Positions 1 through 64,000 of a stretch of 64,000 bases of DNA are shown one piece after another; the first letter of the stretch is position 1, and the number at the start of each line of letters is the position of its first letter. The DNA is taken from positions 2,108,001-2,172,000 of the forward strand of contig NZ_CP014671.1 of the NCBI RefSeq assembly GCF_001697225.1, in the 5' to 3' direction. The notes under the pieces were generated by a model. That model was not told where the DNA came from. It did not search any database and worked only from the letters and a program-made list of their open reading frames with translations. The stretch is from Immundisolibacter cernigliae. Its GTDB lineage: Bacteria > Pseudomonadota > Gammaproteobacteria > Immundisolibacterales > Immundisolibacteraceae. Both the position numbers and the translations under genes were made by a program.

Positions 1-2
1 TT

Positions 3-1367
3 GTCGGTGCGCACGATGCCGACGTAATCCCACATGGCGCGCCGCAGCTCCTGCCAGTTGTGGGCGACCACCACTTCCTCATCGGAGTCGGTCACCTGGC
101 TCTCGTCCCAGGGCGGGATGGCGATGTCGCCGCCGGTGGCGGGCGGACCGGCCAGAATGTCGGCGGCGGCGGCCTGCGCAAACACCAGGCACTCCAGCAG
201 CGAGTTGCTGGCCAGGCGATTGGCACCGTGCAGGCCGGTGTAGGCCGCCTCGCCGACCGTATACAGGCCGGCCACGTCGGTGCGGCCGGCCAAGTCGGTC
301 ACCACGCCACCGCACAGGTAGTGCGCGGCGGGCACCACCGGAATCGGCTCGCGCGTGATGTCGATGCCCAGCTCCAGGCAGCGCGCGGCGATGGTCGGAA
401 AATGCTCGTGAATGAAGGCCGCCGGCTGGTGGCTGATGTCCAGGTACACGCAGTCCAGGCCCAGGCGCTTCATCTCGCTGTCGATGGCGCGCGCCACCAC
501 GTCGCGCGGGGCCAGCTCCAGTCGGTCGTCGTAGCGCTGCATGAAGCGCTCGCCGCCGGGCAGGCACAGGCGGCCGCCCTCGCCGCGCAGGGCCTCCGAA
601 ATCAGAAAATTCTTGGCCTTGGGGTGATACAGGCAGGTCGGATGGAACTGGATGAATTCCATGTTGCCGACCCGGCAACCGGCCCGCCAGGCCATGGCGA
701 TACCATCACCGGTGGCTACGTCCGGGTTGCTGGTGTACAGGTACACCTTGCCGGTGCCGCCGGTGGCCAGCACCACCGCGCGGCCGCGAAACACCTTGAC
801 CTTGCCGCTGCGCCGGTCGAGCACATAAGCGCCCAGGCAGCGATTCGGCTCCTTGCCCAGACGAGCGGTGGTAATCAGGTCGATCGCGATGTGGTGGTCG
901 TGCAGGGTGATGTTCGGGTGCGCACGGACCTTGTCCTCCAGCGTAGTGGTGATGGCCCGTCCGGTGGAGTCGGCCGCATGAATGATGCGCCGCTGCCCGT
1001 GGCCGCCCTCGCGCGTGAGGTGGTAGTCGTCGAACGGGCCGTTGCCGCCCGGCTCGGTCAGGCGGGTGAAGGCCACGCCCTGGTCGATCAGCCAGGCGAT
1101 GGCCTCGCGACTGCGCTCGACCGTGAAACGCACCGCCGCTTCGTCGCACAAACCGGCACCGGCCACCAAGGTGTCCGCGACGTGCGATTCCACTGAATCC
1201 TGGTCGCCCAGCACGGCCGCCACGCCGCCCTGCGCGTACAGGCTCGAGCCCTCGGTGAGCGGTCCCTTGGCCAGCATGCACACCGGTGCGTGGTCTGCCA
1301 GGCGCAGGGCCAGGCTCAGGCCTGCGGCCCCGCCGCCGATGATGAGCACCTGTTCGCTGGTCGACAT
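3..1367 (-). CDS. nadB: L-aspartate oxidase, C-terminus cut by window edge
   Basis: Flavoenzyme that oxidises L-aspartate to iminoaspartate, the first step of de novo NAD synthesis, in the cytoplasm. The 455 visible residues start at an ATG and show the FAD-binding GGGAAG motif at residues 11-16, an early YAQGG segment, and the HPTCLYHP and [15 protein letters not shown] stretches typical of the succinate dehydrogenase/fumarate reductase flavoprotein family. The family is usually about 530 residues, so roughly the last 15 percent lies outside the window. It is divergent from rpoE, the arrangement seen in many gammaproteobacteria. The start ATG is the natural one just before the FAD motif. Confidence 0.97.
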
Positions 1368-1392
1368 GTGAACGCGCCGAGGGGTGGGCCTT

Positions 1393-1420
1393 GAACTGGT
1401 AAAATTCCTCGCAATGTAAC
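1393..1420 (+). promoter_or_regulatory. Candidate sigma-E-type promoter of rpoE operon
   Basis: GAACTG at 1393-1398 and TGTAA at 1415-1419 are separated by 16 bases, close to the extracytoplasmic sigma-E/AlgU consensus (GAACTT, 16-17, TCTRA). The same stretch can be read as a weak sigma-70 promoter (TTGAAC, 18 bases, TGTAAC). Autoregulation of rpoE/algU is known in related bacteria; here it is inferred only from the motif match. Confidence 0.4.
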
Positions 1421-1422
1421 AA

Positions 1423-1439
1423 AAGCGCAATCTGCGCTT
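1423..1439. repeat. Perfect inverted repeat at the rpoE leader
   Basis: Arms AAGCGCA (1423-1429) and TGCGCTT (1433-1439) flank a 3-base spacer, immediately after the candidate -10 in the nadB/rpoE intergenic region. It could be an operator or a small hairpin at the 5' end of the transcript. No binding protein can be assigned from sequence. Confidence 0.5.
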
Positions 1440-1570
1440 CACCAATTGCCCAGGGAGACATGCATGGCTCGCCACGGCTGCCGGGCGACGCGTCGCATCC
1501 GCCCTGCCCACCCACGCTTGTTTTTGCTGCCGCCGGTTCGGTGCGCGGCAGGATCGACTGCGACATCCCG

Positions 1571-2173
1571 ATGACCACTTTTGGCGAAGCCAAACCAGGT
1601 GACGACGACAGCGCCATCGACCTGGAACTGGTACGCCGCGTTCAACGCGGCGAGAAACGCGCCTTTGATCTGCTGGTAAGCAAATATCAGGTGCGTGTGG
1701 CCAAACTGGTCGGCCGGCTGGTGTCCGATCGCTCCGAAGCCCAGGATGTCACGCAGGAGGCGTTCATCAAGGCCTACCGGGCGCTGCCCAATTTTCGGGG
1801 CGACAGCGCGTTCTACACGTGGCTGTACCGAATTGCGGTCAATTCCGCCAAGAATCATTTGGTGGCAAGATCGCGCCGCCCGCCCACCGACGATGTCGAC
1901 ATCACCGACGGTGACGTCGAGGCTGCCGGTGTGGTGATGGCGGACATGGCAACTCCCGAGTCCTACGCCGTACGTGACCAGCTTCAGTCGGCGCTGGGGC
2001 GGGCGCTGGCCGAGTTGCCCGAGGATCTGCGCACGGCGTTAACTTTGTGTGAGATGGAAGGTCTTAGCTACGATGAAATTGCCCGCGTGCTCGATTGCCC
2101 GATCGGCACCGTGCGTTCGCGCATCTTTCGTGCACGGCGGGCACTCGATGCGAAACTCAAACCGTTCCTGTAA
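1571..2173 (+). CDS. rpoE: RNA polymerase sigma factor RpoE (AlgU)
   Basis: Group IV (extracytoplasmic function) sigma factor that directs the envelope-stress response. The 200 residues contain region 2 ([11 protein letters not shown] and [15 protein letters not shown], about residues 55-90) and region 4 with a helix-turn-helix ([20 protein letters not shown]), both nearly identical to the RpoE/AlgU subfamily. The ATG at 1571 gives the usual length; the frame remains open upstream to 1460, but that extension lacks family similarity. The ribosome site is weak. It is followed 16 bases later by the anti-sigma gene rseA. Confidence 0.96.
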
Positions 2174-2189
2174 CCCGGTGGAGACCTGA

Positions 2190-2738
2190 ATGACGGAGCC
2201 ACAACACCAAGCGCTGTCCGACCTGATGGACGGCGAGCTGGATCCCGACCAGGCTGACGCGCTGCTGGATGCGCTGTGTCGCGATGACGCGCTGGCGGCT
2301 CAGTGGCGCCGGATGCACCGGATACGTGGCCTTCTGCGCGATGGAGCAGATCCGACCTTCGACGTCAGCGCCGCGGTGCGTGAGGCCATTGCCGGCGAGG
2401 CGACCTATCTGTTGCCGGCCATTGCACCGGTTCGCCCGGCAAGGCACTGGCCCCGCTATGCCGTCGGCGGCGCCTTGGCTGCCTCGGTCGCACTGGCCAC
2501 CGTGATCGGGCTTCGGCAGTGGCAAGCGCCCGGCGCGACCGATCAACTGGCGACACAAACCAGCGAGGCGATCACCGGACCCATCCTGGCAAGCGGCGAC
2601 GTGCGCGCGCCTGCTGCTGCGCAGCAACCCAGCCGGCTGGAGGGCTACTGGGCCGCGCACGCCGACAACGCCCTGCTCGCCGGACAGGACTCGCTGACCC
2701 CGCTGCTGCGTGACGTCAGCACAGACAGCCGGCAATGA
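2190..2738 (+). CDS. rseA: Anti-sigma-E factor RseA (MucA-like)
   Basis: Inner-membrane anti-sigma factor expected to bind and hold RpoE until cleaved under envelope stress. The 182 residues comprise an N-terminal cytoplasmic domain (LSDLMDGELDPDQADALLDAL, near residues 9-29, the RseA_N signature), one membrane segment at about residues 91-108, and a short low-complexity periplasmic tail. A GGTGGAG ribosome site precedes the ATG. Its stop overlaps the rseB start by ATGA, implying translational coupling. The assignment rests on the N-terminal motif plus position between rpoE and rseB. Confidence 0.9.
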   Translation: MTEPQHQALSDLMDGELDPDQADALLDALCRDDALAAQWRRMHRIRGLLRDGADPTFDVSAAVREAIAGEATYLLPAIAPVRPARHWPRYAVGGALAASVALATVIGLRQWQAPGATDQLATQTSEAITGPILASGDVRAPAAAQQPSRLEGYWAAHADNALLAGQDSLTPLLRDVSTDSRQ

Positions 2739-3742
2739 AACCGGCGCCGGTGCTGCTGGCGCTTGCGCTGGCGTGTGGCAAGGCGCTCGCCGCTGACACC
2801 CCGCAGATCATCCAGCGCATGCTGGCGGCAGCCGACGTCCTGTCCTACCGCGGCCACGTCGTGCAGATCGAGGGCGATCAGGCGCAAAGCCTGCACATAC
2901 TGCACCGCGCCGGGGCCGACGGCGGATTCGACCGCGTACGCAGCCTGCAAGGCACTTATTGGGAACTGCGCCGCCAGGGACAAAACTGCCGTATCGCCCT
3001 GTCAACAGTCCGACCGGCACACGATGAGGCATTGGTGGCCGCAGCGTTTGCCAGCCTGCTGCCGCGCCGGCTGCAAAAGCTGGCCGAGTTTTACGAATTT
3101 GCCCCGGTCGGCAGCGGTCGACTGGCCGATCATGCTGCCGACTTCACGCTGGCCCGGCCGCGCGATCAGTTCCGGTTTGCGTATCTGCTGGGTACGGACA
3201 GCGCAACCGGCCTGCTGCTCAAGGCCAGCCTGATCGACAATCAGGGCAAGGTCCTGCGTCAGGTATTCTTCGTCGATCTTGAACTGGTGCAGACGCTGGA
3301 CGATGCCGAGTGGCTGCAGGAAGCCGGCTCCAGCCCGGCGAAACTGCAGTGGACGGAACACACCCTTGGGCAACGCCCCTCGGCGGATGCCATCCCCTGG
3401 ACCATCGGCACGCTGCCGCCCGGTTTCGGTGTCAGCGGTTATATCCGCCGCCAGTCACCCGATAGCGGCCAGGACGTCGAGCAACTGACCATTTCCGATG
3501 GTCTGGCAACCGTTTCGGTGTTCATCGACTCCCCGGCGCCCGGCGAACAGTCACTGCTGGGCGCCGGACGCGTACAGGCCATGCCCGCCTTCGGCGCGCG
3601 GCTTGACGGACGTCAGGTCACCGCGCTGGGAGCGGCACCGATGGCCACCCTGCAGCAGGTCGTCAAAGCCTTGATGCCAGTCGCACCCGCCTCCCTGGCG
3701 ACGCCGGCCGCGTCGCCCGCAATCTCCGGCGCCCCTCCGTGA
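2735..3742 (+). CDS. rseB: Sigma-E regulator RseB (MucB)
   Basis: Periplasmic protein that binds RseA and senses mislocalised envelope components, modulating release of sigma-E. A signal peptide of about 19 residues ends in GKALA before ADTP. The mature part has the two-domain MucB/RseB layout: a lipoprotein-carrier-like N-terminal domain (to about residue 210) and a C-terminal domain (about 230-315). At 335 residues it is of usual length. It overlaps rseA upstream (ATGA) and mucD downstream (GTGA), so the three are almost certainly one transcript. Confidence 0.93.
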   Translation: MKPAPVLLALALACGKALAADTPQIIQRMLAAADVLSYRGHVVQIEGDQAQSLHILHRAGADGGFDRVRSLQGTYWELRRQGQNCRIALSTVRPAHDEALVAAAFASLLPRRLQKLAEFYEFAPVGSGRLADHAADFTLARPRDQFRFAYLLGTDSATGLLLKASLIDNQGKVLRQVFFVDLELVQTLDDAEWLQEAGSSPAKLQWTEHTLGQRPSADAIPWTIGTLPPGFGVSGYIRRQSPDSGQDVEQLTISDGLATVSVFIDSPAPGEQSLLGAGRVQAMPAFGARLDGRQVTALGAAPMATLQQVVKALMPVAPASLATPAASPAISGAPP

Positions 3743-5175
3743 ATACTGTCACCCGATCCGTCCTTGCCTGGCTGGTGTGTGCTCTCGTGCCCGTGTACGG
3801 TCCGGCTCACGCCGCCGACCTGCCGGATTTCAGTTCCCTGGTCACCGCGTACGGACCGGCGGTGGTGAACATCAGCAGTGAGAACAAGCCGGCACCGAGC
3901 CAGGCCGCGCGCCCGAAGCTGCCATTCGAACTGCCGGAAGGCCTGGACGATCCGGACAGTGCGCCGCTGAACGAATTCTTCCGGCATTTTTTCGGCGAGC
4001 AGGGCGAGCTGCCGTCCCTGCCCACAGAATCGCTGGGCTCTGGCTTCATCATTTCCGCCGACGGCTACGTGCTGACCAACCACCACGTGGTCAAGGGCGC
4101 CGATAAGATCATGGTGCGCCTCGGTGATCGCAGCGAACTGCCGGCCAAGCTGATCGGTTCGGACGAGCGCAGCGACATCGCGCTGCTGAAGGTGGCCTCG
4201 AAGAACGGCTCGCTGCCGACCGTGAAAATCGGTGATCCGGCGCGTCTTAAGGTCGGCGAATGGGTGCTGGCCATCGGCTCACCGTTCGGCTTCGACCACA
4301 GCGTCACCGCCGGCATCGTCAGCGCCAAGGGTCGTGCCTTGCCGCAGGACACCTACGTACCGTTCATCCAGACCGACGTGGCCATCAACCCCGGCAACTC
4401 CGGCGGCCCGCTGTTCAACATGGACGGCGAGGTGGTCGGCATCAATTCGCAGATCTACAGCCGCACCGGCGGTTTCATGGGGCTGTCGTTCGCGGTGCCG
4501 ATCGATGTCGCCATGGACGTCGTCAGCCAGCTCAAGGCCAGTGGCAAGGTCACGCGCGGCTGGCTGGGCGTGCTGATCCAGGACGTGACCCGGGAACTGG
4601 CCGAATCCTTCGGCATGGCGCAGCCGCGCGGCGCGCTGGTGGCGCGCGTGATGCCGGACGGGCCGGCCGCCAAGGCGGGCATAGAAGCCGGCGACATCAT
4701 CCTGCGCTTCAACGGCGAAGACATCGTCTATTCGAGCGACCTGCCGCCGCGGGTCGGCCGCACCGCCGTTGGGCGCAATGTCGCGGTCGATATCCTGCGC
4801 GCCGGCAAGCCGCGCACCCTGCAACTGGCGGTCGAGGCGCTGCCGGCCGAGGCGCGGGCGGGCGCCGAAAAACCGGCGCCGGCCAGGGTCAGCGCCGATC
4901 GGCTCGGCCTGCTGGTGGCGGACCTCACCGACCAACAGCGCGAGCGCGCCGGCGTCGAGCGCGGTGGCGTGCTGGTACGCCGGGTGGACGCAGGCGCCGC
5001 GCAGGAAGCCGGCGTGCAGCGCAGCGACGTCATCCTGTCCGTGAACAGCCAGACGGTGGACGACGCCGCCGGCTTCAAGCGCCTGGTCGATCGCCTGCCG
5101 GCCGGCAAGGTGGCGCGCCTGCTGGTGCAGCGCGGCCAGAACCCCCTGTGGCTGGCGCTGCGGGTGCCAAAGTAG
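3739..5175 (+). CDS. mucD: Do-family periplasmic serine protease (DegP/MucD)
   Basis: Periplasmic HtrA-type protease and chaperone that removes misfolded envelope proteins. The 478-residue precursor starts at GTG and has a signal peptide (to about residue 25, PAHA). The trypsin-like domain shows the catalytic triad His116 (TNHHVV), Asp146 (SDIALL) and Ser221 (NPGNSGGP). Two PDZ domains follow, at about residues 270-360 and 385-470. Location straight after rseB matches mucD of the algU operon in pseudomonads and relatives, so co-regulation by sigma-E is likely. No algD-type target is visible here. Confidence 0.95.
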
Positions 5176-5210
5176 GCGGCCTAGGAGCCTTCGGGGCCAG
5201 GCGGGGCGCG

Positions 5211-5256
5211 TGTTATAGTGTGGCGCCTTTGGAAGGGGCGCTGCGGCGCCCCTTCC
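5211..5256 (+). promoter_or_regulatory. Extended -10 promoter and hairpin upstream of lepA
   Basis: TGT followed by TATAGT (5211-5219) forms an extended -10 element; no clear -35 is seen. Just downstream lies a perfect 11-bp inverted repeat (5231-5241 and 5246-5256, 4-base loop). The hairpin has no T-tract, so it is more likely a leader structure than an efficient terminator of mucD. Both sit in the 209-base gap between mucD and lepA. Confidence 0.5.
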
Positions 5257-5384
5257 GTCGTTATGGATCAGGCTCGGCGGGCGTTCGGGCCGGCAGCCGG
5301 CGCCGACCCGAACCGCCATGCGCCACTGGAACCGGGCCGCGAGCCACGCCCACCTTCCCCATTCGGTCCGCCCCCGACCTGCCG

Positions 5385-7190
5385 ATGACCCCCCTCGACC
5401 GAATTCGCAATTTTTCGATCATCGCCCACATCGACCACGGCAAATCGACCCTGGCCGATCGTTTCATCCAGCGCTGCCAAGGCCTGACGCAGCGTGAAAT
5501 GTCGGCGCAGGTGCTCGACTCCATGGACCTGGAGCGCGAGCGGGGCATCACCATCAAGGCGCAGAGCGTGTCGCTGCGCTACGTGGCCCGCGACGGCGTG
5601 GATTACCTGCTGAACTTCATCGACACCCCCGGCCACGTCGATTTTTCGTACGAGGTGTCGCGCTCGCTGGCTGCCTGCGAGGGCGCGCTGCTGGTGGTGG
5701 ACGCGGCGCAGGGCGTCGAGGCGCAGACCGTTGCCAACTGCTATACGGCCATCGAGCAGGGCCTCGAAGTGCTGCCGGTGTTGAACAAGATCGACCTGCC
5801 GACCGCCGAGCCGGAGCGGGTCAAGCGCGAGATCGAGGAAATCGTCGGCATCGACGCCGAGGACGCCGTGTGCGTGAGCGCCAAGACCGGCCAGGGCGTG
5901 GACGACGTGCTGGAGGCGCTGATCGCGCGCATTCCGCCGCCCACGGGCGATGTCGACGCCCCGCTGCAGGCGCTGGTGATCGATTCCTGGTTCGACAACT
6001 ACCTGGGCGTGGTCGGCCTGGTGCGGGTCATGAACGGCGCCCTGCGGGTCGGCCAGCGCATCCGCGTGATGTCCAACGCACGCGTGTTCACCATCGACCG
6101 GCTCGCCATCTACACGCCCAAGCGGCGCGACGTGACCGAGCTGGGTCCGGGCGAGGCCGGCATCGTGATTGCGGCCATCAAGGACATCGACGCCATCCCG
6201 GTCGGTGACACCATCACCGAGGAAGCCCGTCCGGCGCCGGCCCAGCTGCCGGGCTTCCAGCGCATCAAGCCGCGCGTGTTCGCCGGCCTGTTCCCGGTCG
6301 ACTCGTCCAGCTACGAGGCGCTGCGCGAGGCGCTGCGCAAGCTGCGCCTGAACGACGCGTCGCTCAGTTTCGAGCCGGAGACCTCGCAGGCACTCGGCTT
6401 CGGCTTTCGCTGCGGGTTCCTGGGCATGCTGCACATGGAGATCGTGCAGGAGCGCCTGGAACGCGAATACGACCTTGAGCTGATCACCACCGCGCCGACC
6501 GTGCTCTACGAGGTGCTGGTGCGCTCCGGCGAGGTGCTGCTGGTGGACAACCCGGCCAAGCTGCCGGACCCGTCCCAGCTGCAGGAAATCCGCGAGCCGA
6601 TCCTGGCCGTGACCATTCTGGTGCCGCCGGCGTATCTGGGCGCCGTGCTCGGCCTGTGCGAAGACAAACGCGGCCGCCAGACGCGCATGAGTCACCTGGG
6701 CGGGCAGGTGTCGGTGCAGTACGACATCCCGGCGGCCGAGGTGGTGGCCGATTTCTTCGACCGCCTCAAATCCGTCAGCCGCGGCTTTGCTTCCTTCGAC
6801 TATGAATTCACGCGCTTCGAGCCGGCCGATCTGGTCAAGCTCGACGTGCTGGTCAATAAGGAAAAGGTCGATTCGCTGTCGGCCATCGTGCACCGCCAGA
6901 CCGCGGCCCTGCGCGGGCGCGAGCTGGTCGCCAAAATGGTCGAGCTGATCCCGAGGCAAATGTTCGAGGTGCCGATCCAGGCCGCCATCGGCGCCAAGAT
7001 CGTCGCCCGCGAGTCGGTGCGGGCCCTGCGCAAGAACGTCACCGCCAAGTGCTACGGCGGCGACATCACGCGCAAGCGCAAGCTGCTGGAAAAGCAAAAA
7101 GAGGGCAAGAAACGCATGAAGCAGGTCGGCAACGTGCAGATTCCGCAGGAGGCCTTCATGGCTGTGCTGCACACCGGCAAGGAGAAATAG
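5385..7190 (+). CDS. lepA: Elongation factor 4 (LepA), translational GTPase
   Basis: Ribosome-associated GTPase, membrane- or cytoplasm-located, involved in back-translocation and ribosome biogenesis. The 601 residues have the G1 motif [10 protein letters not shown] at residues 14-23, DTPGHVDF (G3), NKIDL (G4), and the LepA-specific C-terminal domain ending with the [16 protein letters not shown] segment. Length equals the family norm. The ATG at 5385 is chosen because homology begins at [19 protein letters not shown]; the frame stays open far upstream through mucD but as a non-coding shadow. lepB follows after 2 bases. Confidence 0.98.
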
Positions 7191-7192
7191 CC

Positions 7193-7957
7193 GTGGATTT
7201 CGCGCTGCTGCTGTTCGTGCTGCTGCTCATCAGCGGCGTGATCTGGGCGATCGACGAAATCTGGCTGGTGCGCCACCGCAACGCGGCCGGCGCGACGCCC
7301 CAAAAAATGCCCTGGTGGGTGGAGTACGGGCGCTCGTTCTTCCCGGTGATCCTGGCCGTGTTCCTGCTGCGCTCGTTCCTGGTGGAACCGTTTCGCATTC
7401 CGTCCGGGTCCATGCTGCCGACCCTGCACGTGGGCGATTTCATCCTGGTCAACAAGTTCACCTACGGCATCCGCCTGCCGGTCATCGACAGGAAGATCAT
7501 CGACATCGGCAGCCCGCAGCGGGGCGATGTGGTGGTGTTTCGCTACCCGCCAGAGCCGTCGATCGATTACATCAAGCGCGTGGTCGGCGTGCCCGGCGAT
7601 CGTATCGGCTATTACGACAAGGTGCTCTACGTGAACGGCGAGCCGGTCACGCTGCGCGACGGCGCGAAGCCGGTGCAGGATGGTGGCGTGGAGTTTCTGC
7701 GCCTGCCGGAACAACTCGGATCGCACCATTACGAGGTGCAATGGATGCCGCAGCGGCCGAGTCCGCAGGGCGAGGTGGTGGTGCCGGCCGGGCAGTATTT
7801 CGTCATGGGCGACAACCGCGACAACAGCAAGGACAGCCGCTACTGGGGCTTCGTGCCGGACCAGAACCTGGTCGGCAAGGCGTTTTTCATCTGGATGAGC
7901 TGGGATGGCGGGCAGTTTGCAGTCAACTGGCGGCGCATCGGCTCCAGTATTCCGTGA
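7193..7957 (+). CDS. lepB: Signal peptidase I
   Basis: Inner-membrane serine protease that cleaves signal peptides from exported proteins. Starts at GTG with an AAGGAG ribosome site inside the lepA end. The 254 residues show two N-terminal membrane segments (about 2-20 and 49-63), the catalytic Ser73 in PSGSMLPTL, the catalytic Lys128 in DYIKRVVG, and the GDNRDNSKDSRYWG box near the C-terminus. It sits in the standard lepA-lepB-DUF4845-rnc-era order. Confidence 0.97.
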   Translation: MDFALLLFVLLLISGVIWAIDEIWLVRHRNAAGATPQKMPWWVEYGRSFFPVILAVFLLRSFLVEPFRIPSGSMLPTLHVGDFILVNKFTYGIRLPVIDRKIIDIGSPQRGDVVVFRYPPEPSIDYIKRVVGVPGDRIGYYDKVLYVNGEPVTLRDGAKPVQDGGVEFLRLPEQLGSHHYEVQWMPQRPSPQGEVVVPAGQYFVMGDNRDNSKDSRYWGFVPDQNLVGKAFFIWMSWDGGQFAVNWRRIGSSIP

Positions 7958-8037
7958 TACGCGGCTGTTTCATTCAGCGCCGACCGGTTGATAATGCCCC
8001 GGGCCGCAAACAAGGCCTGACACCGGGAGAGTCCGAC

Positions 8038-8448
8038 ATGCAAAAAAAACTGCCCGCTGGCCGTCAGGGCGGCTGGTCCTTTTTCTCGCTCGCCATCGCT
8101 CTTGCCGTGGCGGTGCTTTTTTTCATGGTCGGTCTGGCCATGTATCCGGGGTATTACGAAGCCTTCGCCGTGCGCAAGGCGGTCAACTCGCTGGCCGAGG
8201 ACAGCACCATCGGCCAGATGGGCAAGCCGGCGATATGGAGCCTGCTCGAAAAGCGCTTCGACATGAGCGGTCTGTATACCCCCACGCCGACCAAGAACGA
8301 CCTGAAGATCGATTACGACAAAAAGACCAGCAAAAAGCGCATCGTCGTCGAGTACGACTACAAGGCGCCCGTGTTCTACAACATCAGCGTGATGATGCAT
8401 TTCCGGCATGAGCTGCAGGTCGAAGGCACGGTGAGCGGAAGCGATTGA
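8038..8448 (+). CDS. DUF4845 membrane protein
   Basis: Small conserved protein of unknown function, 136 residues. It has one N-terminal membrane segment at about residues 13-36 and a soluble part with a basic stretch (KIDYDKKTSKKR). The DUF4845 family is almost always found between lepB and rnc in beta- and gammaproteobacteria, which is the position here. A CCGGGAGA ribosome site precedes the ATG. Its stop overlaps the rnc start (TTGA). A role linked to secretion or RNase III has been guessed from context only. Confidence 0.85.
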   Translation: MQKKLPAGRQGGWSFFSLAIALAVAVLFFMVGLAMYPGYYEAFAVRKAVNSLAEDSTIGQMGKPAIWSLLEKRFDMSGLYTPTPTKNDLKIDYDKKTSKKRIVVEYDYKAPVFYNISVMMHFRHELQVEGTVSGSD

Positions 8449-9125
8449 CGGACCCGCTGGACCTGTTGCAGCTGCGCCTGGGCCATCGCTTTGCCGATCC
8501 GGGGCTGCTGCGCCGCGCGCTGACCCACCGCAGCGCGCGGCGCCAGCACAACGAGCGCCTGGAGTTCCTGGGTGATGCCCTGCTTGGATTCGTGATCGCC
8601 GAAGCGCTGACGCAGCGTTTCCCCCAGGCCACCGAGGGCGAGCTCACGCGCTTGCGCGCGCGCATGGTCAGCGGCGAGGCGCTTGCCGTGGCCGCCAACG
8701 AACTGCGCCTGGGAGAATTCCTGGAACTGGGTGCCGGCGAGCGCAAGACCGGCGGCCATCGCCGGGCCTCCATTCTGGCCGACGCCTTCGAGGCGCTGAT
8801 CTGCGCCATGTACCTGGACGCCGGCATCGAGGTCTGTCGCGAGCGGGTGCTGCACCTGCTGGGCCCGGCGCTGGCGCGGCTGCAACCTGGCGAGACGCTC
8901 AAGGATCCGAAAACCCGCCTGCAGGAATGGCTGCAAAGCCGCGCCCTGGAGCGACCGCAGTACCATCTGGTCAGCGAACAGGAACAGGCCGGCGCGTGGC
9001 AGTTCGAGGTCGAATGCCGGGCGCCGCCGCTGCCCGATCCCCTGCGCGGCATCGGCGGCACCCGCCGCGCCGCCGAACAGGCCGCCGCCGCCGCCGCGCT
9101 GGAACGACTGCAAACTCATGACTGA
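8445..9125 (+). CDS. rnc: Ribonuclease III
   Basis: Double-strand-specific endoribonuclease for rRNA and mRNA processing. The 226 residues start at TTG overlapping the previous stop. The RNase III signature ERLEFLGDAL lies at residues 37-46, with a second acidic cluster DAFEALICAMYLDAG carrying the catalytic Asp/Glu. A double-strand RNA-binding domain covers about residues 155-224 and ends in an alanine-rich helix. The last 8 bases overlap era. Confidence 0.97.
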   Translation: MTDPLDLLQLRLGHRFADPGLLRRALTHRSARRQHNERLEFLGDALLGFVIAEALTQRFPQATEGELTRLRARMVSGEALAVAANELRLGEFLELGAGERKTGGHRRASILADAFEALICAMYLDAGIEVCRERVLHLLGPALARLQPGETLKDPKTRLQEWLQSRALERPQYHLVSEQEQAGAWQFEVECRAPPLPDPLRGIGGTRRAAEQAAAAAALERLQTHD

Positions 9126-10023
9126 CACCACACCCGTCGAACACTCCGGCTACGTTGCCATCGTCGGGCGCCCCAACGTCGGCAAGTCCACGCTGATCAA
9201 CCGCCTGGTGGGGCAGAAGCTGGCCATCACCTCGCCCAAGCCGCAGACCACGCGTCACCGCCTGCTGGGCATTCGCACCGAGGGCGGCGTGCAGGCCGTG
9301 TTCGTGGACACACCGGGCATCCACCCCGGCCAGGGTCGGGCGCTGAACCGGTACCTGAACCGCACCGCTACCGGCGCCCTCGAAGGCGTGGACCTGGCGC
9401 TGATGGTGGTGCAGGGCACGCACTGGACCGCCGACGACCAGCGCGTGCTGGAACTGGTCAAGGCCAGCGGCCGGCCGGCGGTGGCCGTGGTCAACAAGAT
9501 CGACCTGGTCCCGAACAAGGCGGCACTGTTTCCACAGCTCGAACAGCTCGGCGCGCAGGGCTGCTTTACCGAAATCGTGCCGGTGTCGGCCCGCAAGGGC
9601 AGCAACGTCGAGCGGCTGATGCAGGTGGTCGGGCGCCTGCTGCCGGCCGGCGGGGAATTGTTCCCGGAAGACCAGGTCACCGACCGCAGCCTGTCATTCA
9701 TGGCCGCCGAACTGGTGCGCGAGAAGCTCATGCGCCATCTGCACCAGGAACTGCCCTACGTGTGCACGGTCGGCATCGAAACCTTCGACGAGCAGCCTGG
9801 ACGCACAGAGATCAGCGCCATCATCTGGGTCGAGCGGCCCAGCCACAAGGGCATCGTCATCGGCAAGGGCGGCGCCATGCTCAAGCAGGTCGGCAGCGAG
9901 GCGCGGGCGGACCTGGAAAAACTGCTCGAAACGCACGTCTTCCTGCAGCTGGTGGTGCGCGAGAAAAGCGGCTGGACCGACGACGATGTGGCCCTGCGCA
10001 CGCTCGGTTACCAGAGCGAGTAG
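9118..10023 (+). CDS. era: GTPase Era
   Basis: Essential GTPase that binds the 3' end of 16S rRNA and helps assemble the 30S subunit. The 301 residues have G1 GRPNVGKST at residues 17-25, a DTPGIHPGQG switch region, NKIDLV (G4), and a C-terminal KH domain with the GKGGAMLKQVG loop near residue 245. Overlap with rnc and the short gap to recO mark the usual rnc-era-recO operon. Confidence 0.98.
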   Translation: MTDTTPVEHSGYVAIVGRPNVGKSTLINRLVGQKLAITSPKPQTTRHRLLGIRTEGGVQAVFVDTPGIHPGQGRALNRYLNRTATGALEGVDLALMVVQGTHWTADDQRVLELVKASGRPAVAVVNKIDLVPNKAALFPQLEQLGAQGCFTEIVPVSARKGSNVERLMQVVGRLLPAGGELFPEDQVTDRSLSFMAAELVREKLMRHLHQELPYVCTVGIETFDEQPGRTEISAIIWVERPSHKGIVIGKGGAMLKQVGSEARADLEKLLETHVFLQLVVREKSGWTDDDVALRTLGYQSE

Positions 10024-10037
10024 TCAGGCCCGCGCGC

Positions 10038-10769
10038 ATGGTTGCTGAACAAGCGGGCAGCCGCGCGCCGGTGCTGCTGGCGCCGGCTTATGTGCTGCAC
10101 CGCCGGCCCTACCGTGACAGCAGCCTGCTGCTCGAATGCTTCAGCCGCGAGCATGGCCGCGTCGGCCTGGTGGCGCGCGGCGGACGCGGGCGCCTGGCCG
10201 GCGTGCTGCAGCCGTTCGCGCCGCTGCTGCTGTCCTGGACCGGCGGCGGCGACCTCAAGACCCTGACCCAGGCCGAGCCGGATGGTTATGTCGATCCGCT
10301 GCAGGGCGCCGCGCTGGCGGCGGCGTTTTACCTGAACGAGCTGCTGCTGCGGGCCTGCGCGCGGCTGGATGCGCACCCGGCCGTGTACGCGGCCTACCGG
10401 CGCGCGCTCGAAGCCCTGACCGGCGGGGTGGCTGACGAGCCGGCGCTGCGCCGCTTCGAGCGCGACCTGCTGGCCGAGCTCGGCTACGGGCTGCAGCTGG
10501 AGCACGACGTCGACGGCGCCGCCATCGAGCCGGCCGCCCGCTACCACTACCAGGCCGAGCGCGGCGCCAGCCGGGCGCCCGACGGCGACTTGCCCGGCGC
10601 CGCGCTGCTTGCCCTGCGTGACGACACCCTGGGCGAGCCGGCACACCTGCCGGCCTGCAAGCGCCTGCTGCGCGCGCAGCTGGCCCGGCATTTCGGCGAC
10701 AAGCCGCTGAAAAGCCGCGAGCTGTTCCACGCCATCGCCGGCAAAAACCCGCGTCCGGAAACGCCCTGA
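10038..10769 (+). CDS. recO: DNA repair protein RecO
   Basis: Mediator in RecF-pathway recombinational repair that helps load RecA on gapped DNA. The 243 residues begin MVAEQAG; an N-terminal OB fold ([30 protein letters not shown]) is followed by a helical domain. The usual zinc-binding cysteines are absent, as in many gammaproteobacterial RecO proteins. No good ribosome site precedes the ATG, so coupling to era 14 bases upstream is likely. It overlaps pdxJ by one base (TGATG). Confidence 0.93.
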
Positions 10770-11515
10770 TGAACGAGCAAACCCCGTCCCGCCCGCTGCT
10801 GGGCGTCAACATCGATCACGTCGCCACGCTGCGCCAGGCGCGGCGCACCGTGTATCCGGACCCGGTGCTGGCGGCGTTCGAGGCGCTGGCCGGCGGCGCC
10901 GACTTCATCACCCTGCACCTGCGCGAGGACCGGCGGCACATCCAGGACGCCGACGTGACCGCGCTTCGCGCGCGCCTGCCGTGCCGGCTGAACCTGGAGA
11001 TGGCCGTCACCGACGAGATGATCGGCATTGCCAGTCGCCTCAAACCGTCCGACTGCTGCCTGGTGCCGGAGCGGCGTGAGGAGCTGACCACCGAGGGCGG
11101 GCTCGAAGTCGCCGGCCAGGAGCCCCGCATCGCCGATGTCGTGGCGCGGCTGTCGGCGGCCGGCGTACAGGTGTCGCTGTTCATCGATCCCGAGCCGCGG
11201 CAACTGGCCGCCGCCCGCCGCTGCGGCGCGCCGCTGGTGGAACTGCACACCGGCCGCTATGCGGATGCCGCGTCCGGCGCCGAACGGGCAGCGGAACTCA
11301 CGCGCATCCGCCAGGCGGTGGACGAGGGGCGGCGCCTGGGCCTCACCGTCAACGCCGGTCATGGCCTGAACCTGGACAACGTCGCCGCCATTGCCGCCCT
11401 GCCCGGCATTGCCGAGCTGAACATCGGTCATGCGCTGGTGGCGCGCGCCGTGTTCGTCGGCCTGCGCGCCGCGGTGGCGGAAATGAAGCAGGCCATCGCG
11501 CAGGCGTCGCGGTGA
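10769..11515 (+). CDS. pdxJ: Pyridoxine 5'-phosphate synthase
   Basis: Condenses 3-amino-2-oxopropyl phosphate and 1-deoxyxylulose 5-phosphate to pyridoxine 5'-phosphate in the DXP-dependent vitamin B6 pathway. The 248-residue TIM barrel shows the family opening [16 protein letters not shown], the [10 protein letters not shown] motif and the phosphate-binding end ([24 protein letters not shown]). It is embedded between recO and acpS with overlaps on both sides, the order recO-pdxJ-acpS known from E. coli. Confidence 0.98.
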
Positions 11516-11892
11516 TCGCCGGCATCGGTGTCGACATCGTCGCGGTGGCGCGCATCGCGCGCATCCTTGAACAGCATGGTGATCATTTCGCCCGGCGCCT
11601 GCTGGCCGACAGCGAGTGGCAGGACTACCTCGCCAGCCCCGCCCGCGCGCCGTTCATGGCCAAGCGCTTCGCCGCCAAGGAGGCCTTCGGCAAGGCGCTG
11701 GGTACCGGCATCGCCGACGGCGTGACACTGCCCCAGATCGCCGTGACGCACGACCCCGCCGGCCGGCCGCTGCTCGAACTGTCCGGCGCCGCGGCCGCGC
11801 ACTGCGCCCACCGCGGCATCGTCGCCTGGCACCTGAGCCTGGCCGACGAGCGCGACCACGCAGTAGCGATGGTGGTGCTGGAACGCCCGTGA
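11512..11892 (+). CDS. acpS: Holo-[acyl-carrier-protein] synthase
   Basis: Transfers 4'-phosphopantetheine from CoA to apo-ACP, activating fatty acid synthesis. Starts at GTG overlapping the pdxJ stop (GTGA). The 126 residues carry the magnesium-binding [11 protein letters not shown] segment near the N-terminus and the [14 protein letters not shown] motif at about residues 50-63. Length is typical. It is the last gene of the lepA-to-acpS run and converges on the antiporter gene 42 bases away. Confidence 0.97.
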
Positions 11893-11934
11893 CGCAGCCG
11901 GTGCCGGCCACCGCCCACCGCGACCGGCGGTTCC

Positions 11935-13596
11935 TCAGCTCCACCGCCGGGGCGCCACCAGCGGCGCACCGGTGATCAGGTCGACCGCCTCGGCGGCGGC
12001 GTCCGCCATCGGTAGCAGCACCAGGTCGATGTCGCGGCCGCGCAGCGCCGGCAGATCCTCCTGCGCCTGGATGGCAACCGCGATTTGCTGCCGGTAGCCG
12101 CTGTTGCGCAGGGCGTCGACCAGCGCCAGTCGGGGATCATCGTGCGTCAGGCTGCCGCCGTGCACCGGGATGGCGCAGACCACCCACTGCGCACCGCCCA
12201 GCGGCAGGGATTTTCCAAAATCCGGATCGGCCGCATCGCCGTAATAGGCTGGCAGGCCGCGCGCCCGCCAGCGGGCAACCATTTCCGGATCGAAATCCAC
12301 ACCCAGCACGCTCAGGCCGCGGCTGCGCAGCCCTTCGGCAATGGCGGTGCCATAACGGCCCAGGCCGAACAGGATGACGTCGGCCGGCGGTGGCGCCTCA
12401 CTGGGCGCGTGACGGCGCGCCTGGTCACCCATGACACGCGCCAGCAGCGGCTCCACGAAGGCATAGATGGCGCCCGAGTAAGTGACCAGGTAGGTGCTGG
12501 CGCCGATACTGACCAGCCCCACCAGCGTCACCAGCGCCTGCGTGGCCGGGTCCGCCAGCCCGGCCTGCGTGGCCAGGGCCAGCAGGATCAGCGAGAACTC
12601 GCTGATCTGAGCCAGCGTCAGGCTGGCCATGAACGCCGTGCGCCGCCCGTAGCCGGCCAGGCCAAGGATCGGCAGCACGATCAGCGGCTTGCCGATTAGC
12701 ACGAACGCCGACAGCCCGATCGCCGGCCACAGACTGCCCTGCAGGGCGCCGAAATCGAGGCTGGCGCCCAGGCTGACGAAGAAGAACAGCAGCAGGAAAT
12801 CGCGCACGCTGGCCAGGCGCGAGGCCAGTGCTTCCCGAAATGGCGTCGAGGCCAGCGACACGCCGGCCAGCAGCCCGCCCAGCTCCTTGCCAAGGCCGAG
12901 GGCATCCGCCAGGCCGGCGAGCAGCGCCGCCCAGGCCACGGCGAAGGTCACCAGCAGTTCGGGGGAGCGCGCCATGCGCGCCAGCAGGCCCTGCGCCAGA
13001 TAACGGGTGAACAGCAGCACCGTCGCCAGCAGCACCAGCCCACCGACCAGGGCCTGCCACAGGCCGCCTTGTGATTCGCCGCGCAGCCCCGCCAGCAGCC
13101 CCATCAGCACCACCACCAGCAGATCCTGCGCGATCAGCAGGCCCAGCGCCAGGCGGCCGTGCAGCGAGTCGACCTCGCCCTTGTCCCACAGCAGCTTGAT
13201 GACGATGATGGTGCTGGAGAAGGTCAGCGCCAGACCGATGATCGCGGCCGTGCGCACCGGCATGCCCAGCGCCAGGGCCACGCCAGCGCCGGCCAGCGCA
13301 GTCAGCAGCACCTGCGCGCTGCCGGTGACCAGCGCCACCGGTCCTAGCGTGCGCAGCAGCCCCGGGTCGAGCTTCAGGCCCACCAGGAACAGCAGTACGG
13401 CCACACCCAGTTCGCCCAGCACCTGCACGTGCACGGCGCTCGACACCACACCCAGCACGTCCGGTCCCGCCACGATGCCGGCCACGATGAAGGCCACGAT
13501 CAGCGGCTGGCGCAGCCACTGGCCGACAAAGCCCAGCGCGGCGCCCAGCACCAGCAAGGCAGCGGTCTCGTTGAAAACGGTATGGGCGGTGATCAT
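11935..13596 (-). CDS. CPA2-family cation:proton antiporter with TrkA-N domain
   Basis: Inner-membrane monovalent cation/proton antiporter of the KefB/KefC/YbaL type. The 553 residues hold about 12 membrane helices over residues 1-380 (including LGELGVAVLLFLVGLKLD and SSTIIVIKLLWDKGE), then a cytosolic Rossmann TrkA-N domain with GLGRYGTAIAEGLRSRG at about residues 410-425 that binds NAD(H) or another regulator. A GTG 27 bases upstream could also start it; the ATG at 13596 fits the first membrane helix. No kefF/kefG partner is adjacent, so glutathione gating cannot be claimed. Confidence 0.88.
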   Translation of the reverse strand: MITAHTVFNETAALLVLGAALGFVGQWLRQPLIVAFIVAGIVAGPDVLGVVSSAVHVQVLGELGVAVLLFLVGLKLDPGLLRTLGPVALVTGSAQVLLTALAGAGVALALGMPVRTAAIIGLALTFSSTIIVIKLLWDKGEVDSLHGRLALGLLIAQDLLVVVLMGLLAGLRGESQGGLWQALVGGLVLLATVLLFTRYLAQGLLARMARSPELLVTFAVAWAALLAGLADALGLGKELGGLLAGVSLASTPFREALASRLASVRDFLLLFFFVSLGASLDFGALQGSLWPAIGLSAFVLIGKPLIVLPILGLAGYGRRTAFMASLTLAQISEFSLILLALATQAGLADPATQALVTLVGLVSIGASTYLVTYSGAIYAFVEPLLARVMGDQARRHAPSEAPPPADVILFGLGRYGTAIAEGLRSRGLSVLGVDFDPEMVARWRARGLPAYYGDAADPDFGKSLPLGGAQWVVCAIPVHGGSLTHDDPRLALVDALRNSGYRQQIAVAIQAQEDLPALRGRDIDLVLLPMADAAAEAVDLITGAPLVAPRRWS

Positions 13597-13700
13597 GGTG
13601 AAATTCGCAGGCGGCGAACCCACAGGGCAGCAAGTCCCTTGCCAAAGCGCCTACAGGGGCCGCCCGCCCCGGCCTGGAGCGGCAGCGAACCCGCATTCGA

Positions 13701-14126
13701 TCAGAACGGTTTGACGATCGTCAGACACACCACGGCCACCAGAACCAGCGTCGGCAGCTCGTTGAACACCCGGAAAAAACGGGCGCTGTGCGTGTTGCGC
13801 CCATCGCGCAGGGCCGCCAGATAGCGGCCACACAGCCAGTGGTAGACCACCAGCAGCGCCACCAGCGTCAGCTTGGCATGCAGCCAGCCGGCCTTGCTGT
13901 AGGCCGCCCAGGCGTAGTCCACCAGGAGTGCCAGCCCGGCCAGCACCGTGACCACCGCAGCCGGCGTCATGATGGCCCGGTACAGGCGCCGTTCCATGAT
14001 CTCGAAGCGCCGCCGGCCGGCCTCGTCGGCGCAGTCGACGTGGTACACGAACAGCCGCGGCAGGTAGAACAGCCCGGCGAACCAGGCCACCATGGCGATC
14101 ACGTGCAGCGATTTGATCCAGAGCAT
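13701..14126 (-). CDS. hemJ: Protoporphyrinogen oxidase HemJ
   Basis: Membrane protein that oxidises protoporphyrinogen IX to protoporphyrin IX in haem synthesis, replacing HemG or HemY. The 141 residues have four membrane helices and the family's conserved His in SLHVIAMVAWFAG (near residue 8) and Lys in HAKLTLV (near residue 86). The Arg-rich loop EIMERRLYRAIMTPA is also typical. It lies 11 bases after the thioredoxin-like gene and is probably co-transcribed with it. Confidence 0.93.
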   Translation of the reverse strand: MLWIKSLHVIAMVAWFAGLFYLPRLFVYHVDCADEAGRRRFEIMERRLYRAIMTPAAVVTVLAGLALLVDYAWAAYSKAGWLHAKLTLVALLVVYHWLCGRYLAALRDGRNTHSARFFRVFNELPTLVLVAVVCLTIVKPF

Positions 14127-14137
14127 GTGCAAACCTC

Positions 14138-14623
14138 TCAGGTGTCGGCCAGCAGCGGCAACAGCGCCGCCCGCAGTTCGTCGATCGGCCACACGCCGTT
14201 GTGCACGGTGACGATTTGTCCGCCGGCGTCCACCAGCAGAAATTGCGGCGTCTGCGGCGGCACGCCAAGCCTGCGCACCACGGTTGCGTTGATGTCGATG
14301 GCCACCGGGAACGGCAGCCGCAGCACCTCGCGGGCGGCCATCACGCGGTTGGGTGGGTCGTAGGGCATGGCCAGCGCGATCAGTTCCAGGCCCTTCGGGT
14401 GCAGTTCCTTGTACAGGGCGGACAGCTCGGGCATCTCGGCGATGCACGGCGCGCAGGTGCTGGCCCAGAACACGATCAGCAGTGGCTGGCCGCGCAGCGC
14501 CGCGCCATCGAGCGGGCGGCCGTCGACCACCGTGAAGCGCAGATCCTCGGGCAGACGGTCGCTGCCGGCGCGGGCCGCCGGCATCATGACCAGGACAAGC
14601 AGGCAGGCAATCAGGCAGCGCAT
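14138..14623 (-). CDS. TlpA-like thioredoxin-fold protein
   Basis: Periplasmic thiol-disulfide protein of the TlpA/ResA group. A signal peptide (MRCLIACLLVLVMMPAARA) precedes a thioredoxin fold of about 140 residues. The active site reads WASTCAPC, a CxxC with Ala-Pro between the cysteines, near residues 52-55; a cis-Pro is present in QTPQFLLV. The ATG at 14623 is chosen because it starts the signal peptide; an upstream ATG adds an unconvincing polar extension. Proximity to hemJ hints at a role in haem protein or cytochrome maturation, but this is inference. Confidence 0.85.
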   Translation of the reverse strand: MRCLIACLLVLVMMPAARAGSDRLPEDLRFTVVDGRPLDGAALRGQPLLIVFWASTCAPCIAEMPELSALYKELHPKGLELIALAMPYDPPNRVMAAREVLRLPFPVAIDINATVVRRLGVPPQTPQFLLVDAGGQIVTVHNGVWPIDELRAALLPLLADT

Positions 14624-14730
14624 GGCGTCGCAGTCCGAAATGTGGGGGCCGCCATTGTGCCAGCGGCGGCCAGACACGGGCATGTCCGTCCGTGGACGGC
14701 CGGTCTGGAACCTGCCAAAAACTCGGTGTA

Positions 14731-14754
14731 GCCCGGCTACGCCGGGCGATCATC
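14731..14754. repeat. REP-like palindrome with GATCATC tail
   Basis: GCCCGGC, TAC, GCCGGGC followed by GATCATC. The same 24-base unit, with one base different in the loop, occurs at 52604-52627. It lies between the thioredoxin-like gene and the phosphoesterase gene, in a 126-base gap. Confidence 0.65.
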
Positions 14755-15340
14755 CCCCGAAGCGTGGCCGCGGTATCGGCGGTCGCTCCGTGCCACGTTC
14801 GGACAGGCCGCGCGCACCGCGCGGCAGGGCCGGGAACTGCCACACGCTGACCCGCCACGCGGCGGTGCCCGCCTGCAGCAGCAGACACGATGGCCCACCG
14901 CCGGTGCGAGCACGGCCGGCGGCACCGGGGTTCAGGATCCAGGGCGCGGCGACGACATCCTGCGCCAGGCGGTGGCTGTGTCCGTACAGCACGGCGCGGG
15001 CGCCGGGGTAAGCGGCGCGCAGGCGCAGGTGACGGCGGGTGGCGCTGTGCCGGTGCCCGTGTTCCACCACCAGCGTGCCGCCCGGCAGGGGCACATCGAT
15101 GCGCTCGGGCAGGGCCAGCAGATCCGCTACCGGGCCCAGCCACTTGTCCGGCACGTCGTTGTTGCCACGCACGGCGAGCAGCCGACCGGCCGCCGCAGCA
15201 AGCGTCTCCAGCACGGCGCTGGCGCCAACGTCGCCGGCATGGACAGCCAACGCGCAGTCCTGCGCCAGTTCCGCGATGCGCGGATCGAGCACGCCGTGGG
15301 TATCGGCCAGCAGCAGCACGCGCACGGCCGGGCTGTTCAC
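14750..15340 (-). CDS. YfcE/MJ0936-type metallophosphoesterase
   Basis: Predicted calcineurin-like phosphodiesterase. The 196 residues carry the family motifs in order: LADTHG (metal ligands Asp and His) near residue 11, HAGDVG, VRGNND (GNxD), VEHGH and YGHSHR. Substrate is unknown; small YfcE-like enzymes act on phosphodiesters. The GTG start overlaps the stop of the upstream cupin gene (GTGA), so the two are translated together. The last few codons run into the repeat at 14731-14754. Confidence 0.88.
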   Translation of the reverse strand: MNSPAVRVLLLADTHGVLDPRIAELAQDCALAVHAGDVGASAVLETLAAAAGRLLAVRGNNDVPDKWLGPVADLLALPERIDVPLPGGTLVVEHGHRHSATRRHLRLRAAYPGARAVLYGHSHRLAQDVVAAPWILNPGAAGRARTGGGPSCLLLQAGTAAWRVSVWQFPALPRGARGLSERGTERPPIPRPRFGG

Positions 15341-15684
15341 GCGGCGTCGGACGGCCAGAACACTGCCAACCACAGGGTGGGCGGATCGGCGCAGGTGGCT
15401 TCGACGCGGTGGCGCCTGCGGGCCGGCAATTCCAGACTGTCGCCGGGCCGGAGGCTTACGATCTGCGGGCCATCGGGCAGGTCGACGGTCAGTTCCGCCG
15501 CGCCCTGCAGCAAAACCACCCATTCGTGTTCGATCTGGTCATACCAGAAGCCGGACGGGCTGGCCTGACCGGTGGACACGATGCGCTCCACACGCAGCCC
15601 GGGCCGGTCCAGCAGGCAGTCGATGCGCTCCCGGGTGTCTGGACTGGTCGGCAGGTCGCGAAACAGGTTGTACATGGCGGTCAT
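15337..15684 (-). CDS. Cupin-domain protein
   Basis: Small single-domain cupin of 115 residues. Visible features are IEHEWVVLLQGAAEL, LRPGDSLELPARRRHRVE, with a His in the second motif that could bind metal and a Glu/His pair in the first. This subgroup (RmlC-like, often annotated as a cupin next to a phosphoesterase) has no firm function. Three starts are possible at 15729, 15684 and 15675; none has a clear ribosome site, and 15684 is a compromise. It is divergent from the flavin monooxygenase gene. Confidence 0.75.
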   Translation of the reverse strand: MTAMYNLFRDLPTSPDTRERIDCLLDRPGLRVERIVSTGQASPSGFWYDQIEHEWVVLLQGAAELTVDLPDGPQIVSLRPGDSLELPARRRHRVEATCADPPTLWLAVFWPSDAA

Positions 15685-15749
15685 GGTGCAAAAGGCGCTT
15701 CGAGGTTTATAACTGATAGGCGCCCCCACGCCACGAGGAGAAGAAACGC

Positions 15750-16859
15750 ATGGCCATACCCAGCGGGCGGGCCGATCACCCCCTGTTCGACCCGAAGCAG
15801 CGGATCAAGCTTGGCATCTTTGGCAGCAACGTCAGCAACGGCTGCACGATCAGCACCGCCGAGTCGTCGTTCCGGCCGACTTGGCAACAGAACCTCGATC
15901 TGGCCTTGCAGGCCGAAGCGCTGGATTTCGACCTGCTGGTGCCGGTCGGGCGCTGGAAGGGATTTGGCGGCGAGACCGACTTCAACGGCGACTGCCTGGA
16001 GGTCTATACCTGGGCTGCCGCGCTGGCGGCGCGCACCGAGCGCATCCACATCTTCGCCACCTCGCACGTGCCGACCGTGCACCCGATTTTGGCCGCCAAG
16101 CAGGCGGCGACCATCGACCGCATCAGCAACGGTCGCTTCGGCATCAACGTGGTGTGCGGCTGGTACACGCCGGAGATGGAGATGTTCGGCGTGCAGCAAC
16201 TGCCGCACGATGACCGCTACGCGCGCGCCACCGAGTGGATTCAGGTCTGCAAGCGGCTGTGGCAGGAGCAGGACTTCGACTTCGCGGGCGAGTACTACAC
16301 GATCAAGGGCGGCTACATGCTGCCAAAACCCGTGCAGCAGCCCTATCCGCTGCTGATCAACGCCGGTGTTTCACCGGCCGGCATCGACTACGCGGCACGC
16401 GAGATGGACGTGAATTTCTGCATCGTCTCGACCCTGGACCAGGGCCGGGAGCTGATCGGGCAGATTCGCGGCAAGGCCGCCGGCTACGGGCGGGACATCG
16501 GCATCATGAGCTCGGCCGCCGTGGTGTGCCGCAGCAGCGAGGCCGAGGCACGGGCGGTGTGGGACCACATCGTCGCCCGCGGCGATTACGCCGCGCTCGA
16601 CAACCTGCTGACCACCTTTGGCGTGCAGAGCGGCTCCATGACGCCCGAGGCGGCGCGCGAGTTGACCGAGCGCTTCATCGTTGGCTGGGGCGGCTACCCG
16701 CTGGTCGGCACGCCGCTGCAGGTGGCGCAGGAAATCGGCCGCCTGGCCGACATCGGCGTCGACATCCTGCTGTTGTCGTGGCTGGATTACGCGCCGGAAC
16801 TGAACTACTTCGGCGAACAGGTCATGCCGCTGCTAAAGGACATGGGGCTGCGGGTTTGA
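15750..16859 (+). CDS. LLM-class FMN-dependent monooxygenase, RutA-like
   Basis: Flavin-dependent monooxygenase of the luciferase-like (LLM) fold. The 369 residues resemble RutA closely in layout: KLGIFGSNVSNGCTIST near the N-terminus, GFGGETDFNGDCLE, the IHIFATSHVPTVHP segment and ISNGRFGINVVCGW, which is the conserved LLM strand/helix. RutA opens the uracil ring; related enzymes oxidise dimethyl sulfone or amides, so substrate is open. No rutB-G genes are nearby. A GAGGAG ribosome site lies 8 bases before the ATG. Confidence 0.87.
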   Translation: MAIPSGRADHPLFDPKQRIKLGIFGSNVSNGCTISTAESSFRPTWQQNLDLALQAEALDFDLLVPVGRWKGFGGETDFNGDCLEVYTWAAALAARTERIHIFATSHVPTVHPILAAKQAATIDRISNGRFGINVVCGWYTPEMEMFGVQQLPHDDRYARATEWIQVCKRLWQEQDFDFAGEYYTIKGGYMLPKPVQQPYPLLINAGVSPAGIDYAAREMDVNFCIVSTLDQGRELIGQIRGKAAGYGRDIGIMSSAAVVCRSSEAEARAVWDHIVARGDYAALDNLLTTFGVQSGSMTPEAARELTERFIVGWGGYPLVGTPLQVAQEIGRLADIGVDILLLSWLDYAPELNYFGEQVMPLLKDMGLRV

Positions 16860-16866
16860 GCGGGCC

Positions 16867-17688
16867 TCAGCCCTGGCACAACGGGCACCAGAAGGTCGAT
16901 CGCTGACCCATGCGCCGCTCCCGGATGGGCGTTGCACAGGCCCGGCACGGCGCGCCGGTGCGACCGTACACGGCCAGCTCCTGGGCGAAATAGCCCGGCA
17001 GGCCGTCGCTGTTGGAAAAATCGCGCAGCGTGGTGCCGCCGGCGGCAATGGCCTCGGCCAGCACGGCCTGGATGACCGCCGCCAGACGCACGAAAGCGGG
17101 GCGACTGAGACTCGCCGCCGCCTTGGCGGGGCGGATGCCGGCCCGAAACAGCGCCTCGCTGGCGTAGATGTTGCCCACGCCGACCACCACGCTGGCGTCC
17201 ATGAGGAACAGCTTGACTGCCACGCGACGGCTTCGCGAGGCCGCGTGCAGGTGAGCGCCCAGCGTCTGGCTGTCCGTGTCCAGCGGCTCGGGGCCGAGCT
17301 TTCTGAGCAGCGCGTGGCTGGCCGGATCCTCGCCCGCGTAAAGAATGCTGCCGAAGCGGCGTGGATCGCGCAGGCGCAGGCACTGGCCATCGTCCAGCAG
17401 GATGTCGACGTGGTCGTGCTTGAGTGGTGGCGTGGCGGCCGGCAGCACGCGCAGGCTGCCCGACATGCCAAGGTGCAGCAGCAGGTGCCCGTGCGCGGTG
17501 GTCAGCAGCAGGTATTTGGCGCGCCGGCCGACCGCGGTGATGGCGGCGCCGGGCAGCCGGCTGCTCAATTCCGGCGCCACCGGCCAGCGCAGGGCCGCGT
17601 TGCGTACCACCGCACCGGTGATGCGCCGGCCGATCAGCAGCGGTTCCAGGCCGCGCCGGGTGGTCTCGACCTCCGGCAGCTCCGGCAT
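16867..17688 (-). CDS. mutM: Formamidopyrimidine-DNA glycosylase (Fpg)
   Basis: Base-excision repair enzyme that removes 8-oxoguanine and formamidopyrimidines and nicks the abasic site. The 273 residues begin MPELPEVETTRRGL, with the catalytic Pro2 and Glu3. The H2TH region contains VGVGNIYASEALF, and a C-terminal zinc finger has CRAC and CPLC cysteine pairs. The start overlaps the stop of the DUF4340 gene by one base (TGATG), so mutM is the last gene of the Gld-like operon. It converges on the monooxygenase gene. Confidence 0.97.
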   Translation of the reverse strand: MPELPEVETTRRGLEPLLIGRRITGAVVRNAALRWPVAPELSSRLPGAAITAVGRRAKYLLLTTAHGHLLLHLGMSGSLRVLPAATPPLKHDHVDILLDDGQCLRLRDPRRFGSILYAGEDPASHALLRKLGPEPLDTDSQTLGAHLHAASRSRRVAVKLFLMDASVVVGVGNIYASEALFRAGIRPAKAAASLSRPAFVRLAAVIQAVLAEAIAAGGTTLRDFSNSDGLPGYFAQELAVYGRTGAPCRACATPIRERRMGQRSTFWCPLCQG

Positions 17689-18638
17689 CAGGGCGCGGCG
17701 GCGGGCGGGCTGGCCGGCGGGGCTGAGGATTCCGCGGCTTCGCCGTCAGGCTCGTCCGACGCTGCCGGTTCGGTGGCTCCGGTCGGCTGGGCAGCGCCCG
17801 GTGCCGTCTGCTCGATTTCCAGCAAGCGCTTGCCCTGATTGGCGCTGAATCGGTAACGCACCGGTGCATCGCGCCGGTACAGCAGCCACTCGTCACCGTC
17901 CTGCGCCACCGCCAGCTCCAATGCCCCGCCTTGCCATTCCAGGCGCAGGGCCCGCGCATCGGCTGGAACGGCGGTGCTTTCCTCCACGTCCATGGCGTAG
18001 GCGCGCTGCCATTCCTCGATCAGCATGGTGATGGCGTCGGCGCTGGCCTTGGGCTGTTCGGGGCTGATTTTCCAGGCGGTGCCTTCACGGCGCAGCCTCA
18101 GGCCCGGCAGGTCCAGCGCGGTCAGCGTCACGCCCTCGGGCAGCACGCGCCGGTCGACCCAGGCCACCCAGGTGGACGCCGCGTGGTGGTAGAAGCGGTC
18201 ATCGATCAGGTGCACCGCGTCGCCGACGCGCACATAGCGGCGCAGACCAACCGGGTTGGTCAGGCCAAAGGCGATCTCGGTGTCATCGAAACGCAGGCGC
18301 GCCTGCGGCGGGTCGACGCCAAAACCGTTGTCCTTGTTGTCGGCCAGCGTGAACTGGGCGGCGCTGGCGGCGCCTGGCAGTTCGAGCAGCGTTTCGACCC
18401 GAAACGGCTGCGCCCGCAGGCGCGGACTGTCGATGAACCAGTCCTTGCCGTCCCGCACCAGGGCAAAGGCCGCCCCACGCGGCGGGTGGAAATCGATGCG
18501 CTTGACCGTCTGCGGGTCGAGCTTCGTGAGCTTGACCTGGGGTGGCGGCGGCGTCTTGCCGGGCTGGAACCAGGCGACCGCCGCCAGGGCGGCCACCACG
18601 AGCGCGAGCGCCAGGTTCAGCCACAGCCGACCGCGCAT
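17688..18638 (-). CDS. DUF4340 protein
   Basis: Membrane-anchored periplasmic protein of unknown function. The 316 residues have one N-terminal membrane helix (about 7-24), a repeated strand-rich middle part with motifs such as DFHPPRGAAFALVRDGKDW, and an Ala/Pro/Glu-rich tail from about residue 280. DUF4340 proteins are typically coded after gldA-gldF-gldG-like ABC genes, as here. It overlaps both neighbours (ATGA with the GldG-like gene, TGATG with mutM). Confidence 0.85.
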   Translation of the reverse strand: MRGRLWLNLALALVVAALAAVAWFQPGKTPPPPQVKLTKLDPQTVKRIDFHPPRGAAFALVRDGKDWFIDSPRLRAQPFRVETLLELPGAASAAQFTLADNKDNGFGVDPPQARLRFDDTEIAFGLTNPVGLRRYVRVGDAVHLIDDRFYHHAASTWVAWVDRRVLPEGVTLTALDLPGLRLRREGTAWKISPEQPKASADAITMLIEEWQRAYAMDVEESTAVPADARALRLEWQGGALELAVAQDGDEWLLYRRDAPVRYRFSANQGKRLLEIEQTAPGAAQPTGATEPAASDEPDGEAAESSAPPASPPAAAP

Positions 18639-19981
18639 CAGCGCCCCCGGCGGCGCAGCCAGACACCCAGGCCGGCCGCGGCGAAGGCTGCCGGCAGGCC
18701 AAACAGGAAGCCGAAGCCGATCAACAGGCTGTTGTCGCGCGAGAGCGACAGTTCCGTGTCCGGCGCCGTGCGCGGCGGGATGCTGACCAGACCCTCGTCG
18801 GCCGCCAGCCAGTTCACCAGGTTCAGGCCCAGATTCAGGTTGCCGCCATTGCCGACGTAGCTGTTGGACAGGAAATCGCCATCGCCGACCACCACCGCGC
18901 GCTGTTCACGCTCGCCCTGCATGCGCGTGAAAGCCGCCGCCAGGATGAACGGCCCTTGCCGGTCCTGGCCCTCGTCGAAGTTCACTTTTTCGGCCAGCGG
19001 GCCGGTCTCGGCCCAGCCGGAGGCGCCCAGTTCGATCAGGTCGGTGGCTGCCCACGGTTCCTTCGGATCGTGTTCGAGGCCGGCCGCCAGGGGAAACAGG
19101 GTCATGAACTCGAAGCCCGCGAGCGCCGCGTGGAAGCGGTAGTTGTCCGCCGTGGCGATGGCGAAGTGGGCGCTGCCGGCGATGGCCTGGCCCACCGGAT
19201 CGATCAGCGTACCGGGCACGAAACGCAGGCCAAGCTCGGCCGCGATCGGCTCAAGACCGTGCAGTGGCCCCGGATCGGCCAGCCACAGCAGGTTGCCGCC
19301 GGCGGTCAGGAAACGCTGGATGGCGCCCACCTCGTCGCCGGTCAGATCGACCGCCGGGGCGGTGACGACCAGCGTCGCATCGGTCGGCAAATCCTTGCCG
19401 CTGGCCGGGTCCGGGCGCGTCGCCAGCACGCCCTGCTCGCGCAGCGCTGTGGTGAAGGTGGACAGATCGTGGTTGGCCTGCCCGTCCGGGCTGCGCTCGC
19501 CGTGGCCGGCGAGGAAAATCAACCGGCGCTCGCCGCTGCGCGACAGACGCATGAGGGCGCTGGTCAGCGCCTGCTCGTCGAGCTGTTCGAGCTTCTCGCG
19601 CCGGCCGGCCAGTTCCAGCAGCACAGTGCCGTCGGCACGGATGCCCAGTTCCTTGACCCGCGCCGGGGCCTGATCGGGATTGACGAAACTGACCGTGAAT
19701 TTGGGCGAGGCGGCCGCGTAGCGCCGCAGCAGGTCATCGAGGCTGGCGCGCAGTTCAGGGTTGGGACGGGCGAACACGGTGGCGGTCACCGGTTCCGGAA
19801 GCTTTTCCAGCACCTGCCGGCTGGCCTGCGACAGCGAGTTGCGGCCGCTTGCGGTCCAGTCGAAGCGGCGGTCGTAGGTGTGCGCCAAGTAACCCAGCAG
19901 GCCGATCGCGGCCAGGAACAGCAGCAGCGCGACGGCCCCCTGGAGGCGCAGTGCGAAGCGGCTGGAGTTCGAACCTGTCAT
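18638..19981 (-). CDS. GldG-like ABC transport auxiliary protein
   Basis: Auxiliary component of an ABC-2-type system. The 447 residues have an N-terminal membrane helix (about 15-33), a large extracytoplasmic region with the GldG-type domain (DRRFDWTASGRNSLSQAS, and FLAGHGERSP), and a C-terminal membrane helix just before the terminal RRRGR. In flavobacteria GldG acts with GldA and GldF in gliding; in proteobacteria the role is unknown. The ATG at 19981, 4 bases after the permease gene's stop, is the best start; an in-frame codon 27 bases upstream lies inside the permease gene. Confidence 0.85.
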   Translation of the reverse strand: MTGSNSSRFALRLQGAVALLLFLAAIGLLGYLAHTYDRRFDWTASGRNSLSQASRQVLEKLPEPVTATVFARPNPELRASLDDLLRRYAAASPKFTVSFVNPDQAPARVKELGIRADGTVLLELAGRREKLEQLDEQALTSALMRLSRSGERRLIFLAGHGERSPDGQANHDLSTFTTALREQGVLATRPDPASGKDLPTDATLVVTAPAVDLTGDEVGAIQRFLTAGGNLLWLADPGPLHGLEPIAAELGLRFVPGTLIDPVGQAIAGSAHFAIATADNYRFHAALAGFEFMTLFPLAAGLEHDPKEPWAATDLIELGASGWAETGPLAEKVNFDEGQDRQGPFILAAAFTRMQGEREQRAVVVGDGDFLSNSYVGNGGNLNLGLNLVNWLAADEGLVSIPPRTAPDTELSLSRDNSLLIGFGFLFGLPAAFAAAGLGVWLRRRGR

Positions 19982-19985
19982 GTGC

Positions 19986-20743
19986 TTAGCCGGCCAGCCG
20001 CTCGGCATCCAGCCGGCGGATGCTCAGACCCAGGAACAGCACGATGAACAGGGCGAAGTAGGCCACGTCGGCGATGGCGAACACGCCCTTGAGCAGCGGC
20101 TGGTAGTGGTTGAGCATGGACAGCTGGCGCAGCAACTCACCGCTGCCCTCGCCGGCGCTGCCGCTGGCCCAGTCCAGGATCCACAGCAGCAACAGCAGGC
20201 CGAAGGTGCTGACCGCCGCCGTCATCGGGTGCGAGGTCAGCGTCGACATGAACAGGCCCAGCGCGGCGAAGCTGCCCAGCAGCAGCCAAAGACCCAGCAC
20301 GCTGGCCGCCAGCAGGCCAAGGTCGAGCCTGGCGCCCAGCAGCAGGCTGACCGGCATCATGGCCGTAAGCGCCGTCACCAGGGTCAGAAACCCCATCAAC
20401 GCCAGATACTTGCCCAGCACGATGCCGGACACGGATACCGGCGCCGACAGCAGCAGCGGCAGGGTCTGGTTGCGCCGCTCCTCGGCAAAACTGCGCATGG
20501 TGATCAGCGGCACCAGCATCAGCAGGACGATGCCGGCGCTGCCGAACAGCGACGGGGCGACGATCTCGGTCAGACCCGGCGGGTCGGGCATCGCCATCAA
20601 CTGCGAGCGCAGCTGCAGGAACATGTCGATCTGGGTCAGGAACAGGTAGCCCAGGATGGCCTGCACCACGGCCAGCATGGCCCACGCCGATGGCGAGGCG
20701 AACAGCACGCGCAGCTCGCGCCCGGCGATAGCCAGAACCGCCC

Positions 20744-20747
<4 letters not shown>
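19986..20747 (-). CDS. ABC-2-type permease (GldF-like)
   Basis: Membrane subunit of the ABC system. The 253 residues show six predicted helices, including MLAVVQAILGYLFL, LLMLVPLITMRSF and ALFIVLFLGLSIRRL, and the ABC-2 motif SFAEERRNQTLPLLLSAP. The GTG start overlaps the stop of the ATPase gene (GTGA). With its ATPase and GldG-like partner it probably moves or remodels an unknown envelope substrate. Confidence 0.9.
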
Positions 20748-21706
<959 letters not shown>

Positions 21707-21746
21707 GGCTGAACGGTCATCGCGCGGCGCGTCCGGCCGCGCCGGC

Positions 21747-21902
21747 TCACTTGATCTTGGCTTCCTTGTACGCCACGTAGGCGCGCGCCTTCGGATCGAA
21801 CTTGCGCAGCTCGATCTTGTCGGGCGTGTTGCGCTTGTTTTTCATGGTCGTATAGAAATGCCCGGTGCCGGCGGTGGACACCAGCTTGATCTTCTCGCGC
21901 AT
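21747..21902 (-). CDS. rpmG: Ribosomal protein L33
   Basis: Component of the large ribosomal subunit, 51 residues, beginning [17 protein letters not shown] and including [17 protein letters not shown], identical in layout to bacterial L33. The zinc-binding cysteines are absent, so it is the cysteine-free form. It follows rpmB by 15 bases, the usual rpmB-rpmG pair. Confidence 0.97.
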
Positions 21903-21917
21903 GGTTCTGGTCTCGGT

Positions 21918-22154
21918 TTAGGGTTTCAGGCCGCGGCTGCGCATCTCGGCCAGCACGGCCTCGATGCCTTTCTTGTCGATGGTGCGCATGGCCCGGCAGG
22001 ACAGCCGCAGCGTGACGTAACGCTTCTCGGCCGCCACCCAGAAGCGGTGGCTCTGCAGGTTGGGCAGAAAGCGCCGACGCGTGCGGTTGTTGGCGTGGGA
22101 GACGTTGTTACCGGACATCGGCCCCCGGCCGGTGACCTCGCAAACCCTGGACAT
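21918..22154 (-). CDS. rpmB: Ribosomal protein L28
   Basis: Large-subunit ribosomal protein, 78 residues, beginning [20 protein letters not shown] and containing [15 protein letters not shown], both diagnostic of L28. The ATG at 22154 gives the family length; an ATG 12 bases upstream would add four residues. A GGAGAG-type ribosome site would overlap that extension. Transcription probably starts at the promoter near 22208. Confidence 0.97.
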
Positions 22155-22207
22155 GGAACTCTCCAAAAGACCGTTCCGGCAAGACCGCCGGCTGGAAATG
22201 GCCGGCT

Positions 22208-22216
22208 TTTATACCA
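22208..22216 (-). promoter_or_regulatory. Extended -10 for rpmB-rpmG
   Basis: On the minus strand TGG is followed by TATAAA (plus coordinates 22213 down to 22208), an extended -10 element. The first transcribed bases would form a GC hairpin (GCCGGCC and GGCCGGC-like arms between 22181 and 22207). No clear -35 is seen. Confidence 0.5.
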
Positions 22217-22268
22217 GAAGCCGCCCGGGCTTGGTAGTTTGGGCGCCCGTCGCCCGGTCCGCCTGGCG

Positions 22269-23906
22269 TCAGTCGCCGCGCGGTTCCTTGAAACCCGAGG
22301 TGATCGGGTAACGGCGATCGCGGCCAAACGCGCGCTGGCTGATGCGCACGCCGGGAGCCGCCTGGCGGCGCTTGTACTCGTTGCGGGTGACCATGCCGAT
22401 CACCTCGCGGATGGTTTTCAGACTCGCGCCGGTGGCGCGCGCGATGTCCTCGGCCGAACGGTCCTGCTCCACGTACAGCTCAAGAATCGCGTCCAGCACC
22501 TCGTACGGCGGCAGGCTGTCCTGATCGGTCTGGTCGGGGCGCAACTCGGCGCTCGGTGCGCGCGTGAGAACCCGTTCTGGGATGACCTGCGACAGGCCGT
22601 TGCGGTAGCGGGACAGCGTGTAGACCAGCAGTTTGGGCACGTCCTTGATCACCGCAAAGCCGCCGGCCATGTCTCCGTAAAGCGTGGCGTAACCAACTGC
22701 CATTTCGGTCTTGTTGCCGGTGGTCAACACCAGCTTGCCGGACTTGTTCGACAGCGCCATCAACAGCACGCCGCGCACGCGCGCCTGGATGTTTTCTTCC
22801 GTCGTGTCGCGAGGTTTGCCGGCGAACTCTTCGGCCAGTGCCTTCTCGACGCTGGCGGCCATGTCCGCAATGGGAATGACGCTGTAGCGCACGCCCAGCG
22901 CCTCGGCCTCGGCGCGGGCGTCTTCCAGGCTCATGTCGGCCGTGTAGGGCGATGGCATCATCACGGCGTGGACGCGCTCGGCGCCCAGCGCGTCGGCCGC
23001 CACGGCAACGGTAAGCGCCGAATCGACACCGCCGGACAGGCCGACGATGGCGCCCGCGAAGCGATTCTTGCCGATGTAGTCGCGCACGCCAGTGACCAGC
23101 GCCTGATACACACTGGCGACAGAATCGATCTGCGCCACCTCGCCCGGCACCGGCTCCAGTCCGTTTCGGCCGTGACGAAAACGCGCCAGGTACAGGCCTT
23201 CCTCGAAGGCCGGTGCGCGCTGGCTGATGCGGCCCTGGGCGTCCATGACCAGCGAGCCGCCGTCGAAGACCAGCTCGTCCTGGCCGCCGACCATGTTCAC
23301 GTACACCACCGGCACCGGACTGGCGGACACCCGCTCGCGGATGACGGCCTCGCGCTCGGCCTGCTTGTCGACGTGAAACGGTGAGGCGTTGATGTTGACG
23401 ATCAGCTGCGCCCCGGCCCGCACCGACTGCGCCATCGGCGCCGGACCCCAGATGTCCTCGCACACGGTCAGGCCAACCTGCACGCCGGCCAGTTCGAACA
23501 CCGCCGGCCGGCTGCCGGAGCGGAAATAGCGCTTCTCGTCGAACACGCTGTAGTTGGGCAGCAGATGCTTGTGGTACAGCGCCAGGGTCTCGCCGTCGCG
23601 CAGCACGGCCGCGGCGTTGTAAAGCTCGCCCTTGGACAGGTGCGGGAAGCCGACCAGCACGGCGATGCCGCCCACCGCGCGGCGGATGCGTTCGAGGCCC
23701 GCCTCGCAGCGCTCGATGAACTCCGGACGCATCAGCAGGTCTTCCGGCGGATAACCGGTGAGCGCCAGTTCCGGGAACACCACCAGATCCGCCCCGTGTT
23801 CGCGCCGGGCCGTGGCGGACAGTTCGATGATCTTGTCGACGTTGCCGGTGATGTCCCCGACCAGACAGTTCATCTGGGCGAGGGCGAGGGTCAGTTCGCG
23901 GGGCAT
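22269..23906 (-). CDS. nadE: NAD+ synthase, glutamine-hydrolysing
   Basis: Last step of NAD synthesis: amidates nicotinate adenine dinucleotide using glutamine. The 545 residues are the two-domain form. The N-terminal nitrilase-type glutaminase (about 1-260) has FPELALTGYPPEDLL (Glu), the HLLPNYSVFDEKRYF segment (Lys) and VGLTVCEDIWGP (Cys). The C-terminal synthetase has the P-loop [10 protein letters not shown] near residue 300 and TGNKTEMAVGYATLYGDMAG. Together with nadB in this window it covers both ends of the NAD pathway. Confidence 0.97.
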   Translation of the reverse strand: MPRELTLALAQMNCLVGDITGNVDKIIELSATARREHGADLVVFPELALTGYPPEDLLMRPEFIERCEAGLERIRRAVGGIAVLVGFPHLSKGELYNAAAVLRDGETLALYHKHLLPNYSVFDEKRYFRSGSRPAVFELAGVQVGLTVCEDIWGPAPMAQSVRAGAQLIVNINASPFHVDKQAEREAVIRERVSASPVPVVYVNMVGGQDELVFDGGSLVMDAQGRISQRAPAFEEGLYLARFRHGRNGLEPVPGEVAQIDSVASVYQALVTGVRDYIGKNRFAGAIVGLSGGVDSALTVAVAADALGAERVHAVMMPSPYTADMSLEDARAEAEALGVRYSVIPIADMAASVEKALAEEFAGKPRDTTEENIQARVRGVLLMALSNKSGKLVLTTGNKTEMAVGYATLYGDMAGGFAVIKDVPKLLVYTLSRYRNGLSQVIPERVLTRAPSAELRPDQTDQDSLPPYEVLDAILELYVEQDRSAEDIARATGASLKTIREVIGMVTRNEYKRRQAAPGVRISQRAFGRDRRYPITSGFKEPRGD

Positions 23907-24024
23907 GGTTCGGAGTCGGTTGCCATGGCGGCTGTGCGCAGGCGGCGAAATGTAACACCGCCGCGCCGCGCAGGCTGGCCAGCGCGACTGGCGACCAGCC
24001 TGGCGCCTCCGATCAGGTCAAGCT

Positions 24025-24798
24025 TCAGATGAAGGTCAGGCCGCCGTCCACCTGCAGGCTCTGGCCGGTGATGAAGCCGGCATCGTCCGAGCACAGGAAC
24101 ATGACGCCATGGGCCAGGTCGTCGGTGCCGGTCAGGCGCTTGATGGACTGCATCTGCGTCATGCGCTCGAACACCTCGTTGGGCACCGAGGGGCGCTCGA
24201 TCTCGGTCTTGGTAACGCCCGGCCAGAAGGTGTTCACGGTGATGTTCCAGCTGCCCAGCTCGCGCGCCATGGAGCGGGTCATGCCGACCATGGCCGATTT
24301 GGAGGTGATGTAGTGCAGGTAGTTCTCGCGGCCCATGATCATGGTTGCCGACGAGATGTTGATGATCCGCCCGAAGCGGCGCTCCTGCATGTTGGGCACC
24401 ACCGCCCGCGCGCACAGGAACGAGCCGGTGATGTTGACGTCCATGGCGCGTCGCCACTCGTCGACCGGCAGCTCCCAGAACGGCGCCATGGTGATGCGCG
24501 AGAACACGGCAGCGTTGTTGATCAGGCAGTCGATGCGGCCGAAGGCACCCAGCGCGGCCCGCGCCATGGCCAGCGTGGATGCCTCGTCGGCGACGTCGGT
24601 CTGCACGAACAGTGCCCGACCGCCCTCGGCCTTGACCTCGGCCTCGACCCGGCGGCCCGCCTCGGCATTGAATTCGGCGATCACCGGAATCGCGCCCTGG
24701 GCCGCGAAATGGTGCGCATAGGCACGGCCGATGCCCTGGCCGGCGCCGGTGATGATGACCACGCGGTCCTTCAGGCCGGCGTAGGTGTTGCTGGTCAT
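24025..24798 (-). CDS. Short-chain dehydrogenase/reductase
   Basis: Classical SDR oxidoreductase of 257 residues. It has the cofactor motif TGAGQGIGRAYA near residue 16, NNAAVF, a catalytic Ser in NISSATMI and the YITSK catalytic Tyr/Lys motif near residue 160. An acidic residue after the second strand suggests NAD(H) preference, though this cannot be settled by eye. The end QSLQVDGGLTFI is typical. AGGAGA ribosome site before the ATG. Substrate unknown. Three further SDR genes occur in this window, one of them broken. Confidence 0.9.
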   Translation of the reverse strand: MTSNTYAGLKDRVVIITGAGQGIGRAYAHHFAAQGAIPVIAEFNAEAGRRVEAEVKAEGGRALFVQTDVADEASTLAMARAALGAFGRIDCLINNAAVFSRITMAPFWELPVDEWRRAMDVNITGSFLCARAVVPNMQERRFGRIINISSATMIMGRENYLHYITSKSAMVGMTRSMARELGSWNITVNTFWPGVTKTEIERPSVPNEVFERMTQMQSIKRLTGTDDLAHGVMFLCSDDAGFITGQSLQVDGGLTFI

Positions 24799-24894
24799 GG
24801 TGGCTTCTCCTCGTCGTTGATTTCGTTGTCTGGCGACCGCGCTGCGCGGCAGGCCGATGGTAGTACGCACGAGCGCCGTGAGCACCCCGGAAAG

Positions 24895-24926
24895 CACAAA
24901 ACCCGCGGCAAGCCGCGGGTTTTGTG
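24895..24926 (-). terminator. Terminator of ompA-like gene 1
   Basis: Perfect 14-bp inverted repeat, arms CACAAAACCCGCGG and CCGCGGGTTTTGTG with a 4-base loop. It lies 41 bases after the stop of the first ompA-like gene and can also serve the opposite strand. The same arms, loop differing, occur at 26691-26722. Confidence 0.8.
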
Positions 24927-24967
24927 GGAAGAAACGCAGGGCCGGGAGACCACCCGGCCCAAGAGAC

Positions 24968-25960
24968 TCAACGCATCTCGGTGATGCGCAGCTCGACGCG
25001 GCGGTTCTCGGCCCGGCCCGCTTCGGTGCTGTTGTCGGCCACCGGCTGGCTTTCGCCGTACCCGACCGCGGTCATGCGGCTGGCGTCCACGCCCTTCTCG
25101 ACCAGATACGCGCTCACGCTGCCGGCACGGCGCTGGGACAGGCTCTGGTTGTAGGCATCCGAACCCACCGCGTCAGTGTGGCCCGCGACTTCGAAGGTTG
25201 CATTCGGGTGATGCTGGACGATGGCCATCGCGTCACCGTCCAGAATCGCCTGAGCCTCGCCCGACAGCGTGTCGCAATCAAAGCAGAAATTGACGCCCTT
25301 GAGCACCACGGTCTCGGTAACCGGCGCCGGCGCAGGCGGCGGGGTCGGCTCGGCCATGGTGACCACCGGCCGCGGTTCCGGGGCCGACTGCGGACGCGCC
25401 CCGATAGGGATGGTGACGCCGGCCATCAGGATCCAGTCGTTGTAGGTGCTGTTGCCGCCGGGAATGTTGATGTCGGCGAAATCCCAGCGGTGACGCGCCT
25501 CGACGCGCAGCTTGGCGCCGTCGTCGTCGACGTCGTGCATGAAGCCCAAACCGGCCTCGGCCACCGGAGCGGTGTCCTTCTTGACACCGCTCAGGTCAGA
25601 CTGCAGCACACCGGCACTGAGCACCGCGAACGGCGCAAAGGCGGGGGAGCGGTTGAAAAAGAACAGTCCGTCGATGGAGGCTCCATACTGGTTCCAGCTG
25701 CCGCCGGCGCCGTCCAGATCCGCATTCTGACCCTTCAGGTTCAGCTCCAGATTCAGCCAGTCGTTGATGGCTTTGCCGACCCCGATAAACCCACCGGGGG
25801 CATTTTCCACCTCGACGGGGGAAACGTCGCGATCGCTATCGAGAATCGAGTAGCTCAGGCCCAAATTGAGGTAAACGCGTTCGTCCAAGGTTTCCGCCAG
25901 CACGCCGCTGCTGAGCGCCGCAAGGCCGGCCGCGACGAGCAGTTGCTTTTTGTTGGTCAT
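24968..25960 (-). CDS. OmpA-family outer-membrane protein, copy 1
   Basis: Outer-membrane beta-barrel joined to a peptidoglycan-binding OmpA domain. The 330-residue precursor has a signal peptide (to about residue 22, SGVLA), a barrel of about 170 residues, a Pro-rich linker (MAEPTPPPAPAPV) and a C-terminal OmpA domain of about 115 residues with TFEVAGHTDAVGSD and NQSLSQRRA, which contact diaminopimelate. The domain carries two cysteines in FCFDCDTL. The C-terminal domain matches copy 2 at 108 of 115 residues, while the barrels differ strongly. Confidence 0.9.
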   Translation of the reverse strand: MTNKKQLLVAAGLAALSSGVLAETLDERVYLNLGLSYSILDSDRDVSPVEVENAPGGFIGVGKAINDWLNLELNLKGQNADLDGAGGSWNQYGASIDGLFFFNRSPAFAPFAVLSAGVLQSDLSGVKKDTAPVAEAGLGFMHDVDDDGAKLRVEARHRWDFADINIPGGNSTYNDWILMAGVTIPIGARPQSAPEPRPVVTMAEPTPPPAPAPVTETVVLKGVNFCFDCDTLSGEAQAILDGDAMAIVQHHPNATFEVAGHTDAVGSDAYNQSLSQRRAGSVSAYLVEKGVDASRMTAVGYGESQPVADNSTEAGRAENRRVELRITEMR

Positions 25961-26365
25961 GAGAGTCTCCCGAGGTTACTGAAAAAACCGGATATGGCGC
26001 ATAGGAGCCACGTATCACCGTTGAGCAAGTCTACCCGACTCTTCCCAAGATAGCTGTGCGGTACAACACATCAGCAGGTCGATTGCGCAAGATCAATCAC
26101 CGGTCGTTTTGCCGGATCGATATCTGCCGAGCCGAGGACGTCGATCCAACGCCCGGCATCGCCGCCCAGCCGCAGGTTCACGACCCGTCATGGCAGTGGC
26201 CACCGACGACTGTCGCAGACCACCACTACACGAACATTGCAGGCGTCCGGGCCCAGGGCTTTGGCATGACCCATCCGCCGCGAAGGGCGCGTTTGGCGCT
26301 TGTCGATCGGCGCCCGGACATCAGGGTCACGCTCGCTCGTCGGCTGATCCGGCAAGTGTGCGCCG
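25961..26365. other. Intergenic stretch without a gene
   Basis: This part of the roughly 800-base gap between the two ompA-like genes carries the upstream region of copy 1. Open frames up to 150 codons occur on both strands but none shows recognisable domains, a good ribosome site or consistent codon use. A promoter for copy 1 is expected but no convincing one was found. The relic and a terminator occupy the rest of the gap. Confidence 0.5.
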
Positions 26366-26548
26366 CTAACCATATTGCCGGTTGTGGCCTGTTCGCGCCG
26401 CCTCCATACCGCCGGCGATCGTGCTCTCGATCCAGCTTTCGGCAGCGTTCAGCACCGCGGCAGGATCTGCCCCCGTCGTTGAAATGGCCGGCCCGATCGC
26501 CACCGTGATCGTGCCAGGATGCTTCAGGAACTGCCGCTTGCCCCACAT
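26366..26548 (-). pseudogene. Relic of plsC (C-terminal fragment)
   Basis: Sixty codons whose translation matches the C-terminal end of the intact plsC gene at 27832-28566. Both have WGKR-FLKHPGTITVA, then I-T-G-DPA-VLN-A-WIE, and AAR-GH near the end; about 32 of 58 aligned residues are identical by eye. Upstream similarity stops abruptly at WGKR (near 26548). The fragment has no acyltransferase active site and no start of its own beyond a chance ATG. It is read as one end of a segmental duplication of plsC with ompA, whose plsC copy has decayed. Confidence 0.8.
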
Positions 26549-26690
26549 GCGTCAGCCAGGCCAATAGACCTTACGCTCTTGCGAATTGCCGTCCGGGGAG
26601 CACGCCGCGGTCGCTTCCGGCCAGCGCGGGGTTGACGATAGCCGGTGGCGGGCCAGGCATGGCAACCTGTCACGAGCTTCGCCCGGAAAG

Positions 26691-26722
26691 CACAAAACCC
26701 GCGGTTTGCCGCGGGTTTTGTG
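26691..26722 (-). terminator. Terminator of ompA-like gene 2
   Basis: Inverted repeat with the same 14-bp arms as at 24895-24926 (CACAAAACCCGCGG and CCGCGGGTTTTGTG), loop TTTG, followed on the minus strand by a CTTTCCGG tail also shared with the other copy. It lies 38 bases after the stop of copy 2. Confidence 0.8.
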
Positions 26723-26760
26723 GGATCGGACGACCGGGTGGAGCCACCCGGGCTACAGGC

Positions 26761-27756
26761 CTAGCGCGCCTCGGTGATGCGTAGCTCAACGCGCCGGTTC
26801 TCGGCCCGACCCGCGGCGGTGCTGTTGTCGGCCACCGGCTGGCTTTCGCCATAACCGACCGCGGTCACGCGACTGGCGTCCACACCCTTCTGGACCAGAT
26901 ACGCGCTCACGTTACTGGCGCGGCGCTGGGACAGACTCTGGTTGTAGGTGTCGGAACCCACAGCGTCGGTATGGCCGGCAACTTCGAAGGTTGCGTTCGG
27001 GTGATGCTGGACGATGGCCATGGCATCGCCATCCAGAATCGCCTGCGCTTCACCGGACAGCGTGTCGCAGTCAAAGCAGAAGTTGACGCCCTTCAGAACC
27101 ACCGTTTCGGTGACCGGCGGCGGTGCCGGCGGCGGGGTCGGTTCCGGTTCGGCCATTGCCACCGGCGCGGGCGCGGGTGCCTCGGCACGCTTGCCCAGGG
27201 GGATGGTCACGCCGACCATCATCACCCAGTCGTTATGGTTCTCTTTGCCACCGGGAGCATTTAGATTAGTGAAATCCCAGCGATGCCGCACTTCGGCACG
27301 CAGCGTGTCACCGTCGTCATTGATGGTGCGCATGAAACCCAGACCGGCCTCCGCGATTCCGCCGTCGTGGTTGTCGGCCGGCGTATCCGACTGCATCCAG
27401 CCGCCACCGACGACCGCGTACGGGCTGAACTTGGGATTGCGATTGAAGAAAACCAAGCCGTCCAGGGTAGCGCCCCACTGGTCCCAGTCGCCATTCCCGC
27501 TTCCCAGATCCAGGCGGTTGCCTTTGGCGTTGAGCTCCACGTTGAGCCACTCGTTGATCGTTTTCCCGACGCCCAGAAACGCGGCCGGGCCACCGTCAAC
27601 GTCCCAACCGGTGCCGGGCAGCTCCCGATCATTGCCGGGAGCCACGTAGCCGATGCCCGCGGACAGGTACCAGCGGTCGTCAAGTTCGCTGGCCGACGCG
27701 CCGGCGCTGCAGGCAGCCAGACCGGCGGCAAACAGGAGTGATTTTTTTGAGTTCAT
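26761..27756 (-). CDS. OmpA-family outer-membrane protein, copy 2
   Basis: Same layout as copy 1: a signal peptide (MNSKKSLLFAAGLAACSAGASA), a barrel of about 170 residues, a Pro/Ala/Glu linker and a C-terminal OmpA domain. The 331 residues share 108 of 115 residues in the OmpA domain with copy 1, including the FCFDCDTL cysteines, but only about 45 percent in the barrel. The ATG at 27756 has an AAGGT ribosome site; the frame is open for 12 further codons upstream. It follows plsC by 75 bases and may be in its transcript. Confidence 0.9.
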   Translation of the reverse strand: MNSKKSLLFAAGLAACSAGASASELDDRWYLSAGIGYVAPGNDRELPGTGWDVDGGPAAFLGVGKTINEWLNVELNAKGNRLDLGSGNGDWDQWGATLDGLVFFNRNPKFSPYAVVGGGWMQSDTPADNHDGGIAEAGLGFMRTINDDGDTLRAEVRHRWDFTNLNAPGGKENHNDWVMMVGVTIPLGKRAEAPAPAPVAMAEPEPTPPPAPPPVTETVVLKGVNFCFDCDTLSGEAQAILDGDAMAIVQHHPNATFEVAGHTDAVGSDTYNQSLSQRRASNVSAYLVQKGVDASRVTAVGYGESQPVADNSTAAGRAENRRVELRITEAR

Positions 27757-27831
27757 CGAAGATACCTTTTGGGTTGAAGGTGCCGCGAACACGGGTCAGC
27801 CGTGTCGAAGGCAGAGTTTTTAAGGGCGTTC

Positions 27832-28566
27832 TCAGTCAGCGTGTCCACCCCGTGCGGCCGGCAGTATGCGGGTTTGCGCGTTTTCGATCCACTCCTGGGC
27901 TTTGTTTAGCACCTCGGCTGGGTCTTGTCCGGCCGTGGCAATCGGCGTTCCCACGGCGACCGTGATGGTGCCCGGATGCTTCAAAAAACGCCGTTTGCCC
28001 CACAACTCACCCGCGTTGTGCGCCACCGGCAGCACCGGCACGCCGGCCTGAACCGCCAGCAGCGCGCCGCCCGGCCGATAGCGCCCGCGCTGGCCCGGAT
28101 TCATGCGCGTGCCCTCCGGAAAGATCACTACCCACAGGCCGTCATCCAGTCGTTGTTTCCCCTGTTTGAGCATCTGCTCCATGGCGCGCCGCCCGGCGCC
28201 GCGGTCGATGGCAATCGGCCGCCCCATGGCCAGGCCCCAGCCGAAAAACGGCACCCACAGCAGCTCGCGCTTCATCACCCACACCAGCGGCGGGAACAGT
28301 TCTTGGAACACCAGCGTCTCCCAGGTCGACTGGTGCTTGGACAGCACCACGACCGGGCCGCTGGGCAGGTTCTCGCGCCCGATGACCCGGTAGCGCACAC
28401 CGCAGGTCAGCTCCAGCCAGCGCAGATTGACGATGGCCCAGCTGCGGGTGAATGCGTAGCGGCGGGCAAACGGCAACGCCGCCACCAGCGGCACCAGCGC
28501 GCCCCAGGCGATGACCGTGACCAGCATGCCGGCCGAGAACAGCAGCGAACGCAGGAAGGTCAGCAT
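27832..28566 (-). CDS. plsC: 1-acylglycerol-3-phosphate acyltransferase (PlsC family)
   Basis: Acylates lysophosphatidic acid to phosphatidic acid at the inner membrane. The 244 residues have an N-terminal membrane segment (about 5-33), the active-site block SKHQSTWET near residue 76 (an HX4E form of the HX4D motif), KRELLWVPFFGW, and the phosphate-binding FPEGTR near residue 150. It overlaps the end of gmhB by 7 bases, so it is in the glyQ-glyS-gmhB-plsC transcript, an order common in gammaproteobacteria. The last 58 residues are mirrored by the relic at 26366-26548. Confidence 0.92.
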   Translation of the reverse strand: MLTFLRSLLFSAGMLVTVIAWGALVPLVAALPFARRYAFTRSWAIVNLRWLELTCGVRYRVIGRENLPSGPVVVLSKHQSTWETLVFQELFPPLVWVMKRELLWVPFFGWGLAMGRPIAIDRGAGRRAMEQMLKQGKQRLDDGLWVVIFPEGTRMNPGQRGRYRPGGALLAVQAGVPVLPVAHNAGELWGKRRFLKHPGTITVAVGTPIATAGQDPAEVLNKAQEWIENAQTRILPAARGGHAD

Positions 28567-29129
28567 GGCCAGTGCCCATCCAGCAGCCAGTCAGTGGCGG
28601 CCGCCAAGTCCGCAAAACCCGGCACGCCAACGCTTCGCGCAAGTTCGGTCGCCCGCTCGCCGACCACCAACGCGGCGACGCCCGCGGCGCGGGCCGCCTC
28701 CAGATCGCGCGCGGCGTCGCCGATCATGAGCGCGTCGCCGGGCGCAAAGCCGTATTCGGCCATCAGCCGCAGTAACAGGCCCGCTGCCGGTTTGCGGCAG
28801 GCGCAGCCCTCCTCGGGCCGGTGCGGGCAGTAGGCAATGGCGGCCAGTTGTCCGCCGGCGGCTTCGATTGCGGCGCGCATCCTGGCGTGGATGGCGTCCA
28901 GCGTCGCGACATCGAAATAACCGCGGCCGATGCCCGACTGGTTGGTGGCGACCGTCAGCCCGAAGCCGGCGCGATGCAGGCGCGCCAGGGCCGCGAGCGC
29001 GCCATCGATGGGCCGCCAGTCATCCGGGCTGCGGATATAGTCGGCGCTGTCGTGATTGATCACGCCGTCGCGGTCCAGGATCAGCCAGCGCCGCGCGCCG
29101 CCGGGCGCGGAGGCAACGCCACCGCTCAC
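28560..29129 (-). CDS. gmhB: D-glycero-D-manno-heptose 1,7-bisphosphate phosphatase
   Basis: HAD-superfamily phosphatase in the ADP-heptose pathway for the lipopolysaccharide core. The 189 residues carry the HAD motif I LILDRDGVIN near residue 17, motif II VATNQSGIGRGYF, the zinc loop CPHRPEEGCACRKP (C-x-H-x5-C-x-C) and motif IV GDALMIGDAARDLEAA. The GTG start overlaps the glyS stop (GTGA). The frame continues upstream inside glyS, but homology begins only after residue 14 of the chosen start. Confidence 0.94.
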   Translation of the reverse strand: MSGGVASAPGGARRWLILDRDGVINHDSADYIRSPDDWRPIDGALAALARLHRAGFGLTVATNQSGIGRGYFDVATLDAIHARMRAAIEAAGGQLAAIAYCPHRPEEGCACRKPAAGLLLRLMAEYGFAPGDALMIGDAARDLEAARAAGVAALVVGERATELARSVGVPGFADLAAATDWLLDGHWPC

Positions 29130-31189
29130 CCCTGCAGGCGCGACAGGTCGGCCACGGCCAGGAACAGCCGGTGCAGCCGCGCCAGCAGCGCCAGGCGGCT
29201 GCGCCGCACGGCGGCATCGTCGGCCATCACCATGACGGCATCGAAAAATGCATCCACCGGTCCGCGCAGCGTGGCCAGCTGCCGGCACAGCGCGACGTAA
29301 TCGCCCTGTTCCACCAGCGCCGTGGCGCTTTGCTCGGCGGCGGTGAGGGCGTCCAGCAGCGCCGTTTCGGCGGGCTGCTCGAACAGCGCCGGATCGACAC
29401 TGGCGCCCGAAGCCTCATCGCCGGCCTTGGCCAGGATGTTGGCGATGCGCTTGTTGGCGGCGATCAGGCTGCTGGCCTCCGGCAGGCTTCGAAAGCCCGC
29501 CACCGCCCGCAGGCGCCGGTCCAGATCCAGCAGCCGGCCCGGCCGCAGGCTCAGCACGGCCTCCAGTTCGTCTGCCCTGAAGCCCTGCGCCTCGTAGTAA
29601 GCCGGCAGGCGATCGAGGATGAACCCGAACACCTGCGCCGGCAGGTCCGGTTTGCCGAACGGCTCGGCGGCGGCATCCAGCAGCGCCGGCAGGTCCAGCG
29701 GCAGTTGCGCCTCGATCAGCATGCGCGCCACCGCCAGCGCCGCCCGGCGCAGGCCGAAGGGGTCGCGGTCGCCGCCCGGCGTGCCGGCCACCCCGACGAT
29801 GCCGGCCAGCGTGTCCAGGCGATCGGCCAGCGCCAGCGCCAGACCTTCGGGCGAGGCGGGCAGATCGTCGCCCGCATGGCGCGGCAGGTAGTGCTCGCGA
29901 ATCGCCGTGCACACGGCGGCCGGTTCGTCGTCGTGGCCCGCGTAGTAGGCGCCCATGTCGCCCTGCAACTCCGGGAACTCGCCGACCATCAGCGTCAGCA
30001 GATCCGCCTTGGCCAGGCGCGCGGCGCGCACCGTGTGCCCGGCATCGGCGCCGATTTCGCCGGCGAGCAGCCCCGCCAGGCGCTCCACGCGCAGGGTCTT
30101 GTCGGCCAGCGTGCCCAGGCGCTGCTCGTAGACCACGCCGGCCAGACCCGGGCTGCGCTCGATCAGTGGCTGGCGGCGGTCGGAGTCCCAGAAATAGCGC
30201 GCATCGGCCAGGCGCGCGCGCAGCACCCGCTCGTTGCCGGCACGTACTCGCTGCGGCTCGGGGCTGTCGATGTTGGCAACGGTGATGAAATGCGCCAGCA
30301 GGCAGCCGTTTGCATCCAGCACGTGAAAGTACTTCTGGTGATCGCGCATGGCGGCGATCAGCACCGGTGCCGGCACCTGCAGAAAGTCCGGGTCGAAGCC
30401 GCCGGCCACCGCCACCGGCCATTCCACCAGCGCGGTGACTTCATCGAGCAGCGCCTCGTCGAGCACCGCCCGGCCGCCGAGCGCGGCGGCGGCCGCGCCG
30501 ACACAATGCGCCACCTGCTCGCGGCGGGCGGCGAAGTCGGCGATCACGCGCGCCGCTTCGAGCCGCGCTTCGTAATGGTCGGCATGATCGACGACCAGCG
30601 GCTGCGGATGATGAAAACGGTGGCCGTGGCTGAGGTTGCCGGCCGCAAGACCAAAACGTTCGAAGCCGATCACCTGCGCGCCGTGCAGCGCCAGCAGCCA
30701 GTGCACCGGGCGCACGAACTCGCCGTGCTCGCCGCTGCCCCAGCGCATGCGCCGGTCGATCGGCAGTGCTTTCAACGCCGCGTCGAACACGCGCGGCAGG
30801 GCCGTGGCCAGCGCCTCGCCGGGCTGGGTGTGACGATGCACCAGCCAGGCGCCCTTGTCGGTTTCCAGCGTCGTCAGCGCGCCCACCTCGACGCCGCAGG
30901 ACTGCGCGAAGCCGAGCAGGGCGCGCGTCGGCTGGCCGGCGGCGTCGAAGGCCGCCTTCAGCGCCGGCCCGCGGCGCTCCACCTCGCGCGCCAGCGCCTG
31001 ATCGCGCACGCCGGCCACGCGCACGGCGAGGCGCCGCGGACTGGCGAACACCTGGTACTGCGCGCCAAGGTCGGCGAGCCCGGCCTCAGCCAGGCCGCCG
31101 AGCAGGTGCTCGCCAAACGCCAGCGACAGCGCCTGCAGGGACCGTGGGGGCAGCTCCTCGGTGCCGATTTCGATCAGCAGAGCGGCCAT
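29126..31189 (-). CDS. glyS: Glycyl-tRNA synthetase beta subunit
   Basis: Large subunit of the tetrameric bacterial glycyl-tRNA synthetase, carrying tRNA-binding domains. The 687 residues begin with LLIEIGTEELPPRSLQALS, the family start, contain the HD-like middle region and PEGLALALADRLDTLAGI, and end in an anticodon-binding DALR-like domain (VDAFFDAVMVMADD). Usual length is about 690. It overlaps glyQ by TGATG and gmhB by GTGA. Confidence 0.98.
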   Translation of the reverse strand: MAALLIEIGTEELPPRSLQALSLAFGEHLLGGLAEAGLADLGAQYQVFASPRRLAVRVAGVRDQALAREVERRGPALKAAFDAAGQPTRALLGFAQSCGVEVGALTTLETDKGAWLVHRHTQPGEALATALPRVFDAALKALPIDRRMRWGSGEHGEFVRPVHWLLALHGAQVIGFERFGLAAGNLSHGHRFHHPQPLVVDHADHYEARLEAARVIADFAARREQVAHCVGAAAAALGGRAVLDEALLDEVTALVEWPVAVAGGFDPDFLQVPAPVLIAAMRDHQKYFHVLDANGCLLAHFITVANIDSPEPQRVRAGNERVLRARLADARYFWDSDRRQPLIERSPGLAGVVYEQRLGTLADKTLRVERLAGLLAGEIGADAGHTVRAARLAKADLLTLMVGEFPELQGDMGAYYAGHDDEPAAVCTAIREHYLPRHAGDDLPASPEGLALALADRLDTLAGIVGVAGTPGGDRDPFGLRRAALAVARMLIEAQLPLDLPALLDAAAEPFGKPDLPAQVFGFILDRLPAYYEAQGFRADELEAVLSLRPGRLLDLDRRLRAVAGFRSLPEASSLIAANKRIANILAKAGDEASGASVDPALFEQPAETALLDALTAAEQSATALVEQGDYVALCRQLATLRGPVDAFFDAVMVMADDAAVRRSRLALLARLHRLFLAVADLSRLQG

Positions 31190-32052
31190 CAGGCGGCCTC
31201 CCCGGCGGGCGCGGCGTAGGCCTCGGCCACCGCCCGAGCCAGCGTGCGCACGCGCAGGATGTAGCGGGCGCGCTCGGTGACGCCGATGGCGCGGCGCGCG
31301 TCCAGCAGATTGAAACTGTGCGAGGCCTTGAGCACCTGTTCATAGGCCGGCAGCGGCAGGCCGGCCTCGACCAGCGCCAGGCAGGTGCGCTCGGCGGCGT
31401 CAAAGCCGGCCAGCAGCGCGTCCACCGGCGCGTGCTCGAAGTTGTAGTGCGACTGCTCGACCTCGTTTCGGTGGTACACATCGCGGTAGGTGATGCGCCC
31501 CTGCGGGCCGTCGACCCAGATCAGGTCATACACGCTGTCCACGCCCTGCAGGTACATGGCAATGCGTTCCAGGCCATAGGTGATCTCGGCCGTCACCGGC
31601 CGGCACTCGATGCCGCCCACCTGCTGGAAATAGGTGAACTGCGTCACCTCCATGCCGTTGAGCCACACTTCCCAGCCCAGGCCCCAGGCGCCCAGCGTGG
31701 GTGATTCCCAGTTGTCCTCGACGAAGCGGATGTCGTTCACCAGCGGGTCAACGCCCAGCTCCCGCAGCGAGTCCAGATAAAGCTCCTGGATGTCCGGCGG
31801 CGAGGGCTTGATGACCACCTGGAACTGAAAGTAGTGCTGCAGGCGGTTGGGGTTGTCGCCATAGCGGCCGTCGGTCGGCCGGCGCGACGGCTGCACATAG
31901 GCGGCCGCCCACGGCTGCGGGCCGAGTGCGCGCAGGAACGTGGCCGGGTGAAAGGTGCCGGCACCGACTTCCATGTCGAGCGGCTGCATCAGCGCGCAGC
32001 CCTGGCGTGCCCAGTAGCTCTGCAGGCGAAGGATCAGATCCTGGAAGGTCAC
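31189..32052 (-). CDS. glyQ: Glycyl-tRNA synthetase alpha subunit
   Basis: Catalytic class II subunit that activates glycine. Starts at GTG; the protein (287 residues) opens [18 protein letters not shown] and contains the near-invariant [21 protein letters not shown]-type region (here with [19 protein letters not shown]), [20 protein letters not shown] and [11 protein letters not shown]. The open frame extends 54 codons upstream without family similarity. A perfect -10 lies about 60 bases before the start. Confidence 0.97.
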
Positions 32053-32112
32053 CGGCGGTCTCGGGTGGCGGAATCGCGCGAACCGCTTATGGGCGGCCCT
32101 CAAAAGGGCGCG

Positions 32113-32118
32113 ATTATA
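32113..32118 (-). promoter_or_regulatory. -10 element for glyQS operon
   Basis: TATAAT on the minus strand in the 130-base gap between the stress-protein gene and glyQ. No good -35 is found at the usual distance. Downstream the leader contains a GCCCT-AGGGC stem. Confidence 0.5.
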
Positions 32119-32182
32119 GCCGTCGGTGTTGGCGCCGCTGCGAGGGCGGCAAGGTGCTGCGGGCCTCGCGGGCCCGGCGCAG

Positions 32183-33004
32183 TCAGCGCACCAGCAGCAC
32201 CGGCCAGCCGCCATCGGCGACCAGGCGTTCGACCTGAGCCGGGTCTGCGAAGCGGCTGTCGGCGGCCAGGATCAGGCCCTGCGCGCGCTGAGCACGCAGG
32301 ATGGCGACCAGCGCCGGCAGTTCGGCAAGCTCCGGCAAGGCCATGCGGTGCAGCTGCGCTGCGCCGGGCGTGCCGGCCAGCGCGGCCCGGCCGAAGGCTT
32401 CCAGCGACGGCGCCACCAGCAGCAGCGGCGCCGCCGGCGTCGTTGCCAATGCGCTTGCCAGCGCCAATACGGCCGATGCACCGCCGGGCGTATCGACCAG
32501 GGCCACCCAGCGCTCGCCGGGGCGCCGCTGCGGCGGCACCAGCAGCAGGGAGGAATCGGTCGCGACCAGCGCCGCCCGCGCCACGGACCCGAGCCGGCCC
32601 GCCGCACGGGCGCCGCTGCCAAGCCCTGTCAGGCGCGCGTTGCGGGCTGCCTCGGACATCACCTGCGCTGCCCGGCCGCGCACCACGTCGAAGCTCCAGG
32701 CGATCCGGCGGGCCTGGGCGGCGCGCGTCAGGGCATTGCGGGCATCGCTCGCCAGGGCGCGCCAGTGGCGCTGCAGATCGTCGGTGGTGAACGGCGACGC
32801 CTGCCCGGATCCGGCGCGCACTTCGCGCACGAACGGCAGGCCGGCGGCGTGCAACAGGTCTTCTTCTTCCACGTACAGCCCGGCCAGGCGGGTGCGCAGC
32901 GCTGCCGCCAGGTCGGCCGCCAGCTCCAGCGCCAGCAGGCTGGCGGCCGAGGCATCGACCGCCACCACGATGCGTTCCTGCGCGGCTTGGTCAGATGTCG
33001 CCAT
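32183..33004 (-). CDS. Universal stress protein-like protein
   Basis: Predicted UspA-type protein of 273 residues with one clear Usp fold at the N-terminus ([23 protein letters not shown], followed by LYVEEEDLL), and a second, degenerate half from about residue 150. The ATP-binding G-2x-G-9x-G(S/T) motif is only partly recognisable. It starts inside the end of the Lon-like gene (14-base overlap), so it probably serves in stress survival together with that protease. Function beyond the family is not known. Confidence 0.65.
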
Positions 33005-35399
33005 TGCCGTTGCCCTCGCCGCCGTGCGCCAGCGCGGCGCGGATGCGCGCGTACTCGGCCAGGCGGTCGGACACCAGGCCGTTGATGCTGCCTTCCGGAT
33101 AAACGCCTTCGGCGTCGGCGACGCCGGCCGGCAGGCCGGTCAGCAGCTCGATGCCCTCGTCCACCGTGCGCACGGCGTAGACGTTGAACTGGCCGGCGGC
33201 CACGGCGTCGCGCACGTCGGCGCGCAGCATCAGGTGCTGCACGTTGGAGGCCGGGATCAGCACGCCCTGGTTGCCGGTCAGGCCGCGCGCCCGGCAGATG
33301 TCGAAAAAGCCCTCGATCTTCTCGTTGACGCCGCCGATGGCCTGCACCTGGCCGAACTGGTTCACGGAACCGGTCACCGCCAGGGATTGGCGGATCGGCG
33401 CCTCGGCCAGCGCCGACAGCAGCGTGTACAGCTCGGCGCAGGAGGCGCTGTCGCCGTCCACGCCGCTGTAGGACTGCTCGAACACCAGGCTGGCCGACAG
33501 GGACAGCGCCTCGCCGGTGGCGTAACGGGCGGCCAGGAAGCTCGACAGGATCAGCACGCCCTTGGAGTGCAGCGGGCCGCCCAGTTCCACCTCGCGCTCG
33601 ATGTCCAGCACGCGTCCCTGGCCGGGCCGCACGCGGGCAGTGATGCGGCTTGGCCGGCCGAACATGACCCCGCCCAGGCCCAGCACCGCCAGGCCGTTGA
33701 TCTGCCCGACCCGCTCGCCGGATGTGTCGATCAGCAGCGTGTCGCGCAGGATGGCCTCCTGCACCCGCTCGCGCACGCGCCCGCTGCGTTGCTCCGCCGC
33801 GTCGATGGCCTGCTGCACGTGGCTTGGCAGCACCAGCGCCGCGCCGGCCTGGCGGGCGAAATAGTCGGCTTGCGTCAGCAGGTCGCCCAGGTAGTTCAGG
33901 CGCACATCGACCCGCTGCGCGTCACCGATGCTGCGCGAGGCATGCTCGATGACCCGTGCCACCGCGGAACTGGCAAACGGCAGCAGACCCTGCCGGTTCG
34001 CCAGCGTGGCCAGCAGGCGCGCCAGATCGGCGACGGTGTCCGGACTGCGGCGCAGGTCGTCCTCGAAATCCGCCGCCACCTTGAACAGCTCGGCGAACTC
34101 GGGGTCGTATTCGGCCAGCAGGTAGTACAGCCGGCGATCGCCGATCAGCAGCACGGTCACGTCCAGCGGAATCGGCTCCGGGTCCAGCGATACCGTGGTC
34201 AGGAGGCCGATCGCCCGCTCCAGCGGCTCGATGCGCAGCTCCTTGGCGCGCAGCGCACGCTTCATGGCATCCCAGGCATAGGGCTGGCTCAGCAGGCGCA
34301 GGGCGTCGAGCAGCAGGTAGCCGCCGTTCGCCTCGTGCAGCGCGCCCGGCTTGATCAGCGTGAAGTCCGTGGACAGCGTGCCAAAGCGGGCCTGGTGATC
34401 CAGCCGCCCGACCAGGTTCGGGTAGTTCGGCAGGTCGGCATACACCACCGGCGCGCCGCGCCCGGCCGGGTGCTGAATGAGGAGGTTCACCTCGTAGCGG
34501 GTGAAGCTCGGCTCGGGCGCGAACGGCAACCGCGGCGCGGCGTCTTCGCGCGCGGCGGTGAAATCGCCGACGTTGTCGACCACGTCGCGGCAGGCGGCGT
34601 CGAGGTATTCGGCCACGCCCGGTGTGCCCTCGAAGGCGGTCTTCAGTTCCGCGAAGGCCGGCTGCACCACGCTCAGTGCCACGTCGTGGTCGAGCTCGCG
34701 GATGCGTCGGCGGGCTTCCTTCTGCCACTGCGGCAGGCGCCGCAGCCGCTCGCCCAGTTCCTGTTCGAGCTGCTCGATGTCGGCCTCGATGCGCTTGCGG
34801 GTTTCTTCCGGCAGTTTGTGGAAGGCGGCCGGCGACATGACCTCGCCGTTCACCAAGGGCGCGAAAGCGAAGCCGCCGGGCGTCGTGATCAGCGCGATCT
34901 CCCGGGTGCGGGCACGCTCGCGGATCTCGTCGATGGCCTGCTCGTGGCGGTCCTTGAATTCCTGCTCGACCACCCGCCGCCGGGCCTGGTATTCGTCACT
35001 CTCGAAGGCGCTGGGCAGCGTGCTGTGCAGCTCCTGGACCAGTTGCGCCATGGTCTCGCAAAAGCCCTTGCCCTGGCCGGGTGCGAAGCGCAGCGCGCGC
35101 GGCCGGTGCGGCTGCTCGAAGTTGTGCACGTAGCACCAGTCGGCCGGGGTGGCCTGGCTGGCCGCGCGCTGCTCGAGGAAACGGCGCACCACGCCGTGCC
35201 GGCCGGCGCCGGGCGTGCCCAGGATGAACAGGTTGTATCCGTCGCGGCGGATGCCGGTACCGAAGGCCAGCGCCGCCAGCGCCCGTTCCTGGCCGACCAC
35301 GTCGACCGGCTCCACCACTTCGGAGGTGCTCTGGTAGGGAATCAGCTCCGGCGCGCAGGGCGCATAAAGCTGTGCGGCTTTCAGTGGCTCGATCGCCAT
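32991..35399 (-). CDS. Lon-like ATP-dependent protease (AAA_32/S16 family)
   Basis: Predicted ATP-dependent protease related to E. coli YcbZ. The 802 residues have an N-terminal region with GTPGAGRHGVVRRF near residue 55, a coiled middle part (about residues 150-270), an AAA module with GGYLLLDALRLLSQP, and a C-terminal Lon protease domain. The catalytic Ser lies in GDSASCAELY and the Lys in GGVNEKIEGFF. In the P-loop-like segment the usual GK(S/T) is GRH, so nucleotide binding there may differ. A GGGGGAG ribosome site supports the ATG at 35399. Confidence 0.88.
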   Translation of the reverse strand: MAIEPLKAAQLYAPCAPELIPYQSTSEVVEPVDVVGQERALAALAFGTGIRRDGYNLFILGTPGAGRHGVVRRFLEQRAASQATPADWCYVHNFEQPHRPRALRFAPGQGKGFCETMAQLVQELHSTLPSAFESDEYQARRRVVEQEFKDRHEQAIDEIRERARTREIALITTPGGFAFAPLVNGEVMSPAAFHKLPEETRKRIEADIEQLEQELGERLRRLPQWQKEARRRIRELDHDVALSVVQPAFAELKTAFEGTPGVAEYLDAACRDVVDNVGDFTAAREDAAPRLPFAPEPSFTRYEVNLLIQHPAGRGAPVVYADLPNYPNLVGRLDHQARFGTLSTDFTLIKPGALHEANGGYLLLDALRLLSQPYAWDAMKRALRAKELRIEPLERAIGLLTTVSLDPEPIPLDVTVLLIGDRRLYYLLAEYDPEFAELFKVAADFEDDLRRSPDTVADLARLLATLANRQGLLPFASSAVARVIEHASRSIGDAQRVDVRLNYLGDLLTQADYFARQAGAALVLPSHVQQAIDAAEQRSGRVRERVQEAILRDTLLIDTSGERVGQINGLAVLGLGGVMFGRPSRITARVRPGQGRVLDIEREVELGGPLHSKGVLILSSFLAARYATGEALSLSASLVFEQSYSGVDGDSASCAELYTLLSALAEAPIRQSLAVTGSVNQFGQVQAIGGVNEKIEGFFDICRARGLTGNQGVLIPASNVQHLMLRADVRDAVAAGQFNVYAVRTVDEGIELLTGLPAGVADAEGVYPEGSINGLVSDRLAEYARIRAALAHGGEGNGNGDI

Positions 35400-35568
35400 T
35401 GATGGCTCCCCCTGCTCATGGTTCACCCGACCCGGGCTGGCCGGGAGGCGATGGTAACCAGCGCGCCGCGGATCGGCGCGCGATCAAGGCCAAGCCGCTT
35501 TCGATCGGGGAGGCTACGTCAGCGGTGAGTGTCGACACGCGCACACCACCGACGCGGCGCCGGTCGAC

Positions 35569-36312
35569 TCAGCCGGCCGGTTGCTCCAGCACGCGTTTGA
35601 GTTCGTCCGGCGGCACGTAGCCGGGCAGCAGGCGGCCGTCGTCGAGCAGGATCGCCGGCGTGCCGGACACGCCGATCTTCTCGCCGGCGTGGAACTGCTC
35701 GGCGACCGGGTTTTCGCATACCTTGTCGGGGACCGTCTTGCCGGCCTTGGCATCGGTGAGCGCGGCCTTGCGGTCGGCGGCGCACCAGACGTTCTCGGCC
35801 TTCTTGAACGACTCCGAGCCCTCGCCGGCGCGCGGGAAGGCCACGTAACGCACGCTGATCCCGGCCGCGTTGTATTGACCCACATGGCGGTGCAGCTCGC
35901 GGCAATAGCCGCAGTCGATGTCGGTGAACACGGTAATGCGGTGCTGCGGCTTGGCGGCGGCGAACACGATGGCGTCGGCGTCTCGCAGCTCCTTGAGAAA
36001 GGCGACCCGCTGCGGCATCAGTTGCTCGCGCTCGACTTTCTGCAGCGCTGCGGCGGACAGGTTGCGCCGGCTGGCCAGCTCCACCAGCGGCCCGCCCAGC
36101 ATGTGCTTGCCGTCGGCGCTGAAGTAATAGACGGTGCTGCCGAAGATCACCTCGTACAGGCCGGGGATGGCGGAGGGCTGCACGGAGGTCGGCGGCGCAT
36201 CGGGCGATACCTTGGCCAGCACGGCGGCGAGTGCCGGCGGAGTGTCGGCGCGGGCGTCAGTGACGGTCAGCAGCGTCAATCCGGCGAGCGCGCAAGCGAG
36301 AAGGCGTTTCAT
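35569..36312 (-). CDS. dsbC: Thiol:disulfide interchange protein DsbC
   Basis: Periplasmic disulfide isomerase. The 247-residue precursor has a 22-residue signal peptide, an N-terminal dimerisation domain (about 25-90) and a thioredoxin fold with CGYC at residues 134-137 and cis-Pro in SGTPAILLDDG. The second disulfide cysteines (VWCAAD and VCENP) are present, as in DsbC. It is normally kept reduced by DsbD, not found in this window. It lies 42 bases after xerD on the same strand, as in many gammaproteobacteria. Confidence 0.96.
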   Translation of the reverse strand: MKRLLACALAGLTLLTVTDARADTPPALAAVLAKVSPDAPPTSVQPSAIPGLYEVIFGSTVYYFSADGKHMLGGPLVELASRRNLSAAALQKVEREQLMPQRVAFLKELRDADAIVFAAAKPQHRITVFTDIDCGYCRELHRHVGQYNAAGISVRYVAFPRAGEGSESFKKAENVWCAADRKAALTDAKAGKTVPDKVCENPVAEQFHAGEKIGVSGTPAILLDDGRLLPGYVPPDELKRVLEQPAG

Positions 36313-36354
36313 GGGTGGGTCCGATCGGGCGGGAGTGGGGCGGATTGTATGGGC

Positions 36355-37332
36355 TCAGCCGCGCGGGTGATGCTGGGCGTGCAGGGCCTTCAGGCGCTCG
36401 CGCGCCACGTGGGTGTAGATCTGAGTGGTTGAAAGATCGGCGTGGCCGAGCAGCATCTGCACCGCGCGCAGGTCGGCGCCATGATTGAGCAAGTGGGTTG
36501 CAAAGGCGTGACGCAGCGTGTGTGGCGAGGGCAGACGCTCGAAGCCGGCCAGGCGCGCGTAGTGGCGCAGCCGGTGCCAGAAGCCCTGGCGGGTCATGCC
36601 GCCACCGCGGCGGGTGACGAACAGGGCATCGCTGACCTGCCCGCCCAGCAGCGCACCGCGCGCCTTCGACAGATAAGTCTCGATGCGCTCCAGGGCGGTC
36701 TCGCCGACCGGCACCAGCCGCTCGCGAGCGCCCTTGCCCAGCACCACCAGCACGCCGCGGTTCAGGTCCACCTGCGCGATGCGCAGACCGACCAGTTCGC
36801 TCACGCGCAGGCCGCTGGCGTAGAGCAGCTCCAGCATGGCGGCGTCGCGCAGCGCCTCGGGCGTGTCGCCCGCCGGCGCGCTCAGCAGGCGCTCGACATC
36901 CGCTTCGGTGAGCGTTTTGGGCAGCGGCCGGCCCAGGCGCGGGGATTCGATGCGCGCGGTGGGGTCTTCCTGCGTCAGGCCCTCGCGGACCAGATAGCGG
37001 AAAAAGCCGCGCAGCGCCGACAGGCGGCGGCCGAGCGAGCGCGGCGCGAGTCCGGCCTGTGCGGGCGCGGCGAGATAAGTCAGCAGGTCGGCGCGGCTGG
37101 CGCTGGCCAGCGGCGCGCCGCGCAAGAACATGTGCGCCGCAAAGCTGAGCAGGTCGGTGCGGTAGGCGGCGAGCGTCAGGCGGCTGGCACCGCGCTCCAG
37201 CCATAGGCTGTCGAGGAACTGTTCAAGCAGGGGTTCGACCGGCGGTTTGGCCGGGGCGGCGGCCGGCGCGCCGGCCCTGGACAAGGGCGCCGCGGCGCGC
37301 TGATCCTCAGGCGCGAAAGTGGCTGCGTTCAT
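36355..37332 (-). CDS. xerD: Tyrosine recombinase XerD
   Basis: Site-specific recombinase acting with XerC at dif to resolve chromosome dimers. The 325 residues have a core-binding domain (LDSLWLERGASRLTLAAYRTDL) and a catalytic domain with Arg in YASGLRVSELVGL, Lys in LGKGARERLVP, HTLRHAFATHLL (HxxR), the LGHADLSTTQIYTHV His and the nucleophile Tyr. It starts within the ogt gene (26-base overlap). The N-terminal about 30 residues are Ala/Pro-rich and could mean a later true start. Confidence 0.94.
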   Translation of the reverse strand: MNAATFAPEDQRAAAPLSRAGAPAAAPAKPPVEPLLEQFLDSLWLERGASRLTLAAYRTDLLSFAAHMFLRGAPLASASRADLLTYLAAPAQAGLAPRSLGRRLSALRGFFRYLVREGLTQEDPTARIESPRLGRPLPKTLTEADVERLLSAPAGDTPEALRDAAMLELLYASGLRVSELVGLRIAQVDLNRGVLVVLGKGARERLVPVGETALERIETYLSKARGALLGGQVSDALFVTRRGGGMTRQGFWHRLRHYARLAGFERLPSPHTLRHAFATHLLNHGADLRAVQMLLGHADLSTTQIYTHVARERLKALHAQHHPRG

Positions 37333-37804
37333 GCGCCAGCAGCTGCTGCTTGCGACGCGGCCAGTCGCCATCGGATGCGCCCATGAAGCCGCCGTCGCCG
37401 GTGCTCGCCACCACCCGGTGGCAGGGCACTACCAGCAACAGCGGATTGGCACGGCAGGCGCCACCGATGGCGCGGGCGGCGGTATCGAGGTCAGCCGCGA
37501 GCTCGCCGTAGCGGCGGGTGCGGCCGGCCGGGATGGCCCGCAGCGCCGCCCAGACGCGGTGCTGAAAGGGCGTGCCTTCGGGTGCCAGGGGCAGATCGGA
37601 GAAATCCGCCGTGGCGCCGGCGAAGTAGGCTTCCAGCCGCAGCATGGTTTCCAGCAGCAGCGGATCGGCAGGCTTGAGCGCCGGCGAGCCATCGGCCAGC
37701 ACGGCCACCTCGCACAGGCCGTTCAGATTGCAGCGCAGGCTGAGCATGCCAAGCGGGCTTGGCATGCTGGCGCGGGACTCGGCAGGCTGGGCGGCCGGCC
37801 GCAT
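37307..37804 (-). CDS. ogt: Methylated-DNA-protein-cysteine methyltransferase
   Basis: Suicide DNA repair protein that moves O6-alkyl groups from guanine to its own cysteine. The 165 residues contain the HTH-like TPFQHRVWAALRAIPAGRTRRYGELA and the active-site block LLLVVPCHRVVASTGDGGFMG. An internal ATG at 37765 is another possible start. The 5' part overlaps a perfect 11-bp inverted repeat. It lies 14 bases after rplS. Confidence 0.95.
   Translation of the reverse strand: MRPAAQPAESRASMPSPLGMLSLRCNLNGLCEVAVLADGSPALKPADPLLLETMLRLEAYFAGATADFSDLPLAPEGTPFQHRVWAALRAIPAGRTRRYGELAADLDTAARAIGGACRANPLLLVVPCHRVVASTGDGGFMGASDGDWPRRKQQLLAHERSHFRA
37743..37768. repeat. 11-bp perfect inverted repeat inside ogt
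   Basis: Arms AGCATGCCAAG and CTTGGCATGCT around a 4-base loop, within codons for the N-terminus of Ogt just downstream of rplS. It might form a weak hairpin after the rplS operon; no T-tract follows, so termination is doubtful. Confidence 0.5.
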
Positions 37805-37818
37805 CGGGATGCTGCGGG

Positions 37819-38181
37819 TCAGCCGGCCTGGGTGCGCGTGGCGAGCTTCTCGCGAATGCGCGCCGCCTTGCCCTGCAGGCCGCGCAGGTAGTACAGCTTG
37901 GCGCTGCGCACCAGACCACGGCGCTTGACCTCGATGCTCTGAATCTGCGGGCTGTGAATCTGGAACACGCGCTCCACGCCCTCGCCGTGCGACATCTTGC
38001 GCACCGTGAAGGACGAGTGCAGGCCGCGGTTGCGACGGGCGATGACCACGCCCTCGTAGGCCTGCAGGCGCTCGCGGGTGCCTTCAACCACCTTCACCTG
38101 CACCAGCACGGTGTCGCCGGCACGAAAATCCGGCACGGTGCGCGTCATCTGCTCGGCGTTCAGCTGGTCGATGATGTTCAT
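37819..38181 (-). CDS. rplS: Ribosomal protein L19
   Basis: Large-subunit ribosomal protein at the 30S-50S interface. The 120 residues begin [19 protein letters not shown] and include [20 protein letters not shown] and [17 protein letters not shown]. Last member of the rpsP-rimM-trmD-rplS operon; AGGAG ribosome site before the ATG. Confidence 0.98.
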
Positions 38182-38186
38182 GGGTC

Positions 38187-38960
38187 TTACTCCTGATTGT
38201 CCAAGGCCGGGCAGTGGCCGTCAGCGTCGGCCATTGTCCGGTATTCATCCAGCAGCCGCTGCTGCTCGTGCGTCAACTTCAATTCGGCCAGCAAATCCGG
38301 CCGCCGTCGCCAGGTGCGCGCCAGTGCTTGCTGCAAACGCCAGCGCGCTACCCGGGCGTGATCACCGCCCAGCAGCACTGGCGGCACCGCGCGCCCTTCC
38401 AGCACCTGCGGGCGCGTGTAGTGCGGATGGTCCAGCAGGCCGTGCATGAACGAGTCCTGCTGCGCCGATTCCGCATCGCCCAGCGCGCCCGGCAGCAGCC
38501 GCACCACGGCATCGATCATCATCATGGCCGGCAGCTCGCCGCCGCTCAGGACATAGTCGCCGCACGACCATTCCTCATCCACCGCCAGCTCTAGAGCCCG
38601 CTCGTCGACGCCCTCGTAGCGCCCGCACAGCAGCAGCAAGCGCTGCCGGCCGGCCAGCTCGCAGGCCGCCGCCTGATCGAAGCGCCGGCCCTGCGGGCTC
38701 AGGTACGCCACGCGCACCGGCTCCGCAGCCGCTGCGCGGGCGGCGGCAATCGCCGCCAGCACCGGTTCGGCCTTGAGCACCATGCCGGGACCGCCGCCAA
38801 ACGGCGCATCGTCGACCGTGCGGTGGCGGTCGGCCGCAAAATCGCGCAGCTGCCAGCTGTGCAGGCTGGCGATACCGCTGCCGATGGCGCGCCCGACCAC
38901 GCCGTGCTGCGCCACCGCGTCGACCAGCTCCGGAAACAGGGTCACGACGTCGATGCGCAC
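38187..38960 (-). CDS. trmD: tRNA (guanine-N1)-methyltransferase
   Basis: Methylates G37 of tRNA, preventing frameshifts. SPOUT-class enzyme of 257 residues, starting at GTG with [13 protein letters not shown]. The S-adenosylmethionine site region [26 protein letters not shown] and the knot loop [15 protein letters not shown] are present. It lies between rimM and rplS. Confidence 0.98.
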
Positions 38961-38966
38961 CGGCGC

Positions 38967-39452
38967 TCAGTACTCCGCGTCCCAGTCCACCTCGATGCGG
39001 CCGGCTTCGAGATCGACCTTCTTCACTATCTGCGGCTGCGCGAACGGGATCAGCCGCTCGCGTTCGCCGCGCACCACCAGCACGTCATCGACGCCGGTTT
39101 CGATCAGGTGATCGACCCGCCCCAGCGGCGTGCCGTCCACCGTGACCACCGCCAGGCCGATCAGGTCGTGCCAGTACCAGCTGCCCGGCGGCGGCGGTTC
39201 GAGCTCGGCCCGCAGCACGCTCAGTTCAAGGCCGGTCAATCTGGCGGCCGCGTCGCGATCCTCCGCGCCCGCGAAGCGCACCAGCACGCGCTCGCCCTGC
39301 AGCCGGCTGTCGGCGATCTCGAGCATCAGCCGTTGCCCGCGACGCTGCGCCTCAAGCCGGGGATGGCGCAGCAGGCCCTCGGGCGGATCGGTAAAGGACC
39401 ACAGCTGCGACCAGCCGCGCACGCCGTGCGGGGCGCCCACACGCCCCACCAC
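38967..39452 (-). CDS. rimM: 16S rRNA processing protein RimM
   Basis: Assists 30S maturation by binding ribosomal protein S19. Recognised by GRVGAPHGVRGWSQLWSFTDP near the N-terminus and by the PRC-barrel C-terminus (YWHDLIGLAVVTVDG, LIPFAQPQIVKKVDL, IEVDWDAEY). The start is uncertain: the only ATG/GTG/TTG choices are GTG at 39452, giving 161 residues with the first strand short, or TTG at 39575, which overlaps rpsP by 89 bases. The former is used. No ribosome site is obvious. Confidence 0.93.
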   Translation of the reverse strand: MVGRVGAPHGVRGWSQLWSFTDPPEGLLRHPRLEAQRRGQRLMLEIADSRLQGERVLVRFAGAEDRDAAARLTGLELSVLRAELEPPPPGSWYWHDLIGLAVVTVDGTPLGRVDHLIETGVDDVLVVRGERERLIPFAQPQIVKKVDLEAGRIEVDWDAEY

Positions 39453-39486
39453 GACCGAACGCGCGGCGTCGGTCGCGGGGTCGTTG

Positions 39487-39744
39487 TCAGGCGGCAGCGT
39501 CGGCCTTACGGCACTGCTTGACCAGCGCCGCGACCCGGTCGCTGGTCTTGGCGCCAACGCCCAGCCAGTAGTCAACGCGCGCCAGATCGAGCTTGCTCGG
39601 CTGCTCGCCGCTCTTGGCGATGGGGTTGAAAAAGCCGATCTGCTCGATGAAGCGACCGTCGCGCGGGTTGCGGCTGTCGGTCACGACCACGCGGTAGAAC
39701 GGCCGTTTCTTGGCCCCACCACGGGCAAGGCGAATGGTCACCAT
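39487..39744 (-). CDS. rpsP: Ribosomal protein S16
   Basis: Small-subunit ribosomal protein, 85 residues, beginning [20 protein letters not shown] and containing [19 protein letters not shown], diagnostic for S16. It is the first gene of the rpsP-rimM-trmD-rplS operon, with an AAGGAAAG ribosome site and a promoter inside the end of ffh. Confidence 0.98.
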
Positions 39745-39807
39745 GGAAACTTTCCTTGAAGGCTGTGGAGCGCCGGACCCTGATCGGCCGGCTGCGGCGG
39801 ACCGCGA

Positions 39808-39836
39808 ATTCTATTGACGCGCGGCCATAAACTCAA
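39808..39836 (-). promoter_or_regulatory. Sigma-70 promoter for rpsP operon
   Basis: On the minus strand TTGAGT (plus 39836-39831), a 17-base spacer, then TAGAAT (plus 39813-39808): 4 of 6 and 5 of 6 matches at ideal spacing. It overlaps the last bases of ffh and lies about 64 bases before the rpsP start. Confidence 0.65.
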
Positions 39837-41200
39837 CCGCGGCCGGGAAAGCCGCCGCGGTTGGCGCCCATGCCGCGCATCATTTTCTTCATGCCGCCGG
39901 GCCGGCCGAGCTTTTTCATCATCTTCTGGCTCTGCTCGAACTGCTTCAGCAGCCGGTTCACGTCCTGGATCTGCACGCCGGAACCCGCGGCGATGCGCCG
40001 CTTGCGCGAGCCGTTGATCAGGTCCGGGAAGCGCCGTTCCTTGGCGGTCATGGAGTTGATGATGGCCTCGACGCGCCCGAGCTGCCTGCCGTCGGCCAGT
40101 TGCTCGCGGGCCTGGGCATTGATGCCGCTCATGCCGGGCAGCTTGTCGAGCAGGCTGCCCAGACCGCCCATGCCCTGCACCATCTTGAGCTGATCGCGAA
40201 AGTCGTTGAAGTCGAAGCCCTTGCCGCGACGCAGCTTGTCTTCCAGGCGCGCCGCCTGCGCCTGGTCGACGTTGCGCTGCACGTCCTCGACCAGGCTGAG
40301 CACGTCGCCCATCCCCAAGATGCGCGAGGCGACGCGCTCGGGGTGGAAGGCTTCCAAGGCGCCGGTTTTCTCGCCCACGCCCAAGAACTTGATCGGTGCG
40401 CCGGTGACTTCGCGGATCGACAGCGCGGCGCCGCCGCGCGCATCGCCGTCGGTCTTGGTCAGGATGACGCCGGTCAGCGGCAGCGCCTCATGGAAGGCCT
40501 TGGCCGTGTTGACCGCGTCCTGGCCGGTCATGGAATCGACCACGAACAGCGTCTCGAGCGGCTTGACGGCGGCATGGATGGCGCGGATCTCGGCCATCAT
40601 GTCGGCGTCGATATGCAGCCGGCCGGCGGTGTCGACGATCACCACGTCGAGAGCCCGGCGGCGCGCCTCGGCGACCGCCTCGGCGGCGATGTCGACCGGC
40701 TTCTGGCTGATGTCGCTGGGCTGGAACTGCGCGCCGACCTGCCCGGCCAGCACGCGCAGCTGTTCGATGGCCGCCGGGCGGTAGACGTCGGCGCTGACCA
40801 GCAGCACGGATTTTTTGGTCTGCTCGCGGATCAGTCGCGCCAGCTTGGCGCTGGTGGTGGTCTTGCCCGAGCCCTGCAGGCCGGCCAGCAGGATCACCAC
40901 CGGCGGCGCGCCGGCCAGGTTCAGGGCCGCATTCTCGCTGCCCATCAGGCTGATCAGGCGGTCGTGAACCAGCTTGACCAGCAACTGGCCGGGGTTGAGG
41001 CTCTTGCCGATTTCGCGCCCGATGGCGTCCTGGCGCACTTGCTCGATGAAACCGCGCACCACCGGCAGCGCCACGTCGGCTTCCAGCAGCGCCATGCGCA
41101 CCTCGCGCAGCGCGTCGGCGATGTTCTCGTCGTTCAGGAAGGCCTGGCCGCGCAGGCGGCGCACGGTGGCTTCGAGGCGTTCGGTGAGGCTGTTGAACAT
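39833..41200 (-). CDS. ffh: Signal recognition particle protein Ffh
   Basis: GTPase that binds signal sequences and 4.5S RNA for cotranslational membrane targeting. The 455 residues have the N domain (MFNSLTERLEATVRRLRGQ), G domain with GLQGSGKTTTSAKLA near residue 107, DTAGRLHID, TKTDGDARGGAALS, and a methionine-rich M domain with RKRRIAAGSGVQIQDVN and a Met/Gly-rich end. The short tail NRGGFPGRG is usual. The 4.5S RNA gene was not found in this window. Confidence 0.98.
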   Translation of the reverse strand: MFNSLTERLEATVRRLRGQAFLNDENIADALREVRMALLEADVALPVVRGFIEQVRQDAIGREIGKSLNPGQLLVKLVHDRLISLMGSENAALNLAGAPPVVILLAGLQGSGKTTTSAKLARLIREQTKKSVLLVSADVYRPAAIEQLRVLAGQVGAQFQPSDISQKPVDIAAEAVAEARRRALDVVIVDTAGRLHIDADMMAEIRAIHAAVKPLETLFVVDSMTGQDAVNTAKAFHEALPLTGVILTKTDGDARGGAALSIREVTGAPIKFLGVGEKTGALEAFHPERVASRILGMGDVLSLVEDVQRNVDQAQAARLEDKLRRGKGFDFNDFRDQLKMVQGMGGLGSLLDKLPGMSGINAQAREQLADGRQLGRVEAIINSMTAKERRFPDLINGSRKRRIAAGSGVQIQDVNRLLKQFEQSQKMMKKLGRPGGMKKMMRGMGANRGGFPGRG

Positions 41201-41282
41201 GGGGCTTGCCGGGTCCGCATCGGGCGTCGCCGGGCGCGGCGTTTACCATGCGCGCCGCCGTACGACAGATGCCCGCATTCTA

Positions 41283-41852
41283 ATGCAGCCGCCCGAAGCA
41301 TCCCCGGCGCCGCCAAGCGGCCCGGGCAAACACAGCAGTCACGAATTCGTCGACCGCGTACCGGTGCTGGCCGCCCTGGCTGACGCCCGCTGTGTGCTGG
41401 ACCTGGGCTGCGGTCGCGGCGACTGGAGCCTGGCGCTGGCGCGCGCCGGCACGCCGGTGCTGGCCGTGGACCGCTGGCGCGCGGGCTTGAATTGGCTGCA
41501 GCAGCAGGCGCAGGGGTTGCCATTGCAGGCGCTGGAAGCCGACCTTGGCGCGCCCTTGCCGCTGGCCGATGGCGCCGCGGGCGGCGCGCTGCTGTCACTG
41601 GTGCTGCACCACCTGGCCGCGATCGGCAAGGCAGCGGATTTGCTCGCGCAGATCACCCGCGTGCTGGCGCCCGGCGGCGTGCTGGCGATCATCGAATTCC
41701 TGCCGGTGCCGCCGCCGCCCGGCCCGGCGCTGGCGGTACGGCTGAGCCCGGCGCAGGTGCTCGAGCTGGCGACCGGGGCCGGCCTGCGGGGCGTGCCGCC
41801 GCAACCGATCGCCGCCCACGTCGCCCTTTACCTGCTGAGCAAGCCGGCATGA
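41283..41852 (+). CDS. Class I SAM-dependent methyltransferase
   Basis: Predicted methyltransferase of 189 residues with the S-adenosylmethionine motif VLDLGCGRGDWSLALARAG near residue 38 and the SLVLHHLAAIG and RVLAPGGVLAIIEF segments of the Methyltransf_11 fold. Substrate unknown. It is divergent from ffh and overlaps the next gene by ATGA (41849-41852). Confidence 0.85.
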   Translation: MQPPEASPAPPSGPGKHSSHEFVDRVPVLAALADARCVLDLGCGRGDWSLALARAGTPVLAVDRWRAGLNWLQQQAQGLPLQALEADLGAPLPLADGAAGGALLSLVLHHLAAIGKAADLLAQITRVLAPGGVLAIIEFLPVPPPPGPALAVRLSPAQVLELATGAGLRGVPPQPIAAHVALYLLSKPA

Positions 41853-42313
41853 GCACGGACGTACTGCGCCTGGTGGACATCGACCCGGCAGCCCTGCGCG
41901 AGCTGCTCGGGGCCCACGGCCTGGCGATCGAATGGCGGGCGCCGCAGGCCGACATCCCCGGCAGCTACTGGGGCGAAAGCGAGGCCGGCCTGGTCGGCGA
42001 CACGCTATACGTGCGGCCGGACACGCCGCTGCATTCGGCCCTGCACGAGGCCTGCCACTGGCTGTGCATGGACGCCGGCCGGCGCCGCGGCCTGCACACC
42101 AACGCCGGTGGCGACGACATCGAGGAATGCGCGGTGTGCTATCTGCAGATCCTGCTCGCCGATCACCTGCCGGGCGTCGACCGCGCCCGCCTGATGCAGG
42201 ACATGGACGCCTGGGGCTACAGCTTTCGGCTGGGTTCGGCCGCGGCATGGTTCGAGACCGATGCCGAGGATGCCCGGGCGTGGCTGCAGGACAGAGGGTT
42301 GCTACGCCAGTGA
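41849..42313 (+). CDS. Small putative zinc protein with HExxH motif
   Basis: Protein of 154 residues of unrecognised family. It contains HEACH at residues 66-70, followed by DDIEECAVCYLQ with Glu92/Glu93 about 22 residues later, a spacing compatible with gluzincin-type zinc peptidases, in a region predicted helical. No signal peptide or membrane segment is seen, so it is likely cytosolic. The overlap with the methyltransferase gene suggests a shared transcript. Homology to known peptidases cannot be checked here. Confidence 0.75.
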   Translation: MSTDVLRLVDIDPAALRELLGAHGLAIEWRAPQADIPGSYWGESEAGLVGDTLYVRPDTPLHSALHEACHWLCMDAGRRRGLHTNAGGDDIEECAVCYLQILLADHLPGVDRARLMQDMDAWGYSFRLGSAAAWFETDAEDARAWLQDRGLLRQ

Positions 42314-42412
42314 GCAGCGCCACTTGTAAGGACAATCTCACGCCCGCACGATCGGCCATACCATCCCGGCCATGACCGGAAACCGACCGACTGCTGCCAA
42401 GGCCCGCCCCGC

Positions 42413-44233
<1,821 letters not shown>

Positions 44234-44263
44234 CCGGCGCGGCCGGTGGGCGGCGCGGGCTTT

Positions 44264-44272
44264 TGCCATAAT
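44264..44272 (+). promoter_or_regulatory. Extended -10 for PQQ dehydrogenase
   Basis: TGC directly precedes CATAAT (44267-44272), five of six matches to the -10 box with the TGn extension; no -35 is evident. The first in-frame ATG of the gene (44271) lies inside this element, which supports the later ATG at 44325 as the true start. Confidence 0.5.
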
Positions 44273-44324
44273 GCCGCGCGCCGGCCTGAACGGTCGTTCG
44301 AAACGGATTTCGGAGGGGAAACAG

Positions 44325-46505
44325 ATGGGTTTCAGAAGCTCACGTTGGCTGGCGGCAATTGCCGCCGCATTCCTGTGCAGCGGCGTCGCGCAGGCCGCCC
44401 CCGGCGCCATCGACGGCGCGCGCATCATCGGCGCGGACAGCGAGCCCGGTAACTGGCTGGCACACGGCCGCACCTACGGCGAGCAGCGTTTCAGCCCGCT
44501 GGATGCCATCAATGCCGACAACGTGGGCCAGCTCGGCCTGGCCTGGTTTGCGGATCTGGGCACGCGGCGCGGGCTCGAGGCGACGCCCATCGTGGTCGAC
44601 GGCGTCATCTACACCACCGGCGACTGGAGCCGCGTGTACGCCATCGACGCCGCCACCGGCAAGCAGATCTGGTCCTACGACCCCAAGGTGCCGCGCGAAT
44701 GGGGCGTGAACGCCTGCTGCGATGTGGTGAACCGCGGCGTGGCGGTGTGGAAGGGCCGCGTCTACGTGGGCACCCTCGACGGCCGGCTGATTGCGCTGGA
44801 CGCCGCCAGCGGCGCGCTGGTGTGGGAGACGCTCACCATCGACCCCGGCAAGCCGTACTCGATCACCGGCGCGCCGCGCATCGTCAAGGACAAGGTCGTC
44901 ATCGGCAACGGCGGCGCCGAGTACGGCGTGCGCGGCTACGTGTCCGCCTACGACGCGGCCACCGGCAAGATGGTGTGGCGCTTCTGGACCGTGCCGGGCG
45001 ACCCGGCCAGGGGCTTCGAGACGCCCGACGTCGAGATGGCCGCCAAAACCTGGAATCCGGCCGGCGAGTGGTGGAACAAGGGCGGCGGCGGCGGCACCGT
45101 GTGGGATTCGATGGCCTACGACCCGCAGCTCAACCTGCTCTACGTGGGTGTCGGCAACGGCGCGCCGTGGAACCGTTGGGAGCGCAGCAAGGGCGAGGGC
45201 GACAACCTGTTCCTGTCGTCCATCGTGGCGCTCGATCCGGACACCGGCCGGCATGTGTGGCACTACCAGACCACGCCCAGCGAAACCTGGGACTACACCG
45301 CCACGCAGCACATGATCCTGGCCGACATCGAAATCGGCGGGCAGCCGCGCAAGGTCATCATGCAGGCGCCCAAGAACGGCTTTTTCTACGTGCTGGACCG
45401 GGCCACCGGGCAGTTCATCTCGGCCGAAAACTACGTCCAGGTGACCTGGGCGACGCACATCGACCCCACCACCGGCCGGCCGGTGGAAACCGACCCGGTG
45501 CAATACCGGGACGAGAAGAAACTCACCTTCCCAGCGCCCTTCGGCGGCCACAACTGGCAGCCGATGTCCTACAGCCCACGCACCGGGCTGGTGTACATCC
45601 CGGCCATGGATCTGCCGTTCACGTTTGCCCAGGAAAAGGACTTCAAATACGGCCGCCATCCCTGGAACATGGCGGTCGACATGGCCGCCGCCATGCCGTC
45701 CGCCGACCAGGACCCGGCGCTGACGCGCAAGGTGCTGCGCGCCATCGCCAAGGGCCACATCGCCGCCTGGGATCCGGTGGCGCAGAAGGAAGTCTGGCGC
45801 GTGCAGCACGACGGCCCGTGGAACGGCGGCATGCTCAGCACCGCCGGCAACCTGCTGCTGCAGGGCAACGCCAGGGGCGAGCTGGTGGCCTACCGCGCCG
45901 ATACCGGTGAGCGCCTGTGGAGCGCCCCGACGCAGTCCGGCATCGTGGCGCCGCCGGTCAGCTATGCCGTGAATGGCGAGCAGTACATCGCCGTCATGGT
46001 CGGCTGGGGCGGGGCGCTCGGCCTGGCCGGCGGCATTGCGCCACGGGAAGGCGACAAGGTCGGCGGGCGCCTGCTCGCTTTCAAGCTAGGCGGCCAGGCC
46101 AGCCTGCCACCGGCCCCACTGCCGCCGGCCCTGCCGCAACCACCGCCGCAGACGGCATCCGCCGACACCGTCGCCAAGGGCCACGCGCTCTATCACGCCT
46201 ACTGTTCGGTGTGTCATGGCCTGAACGCCGAATCGCCGACGCTGGCCGACCTGCGCTATATGCAGCCGGCCACGCACGAGCTGTTCGACAAGATCGTGCT
46301 CGATGGCCTGTACCAGGGCCTGGGCATGGTCGGCTGGTCGAAGTACCTGAGCGCCGACGACGCGCACGCCATCCACGCCTACGTGGTCGAGCGTGCGCAC
46401 CAGACGCAACGCGAGCAGGCCGGCGGCTGGTGGCTGTCCGTCAAGGACTGGGCCTACGGCGTGCTGGCCAAGCTGGTGGCCTGGTTCATTCAGCTGACCG
46501 CCTGA
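44325..46505 (+). CDS. PQQ-dependent quinohemoprotein alcohol dehydrogenase
   Basis: Periplasmic alcohol dehydrogenase using pyrroloquinoline quinone and haem c. The 726-residue precursor has a 24-residue signal peptide. An eight-bladed propeller follows, with the adjacent-cysteine disulfide NACCDVV near the active site and the catalytic Asp in WDYTATQ. Thr stands two residues after that Asp, where lanthanide-dependent enzymes have Asp, so calcium use is likely. A cytochrome c domain carries CSVCH at residues 627-631 and Met in GMVGW. The last 25 residues are Trp-rich and hydrophobic. GGAGGGGA ribosome site. Confidence 0.93.
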   Translation: MGFRSSRWLAAIAAAFLCSGVAQAAPGAIDGARIIGADSEPGNWLAHGRTYGEQRFSPLDAINADNVGQLGLAWFADLGTRRGLEATPIVVDGVIYTTGDWSRVYAIDAATGKQIWSYDPKVPREWGVNACCDVVNRGVAVWKGRVYVGTLDGRLIALDAASGALVWETLTIDPGKPYSITGAPRIVKDKVVIGNGGAEYGVRGYVSAYDAATGKMVWRFWTVPGDPARGFETPDVEMAAKTWNPAGEWWNKGGGGGTVWDSMAYDPQLNLLYVGVGNGAPWNRWERSKGEGDNLFLSSIVALDPDTGRHVWHYQTTPSETWDYTATQHMILADIEIGGQPRKVIMQAPKNGFFYVLDRATGQFISAENYVQVTWATHIDPTTGRPVETDPVQYRDEKKLTFPAPFGGHNWQPMSYSPRTGLVYIPAMDLPFTFAQEKDFKYGRHPWNMAVDMAAAMPSADQDPALTRKVLRAIAKGHIAAWDPVAQKEVWRVQHDGPWNGGMLSTAGNLLLQGNARGELVAYRADTGERLWSAPTQSGIVAPPVSYAVNGEQYIAVMVGWGGALGLAGGIAPREGDKVGGRLLAFKLGGQASLPPAPLPPALPQPPPQTASADTVAKGHALYHAYCSVCHGLNAESPTLADLRYMQPATHELFDKIVLDGLYQGLGMVGWSKYLSADDAHAIHAYVVERAHQTQREQAGGWWLSVKDWAYGVLAKLVAWFIQLTA

Positions 46506-46511
46506 GAGCTT

Positions 46512-48629
46512 GTGACATTCAAGCTCGCGGGAACTCGCAGCGGCGTGCGTTTTCGCCCCGGCGGCGCGTCTGTCGCCGCGCTGCTGCTGGCGGGTATGGC
46601 CGTCGTTCCCGGTGCCAGCCGGGCGGACGATGGGGCTGCCCCACCGCTGGTGGTGACCATCGAGGCGCCGCGCGACATCGCCGCCTGGACCGCCGCCGGC
46701 AGCGGCAGCCGCATCGACGCCGCCGACATCGCCCGCACGCGCCCGGCGCACGCCAGCGAGCTGTTCGCCCGCGTGCCGGGCGTGTGGATCAGCCGCGGCG
46801 ACGGCCAGGAGAGCCTGATCGCCATCCGCTCGCCGGTGCTCACCGGCCCCGGCGCCTGCGGCGCGTTCCAGATTCTGGAAGACGGCATCCCCATCCGCCC
46901 GGCCGGCTTCTGCAACGTCAACGAACTGTTCGAGGTCGATTTCGCCCAGGCCGCCGCCGTCGAGGTGGCGCGCGGTCCGGCCAGCAGCCAGTACGGCGCC
47001 AACGCGCTGCATGGCGCCATCAACGTGGTCTCGCACCGGCCCGGGCCGCAGCCGTGGACGCTCGGCCTGGAAGCCGGGCCGGACGACAGCTTCACCGGCC
47101 GCCTGTCGAGCGGATCGGCGCGCTGGCGGCTCGACGTCCAGGGCGCCGACACCAACGGCTTTCGCGACGCCACGCCGACCGGCGAGCAGAAGCTCGGCCT
47201 CGGCCACGCGACCACGCTTGGGCGCTGGCAGGTGAGCAGCCGCCTTGCCGCCAGCAACCTCAACCAGGAGACGGCCGGCTTCATTTTTGGCAAGGACGCC
47301 TATCGCAAGGCCGGTCTGCGGCGCGACAACCTGAATCCGGAGGCCTACCGCGACGCCTCATCGGCGCGCCTGCACAGCGCCTGGCGCACCGTGCTCGGCG
47401 AAAACACCGCGCTGTCGATCACGCCCTACGCGCGCTGGTCGCAGATGGATTTTCTGCAGCACTTCCTGCCCGGCCAGCCCACCGAGACCAACGGCCAACG
47501 CAGCGCCGGTGTGCTGGTGGACCTGCGAAAGCCGCTGCCGGGCGGTATCGACTGGCAGGCCGGACTGGCCGGCGAGTACGCGCGCGGGTTTCTGAGCGAG
47601 GTCCAGGCCCGGCCGCTTAGCACCGGTTCGGCCTTCCAGCAGGCCACCCGACCGGCCGGCCTGCATTACGACTTTGAGGTCGCCTCGCGCATGGCCGCGC
47701 TGTGGCAGTCGCTGGACCTGCCGCTGGACGCCGCCGGCGACTGGCATCTGCTGGCGAGCCTGCGCGGCGAGTACCTGAGCTATGACTACGACAACCGGGC
47801 ACTGGACGGCAACACGCGCGACGACGGCACGCCCTGCGGCTTTGGCGGCTGCCTGTACAACCGGCCGGCGGACCGCAGCGACCACTTCGCCAATCTGGCC
47901 GGTCGACTCGGCCTGCGCTACGGCGACCCCTACAGCGGCCAGTGGCATGGCGCCTGGTCGAACGGCTTTCGCCCGCCGCAGGTCACCGAGCTGTACCGCC
48001 TGCAGCGTGGCCAGACCACGGCGGACCTGGACTCCGAGCGCCTGCAGGGCGTCGAACTCGGCTACCAGCGCGCCTGGGCCGATGTCCGCATCAGCCTGAC
48101 CGCATTTGGCATGCGCAAGACGCATTTCATCTTCACCGACGCCGATGGCTTGAACGTCAGCGATGGCCGCACCAAGCACTTTGGCCTGGAAACCGAGGCC
48201 ACCTGGCGGCCCGCGCCGCGCCACGAGCTGCATCTTTCAGCCAGCCTGGCGCGCCATCGTTATGCCTTCGACCGCGCCGCCAGCGGCGGTGAGATCATCA
48301 AAAGCGGCAACGAGATCGATACCGCCCCGCCGTTCATGGGCAGTCTGCGCTGGCTCTATCAGCCGCGCCGGGACTTCAGCCTGGAACTGGAAGGCGTCCG
48401 CATGGGGCCGTATTACCTGGATGCGGCCAACACCGCCCGCTATGCCGGTCACACGCTGGCGAACCTGCGCGCCGACTGGGTCACGAGCGCCAAGACAACC
48501 CTGTTCGCCCGCATCACCAACCTGACCGACAGCGACTACGCCGAGCGCGCCGATCTGGCCTTCGGCAGTTATCGCTATTTCCCGGGCCTGCCGCGGCGAT
48601 TGTTCGTGGGCATCGAGTGGCGGCCATAG
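46512..48629 (+). CDS. TonB-dependent outer-membrane receptor
   Basis: Outer-membrane active-uptake receptor of 705 residues starting at GTG, 6 bases after the PQQ dehydrogenase. A signal peptide (about 1-38) precedes the plug domain (SELFARVPGVWISRGDGQES, RSPVLTGPGACGAF, ARGPASSQYGANALHGAINVVS) and a beta-barrel ending with a C-terminal Trp-Arg-Pro. A clear TonB box was not identified. Position suggests uptake of PQQ, a metal or substrate for the dehydrogenase; direct evidence is lacking. Two Cys pairs occur in the plug and a loop (GFGGC). Confidence 0.9.
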   Translation: MTFKLAGTRSGVRFRPGGASVAALLLAGMAVVPGASRADDGAAPPLVVTIEAPRDIAAWTAAGSGSRIDAADIARTRPAHASELFARVPGVWISRGDGQESLIAIRSPVLTGPGACGAFQILEDGIPIRPAGFCNVNELFEVDFAQAAAVEVARGPASSQYGANALHGAINVVSHRPGPQPWTLGLEAGPDDSFTGRLSSGSARWRLDVQGADTNGFRDATPTGEQKLGLGHATTLGRWQVSSRLAASNLNQETAGFIFGKDAYRKAGLRRDNLNPEAYRDASSARLHSAWRTVLGENTALSITPYARWSQMDFLQHFLPGQPTETNGQRSAGVLVDLRKPLPGGIDWQAGLAGEYARGFLSEVQARPLSTGSAFQQATRPAGLHYDFEVASRMAALWQSLDLPLDAAGDWHLLASLRGEYLSYDYDNRALDGNTRDDGTPCGFGGCLYNRPADRSDHFANLAGRLGLRYGDPYSGQWHGAWSNGFRPPQVTELYRLQRGQTTADLDSERLQGVELGYQRAWADVRISLTAFGMRKTHFIFTDADGLNVSDGRTKHFGLETEATWRPAPRHELHLSASLARHRYAFDRAASGGEIIKSGNEIDTAPPFMGSLRWLYQPRRDFSLELEGVRMGPYYLDAANTARYAGHTLANLRADWVTSAKTTLFARITNLTDSDYAERADLAFGSYRYFPGLPRRLFVGIEWRP

Positions 48630-48659
48630 TCGCGCAACGCAATGCCGAGCGCGCGCCGT

Positions 48660-49516
48660 TCAGCCGCCCCGCGGCAGGGTGGCGAAGCGGTTCATCTTGG
48701 CGGCCACGGCCTCGGCCAGCGCCGGATCGGGCTGACCCACGCCGCCGCCGGCCGTCCAGCCGCCGTCCACCGGCAGGTTGATGCCGGTCACGAAGCTGGC
48801 CTCGTCCGAGCACAGGTACAGCGCCGCCAGGGCGATATCCATCGGCTGGCCGACCCGGCGGATGAGTGCACTTTTCTCGACCGCTTCGACGAAACCGTCG
48901 CCCAGCAGCGGCCGCGTGGCCGGCGTGTCGATCAGCCCCGGCGACACGGTGTTGACACGAATGTTCAGCGGCGACAGCTCCACCGCCAGGTGCTCGGTCA
49001 TGCGGATCACCGCGGCCTTGGACACGTTATGCACGAAATTGCCCGGCGCGTTGCCCGGCATGGCCGTCGACAGCATGCCGGCGACCGAGCCGGTGTTCAG
49101 GATCACCCCGCCGCCGCGGCGCTTGAACACCGGCAGCGCGTGCTTGACGGCCAGAAAGATCAGCGTCACCTCGTTGGCCAGGTTCCAGTCCCAGTCCTCG
49201 CGGCTGAGCGATTCCACCGTGCCGCCGCGCACGCCGGACGCATTGTTGTAGAGGATGTCGAAGTCGCCGAATTCGGCCACGGCAAACTCCATCCACGCCT
49301 TGACCTGCCCTCGTCGGACAGGTTCAGCGGCTGCATGGACACCATCTGTCCGCCGGCACGACGCACCCTTTCCACGGTTTCCTGCGCCAGCTCGGCTTTC
49401 AGGTCGCAGCCGACCACCCGTGCTCCCTCGGCCGCAAACAGTTGTGCTGCGGCGCGGCCCTGGCCGTCCGCGGTACCGGTGATCAGGGCCACCTTGCCCG
49501 CCAGTCTGCCCGTCAT
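48660..49516 (-). pseudogene. Frameshifted short-chain dehydrogenase
   Basis: SDR whose reading frame is broken. An N-terminal part from ATG 49516 (MTGRLAGKVALITGTADGQG, then GARVVGCDL) runs to SDEG near 49313, where one base is missing and the rest continues in another frame (QVKAWMEFAVAEF, NNAS, to the C-terminus at 48660). The Ser of the catalytic triad is in LNTGSVAG, but the Tyr of YxxxK is His (HNVSK), a change of one base. A GGAGGGG ribosome site precedes the ATG. Either an inactivated gene or a sequencing error; the missing Tyr favours decay. Confidence 0.8.
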
Positions 49517-49546
49517 GGCACCCCCTCCGTTGCTGGTTCTCACCAC

Positions 49547-49582
49547 AAAAAAAGGCCCCGCCGGAACGCCCGACGGGGCCTT
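49547..49582 (-). terminator. Terminator of the ferritin-like gene
   Basis: Minus strand: stem arms AAGGCCCCG and CGGGGCCTT (plus 49574-49582 and 49552-49560) with a 13-base, partly paired loop, followed by a run of seven T. It lies 36 bases after the stop of the ferritin-like gene and before the SDR pseudogene. Confidence 0.85.
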
Positions 49583-49618
49583 GCAATCAAACCATCACGC
49601 AGCGCGCGGGGCGCGTGA

Positions 49619-50449
49619 TTACGCCGCCTGCGAGTAGACGCGAATCGGCTCGATGGCGTCGTTCATCAGTTCCTGACGGATGGCTTCGATCTCGTCGTCG
49701 CTCATCGGGTACAGGAACTGCTCGTTGCGCTGCAGCACTTCCAGATAGCGCATGTGCCGCAGCTCGCGGAACATGTCCTTCAGGTCCACCCCGAAGTCCG
49801 GTGAGTATTCCGCACAGATTTCCGTCAGCTCCTGCGGGCCGTGGCGCAGCTCGTCGATGGCGATGCCCTTTTGCACCTTGGCCGCCTCGCGGAAGAAATC
49901 GTCCACCGGCGGCAGCTGGCTCATCGCCCAGTGCCAGCCGCCCGCGGCGCCCTCGCCGGTGGCGCTGAACACGCGCGCCACCCACGGGTGCTTGCCCTTG
50001 GCGTAGGCGCCCATGTTGGCGATGTAGTTGAAGTTGGCCGGCCAGCGGTCCCGTTGCGCCAGCATCGGGCCGTCGGCCTCGATGCCGTTGGGGCCCAGAT
50101 TGGCCAGCACGTAGCTGTAGATATGGTCGACCGGGATCGGCGCGTCCTTGCCGATGGTGCGGTTCAGCAGGTTGTAGTAGCCCTGGTAGTGGGCGACCTC
50201 TTCCTTGATGGTCTGGAATTTCTCGTCCATGTCGCGACCGTCCAGGCCGGCGCGGATGGCGGCCTTGCCAAGGTCGGCATGCAGCAGGATGGCGCCAAAT
50301 TCCTTGCCCATCTGGATGCACAGCCAGTTCATGTCGCGCTCGGGCGTTCGGCGGGCGGCATAGGCGTCGACCACTTTCTTCACGGCGGCGGTGCCCTGCT
50401 CCAGGATGCGGATGATTTCCTGCTCGATCTGCTGTTTGGTGTAGCTCAT
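49619..50449 (-). CDS. Ferritin-like, probable diiron protein
   Basis: A 276-residue, mostly helical soluble protein with two ExxH motifs, Glu84-His87 in KEEVAHYQGYY and Glu200-His203 in DELRHGPQE, plus Glu50 in KEFGAILL, all hallmarks of a ferritin-like diiron four-helix bundle. A fourth carboxylate helix is not clear. No known family was recognised; diiron oxygenases, desaturases and rubrerythrins share the pattern. It diverges from the Rieske oxygenase gene with a 221-base spacer. AAGGGG ribosome site before the ATG. Function unknown. Confidence 0.75.
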   Translation of the reverse strand: MSYTKQQIEQEIIRILEQGTAAVKKVVDAYAARRTPERDMNWLCIQMGKEFGAILLHADLGKAAIRAGLDGRDMDEKFQTIKEEVAHYQGYYNLLNRTIGKDAPIPVDHIYSYVLANLGPNGIEADGPMLAQRDRWPANFNYIANMGAYAKGKHPWVARVFSATGEGAAGGWHWAMSQLPPVDDFFREAAKVQKGIAIDELRHGPQELTEICAEYSPDFGVDLKDMFRELRHMRYLEVLQRNEQFLYPMSDDEIEAIRQELMNDAIEPIRVYSQAA

Positions 50450-50532
50450 GGTCGTTTCCCCTTGACTCGTGGACGAGGTTGCCGGCCGCCCGGCGCGTTG
50501 AGTGGGCCATGCTGCCCTTGGCCGGGCACCAC

Positions 50533-50620
50533 GTCAACGGGCGTTCGGTTGGAGCCGGCGCCTTGCATGTTGACGGCCGTCAAGGCGCGCCGGTCCCCGC
50601 TGTCCAGAATGCCGGTCAAC
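50533..50620. promoter_or_regulatory. Operator-like palindrome in divergent spacer
   Basis: TTGACGGCCGTCAA at 50570-50583 is a perfect 14-base palindrome. Further GTCAAC half-sites lie at 50533-50538 and 50615-50620. The cluster sits between the ferritin-like and Rieske oxygenase genes, where a LysR-, AraC- or GntR-type regulator could act on both. No -10/-35 pair was convincing. Confidence 0.4.
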
Positions 50621-50670
50621 GAGCCTGCAAGGCTCCGGGCAAACAGCTTTCGCACGCGAGGAGATCGCCA

Positions 50671-52014
50671 ATGGACGCACGCAGCAGCGCCGGCACCGTG
50701 AATCTGGCTGGGTATCTGGACGACCGGGTCGAGGCCGGCGTGGTGCGGGTGGACCGCTCCATCTTCACCGACCCGGAAATCTTCGAGCTCGAAATGGAGC
50801 GCATCTGGGAAGGCAACTGGATTTATCTGGCCCACGAGAGCCAGATCCCGAACCCGAACGACTTCATGACCCTGTTCATGGGTCGCCAGCCGGTGATCCT
50901 GGTGCGCAGCCCGGAAGGCGAGGTCAACGCCTTCATCAATGCCTGCGGACACCGCGGCACCACGCTGGTGCGCGAAGTGCGCGGCAACCGGGCCGACTAC
51001 AGCTGCCCCTTCCACGGCTGGGTGTTCGACACCCGCGGCGATGCCAAGGTGGTGTTCAAGGAAGACGGCGCCGGCTACCCGGACTGTTTCGACAAGAAGA
51101 ACTACGGCCTGACGAAAGTGCCGCAGGTCAAGAGCTACCGCGGCTTCATCTTCGGCAGCCTGAACGCCGACGTGCTGCCACTGGAACAGCACCTGGGACC
51201 GGCCACGGCCTGCATCGACCTGCTGGCCGACCAGAGCCCGCAAGGCCTCGAGATCCTGAAGGGCTCGTCCACCTACACCTTCAGGGGCAACTGGAAGATC
51301 CAGGCCGAGAACGGCGTCGACGGCTACCACCTGTACGCCACGCACGGCAATTACGTGATGACCACCGAGCACCGGCGCAAGCTGCGTGGCGACGCCGACC
51401 CGGTCAAGGCCATGCAGGTCGGCGGCATCGACAAGAAAAAGGGCGGCTTCTTCGACCTGGGCCACGGCCACGTCATGCTGTGGGGCGATTTCCCGAACCC
51501 CACCGACCGGCCCAACTTCAGCCAGCTGGCAGCGTACACCGAAAAATTCGGCGCCCAGAAGGCGCACTGGATGGTGGCGCGCCTGCGCAACCTGCTGCTG
51601 TATCCGAACGTGTTCGTGATGGATCAGACCTCGACGCAGATTCGCGTGTTCCGGCCCATTTCGGTCGACGAGACCGAGGTCACCATCTACGGCATCGCGC
51701 CGCGGGGCGAGTCGGCCAAGGACCGCAGCCACCGCATCCGCCAGTGGGAGGACTTCTTCAACGCCTCGGGCATGGCCACGCCGGACGACATCATGGAATT
51801 CACGCAAAGCCAGATCGCCTACAAGGCCAAGGCGGCGCGTTGGAACGACGTCTCGCGCGGCCTCAAGCACGTGCACTTCAACGAACCGAACGAGGAAGCC
51901 GCCTCGCTGGGCATCCAGGTGCAGTCCTTCGGCACCAGGCTGGAGGACGAGGGAATCATGGCCGCCCAGCACCGCTGGTGGCTGGAAACCCTGACCCACG
52001 GCCCGCAAGGCTGA
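50671..52014 (+). CDS. Aromatic-ring-hydroxylating dioxygenase, alpha subunit (BenA-like)
   Basis: Catalytic subunit of a Rieske non-haem iron oxygenase, 447 residues, similar in layout to benzoate/toluate dioxygenase. The Rieske site is Cys92-Gly-His94 and Cys112-x2-His115 (CPFHGW). The mononuclear iron site is His220 and His225 in DGYHLYATH, with bridging Asp217 and a probable Asp318 ligand in PNVFVMDQT. GAGGAG ribosome site before the ATG at 50671; an upstream extension is rejected as non-homologous. The beta subunit follows after 26 bases. Substrate is not predicted. Confidence 0.92.
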   Translation: MDARSSAGTVNLAGYLDDRVEAGVVRVDRSIFTDPEIFELEMERIWEGNWIYLAHESQIPNPNDFMTLFMGRQPVILVRSPEGEVNAFINACGHRGTTLVREVRGNRADYSCPFHGWVFDTRGDAKVVFKEDGAGYPDCFDKKNYGLTKVPQVKSYRGFIFGSLNADVLPLEQHLGPATACIDLLADQSPQGLEILKGSSTYTFRGNWKIQAENGVDGYHLYATHGNYVMTTEHRRKLRGDADPVKAMQVGGIDKKKGGFFDLGHGHVMLWGDFPNPTDRPNFSQLAAYTEKFGAQKAHWMVARLRNLLLYPNVFVMDQTSTQIRVFRPISVDETEVTIYGIAPRGESAKDRSHRIRQWEDFFNASGMATPDDIMEFTQSQIAYKAKAARWNDVSRGLKHVHFNEPNEEAASLGIQVQSFGTRLEDEGIMAAQHRWWLETLTHGPQG

Positions 52015-52040
52015 CCGCCGCCACACGCCAGGACACGATC

Positions 52041-52532
52041 ATGAAGCAAGACATCACGCAGGCCTGCGCCGACCTGCTCTACACCGAGGCGCGGCGCCTC
52101 GACCAGCGCGACTGGGACGGCTGGCTGGACCTGTACCTGCCCGAAGCGAGCTTCTGGATCCCGATGTGGGACACCGAATACGAGTTGACCACCGACCCGC
52201 AAAGCCAGCTGTCGCTGATGTGGTACGGCGACCGCACGGGGCTGGAAGACCGCGTGTTTCGCATCCGCACCGGCATGTCATCGGCCTCGGTGCCGCTGCC
52301 GCGCACGGTGCACCAGATCAGCAACATCCTGACCGAGCCGCAAGGCGACGGCGACATCATGGTCTATTCCAACTGCCAGACCATGAGCTACCGGCACAAG
52401 ACCATCGACAACTTCTACTGCCACTACGAGCACCGGCTGCGGCCGGTGGCCGGCACGCTCAAGATCATCGCCAAGAAGATCATCGTCGCCAACGACCTGA
52501 TCCGCGACGTGATGGATTTCTACCGGGTCTGA
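52041..52532 (+). CDS. Aromatic-ring-hydroxylating dioxygenase, beta subunit
   Basis: Small structural subunit, 163 residues, of the alpha3beta3 oxygenase with the SnoaL-like fold: LYTEARRLDQRDWDGWLDLYL at the N-terminus and DRVFRIRTGMSSASVPLPRT in the middle. Typical features of BenB/XylY-like subunits are visible, including the PLPRTVHQISN segment. No reductase gene follows; the nearest possible electron carrier is the Rieske ferredoxin 5.4 kb away. Confidence 0.9.
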   Translation: MKQDITQACADLLYTEARRLDQRDWDGWLDLYLPEASFWIPMWDTEYELTTDPQSQLSLMWYGDRTGLEDRVFRIRTGMSSASVPLPRTVHQISNILTEPQGDGDIMVYSNCQTMSYRHKTIDNFYCHYEHRLRPVAGTLKIIAKKIIVANDLIRDVMDFYRV

Positions 52533-52597
52533 TCGCGCAGGGACGCGCTGCCAAAGTCGGGCTGCAAGCTGCTGCTTTTGTGAGCCCTTGGAACACC

Positions 52598-52650
52598 GTG
52601 GGAGCCCGGCTATGCCGGGCGATCATCGCGCAGCGAAGCTGCGCTCCCAC
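52598..52650. repeat. REP-like element with nested hairpins
   Basis: Terminal arms GTGGGAGC (52598-52605) and GCTCCCAC (52643-52650) enclose two hairpins: GCCCGGC-TAT-GCCGGGC (52604-52620) and GCGCAGC-GAA-GCTGCGC (52628-52644), separated by GATCATC. The first hairpin with GATCATC is repeated at 14731-14754. Typical of REP/BIME elements in intergenic regions. Confidence 0.8.
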
Positions 52651-52690
52651 AAGGTTTTCGGTGGCGGGCGCCCGCAAATCCAGGATGGAT

Positions 52691-52960
52691 TTATTCGGCG
52701 CTTCCCTGGCGGCCGGCGCGGCGACGCCAACCCCGCCACAGGCCAACTGCGCTGATGGCGAGCCAGAAAATCTCGATGATGACCGACGACAGGTTGAAGT
52801 TGACCGTCAGCGACACCAGCAGCAGCACGGCGCCGACGGCGTTGCAGGCCGAATACGCCACGCCCTGGCTGTCGATGCGGCCAAGCTGCAGGCCAAGGTA
52901 GCTGGCGAGCACCAGCAGCACGCCAAGATTGCCGACCGCGTCGGCCCAGCCGTAAGTCAT
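52691..52960 (-). CDS. Small membrane protein, CBU_0592 family
   Basis: Protein of 89 residues with three predicted membrane helices and an N-terminal segment GWADAVGNLGVLLVLASYLG, then ACNAVGAVLLLVSLTVNFNLS and EIFWLAISAVGLWRGW. The pattern matches the CBU_0592-type family, of unknown function. AAGGGA ribosome site before the ATG at 52960. Its last codons fall in the repeat-like sequence before 52690. Confidence 0.75.
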   Translation of the reverse strand: MTYGWADAVGNLGVLLVLASYLGLQLGRIDSQGVAYSACNAVGAVLLLVSLTVNFNLSSVIIEIFWLAISAVGLWRGWRRRAGRQGSAE

Positions 52961-52983
52961 GTCGTTCCCTTCGGAAGTGCTGA

Positions 52984-53124
52984 AAAATGCCATCCCTGGC
53001 ATTTTCCGCTCGCCTCGGCGCGGTACACGCCCGCGCCGGGCTCCATGAAGCAAGCACTTCGTGCTTGCTTCATGTCGGGGCATCCTGCCCCGGACGGAAA
53101 GCGCTGAATAAATCAGCGCTTTCC
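52984..53124. repeat. Cluster of three palindromes
   Basis: Three perfect inverted repeats: AAAATGCCA-TCCC-TGGCATTTT (52984-53005), CATGAAGCAAGCAC-TTC-GTGCTTGCTTCATG (53044-53074) and GGAAAGCGCTGA-ATAAA-TCAGCGCTTTCC (53096-53124). The last one overlaps the C-terminal codons of the downstream permease gene. A related GGAAGCGCC-GAATAAATCC sequence lies near 52689. Function is unknown. Confidence 0.75.
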
Positions 53125-53906
53125 TTGGGATCAAGCCGTCGGCGCAGGTTCTCGCCCAGCACGCTGATGGCGTAGATGACCGCCACCAGGGCGGCGCCCG
53201 GCAGCAGCAGGTAATGCGGCGCCACCAGCAGGTAGCGGGCGCCCTCGCGGATGAGGCCGCCCCAGGACGCCTGCGGCGGCTGCACGCCGAGTCCCAGAAA
53301 CGACAGCCCGGCCTCGGCGGTGATGGCCCCCGCGCTGGCCAGCACCGCCTCGACCAGCAGCGGCGCCGCCAGCAGCGGCAGCAGGTGCCGGCCAAGGATG
53401 CGCATGTGCCCGCAGCCGAGCGCCACCGCCGCCGCCACGTGATCGGCGCGCCGCAGCGCCAGCACCTGGGCGCGGGTCAGGCGCGCAAAGCCAACCCAGC
53501 CGACGCTGACCAGTGCGATCACCACGTTGTCGATGCCCGGCCCCAGCAATCCGGCCAGCAGCAGGGCCAGCAGCAGCCCCGGAAAGGCCAGCACCAGATC
53601 CGTCACCCAGCGCAGGCAGCGGTCCGGCCAGCCGCCGAGATACCCGCCGGCCAGCCCGGCCGCGATGCCCAGCAGCGCCTGGCCTGCCACCACCTGCACC
53701 ATCACCGCCAGCGACACCTGCGATCCGGCCAGCAGGCGATCGAGCAGCGGCCGGCCGAGCTCGTCGCAGCCCAGCCAGGCACCCGGCAGCAGCGTCGGGG
53801 CCTGCAGCACCCGGTCCAGCCGCGGCGTGTCCGGATCCAGACCCAGCCATGGCGCCAGCAGCGACAGCGCCAGCCAGGCGCCCAGCACTGCAACGGCCCC
53901 TCTCAC
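53070..53906 (-). CDS. Peptide ABC transporter permease (DppC/OppC-like)
   Basis: Inner-membrane permease of the BPD-transport family, 278 residues with six predicted helices. The conserved cytoplasmic EAA loop is AAAVALGCGHMRILGRHLLP. It overlaps the DppB-like gene by 4 bases. The C-terminal end (about the last 20 residues) reads into the palindrome cluster and resembles no family member, so the native stop may have been altered by the repeat. Confidence 0.88.
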   Translation of the reverse strand: MRGAVAVLGAWLALSLLAPWLGLDPDTPRLDRVLQAPTLLPGAWLGCDELGRPLLDRLLAGSQVSLAVMVQVVAGQALLGIAAGLAGGYLGGWPDRCLRWVTDLVLAFPGLLLALLLAGLLGPGIDNVVIALVSVGWVGFARLTRAQVLALRRADHVAAAVALGCGHMRILGRHLLPLLAAPLLVEAVLASAGAITAEAGLSFLGLGVQPPQASWGGLIREGARYLLVAPHYLLLPGAALVAVIYAISVLGENLRRRLDPKESADLFSAFRPGQDAPT

Positions 53907-54820
53907 GGCCGGCGCACGCGCGGGTCGATCCAGCCGTAGGCCAGCTCCGTCAGGCCGTTGACCAGCACGTACACGCCGGCGATCAGCAGCACGCAGCCCT
54001 GCACCAGCGGGTAGTCACGGGCGCCGATCGCCTCCACCGTCAGCGCACCCAGGCCCGGCCAGGCGAACACCGTCTCGGTGATCACCGCCCCGCCCAGCAG
54101 TGCCCCGACCTGCAAACCGAACACCGTGGCCACCGGCAGCAGCGCATTGCGCACGCCGTGCCGCCACAGTACCTGGCCCGGCGGCAGGCCCTTGGCGCGA
54201 GCGGTGCGCACGTGCTCGGCGGCCAGCGTCTCGGTCAGATTGGCCGCCAGCTGGCGCGCCAGCGTGGCCGCCAGGCCGAGCGCCAGCGTCAGTGCCGGCA
54301 ACGCGAGCGATGCCAGGCCCTCCCGCCCGGCCACCGGCAGCCAGCCCAGCCGCACCGCAAACAGCAGGATCAGCAGCGGCCCGAACCAGAAGCCCGGCAG
54401 CGCCAGGCCCAGCAGCGTCAGCGTGCCGGCCAGGCGCCCCGCCAGCCGGCCGGCGCGCAGCGCCATGACGATCCCCAGCGGCAGCGCCAGCACCACGGCC
54501 AGCGCCAGCGCGGCACCGGCCAGCTCCAGCGTGGCCGGCAGACGGCCGCCGATCAGGGTCGTCACCGGCTCGTGATAGCGCAGCGACTGCCCAAGATCCA
54601 GCCGCGCCAGCCCGCGCAGGTAATCGCCAAGCTGCACCGGCAGCGGCCGGTCGAGTCCGAGCTGGGCCACCAGCGCCGCGCGGTCGGCGCCGCTGGCGCG
54701 CTCGCCGAGCATCACTTCCACCGGATCGCCCGGCAGCACGCGCACCAGCAGAAACACCGTCACCAGCACCGCCAGCACCGTGCCGGCGGTGGCGGCCAGC
54801 TGGCGCAGCAGGCGGCTCAC
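53903..54820 (-). CDS. Peptide ABC transporter permease (DppB/OppB-like)
   Basis: Inner-membrane permease, 305 residues, with MLGERASGADRAALVAQLGLD and the EAA-type loop TARAKGLPPGQVLWRHGVRN, both of OppB type. The GTG start at 54820 overlaps the stop of the L,D-transpeptidase gene (GTGA). An open frame continues upstream but without similarity. No ATP-binding subunit is coded nearby, so a shared ATPase elsewhere is required. Confidence 0.9.
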   Translation of the reverse strand: MSRLLRQLAATAGTVLAVLVTVFLLVRVLPGDPVEVMLGERASGADRAALVAQLGLDRPLPVQLGDYLRGLARLDLGQSLRYHEPVTTLIGGRLPATLELAGAALALAVVLALPLGIVMALRAGRLAGRLAGTLTLLGLALPGFWFGPLLILLFAVRLGWLPVAGREGLASLALPALTLALGLAATLARQLAANLTETLAAEHVRTARAKGLPPGQVLWRHGVRNALLPVATVFGLQVGALLGGAVITETVFAWPGLGALTVEAIGARDYPLVQGCVLLIAGVYVLVNGLTELAYGWIDPRVRRP

Positions 54821-55296
54821 TCCACCAGGTCCACCGGCGTGCCGGCCGGCGTCAGCTCGAACAACCGCAACAGGTCGGCGTTGCCCATGCGCACGCAGCC
54901 CTTGGAGCCAGGCACGCCCAGCGGCGTGGTGTCCGGCGTGCCGTGGATGTAGATGTAGCGCCGCAGGGTGTCGACCTCGCCCAGCCGGTTGCGACCGACT
55001 TCGCAGCCGGACAACCACAGGATGCGCGTCAGGATCCAGTCCCGGCCCGGGTGCTGCGCCGCCAGCTGCGGGCTGTAGACCTCGCCGGTCCAGCGCCGGC
55101 CGACGAACACCGCCCCCAGCGGCGCGCCGGCGCCGATTCTGGCGCGCACCACATGGCGTCCGCGCGGCGTCTGGAAGCTGCCGAAGCGCTCGCCCAGGCC
55201 GGCGGCGGCGGTCGACACCGGCGCCGCCAGCAGCAGCTCGCCGTCCTGGCGCAGCTCCAGCCACTGGCGGGCAAGGTCAATGCGGATGTCGGGCAT
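54817..55296 (-). CDS. L,D-transpeptidase (YkuD) without signal peptide
   Basis: YkuD-fold peptidoglycan cross-linking enzyme or murein-peptide-modifying enzyme. The 159 residues end in the active-site block, with His118 (YIHGTPDT), then SKGCVRM with Cys134. Unusually no signal peptide or membrane helix is visible. It is in the same frame as the binding-protein gene just upstream, separated by one UAG stop and two codons. Neighbours suggest a role in handling murein peptides. The ATG has no clear ribosome site. Confidence 0.87.
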   Translation of the reverse strand: MPDIRIDLARQWLELRQDGELLLAAPVSTAAAGLGERFGSFQTPRGRHVVRARIGAGAPLGAVFVGRRWTGEVYSPQLAAQHPGRDWILTRILWLSGCEVGRNRLGEVDTLRRYIYIHGTPDTTPLGVPGSKGCVRMGNADLLRLFELTPAGTPVDLVE

Positions 55297-55300
55297 TTGT

Positions 55301-55322
55301 GCCTACAGGGGGCCTACAGGGG
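55301..55322. repeat. 11-bp tandem duplication at gene end
   Basis: Two copies of GCCTACAGGGG in tandem. The first copy carries the stop codon of the binding-protein gene. Because 11 is not a multiple of three, the duplication changes the reading frame at the end of that gene. Confidence 0.8.
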
Positions 55323-56823
55323 GCGGGTCGGTGAATTCGAGGGCATCCCAGGCGCCGTCCGGGCGCAGCGCGTAGCCGCGCAGGCCGGCGCGGGCGACCG
55401 CGACATTATCCTCGTACCACAGCGGCACGTAGGGCAGCTGGGCGTGGATGGCCAGCTGCGCCTGCCGGTACAGATCGACCTGCGCGGCGCCCTGTGCCTG
55501 CGCCGCCGCATCCAGCAGCGCGTCCACCGGCGGACTCATGAAGCGGCCGCGATTGGCGCCGGCCGGCGGCAGCGAGGCGCTGTGAAAAAGCTGGCGCAGC
55601 ACCTCCGGCTGGGTGATGCCGACCCAGGCCAGCGAGTAGAGCTGAAAGCGCCCGGCCCGGATGTCGCCGAAAAAACTGCCCCACTCGTTGCTTTGCACGC
55701 GCACGCGGATGCCGACCGCGGCCAGTTGCGCCTGGATGGCGGTAGCGATGCGCAGGCGCAGCGGATCGGTCGAGGTCTTGTACACGAGGCGCGGCTGCGT
55801 GTGTCCGGCCTGCGCCAGCAGCCGGCGCGCCAGGGCCGGATCGTGTGCGTACTGCGGCAGCACGGCGGCGGCGTAGTGCCCCGGCGGCAGCACGCTGCCG
55901 GCCAGCCGCGCCGCGCCGCCCAGCAGATGGCGGACGATCGCCTCGCGGTCGATGGCATGCGCCACCGCCTGGCGCACGCGCAGGTCGCCGGTCACCGGAT
56001 CGGCCAGGTTGAAACCCAGATAGTGGTAACTGCTGCCCGGCGCGCGGCTGAGCTGCATGCCCGGCCGCCCGGCCAGATACGTCAGCAGCTCCGGCGGCAG
56101 GTCGTTCTGCAGCAGGTCCAGTTCGCCACGCAGGAGCTTGAGAACCCGCACGGTCGGGTCCGGCACCACCCGGAATTCCACTGCCAGGCCATCGCGCCGG
56201 CGCTGCAGCCGTATCCGGTCCGCACTGAGCTCCCGCAGCGCGAACGGCCCGCTGCCGTCGTAGTGACAGGGCGGCACGGTCCGCACGCCAGGCGCGGCGC
56301 ATCGAGCCGGCGCAATGCCCAGCGTCAGGCGCGCCGGGAACAGCGGATCGGGCCGGCTCAGGGTGAAATCGATTTGGCCGGGCGCGACTTCATCCACCGC
56401 CTCCAGCGCGCCCAGCTCCGATCGTAGCGGCGAGGCGCCACCCGCATTCGACCCCACCCCGAGCACCGCCCGGTAGGTCGCCACCACATCCGCGGCCGTC
56501 AAGGGCGCGCCGTCCGTGAAGTCCGGGCGCGGCTCGCGCAGCGTGAAGCGCCAGCGCAGGGCGTCCAGTTGCTGCCAGTCGGCCGCCGCCGGCCGCGGTC
56601 GGTAGTCGGCATCCAGCTCGACCAGGCGCGAGTAGACCAGCCGCGCCAGGCGCGCAGAGGCCGCATCCGCCGCGCGCCGCGGGTCGATGTCCAGCACCGG
56701 CTGAGCCAGACCGACGCGCAGGGGTGGCTGCTCGGGCGCCACCCGCGGCCCGCAGCCGGCCAGCAACAGGCACAGCAGCGCTATCGGCCCGCGTTGACGC
56801 ACGCGCCGGCCGGCCGCCATCAT
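55303..56823 (-). CDS. Peptide ABC transporter substrate-binding lipoprotein
   Basis: Periplasmic extracytoplasmic solute-binding protein (SBP_bac_5/OppA-DppA type), 506 residues. The lipobox LLLAGC near residue 24 marks a lipoprotein. Domains include [35 protein letters not shown] (characteristic), and [20 protein letters not shown]. Two start ATGs lie adjacent at 56823 and 56820. First gene of the four-gene operon with the L,D-transpeptidase and two permeases, pointing to peptide or murein-peptide import. Confidence 0.9.
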
Positions 56824-56883
56824 GCCGAACGGCCCGCGTCCGGCCACGCCCGGCGTCCCGCACCAACTCCGTCGAGGAATTCC

Positions 56884-57243
56884 ATGAGCACCATCCGCGA
56901 GACCGCGCAATCCCTGGGCGTGGACCGAATCCGCCGCCACATCTTCCTGTGCGCCGACGCCAGCGAGCCGAAGTGCTGCCCGCGCGAGGTCGGCATCGAG
57001 TCCTGGAATTTCCTCAAAAAACGCCTGAACGAGCTCAAGCTCACCGGTGACGGCGGCGTCTACCGCACCAAGGCCGGTTGTCTGCGCATCTGCGAGCAGG
57101 GGCCGGTGGCCGTGGTCTACCCGGATGGCACCTGGTACCACTCCTGCACCCCGCCGGTGCTGGAGCGGATTATCCAGGAGCACCTGATCGGCGGCCGCGT
57201 GGTGCAGGACAACCTCATCATCGAACACAAGCTGGACGACTGA
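56884..57243 (+). CDS. Thioredoxin-like [2Fe-2S] ferredoxin
   Basis: Electron-transfer protein of 119 residues. Cysteines occur in [12 protein letters not shown] and in GCLRICEQG, a pattern of C-x8-C ... C-x3-C typical of thioredoxin-fold 2Fe-2S ferredoxins (NuoE-like). The rest shows the EHLIGGRVV ending common in the group. A GAGGAAT ribosome site lies before the ATG. It is 8 bases from the MBL hydrolase gene, forming a pair. Divergent from the binding-protein gene. Confidence 0.88.
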
Positions 57244-57251
57244 CCCCGCCG

Positions 57252-57914
57252 ATGCCCGACACGCTCCGGTTCGAGATCATCCCGGTCACGCCGCTGCAGC
57301 AGAACTGCACGCTGCTGATATGCCCGGCGAGCAACACCGCCGCGCTGGTCGATCCGGGCGGCGACGTGGAGGACATCGTCGCGGCGATCGAACGCCACGG
57401 CGCGCGGCTGGAAAAAATCTTCCTTACCCACGGCCACCTGGACCACGTCGGCGGCACCGTGGCGCTGCGTGACCGCTACGGCGTGCCGGTCGAGGGCCCG
57501 CACCCGGACGATGCGTTCTGGATCGACGGCCTGCCCATGCAGGCGCAGATGTTCGGCTTTCCGCCGTTGCCGGCCTTCACGCCCGACCGCTGGCTCGAGG
57601 GCGGCGACACGGTGTGCTTCGGGCAGGTCGAACTGGCCGTACGCCACTGCCCGGGCCACACGCCGGGGCACGTGGTGTTCTTCGATGCACAGGCGCGCCT
57701 GGCGCTTGTGGGCGACGTGCTGTTCGCCGGCTCCATCGGCCGCACCGACCTTCCCCGCGGCAACCACGCCGACCTGCTGCGCACCATCCGCGAGCAGCTG
57801 TGGCCGCTGGGCAACGACGTGCGCTTCATCCCCGGCCACGGCCCCATGTCCACCTTCGGCGCCGAGCGGCGCAGCAACCCGTTCGTGGCCGATTCGGTGC
57901 TGGCGCGCGGCTGA
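57252..57914 (+). CDS. MBL-fold metallohydrolase, glyoxalase II-like
   Basis: Metallo-beta-lactamase fold hydrolase of 220 residues. Motifs in order: THGHLDHVGG (THxHxDH) near residue 60, the CPGHTPGHVVFF segment with its metal His, GDVLFAGSIGRTDLPRGN, and FIPGHGPMST. Closest to the YcbL/GloB-like group; substrate probably a thioester of a hydroxyacyl compound, but not certain. It closes a pair with the ferredoxin gene. Confidence 0.92.
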   Translation: MPDTLRFEIIPVTPLQQNCTLLICPASNTAALVDPGGDVEDIVAAIERHGARLEKIFLTHGHLDHVGGTVALRDRYGVPVEGPHPDDAFWIDGLPMQAQMFGFPPLPAFTPDRWLEGGDTVCFGQVELAVRHCPGHTPGHVVFFDAQARLALVGDVLFAGSIGRTDLPRGNHADLLRTIREQLWPLGNDVRFIPGHGPMSTFGAERRSNPFVADSVLARG

Positions 57915-57929
57915 CGGCGCTACCAGAAA

Positions 57930-57960
57930 GCCCGCCCCGCGCCCGTGACGCGGGGCGGGC
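57930..57960. terminator. Bidirectional terminator-like hairpin
   Basis: Arms GCCCGCCCCGCG and CGCGGGGCGGGC, loop of 7 bases, between the convergent MBL hydrolase and Rieske ferredoxin genes. A T-rich tail is weak on both sides (TGTAAGC, and CTTTCT on the minus strand). Confidence 0.65.
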
Positions 57961-57967
57961 TGTAAGC

Positions 57968-58315
57968 TCAAACGTCCACCAGCACCGCGTCGCCTTCCAC
58001 CTTGGTGGCGTAGGTCTTGATCGGCTTCTTGGGCCGGAAGATGTTCATCAGCTGCACGCCGGGCGGGAAGCAGGCCCACTTCACGGCCTCGCCGGTCTTG
58101 ATGTCGAACTCGGCCCGGTGCAGTGGGCACTGCACGCGCTGGCCGTCGAGAATCTTGCCGCGGGCCAGCGGCCCGAACACATGCGAACAGCTCGCCGCGG
58201 TGGCCCGAAAGCCGTCGGCGAGGTTATAGACGACGACCGCTTCGCCGTTGACCTTGAAACGGGCCATGCCGCCGGCCGGCACGTCGTTCACTGAACAGGC
58301 GCGTGTGTAAGCCAT
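57968..58315 (-). CDS. Rieske [2Fe-2S] ferredoxin
   Basis: Electron carrier, 115 residues. The Rieske cluster ligands are Cys-x-His in ASCSHVFGPLARG and Cys-x2-His in VQCPLHRAEF, like BphF/NdoA-type ferredoxins that feed ring-hydroxylating oxygenases. The C-terminal FRPKKPIKTYATKVEGDAV is typical. Candidate partner for the Rieske oxygenase at 50671-52532, which has no reductase nearby, although other partners are possible. Followed upstream by the SDR gene on the same strand (51-base gap). Confidence 0.9.
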   Translation of the reverse strand: MAYTRACSVNDVPAGGMARFKVNGEAVVVYNLADGFRATAASCSHVFGPLARGKILDGQRVQCPLHRAEFDIKTGEAVKWACFPPGVQLMNIFRPKKPIKTYATKVEGDAVLVDV

Positions 58316-58366
58316 TGCAGTCTCCCTGGCTGAAGGCGGACAGCGCCGCCGCTGTGGTGAAAACGG

Positions 58367-59146
58367 TCAGCCCGCAAGCAGGCCGCCGTCCACACTGTAA
58401 ACCGAGCCGGTCACGTAGCGCGCGCTGTCGGAGGCCAGGAACAGCGCCACGTCGGCGATTTCGTCCGGCTGGGCGAAGCGGCCCATCGGCACGCGCGCGG
58501 TCAGGCTGTCGTGCAGATGCCGGTTGTCCTGCAGGCCCTGCGTCATGTCGGTGGCCACCCAGCCGGGGGCCACGGCGTTGATGCGGATGCCATCGGTCGC
58601 CCAGTCGACCGCCAGGCTGCGCGTCAGGCCCAGCACGCCGGCCTTGCTGGCGCTGTAGGCAGCCACGCGCGGCGTGCCGATCAGGGACGCGACCGAGGCG
58701 ATGAACACGATCGCCCCCGGCCGGCCCTGCGTGAGGCACCGGGCACCGAAGGCGCGCGCCGCCAGGAACGGCCCACGCAGGTTCACCGTCATGATCTGAT
58801 CGAAGGCCGCGTCGGTGATGTGCTCCGGCCGCGCGTAGACGGGGCTCACGCCAGCGTTGTAGATCAGCGCGTCCAGGTCGCCCGTGGCCTGCAGCACGGC
58901 ATCCAGGCGCGCTGTGGCATCGGCGGCAGCGATGTCCAGGCCATGGCCTGTCACCTGCGCGCCGGCTGTGGCCGCCAGTGCCGCCGCGGTCCCGGCGGCG
59001 GCCTGGGCGCTGCGCGCGGTCAGATGCACCATAGCGCCCAGCTGCGCCGCCCGCGTGGCGATGGCAAGGCCAATGCCGCGACTGGCGCCGACGATCAGCA
59101 GCCGCTTGCCGGTGATGTCGCCGATGCCCGGCGCGGTGCCGCTCAT
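58367..59146 (-). CDS. Short-chain dehydrogenase/reductase
   Basis: Classical SDR of 259 residues with VGASRGIGLAIA, YNAGVSPVYA, IVFIASVASLIGTPRVAAYSASKAG split by the Ser and YxxxK catalytic residues, and an ending SVYSVDGGLLAG. The ATG at 59146 is preferred to a longer start. With the Rieske ferredoxin gene after it, a role in a ring-oxidation pathway (cis-diol or ketone reduction) is plausible but unproven. Confidence 0.9.
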   Translation of the reverse strand: MSGTAPGIGDITGKRLLIVGASRGIGLAIATRAAQLGAMVHLTARSAQAAAGTAAALAATAGAQVTGHGLDIAAADATARLDAVLQATGDLDALIYNAGVSPVYARPEHITDAAFDQIMTVNLRGPFLAARAFGARCLTQGRPGAIVFIASVASLIGTPRVAAYSASKAGVLGLTRSLAVDWATDGIRINAVAPGWVATDMTQGLQDNRHLHDSLTARVPMGRFAQPDEIADVALFLASDSARYVTGSVYSVDGGLLAG

Positions 59147-59172
59147 GTGTTGTGCCTCAGGCCGTGTGCCGA

Positions 59173-60060
59173 TCAACGCGCGGCTTGGGTTTCGGTGACC
59201 AGAAACAGCCGCGGATCGACGCGCGCGTCGTTCAGGCTCAGCGCCCAGTGCAGATGCGGCCCGGTGGCCCGGCCGGTGCTGCCGACCTTGCCGATGGCGT
59301 CGCCAGTCACCAGCTGCTGTCCCTCGCGCACCGCCACCGAACTCAAGTGGCAGTACAGCGTGACCAGGCCCTGGCCGTGGTCCACGAACACCGTGTTGCC
59401 GGTAAAGAAATAATCGCCCACGCGCAGCACCCGCCCGGGCGCCGGGGCGGTGACGGGCGCGCCGGCCGGGGCGGCGATGTCGATGCCCGAATGCGGACTG
59501 CGCGGCTGGCCATTGATGACCCGGCGCAGGCCGAAATTGCTGCTCAGCGGCCCCTGCGCCGGCATGGCAAAGCGCAGCTGCGGGGCTGGCGTGGAGCGAT
59601 GGCGAAACGCTGCCAGGATTTCCACCTGCTCGCGCTCGATGCGCTTGAGGCTGGCGGCCGACGGGGTGACTTTGTCCTGGTCGGTGATGGTCAGGCGCTG
59701 CACGGGGTACTCGCGCGCAGCCACGGTAAAGCCGATGTTGCGCGTGCGCCCGTCCGCGAACCGCAGGCGCAGTGCCGCCGGCCCCGGCGTCTGCCCGAGC
59801 GGGATGCCGACCAGCGCCCGCCAGCCATCATCGACCGGCACGGTCAGCACCGGCTTGCCGGCGAAGCTCGCCTGGGCGGCGGCATCGAAACCCGCCGGCA
59901 GCGTCAGCACGGCCACGCCGCCGGGCACCGGGTCCGGTCGCGGCAGGGCCGTGGCCAGCCACGGCGTCGCCAGCAGCACCAGCGCGACCAGCAGCTTGCT
60001 GCCGGGCAGGCGTCTGCCCGCGCGCTGCCCCCGCCCGACCTCGATCTGTGCCGTGTGCAT
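59173..60060 (-). CDS. M23-family peptidase (LytM-type)
   Basis: Predicted periplasmic peptidoglycan endopeptidase of 295 residues. A signal peptide or anchor occupies about residues 22-41. An N-terminal strand domain precedes the M23 module with SPHSGIDIAAPAGAPV (His and Asp zinc ligands), TLYCHLSSVAVREGQ and GPHLHWALSLNDARVDP (HxH), so the active site is complete. It begins one base inside the xseA stop (TGATG). Confidence 0.92.
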   Translation of the reverse strand: MHTAQIEVGRGQRAGRRLPGSKLLVALVLLATPWLATALPRPDPVPGGVAVLTLPAGFDAAAQASFAGKPVLTVPVDDGWRALVGIPLGQTPGPAALRLRFADGRTRNIGFTVAAREYPVQRLTITDQDKVTPSAASLKRIEREQVEILAAFRHRSTPAPQLRFAMPAQGPLSSNFGLRRVINGQPRSPHSGIDIAAPAGAPVTAPAPGRVLRVGDYFFTGNTVFVDHGQGLVTLYCHLSSVAVREGQQLVTGDAIGKVGSTGRATGPHLHWALSLNDARVDPRLFLVTETQAAR

Positions 60061-61442
60061 CAGTCCCCGTCCGTGTTTGCATCGATGGCTTCGACGCGCG
60101 CATCCGCCGCGCCGCTTCCCAGCCGCAAGCGTACCCGCTCGCCCACCGCAAGCTGCGCCGCCGACCGCACCACGGGCAGGTCCGGCGGGCGCGAGACGAT
60201 GGCGTAGCCGCGCGCCAGCGTGGCGAGCGGGCTTAGCGCATGCAGGCGGGCGGCGGCGCCGGCCAACGCCTCGCCGCGGGCGCGCAGCAGCTGCGCTTGC
60301 GCCCGCGTGAGCCGGCCGGCTGCGGCATCCAGTCGACCGGCACCGGCCAAGATTCGGCCTGCGGGTGAGGCGCCACGCAGGCGCAGCAGTGCGCGCTCCT
60401 GGCGTTCGCGTCGCCGCGTCAGGCAGGCGAGGGTCGCCAGGCCCAGGCGCCGCTGCAAGCGGGCCAGATCGTCCCCCAGCCGGCGCAGGCGCTCGCCCGG
60501 ATGCACCAGCCGCCGCGTCAGGTAATCCACGCGCTGCTGCTGGCGTTCCAGTTGGTGTTGCAGCGCGCGCAGCAGCCGCCGCTGGCGCTGGGCGAGCGCG
60601 GCCAGCCACTCGCCGCGTTCCGGCACCACCAGCTCGGCGGCCGCGGTCGGCGTCGGCGCGCGCTGGTCGGCCACCAGATCGGCCAGGCTGAAGTCCACCT
60701 CGTGGCCGACACCAACCACCGTCGGCAGCGTGCAGCGCGCCAGCGCCCGCACCACCGCCTCGTCGTTGAAGGCGGCCAGATCCTCCAGCGAGCCGCCGCC
60801 GCGCACCAGCAGCAGCACATCGCCGAGCGCATTTTCGGATGCCGTGTCGATGGCCTTGACGATGGCCGCCGCGGCGCCGTCGCCCTGCACCGGCACCGGC
60901 AGCACCAGCACCTCGATGGTCGGCCAGCGCCGGGCGAGCGTGGTCAGCACGTCGTGCACCGCCGCGCCGCGCGGCGAGGTGACCAGCGCCAGCCGCTGCG
61001 GCAGGGTCGGCAGCGGGCGCTTGCGGTCCAGGTCGAACAGCCCCTCGGCGGCCAGGCGCGCCTTGCGTTCCTCGAGCGCCCGGCGCAGCGCGCCGTCGCC
61101 GGCCGGCTCCAGGTGCTCCACCAGCAGCTGGAACTCGCCGCGATCCTCGTAGAACGACACCCGCGCCCGCAGCAGCACCTGATCGCCGGTGCGCGGCCGG
61201 TCACGCAGCAGGCTGGCGCGCGAGCGAAACATCACGCAGCGCACCTGAGCGCGGCTGTCCTTGAGGGTGAAGTACAGATGCCCGGACGCGGCGGCGGTGA
61301 AATTGCCGATTTCCCCCTCCAGCCACAGCAGCGGGAAACCGGCCTCCAGCAGCGCGCGCACCTCCAGCGTGAGGCGGGACGGCGTGTAGACGTCCCGCTC
61401 GGGTGGGCCGGCGCGACTGACGGCGGGTTCGATGGCGGGCAT
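60060..61442 (-). CDS. xseA: Exodeoxyribonuclease VII large subunit
   Basis: Processive single-strand DNA exonuclease subunit, 460 residues. An OB domain at the N-terminus (TLEVRALLEAGFPLLWLEGE, GHLYFTLKDS) is followed by the nuclease domain with VTSPRGAAVHDVLTTLARRWP, VLLLVRGGGSLEDLAAFNDE, VGVGHEVDFSLADLVADQRAPTP split here, and a coiled C-terminal region. The ATG at 61442 is chosen because homology begins shortly after. Divergent from guaB. Confidence 0.96.
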   Translation of the reverse strand: MPAIEPAVSRAGPPERDVYTPSRLTLEVRALLEAGFPLLWLEGEIGNFTAAASGHLYFTLKDSRAQVRCVMFRSRASLLRDRPRTGDQVLLRARVSFYEDRGEFQLLVEHLEPAGDGALRRALEERKARLAAEGLFDLDRKRPLPTLPQRLALVTSPRGAAVHDVLTTLARRWPTIEVLVLPVPVQGDGAAAAIVKAIDTASENALGDVLLLVRGGGSLEDLAAFNDEAVVRALARCTLPTVVGVGHEVDFSLADLVADQRAPTPTAAAELVVPERGEWLAALAQRQRRLLRALQHQLERQQQRVDYLTRRLVHPGERLRRLGDDLARLQRRLGLATLACLTRRRERQERALLRLRGASPAGRILAGAGRLDAAAGRLTRAQAQLLRARGEALAGAAARLHALSPLATLARGYAIVSRPPDLPVVRSAAQLAVGERVRLRLGSGAADARVEAIDANTDGD

Positions 61443-61469
61443 GAGCGGCAGACCGGAACAGGGCCGGCG

Positions 61470-61475
61470 ATTATA
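61470..61475 (-). promoter_or_regulatory. -10 element for xseA
   Basis: Perfect TATAAT on the minus strand, about 28 bases before the xseA start; no convincing -35 is present. It faces the guaB promoter in the same 130-base divergent spacer. Confidence 0.5.
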
Positions 61476-61476
61476 G

Positions 61477-63036
<1,560 letters not shown>

Positions 63037-63060
63037 GCCGGCCGCCGGCAGCAAGTTTCC

Positions 63061-63146
63061 TTGTGGGAGGCCCGCCCCCGGGCCGAAAGCTTGATCGGAA
63101 GATTCGCGGCGGGGCGCCGCTCCCACAACGGCGCCGCTCCCACAAC
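63061..63146. repeat. REP-like repeat with tandem 17-mer between guaB and guaA
   Basis: TTGTGGGAG (63061-63069) pairs with CTCCCACAA (63120-63128), forming the outer arms of a REP-like element; a second CTCCCACAA is at 63137-63145. The 17-base unit GGCGCCGCTCCCACAAC occurs twice in perfect tandem (63113-63129, 63130-63146). It shares the GTGGGAG/CTCCCAC ends with the element at 52598-52650. Confidence 0.75.
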
Positions 63147-63164
63147 CTCGCCCCTGGCCCGCCC

Positions 63165-64000
63165 ATGACCGACCTGCACGCCGACCGCATCCTGATCCTG
63201 GACTTCGGCTCCCAGTACACCCAGCTCATCGCCCGGCGCGTGCGCGAGCTTGGCGTCTACAGCGAAATCCACCCCTGGGACATGGACGCCGCCGCGCTGC
63301 GGGCGTTTGCGCCCAAGGGCATCATCCTCTCCGGCGGGCCGGAGTCGGTCACCGAGGCCGGCTCGCCGCGCGCGCCCGAGGTGGTCTGGTCGCTCGGCGT
63401 GCCGGTGCTGGGCATCTGCTACGGCATGCAGACCATGGCGGTGCAGCTCGGCGGCGCCGTTGAGCCCGGCGCGGTCAAGGAGTTCGGCTACGCCGAGATC
63501 CGCGCCCACGGGCATTCCAGGTTGCTCGACGGCATCGAGGACCGCGTCAATGCCGAGGGCCACGGCCTGCTCGACGTCTGGATGAGCCACGGCGATCGCG
63601 TGAGCGCGCTGCCGGAAGGCTTCAAGCGCATCGCCTCCACCGCCGACGTGCCGCTCGCCGGCATGGCCGACGAGGCGCGCGGCTATTACGCCTTCCAGTT
63701 CCACCCCGAGGTCACCCACACCACCCAGGGCACCCGCATCTACGCGCGCTTCGTGCACGAGATCTGCGGCTGCGGCAACGCCTGGACGCCCGGCAACATC
63801 ATCGAGGACGCCATCGCCGCCGTGCGTCGGCAGGTCGGCGACGGCAAGGTACTGCTGGGCCTGTCGGGCGGGGTCGATTCGTCCGTGGTCGCCGCGCTGC
63901 TGCACAAGGCCATCGGCGACCAGCTCACCTGCGTGTTCGTCGATAACGGCCTGCTGCGCCATCAGGAGGGCGACCAGGTCATGCAGGTGTTCGCGCGCAA
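63165..64000 (+). CDS. guaA: GMP synthase, C-terminus cut by window edge
   Basis: Amidates XMP to GMP using glutamine. The visible 278 residues include the class I glutamine amidotransferase domain: GGPESVT, the nucleophile Cys in [10 protein letters not shown], and [11 protein letters not shown] with His/Glu, then the ATP-pyrophosphatase P-loop [13 protein letters not shown] near residue 235. The remaining roughly 245 residues lie beyond the window. Follows guaB as in the guaBA operon. Confidence 0.97.

Follow-up and report, generated by a model that had tools for sequence, protein, structure and literature searches.

Aerobic degradation of aromatic compounds is thought to rest on few oxygenase classes. 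Among the closest described enzymes, ferritin-like oxygenases take their metal ligands from four core helices, 4-carboxylate/2-His sets being among those used, and the heme-oxygenase-like dimetal oxidases (HDOs) mostly have 3-His/3-carboxylate sets (review, PMC13108848). N-oxygenases of the AurF/CmlI type are stand-alone ferritin-like diiron enzymes (PMC13108848 and general knowledge). Here we describe a gene in a 64,000-nucleotide stretch (the window) of Immundisolibacter cernigliae, which is probably an oil-pollutant-degrading bacterium and whose genome (G000) is a single contig of 3,243,537 bp. On balance, we think it probable that the gene represents an uncatalogued family of ferritin-like diiron oxygenases or oxidases, which would perform an oxidation in aromatic pathways and be co-induced with the divergent Rieske genes.

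The open reading frame starts with ATG, and its translation gives the 276-residue protein with two ExxH motifs, Glu84/His87 and Glu200/His203, that a preliminary description had reported. The G+C content at third (0.90) and second (0.38) codon positions supports the frame as a real gene. That description recognized no family for the protein, and our searches agree with it. Pfam and NCBIfam profile searches with 12 homologues found no curated family, only chance matches (E up to 10), and no catalogued family of ferritin-like diiron oxygenases/oxidases (FDOs) rose above its cut-off in the 12 members scanned. Neither single proteins nor profiles found a sequence match in the PDB, and a tblastn search of plasmids with the protein gave no match. 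No description of the gene was found in the literature; the Immundisolibacter papers found were mostly ecology studies. A scan of ~85,000 species genomes, which detects only members with the common short motifs, yielded 11 loci, and ~2,000 genome searches with a profile or protein gave few matches. As judged from these searches, the family is rare and uncatalogued. Its carriers are Immundisolibacteraceae, one Porticoccaceae metagenome-assembled genome (MAG), one Actinomycetota MAG and Acidobacteria MAGs; L040 and L058 are distant members that form a separate second group. A weak match in another genome (G051) looked spurious, its open frames being without the family motifs, and was rejected.

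Alignment of 11 diverse homologues (15–90% identity) left only 17 invariant columns: Y30, R34, D39, W42, Q46, E50, E84, H87, E166, G167, D199, E200, H203, R241, N242, Q244 and F245. Like the gene itself and its neighbourhoods, these residues are read directly from the sequence. All six predicted ligands (E50, E84, H87, E166, E200 and H203) are among them. The conserved carboxylates E50 and E166, overlooked in the preliminary description, complete the predicted diiron set, and the spacing is identical in both half-sites (34+3 residues). The invariant E/ExxH/E/ExxH set thus has the ligand order that a ferritin-like diiron site would show. Two AlphaFold2 models, built from 8 and 12 sequences (pLDDT 87.4 and 91.5), predict an all-helical fold, with E50 in helix 36–66, E84/H87 in helix 71–99, E166 in helix 155–176 and E200/H203 within or at the end of helix 184–201/213. 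The alignment and the models together place the ligand order on four predicted helices, and the helical bundle anticipated for a diiron protein is recovered at the level of prediction. In these respects the family resembles the FDOs (R2lox, cyanobacterial ADO, MiaE, PaaA and hydroxylase alpha subunits). It differs from them in having neither detectable sequence homology to Pfam FDO families nor a significant structural match, and in the additional conservation of Y30, R34, D39, W42, Q46 and a C-terminal RNEQF motif. Compared with AurF/CmlI, the family has no AurF-family Pfam match and a third-histidine ligand is not assured, H173 being near-invariant and replaced by Tyr in L058; similar to AurF/CmlI, the distant members adjoin chorismate-binding or carrier-protein enzymes.

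Features of the diiron locus, in window coordinates
Feature	Coordinates	Strand	Basis
Predicted ferritin-like diiron oxygenase, 276 aa	49619..50449	-	Ligand prediction, conserved motifs
Divergent intergenic control region, 221 bp	50450..50670	.	Arrangement kept in G399 and G400
Perfect 14-bp palindrome TTGACGGCCGTCAA, candidate operator	50570..50583	.	Conserved in three genomes
Rieske oxygenase alpha, BenA-like, 447 aa	50671..52014	+	PF00355, PF00848; TIGR03229 below cut-off
Rieske oxygenase beta, BenB-like, 163 aa	52041..52532	+	PF00866; TIGR03232 below cut-off
Intrinsic terminator, 14-bp stem, 3' of diiron gene	49552..49582	-	Similar stem and T run in G399
Rieske-type ferredoxin	57968..58315	-	PF00355

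The divergence from BenA/BenB-like subunits noted previously was confirmed: both Rieske genes are intact, and their best NCBIfam models are benA and benB. Both scores lie below the equivalog cut-offs for benzoate 1,2-dioxygenase (alpha, 600.5 bits against 780.95 for TIGR03229; beta, 170.7 bits against 225.55 for TIGR03232), so we do not call the pair a benzoate dioxygenase, and its substrate may not be benzoate. The palindrome TTGACGGCCGTCAA is kept in three Immundisolibacter-group genomes, as the sole exact copy in each, although the rest of the control region has drifted much in one of the two relatives. A sigma-70 scan of the region found no site. The common control region containing this palindrome suggests that the diiron and Rieske genes are probably induced together, and the strong terminator behind the diiron gene suggests that its transcript probably carries one gene. 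The Rieske-type ferredoxin further along the window is a possible electron donor for nearby oxygenases; the genes directly adjoining the diiron gene include neither a dedicated reductase nor a ferredoxin.

The neighbourhoods of the homologues vary by branch. In three species, including G399 and G400, the window-type gene is divergent from BenAB-like Rieske genes. In G401 and G402, a different Rieske alpha gene, of the terephthalate/salicylate type, lies 58–71 bp downstream and an HDO gene directly upstream; G403 has the same diiron–HDO pair, on a contig that stops before the other flank. In the paralogue clade, L018 has divergent Rieske alpha/beta genes ~340 bp away. The paralogue in the source genome lies directly behind a NahE-type hydratase-aldolase gene (E 1.7e-116), with Rieske genes ~2 kb away that are absent there in the sister species G399. 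In L025, the diiron gene, ALDH, ADH, Rieske alpha/beta, PdxA and extradiol dioxygenase genes run in one direction, the ADH being named from its start sequence alone, which resembles the ADH of L015, itself confirmed by Pfam, and L031 has an ADH gene upstream of the diiron gene. In the Actinomycetota MAG (L029:1923-8450), the diiron gene, an HDO gene, a molybdenum hydroxylase gene and genes for two multicomponent hydroxylase subunits stand in a row, an array that includes dimetal oxygenases of three kinds. Among the distant members, the gene after L058 encodes an adenylation-carrier-thioesterase protein; L040 precedes a gene for a chorismate-binding enzyme and has MsrA on the opposite flank.

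Within the window-type clade, all gammaproteobacterial branches show the recurrent link to Rieske genes, with a partial failure in one branch. The protein could nevertheless be a real metalloenzyme whose Rieske neighbourhood is incidental, since the genome is crowded with Rieske genes and catabolic genes cluster anyway; we regard this as unlikely, though several observations favour it. In the source genome (3.24 Mb), PF00848 finds 65 matches to Rieske alpha, so that ~4% of genes would adjoin one by chance (with the gene count estimated at ~3,000), and the relatives of this genome have 42–62. The genome of L025 has 14 such matches, the Actinomycetota MAG has 6, and the acidobacterial carriers G489 and G490 have none. 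The Rieske neighbours of different branches are non-orthologous (mostly 25–39% identity, 52% at most), no consistent pairing of the homologues with an orthologous Rieske enzyme was found, and the Rieske neighbour of the paralogue is missing in G399. Against an incidental neighbourhood, immediate Rieske neighbours occur in 3 of ~5 gammaproteobacterial placements, for which a rough binomial under random placement gives ~1e-3, a value that is too strong because catabolic genes cluster. Additionally, the divergent layout and the palindrome are kept across three genomes. Given the non-orthologous types, the Rieske-rich genomes and the Rieske-free carriers, the Rieske enzyme is a frequent neighbour and not an obligate partner. 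The neighbourhood survey thus bore out a recurrent proximity to Rieske genes, and the pathway module suggested in the preliminary description is not supported as a fixed diiron–Rieske unit, as Rieske types vary, most genomes hold 42–65 of them and two carriers hold none. As a separate observation, the Rieske repertoire of the source genome is very large.

HDO (PF14518) genes adjoin the diiron gene in two phyla, in G401, G402 and G403 and in the Actinomycetota MAG. They number 2–5 per genome in the carriers concerned, far fewer than the Rieske genes, which makes this adjacency harder to explain by chance; the pairing was noticed post hoc and the gene totals used for the genomes are rough. Between the two phyla, the HDO sequences share only 27% identity. 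In the loci L016:5662-7208 and L017:1076-2622, two tandem HDO genes, ~73% identical to each other, adjoin the diiron gene.

A protective or iron-handling ferritin-like protein, such as a rubrerythrin-like peroxide scavenger or an iron store, could also shield the Rieske enzyme. The ligand set would suit ferritin-like proteins as a whole and co-regulation with an oxygenase would fit, but the family has no rubrerythrin or ferritin Pfam match and no rubredoxin domain, and in other phyla it is flanked by catabolic or biosynthetic genes and not by stress genes, except for MsrA beside L040. We consider such a function improbable. Of the roles proposed earlier, protection from peroxide therefore found no support, and that of an oxygenase in its own right, predicted to act within aromatic catabolism, fits best and is the most likely.

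No Foldseek match of the models was significant (best E 0.05 and 0.12, TM about 0.45). The weak matches of interest were TenA/heme-oxygenase-like proteins (UndA, AetD) and ferritin-like proteins (R2lox, ADO, MiaE, PaaABC), and ferritin-like diiron enzymes (those four and R2) are included in the weak Foldseek and profile matches taken together. For the pLDDT 91.5 model, non-significant matches to TenA/HDO and ferritin-like folds rank alike. Many low-ranking matches are chance similarities to unrelated helical proteins, such as bacteriorhodopsin, and comparison with viral proteins gave nothing useful. A heme-oxygenase/TenA fold, possibly that of a divergent HDO, is very improbable: the top matches include structures of UndA, AetD and TenA, and the HDOs (UndA, AetD, CADD) share with the family a weak fold similarity and, in two phyla, adjacency, but all these matches are non-significant, profile comparison with the neighbouring HDOs finds nothing (hhalign probability 0.2%), and the protein has two ExxH motifs and neither a PF14518 match nor the H-x3-D-x2-H motif of the neighbouring HDOs. 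The ferritin-like assignment is favoured over HDO because the ligand pattern fits the published description of that class (PMC13108848).

For a ferritin-like diiron oxygenase, the mechanism may be outlined as follows. By analogy with known enzymes, one iron would be coordinated by E50, E84 and H87 and the second by E166, E200 and H203; the glutamates of the two ExxH motifs would bridge the irons. With electrons presumably supplied by a ferredoxin, the diferrous site would react with O2 and oxidize an aromatic-pathway intermediate; the substrate may be an aldehyde, an alcohol or an acid of aromatic type. The gene would be transcribed alone, divergently from the BenAB-like Rieske oxygenase. Hydratase-aldolases make aromatic aldehydes, and the position of the paralogue behind such a gene points to aldehydes as a possible class of substrate. 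Because the diiron gene usually lies near other aromatic-degrading oxygenases, it probably serves an unstudied step in aromatic breakdown. More tentatively, the enzymes may form an undescribed stand-alone ferritin-like diiron family that oxidizes intermediates of polycyclic-aromatic or aromatic-acid catabolism, acting sequentially and co-induced with Rieske and HDO enzymes; we offer this as a possibility. If true, a further diiron family would stand as an unassigned enzyme of hydrocarbon degradation beside Rieske, HDO and multicomponent hydroxylase enzymes and behind a hydratase-aldolase. The ready set of ligand residues and the single-gene transcript would make the family easy to test.

At L061:4735-8225, a distant member lies 5 bp before an adenylation-carrier-thioesterase protein, in what is possibly a natural-product cluster. 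In the window, the diiron gene is neighboured by an SDR gene (48660-49546, minus strand) with a frameshift near 49310 that puts its N- and C-terminal halves in different frames, through sequencing error or decay; the SDR gene is missing from this site in G399 and G400. Further away, a gene on the plus strand (44271-46505) encodes a fusion of a PQQ-dependent alcohol dehydrogenase with a cytochrome c domain and is followed by a TonB receptor gene (46512-48629).
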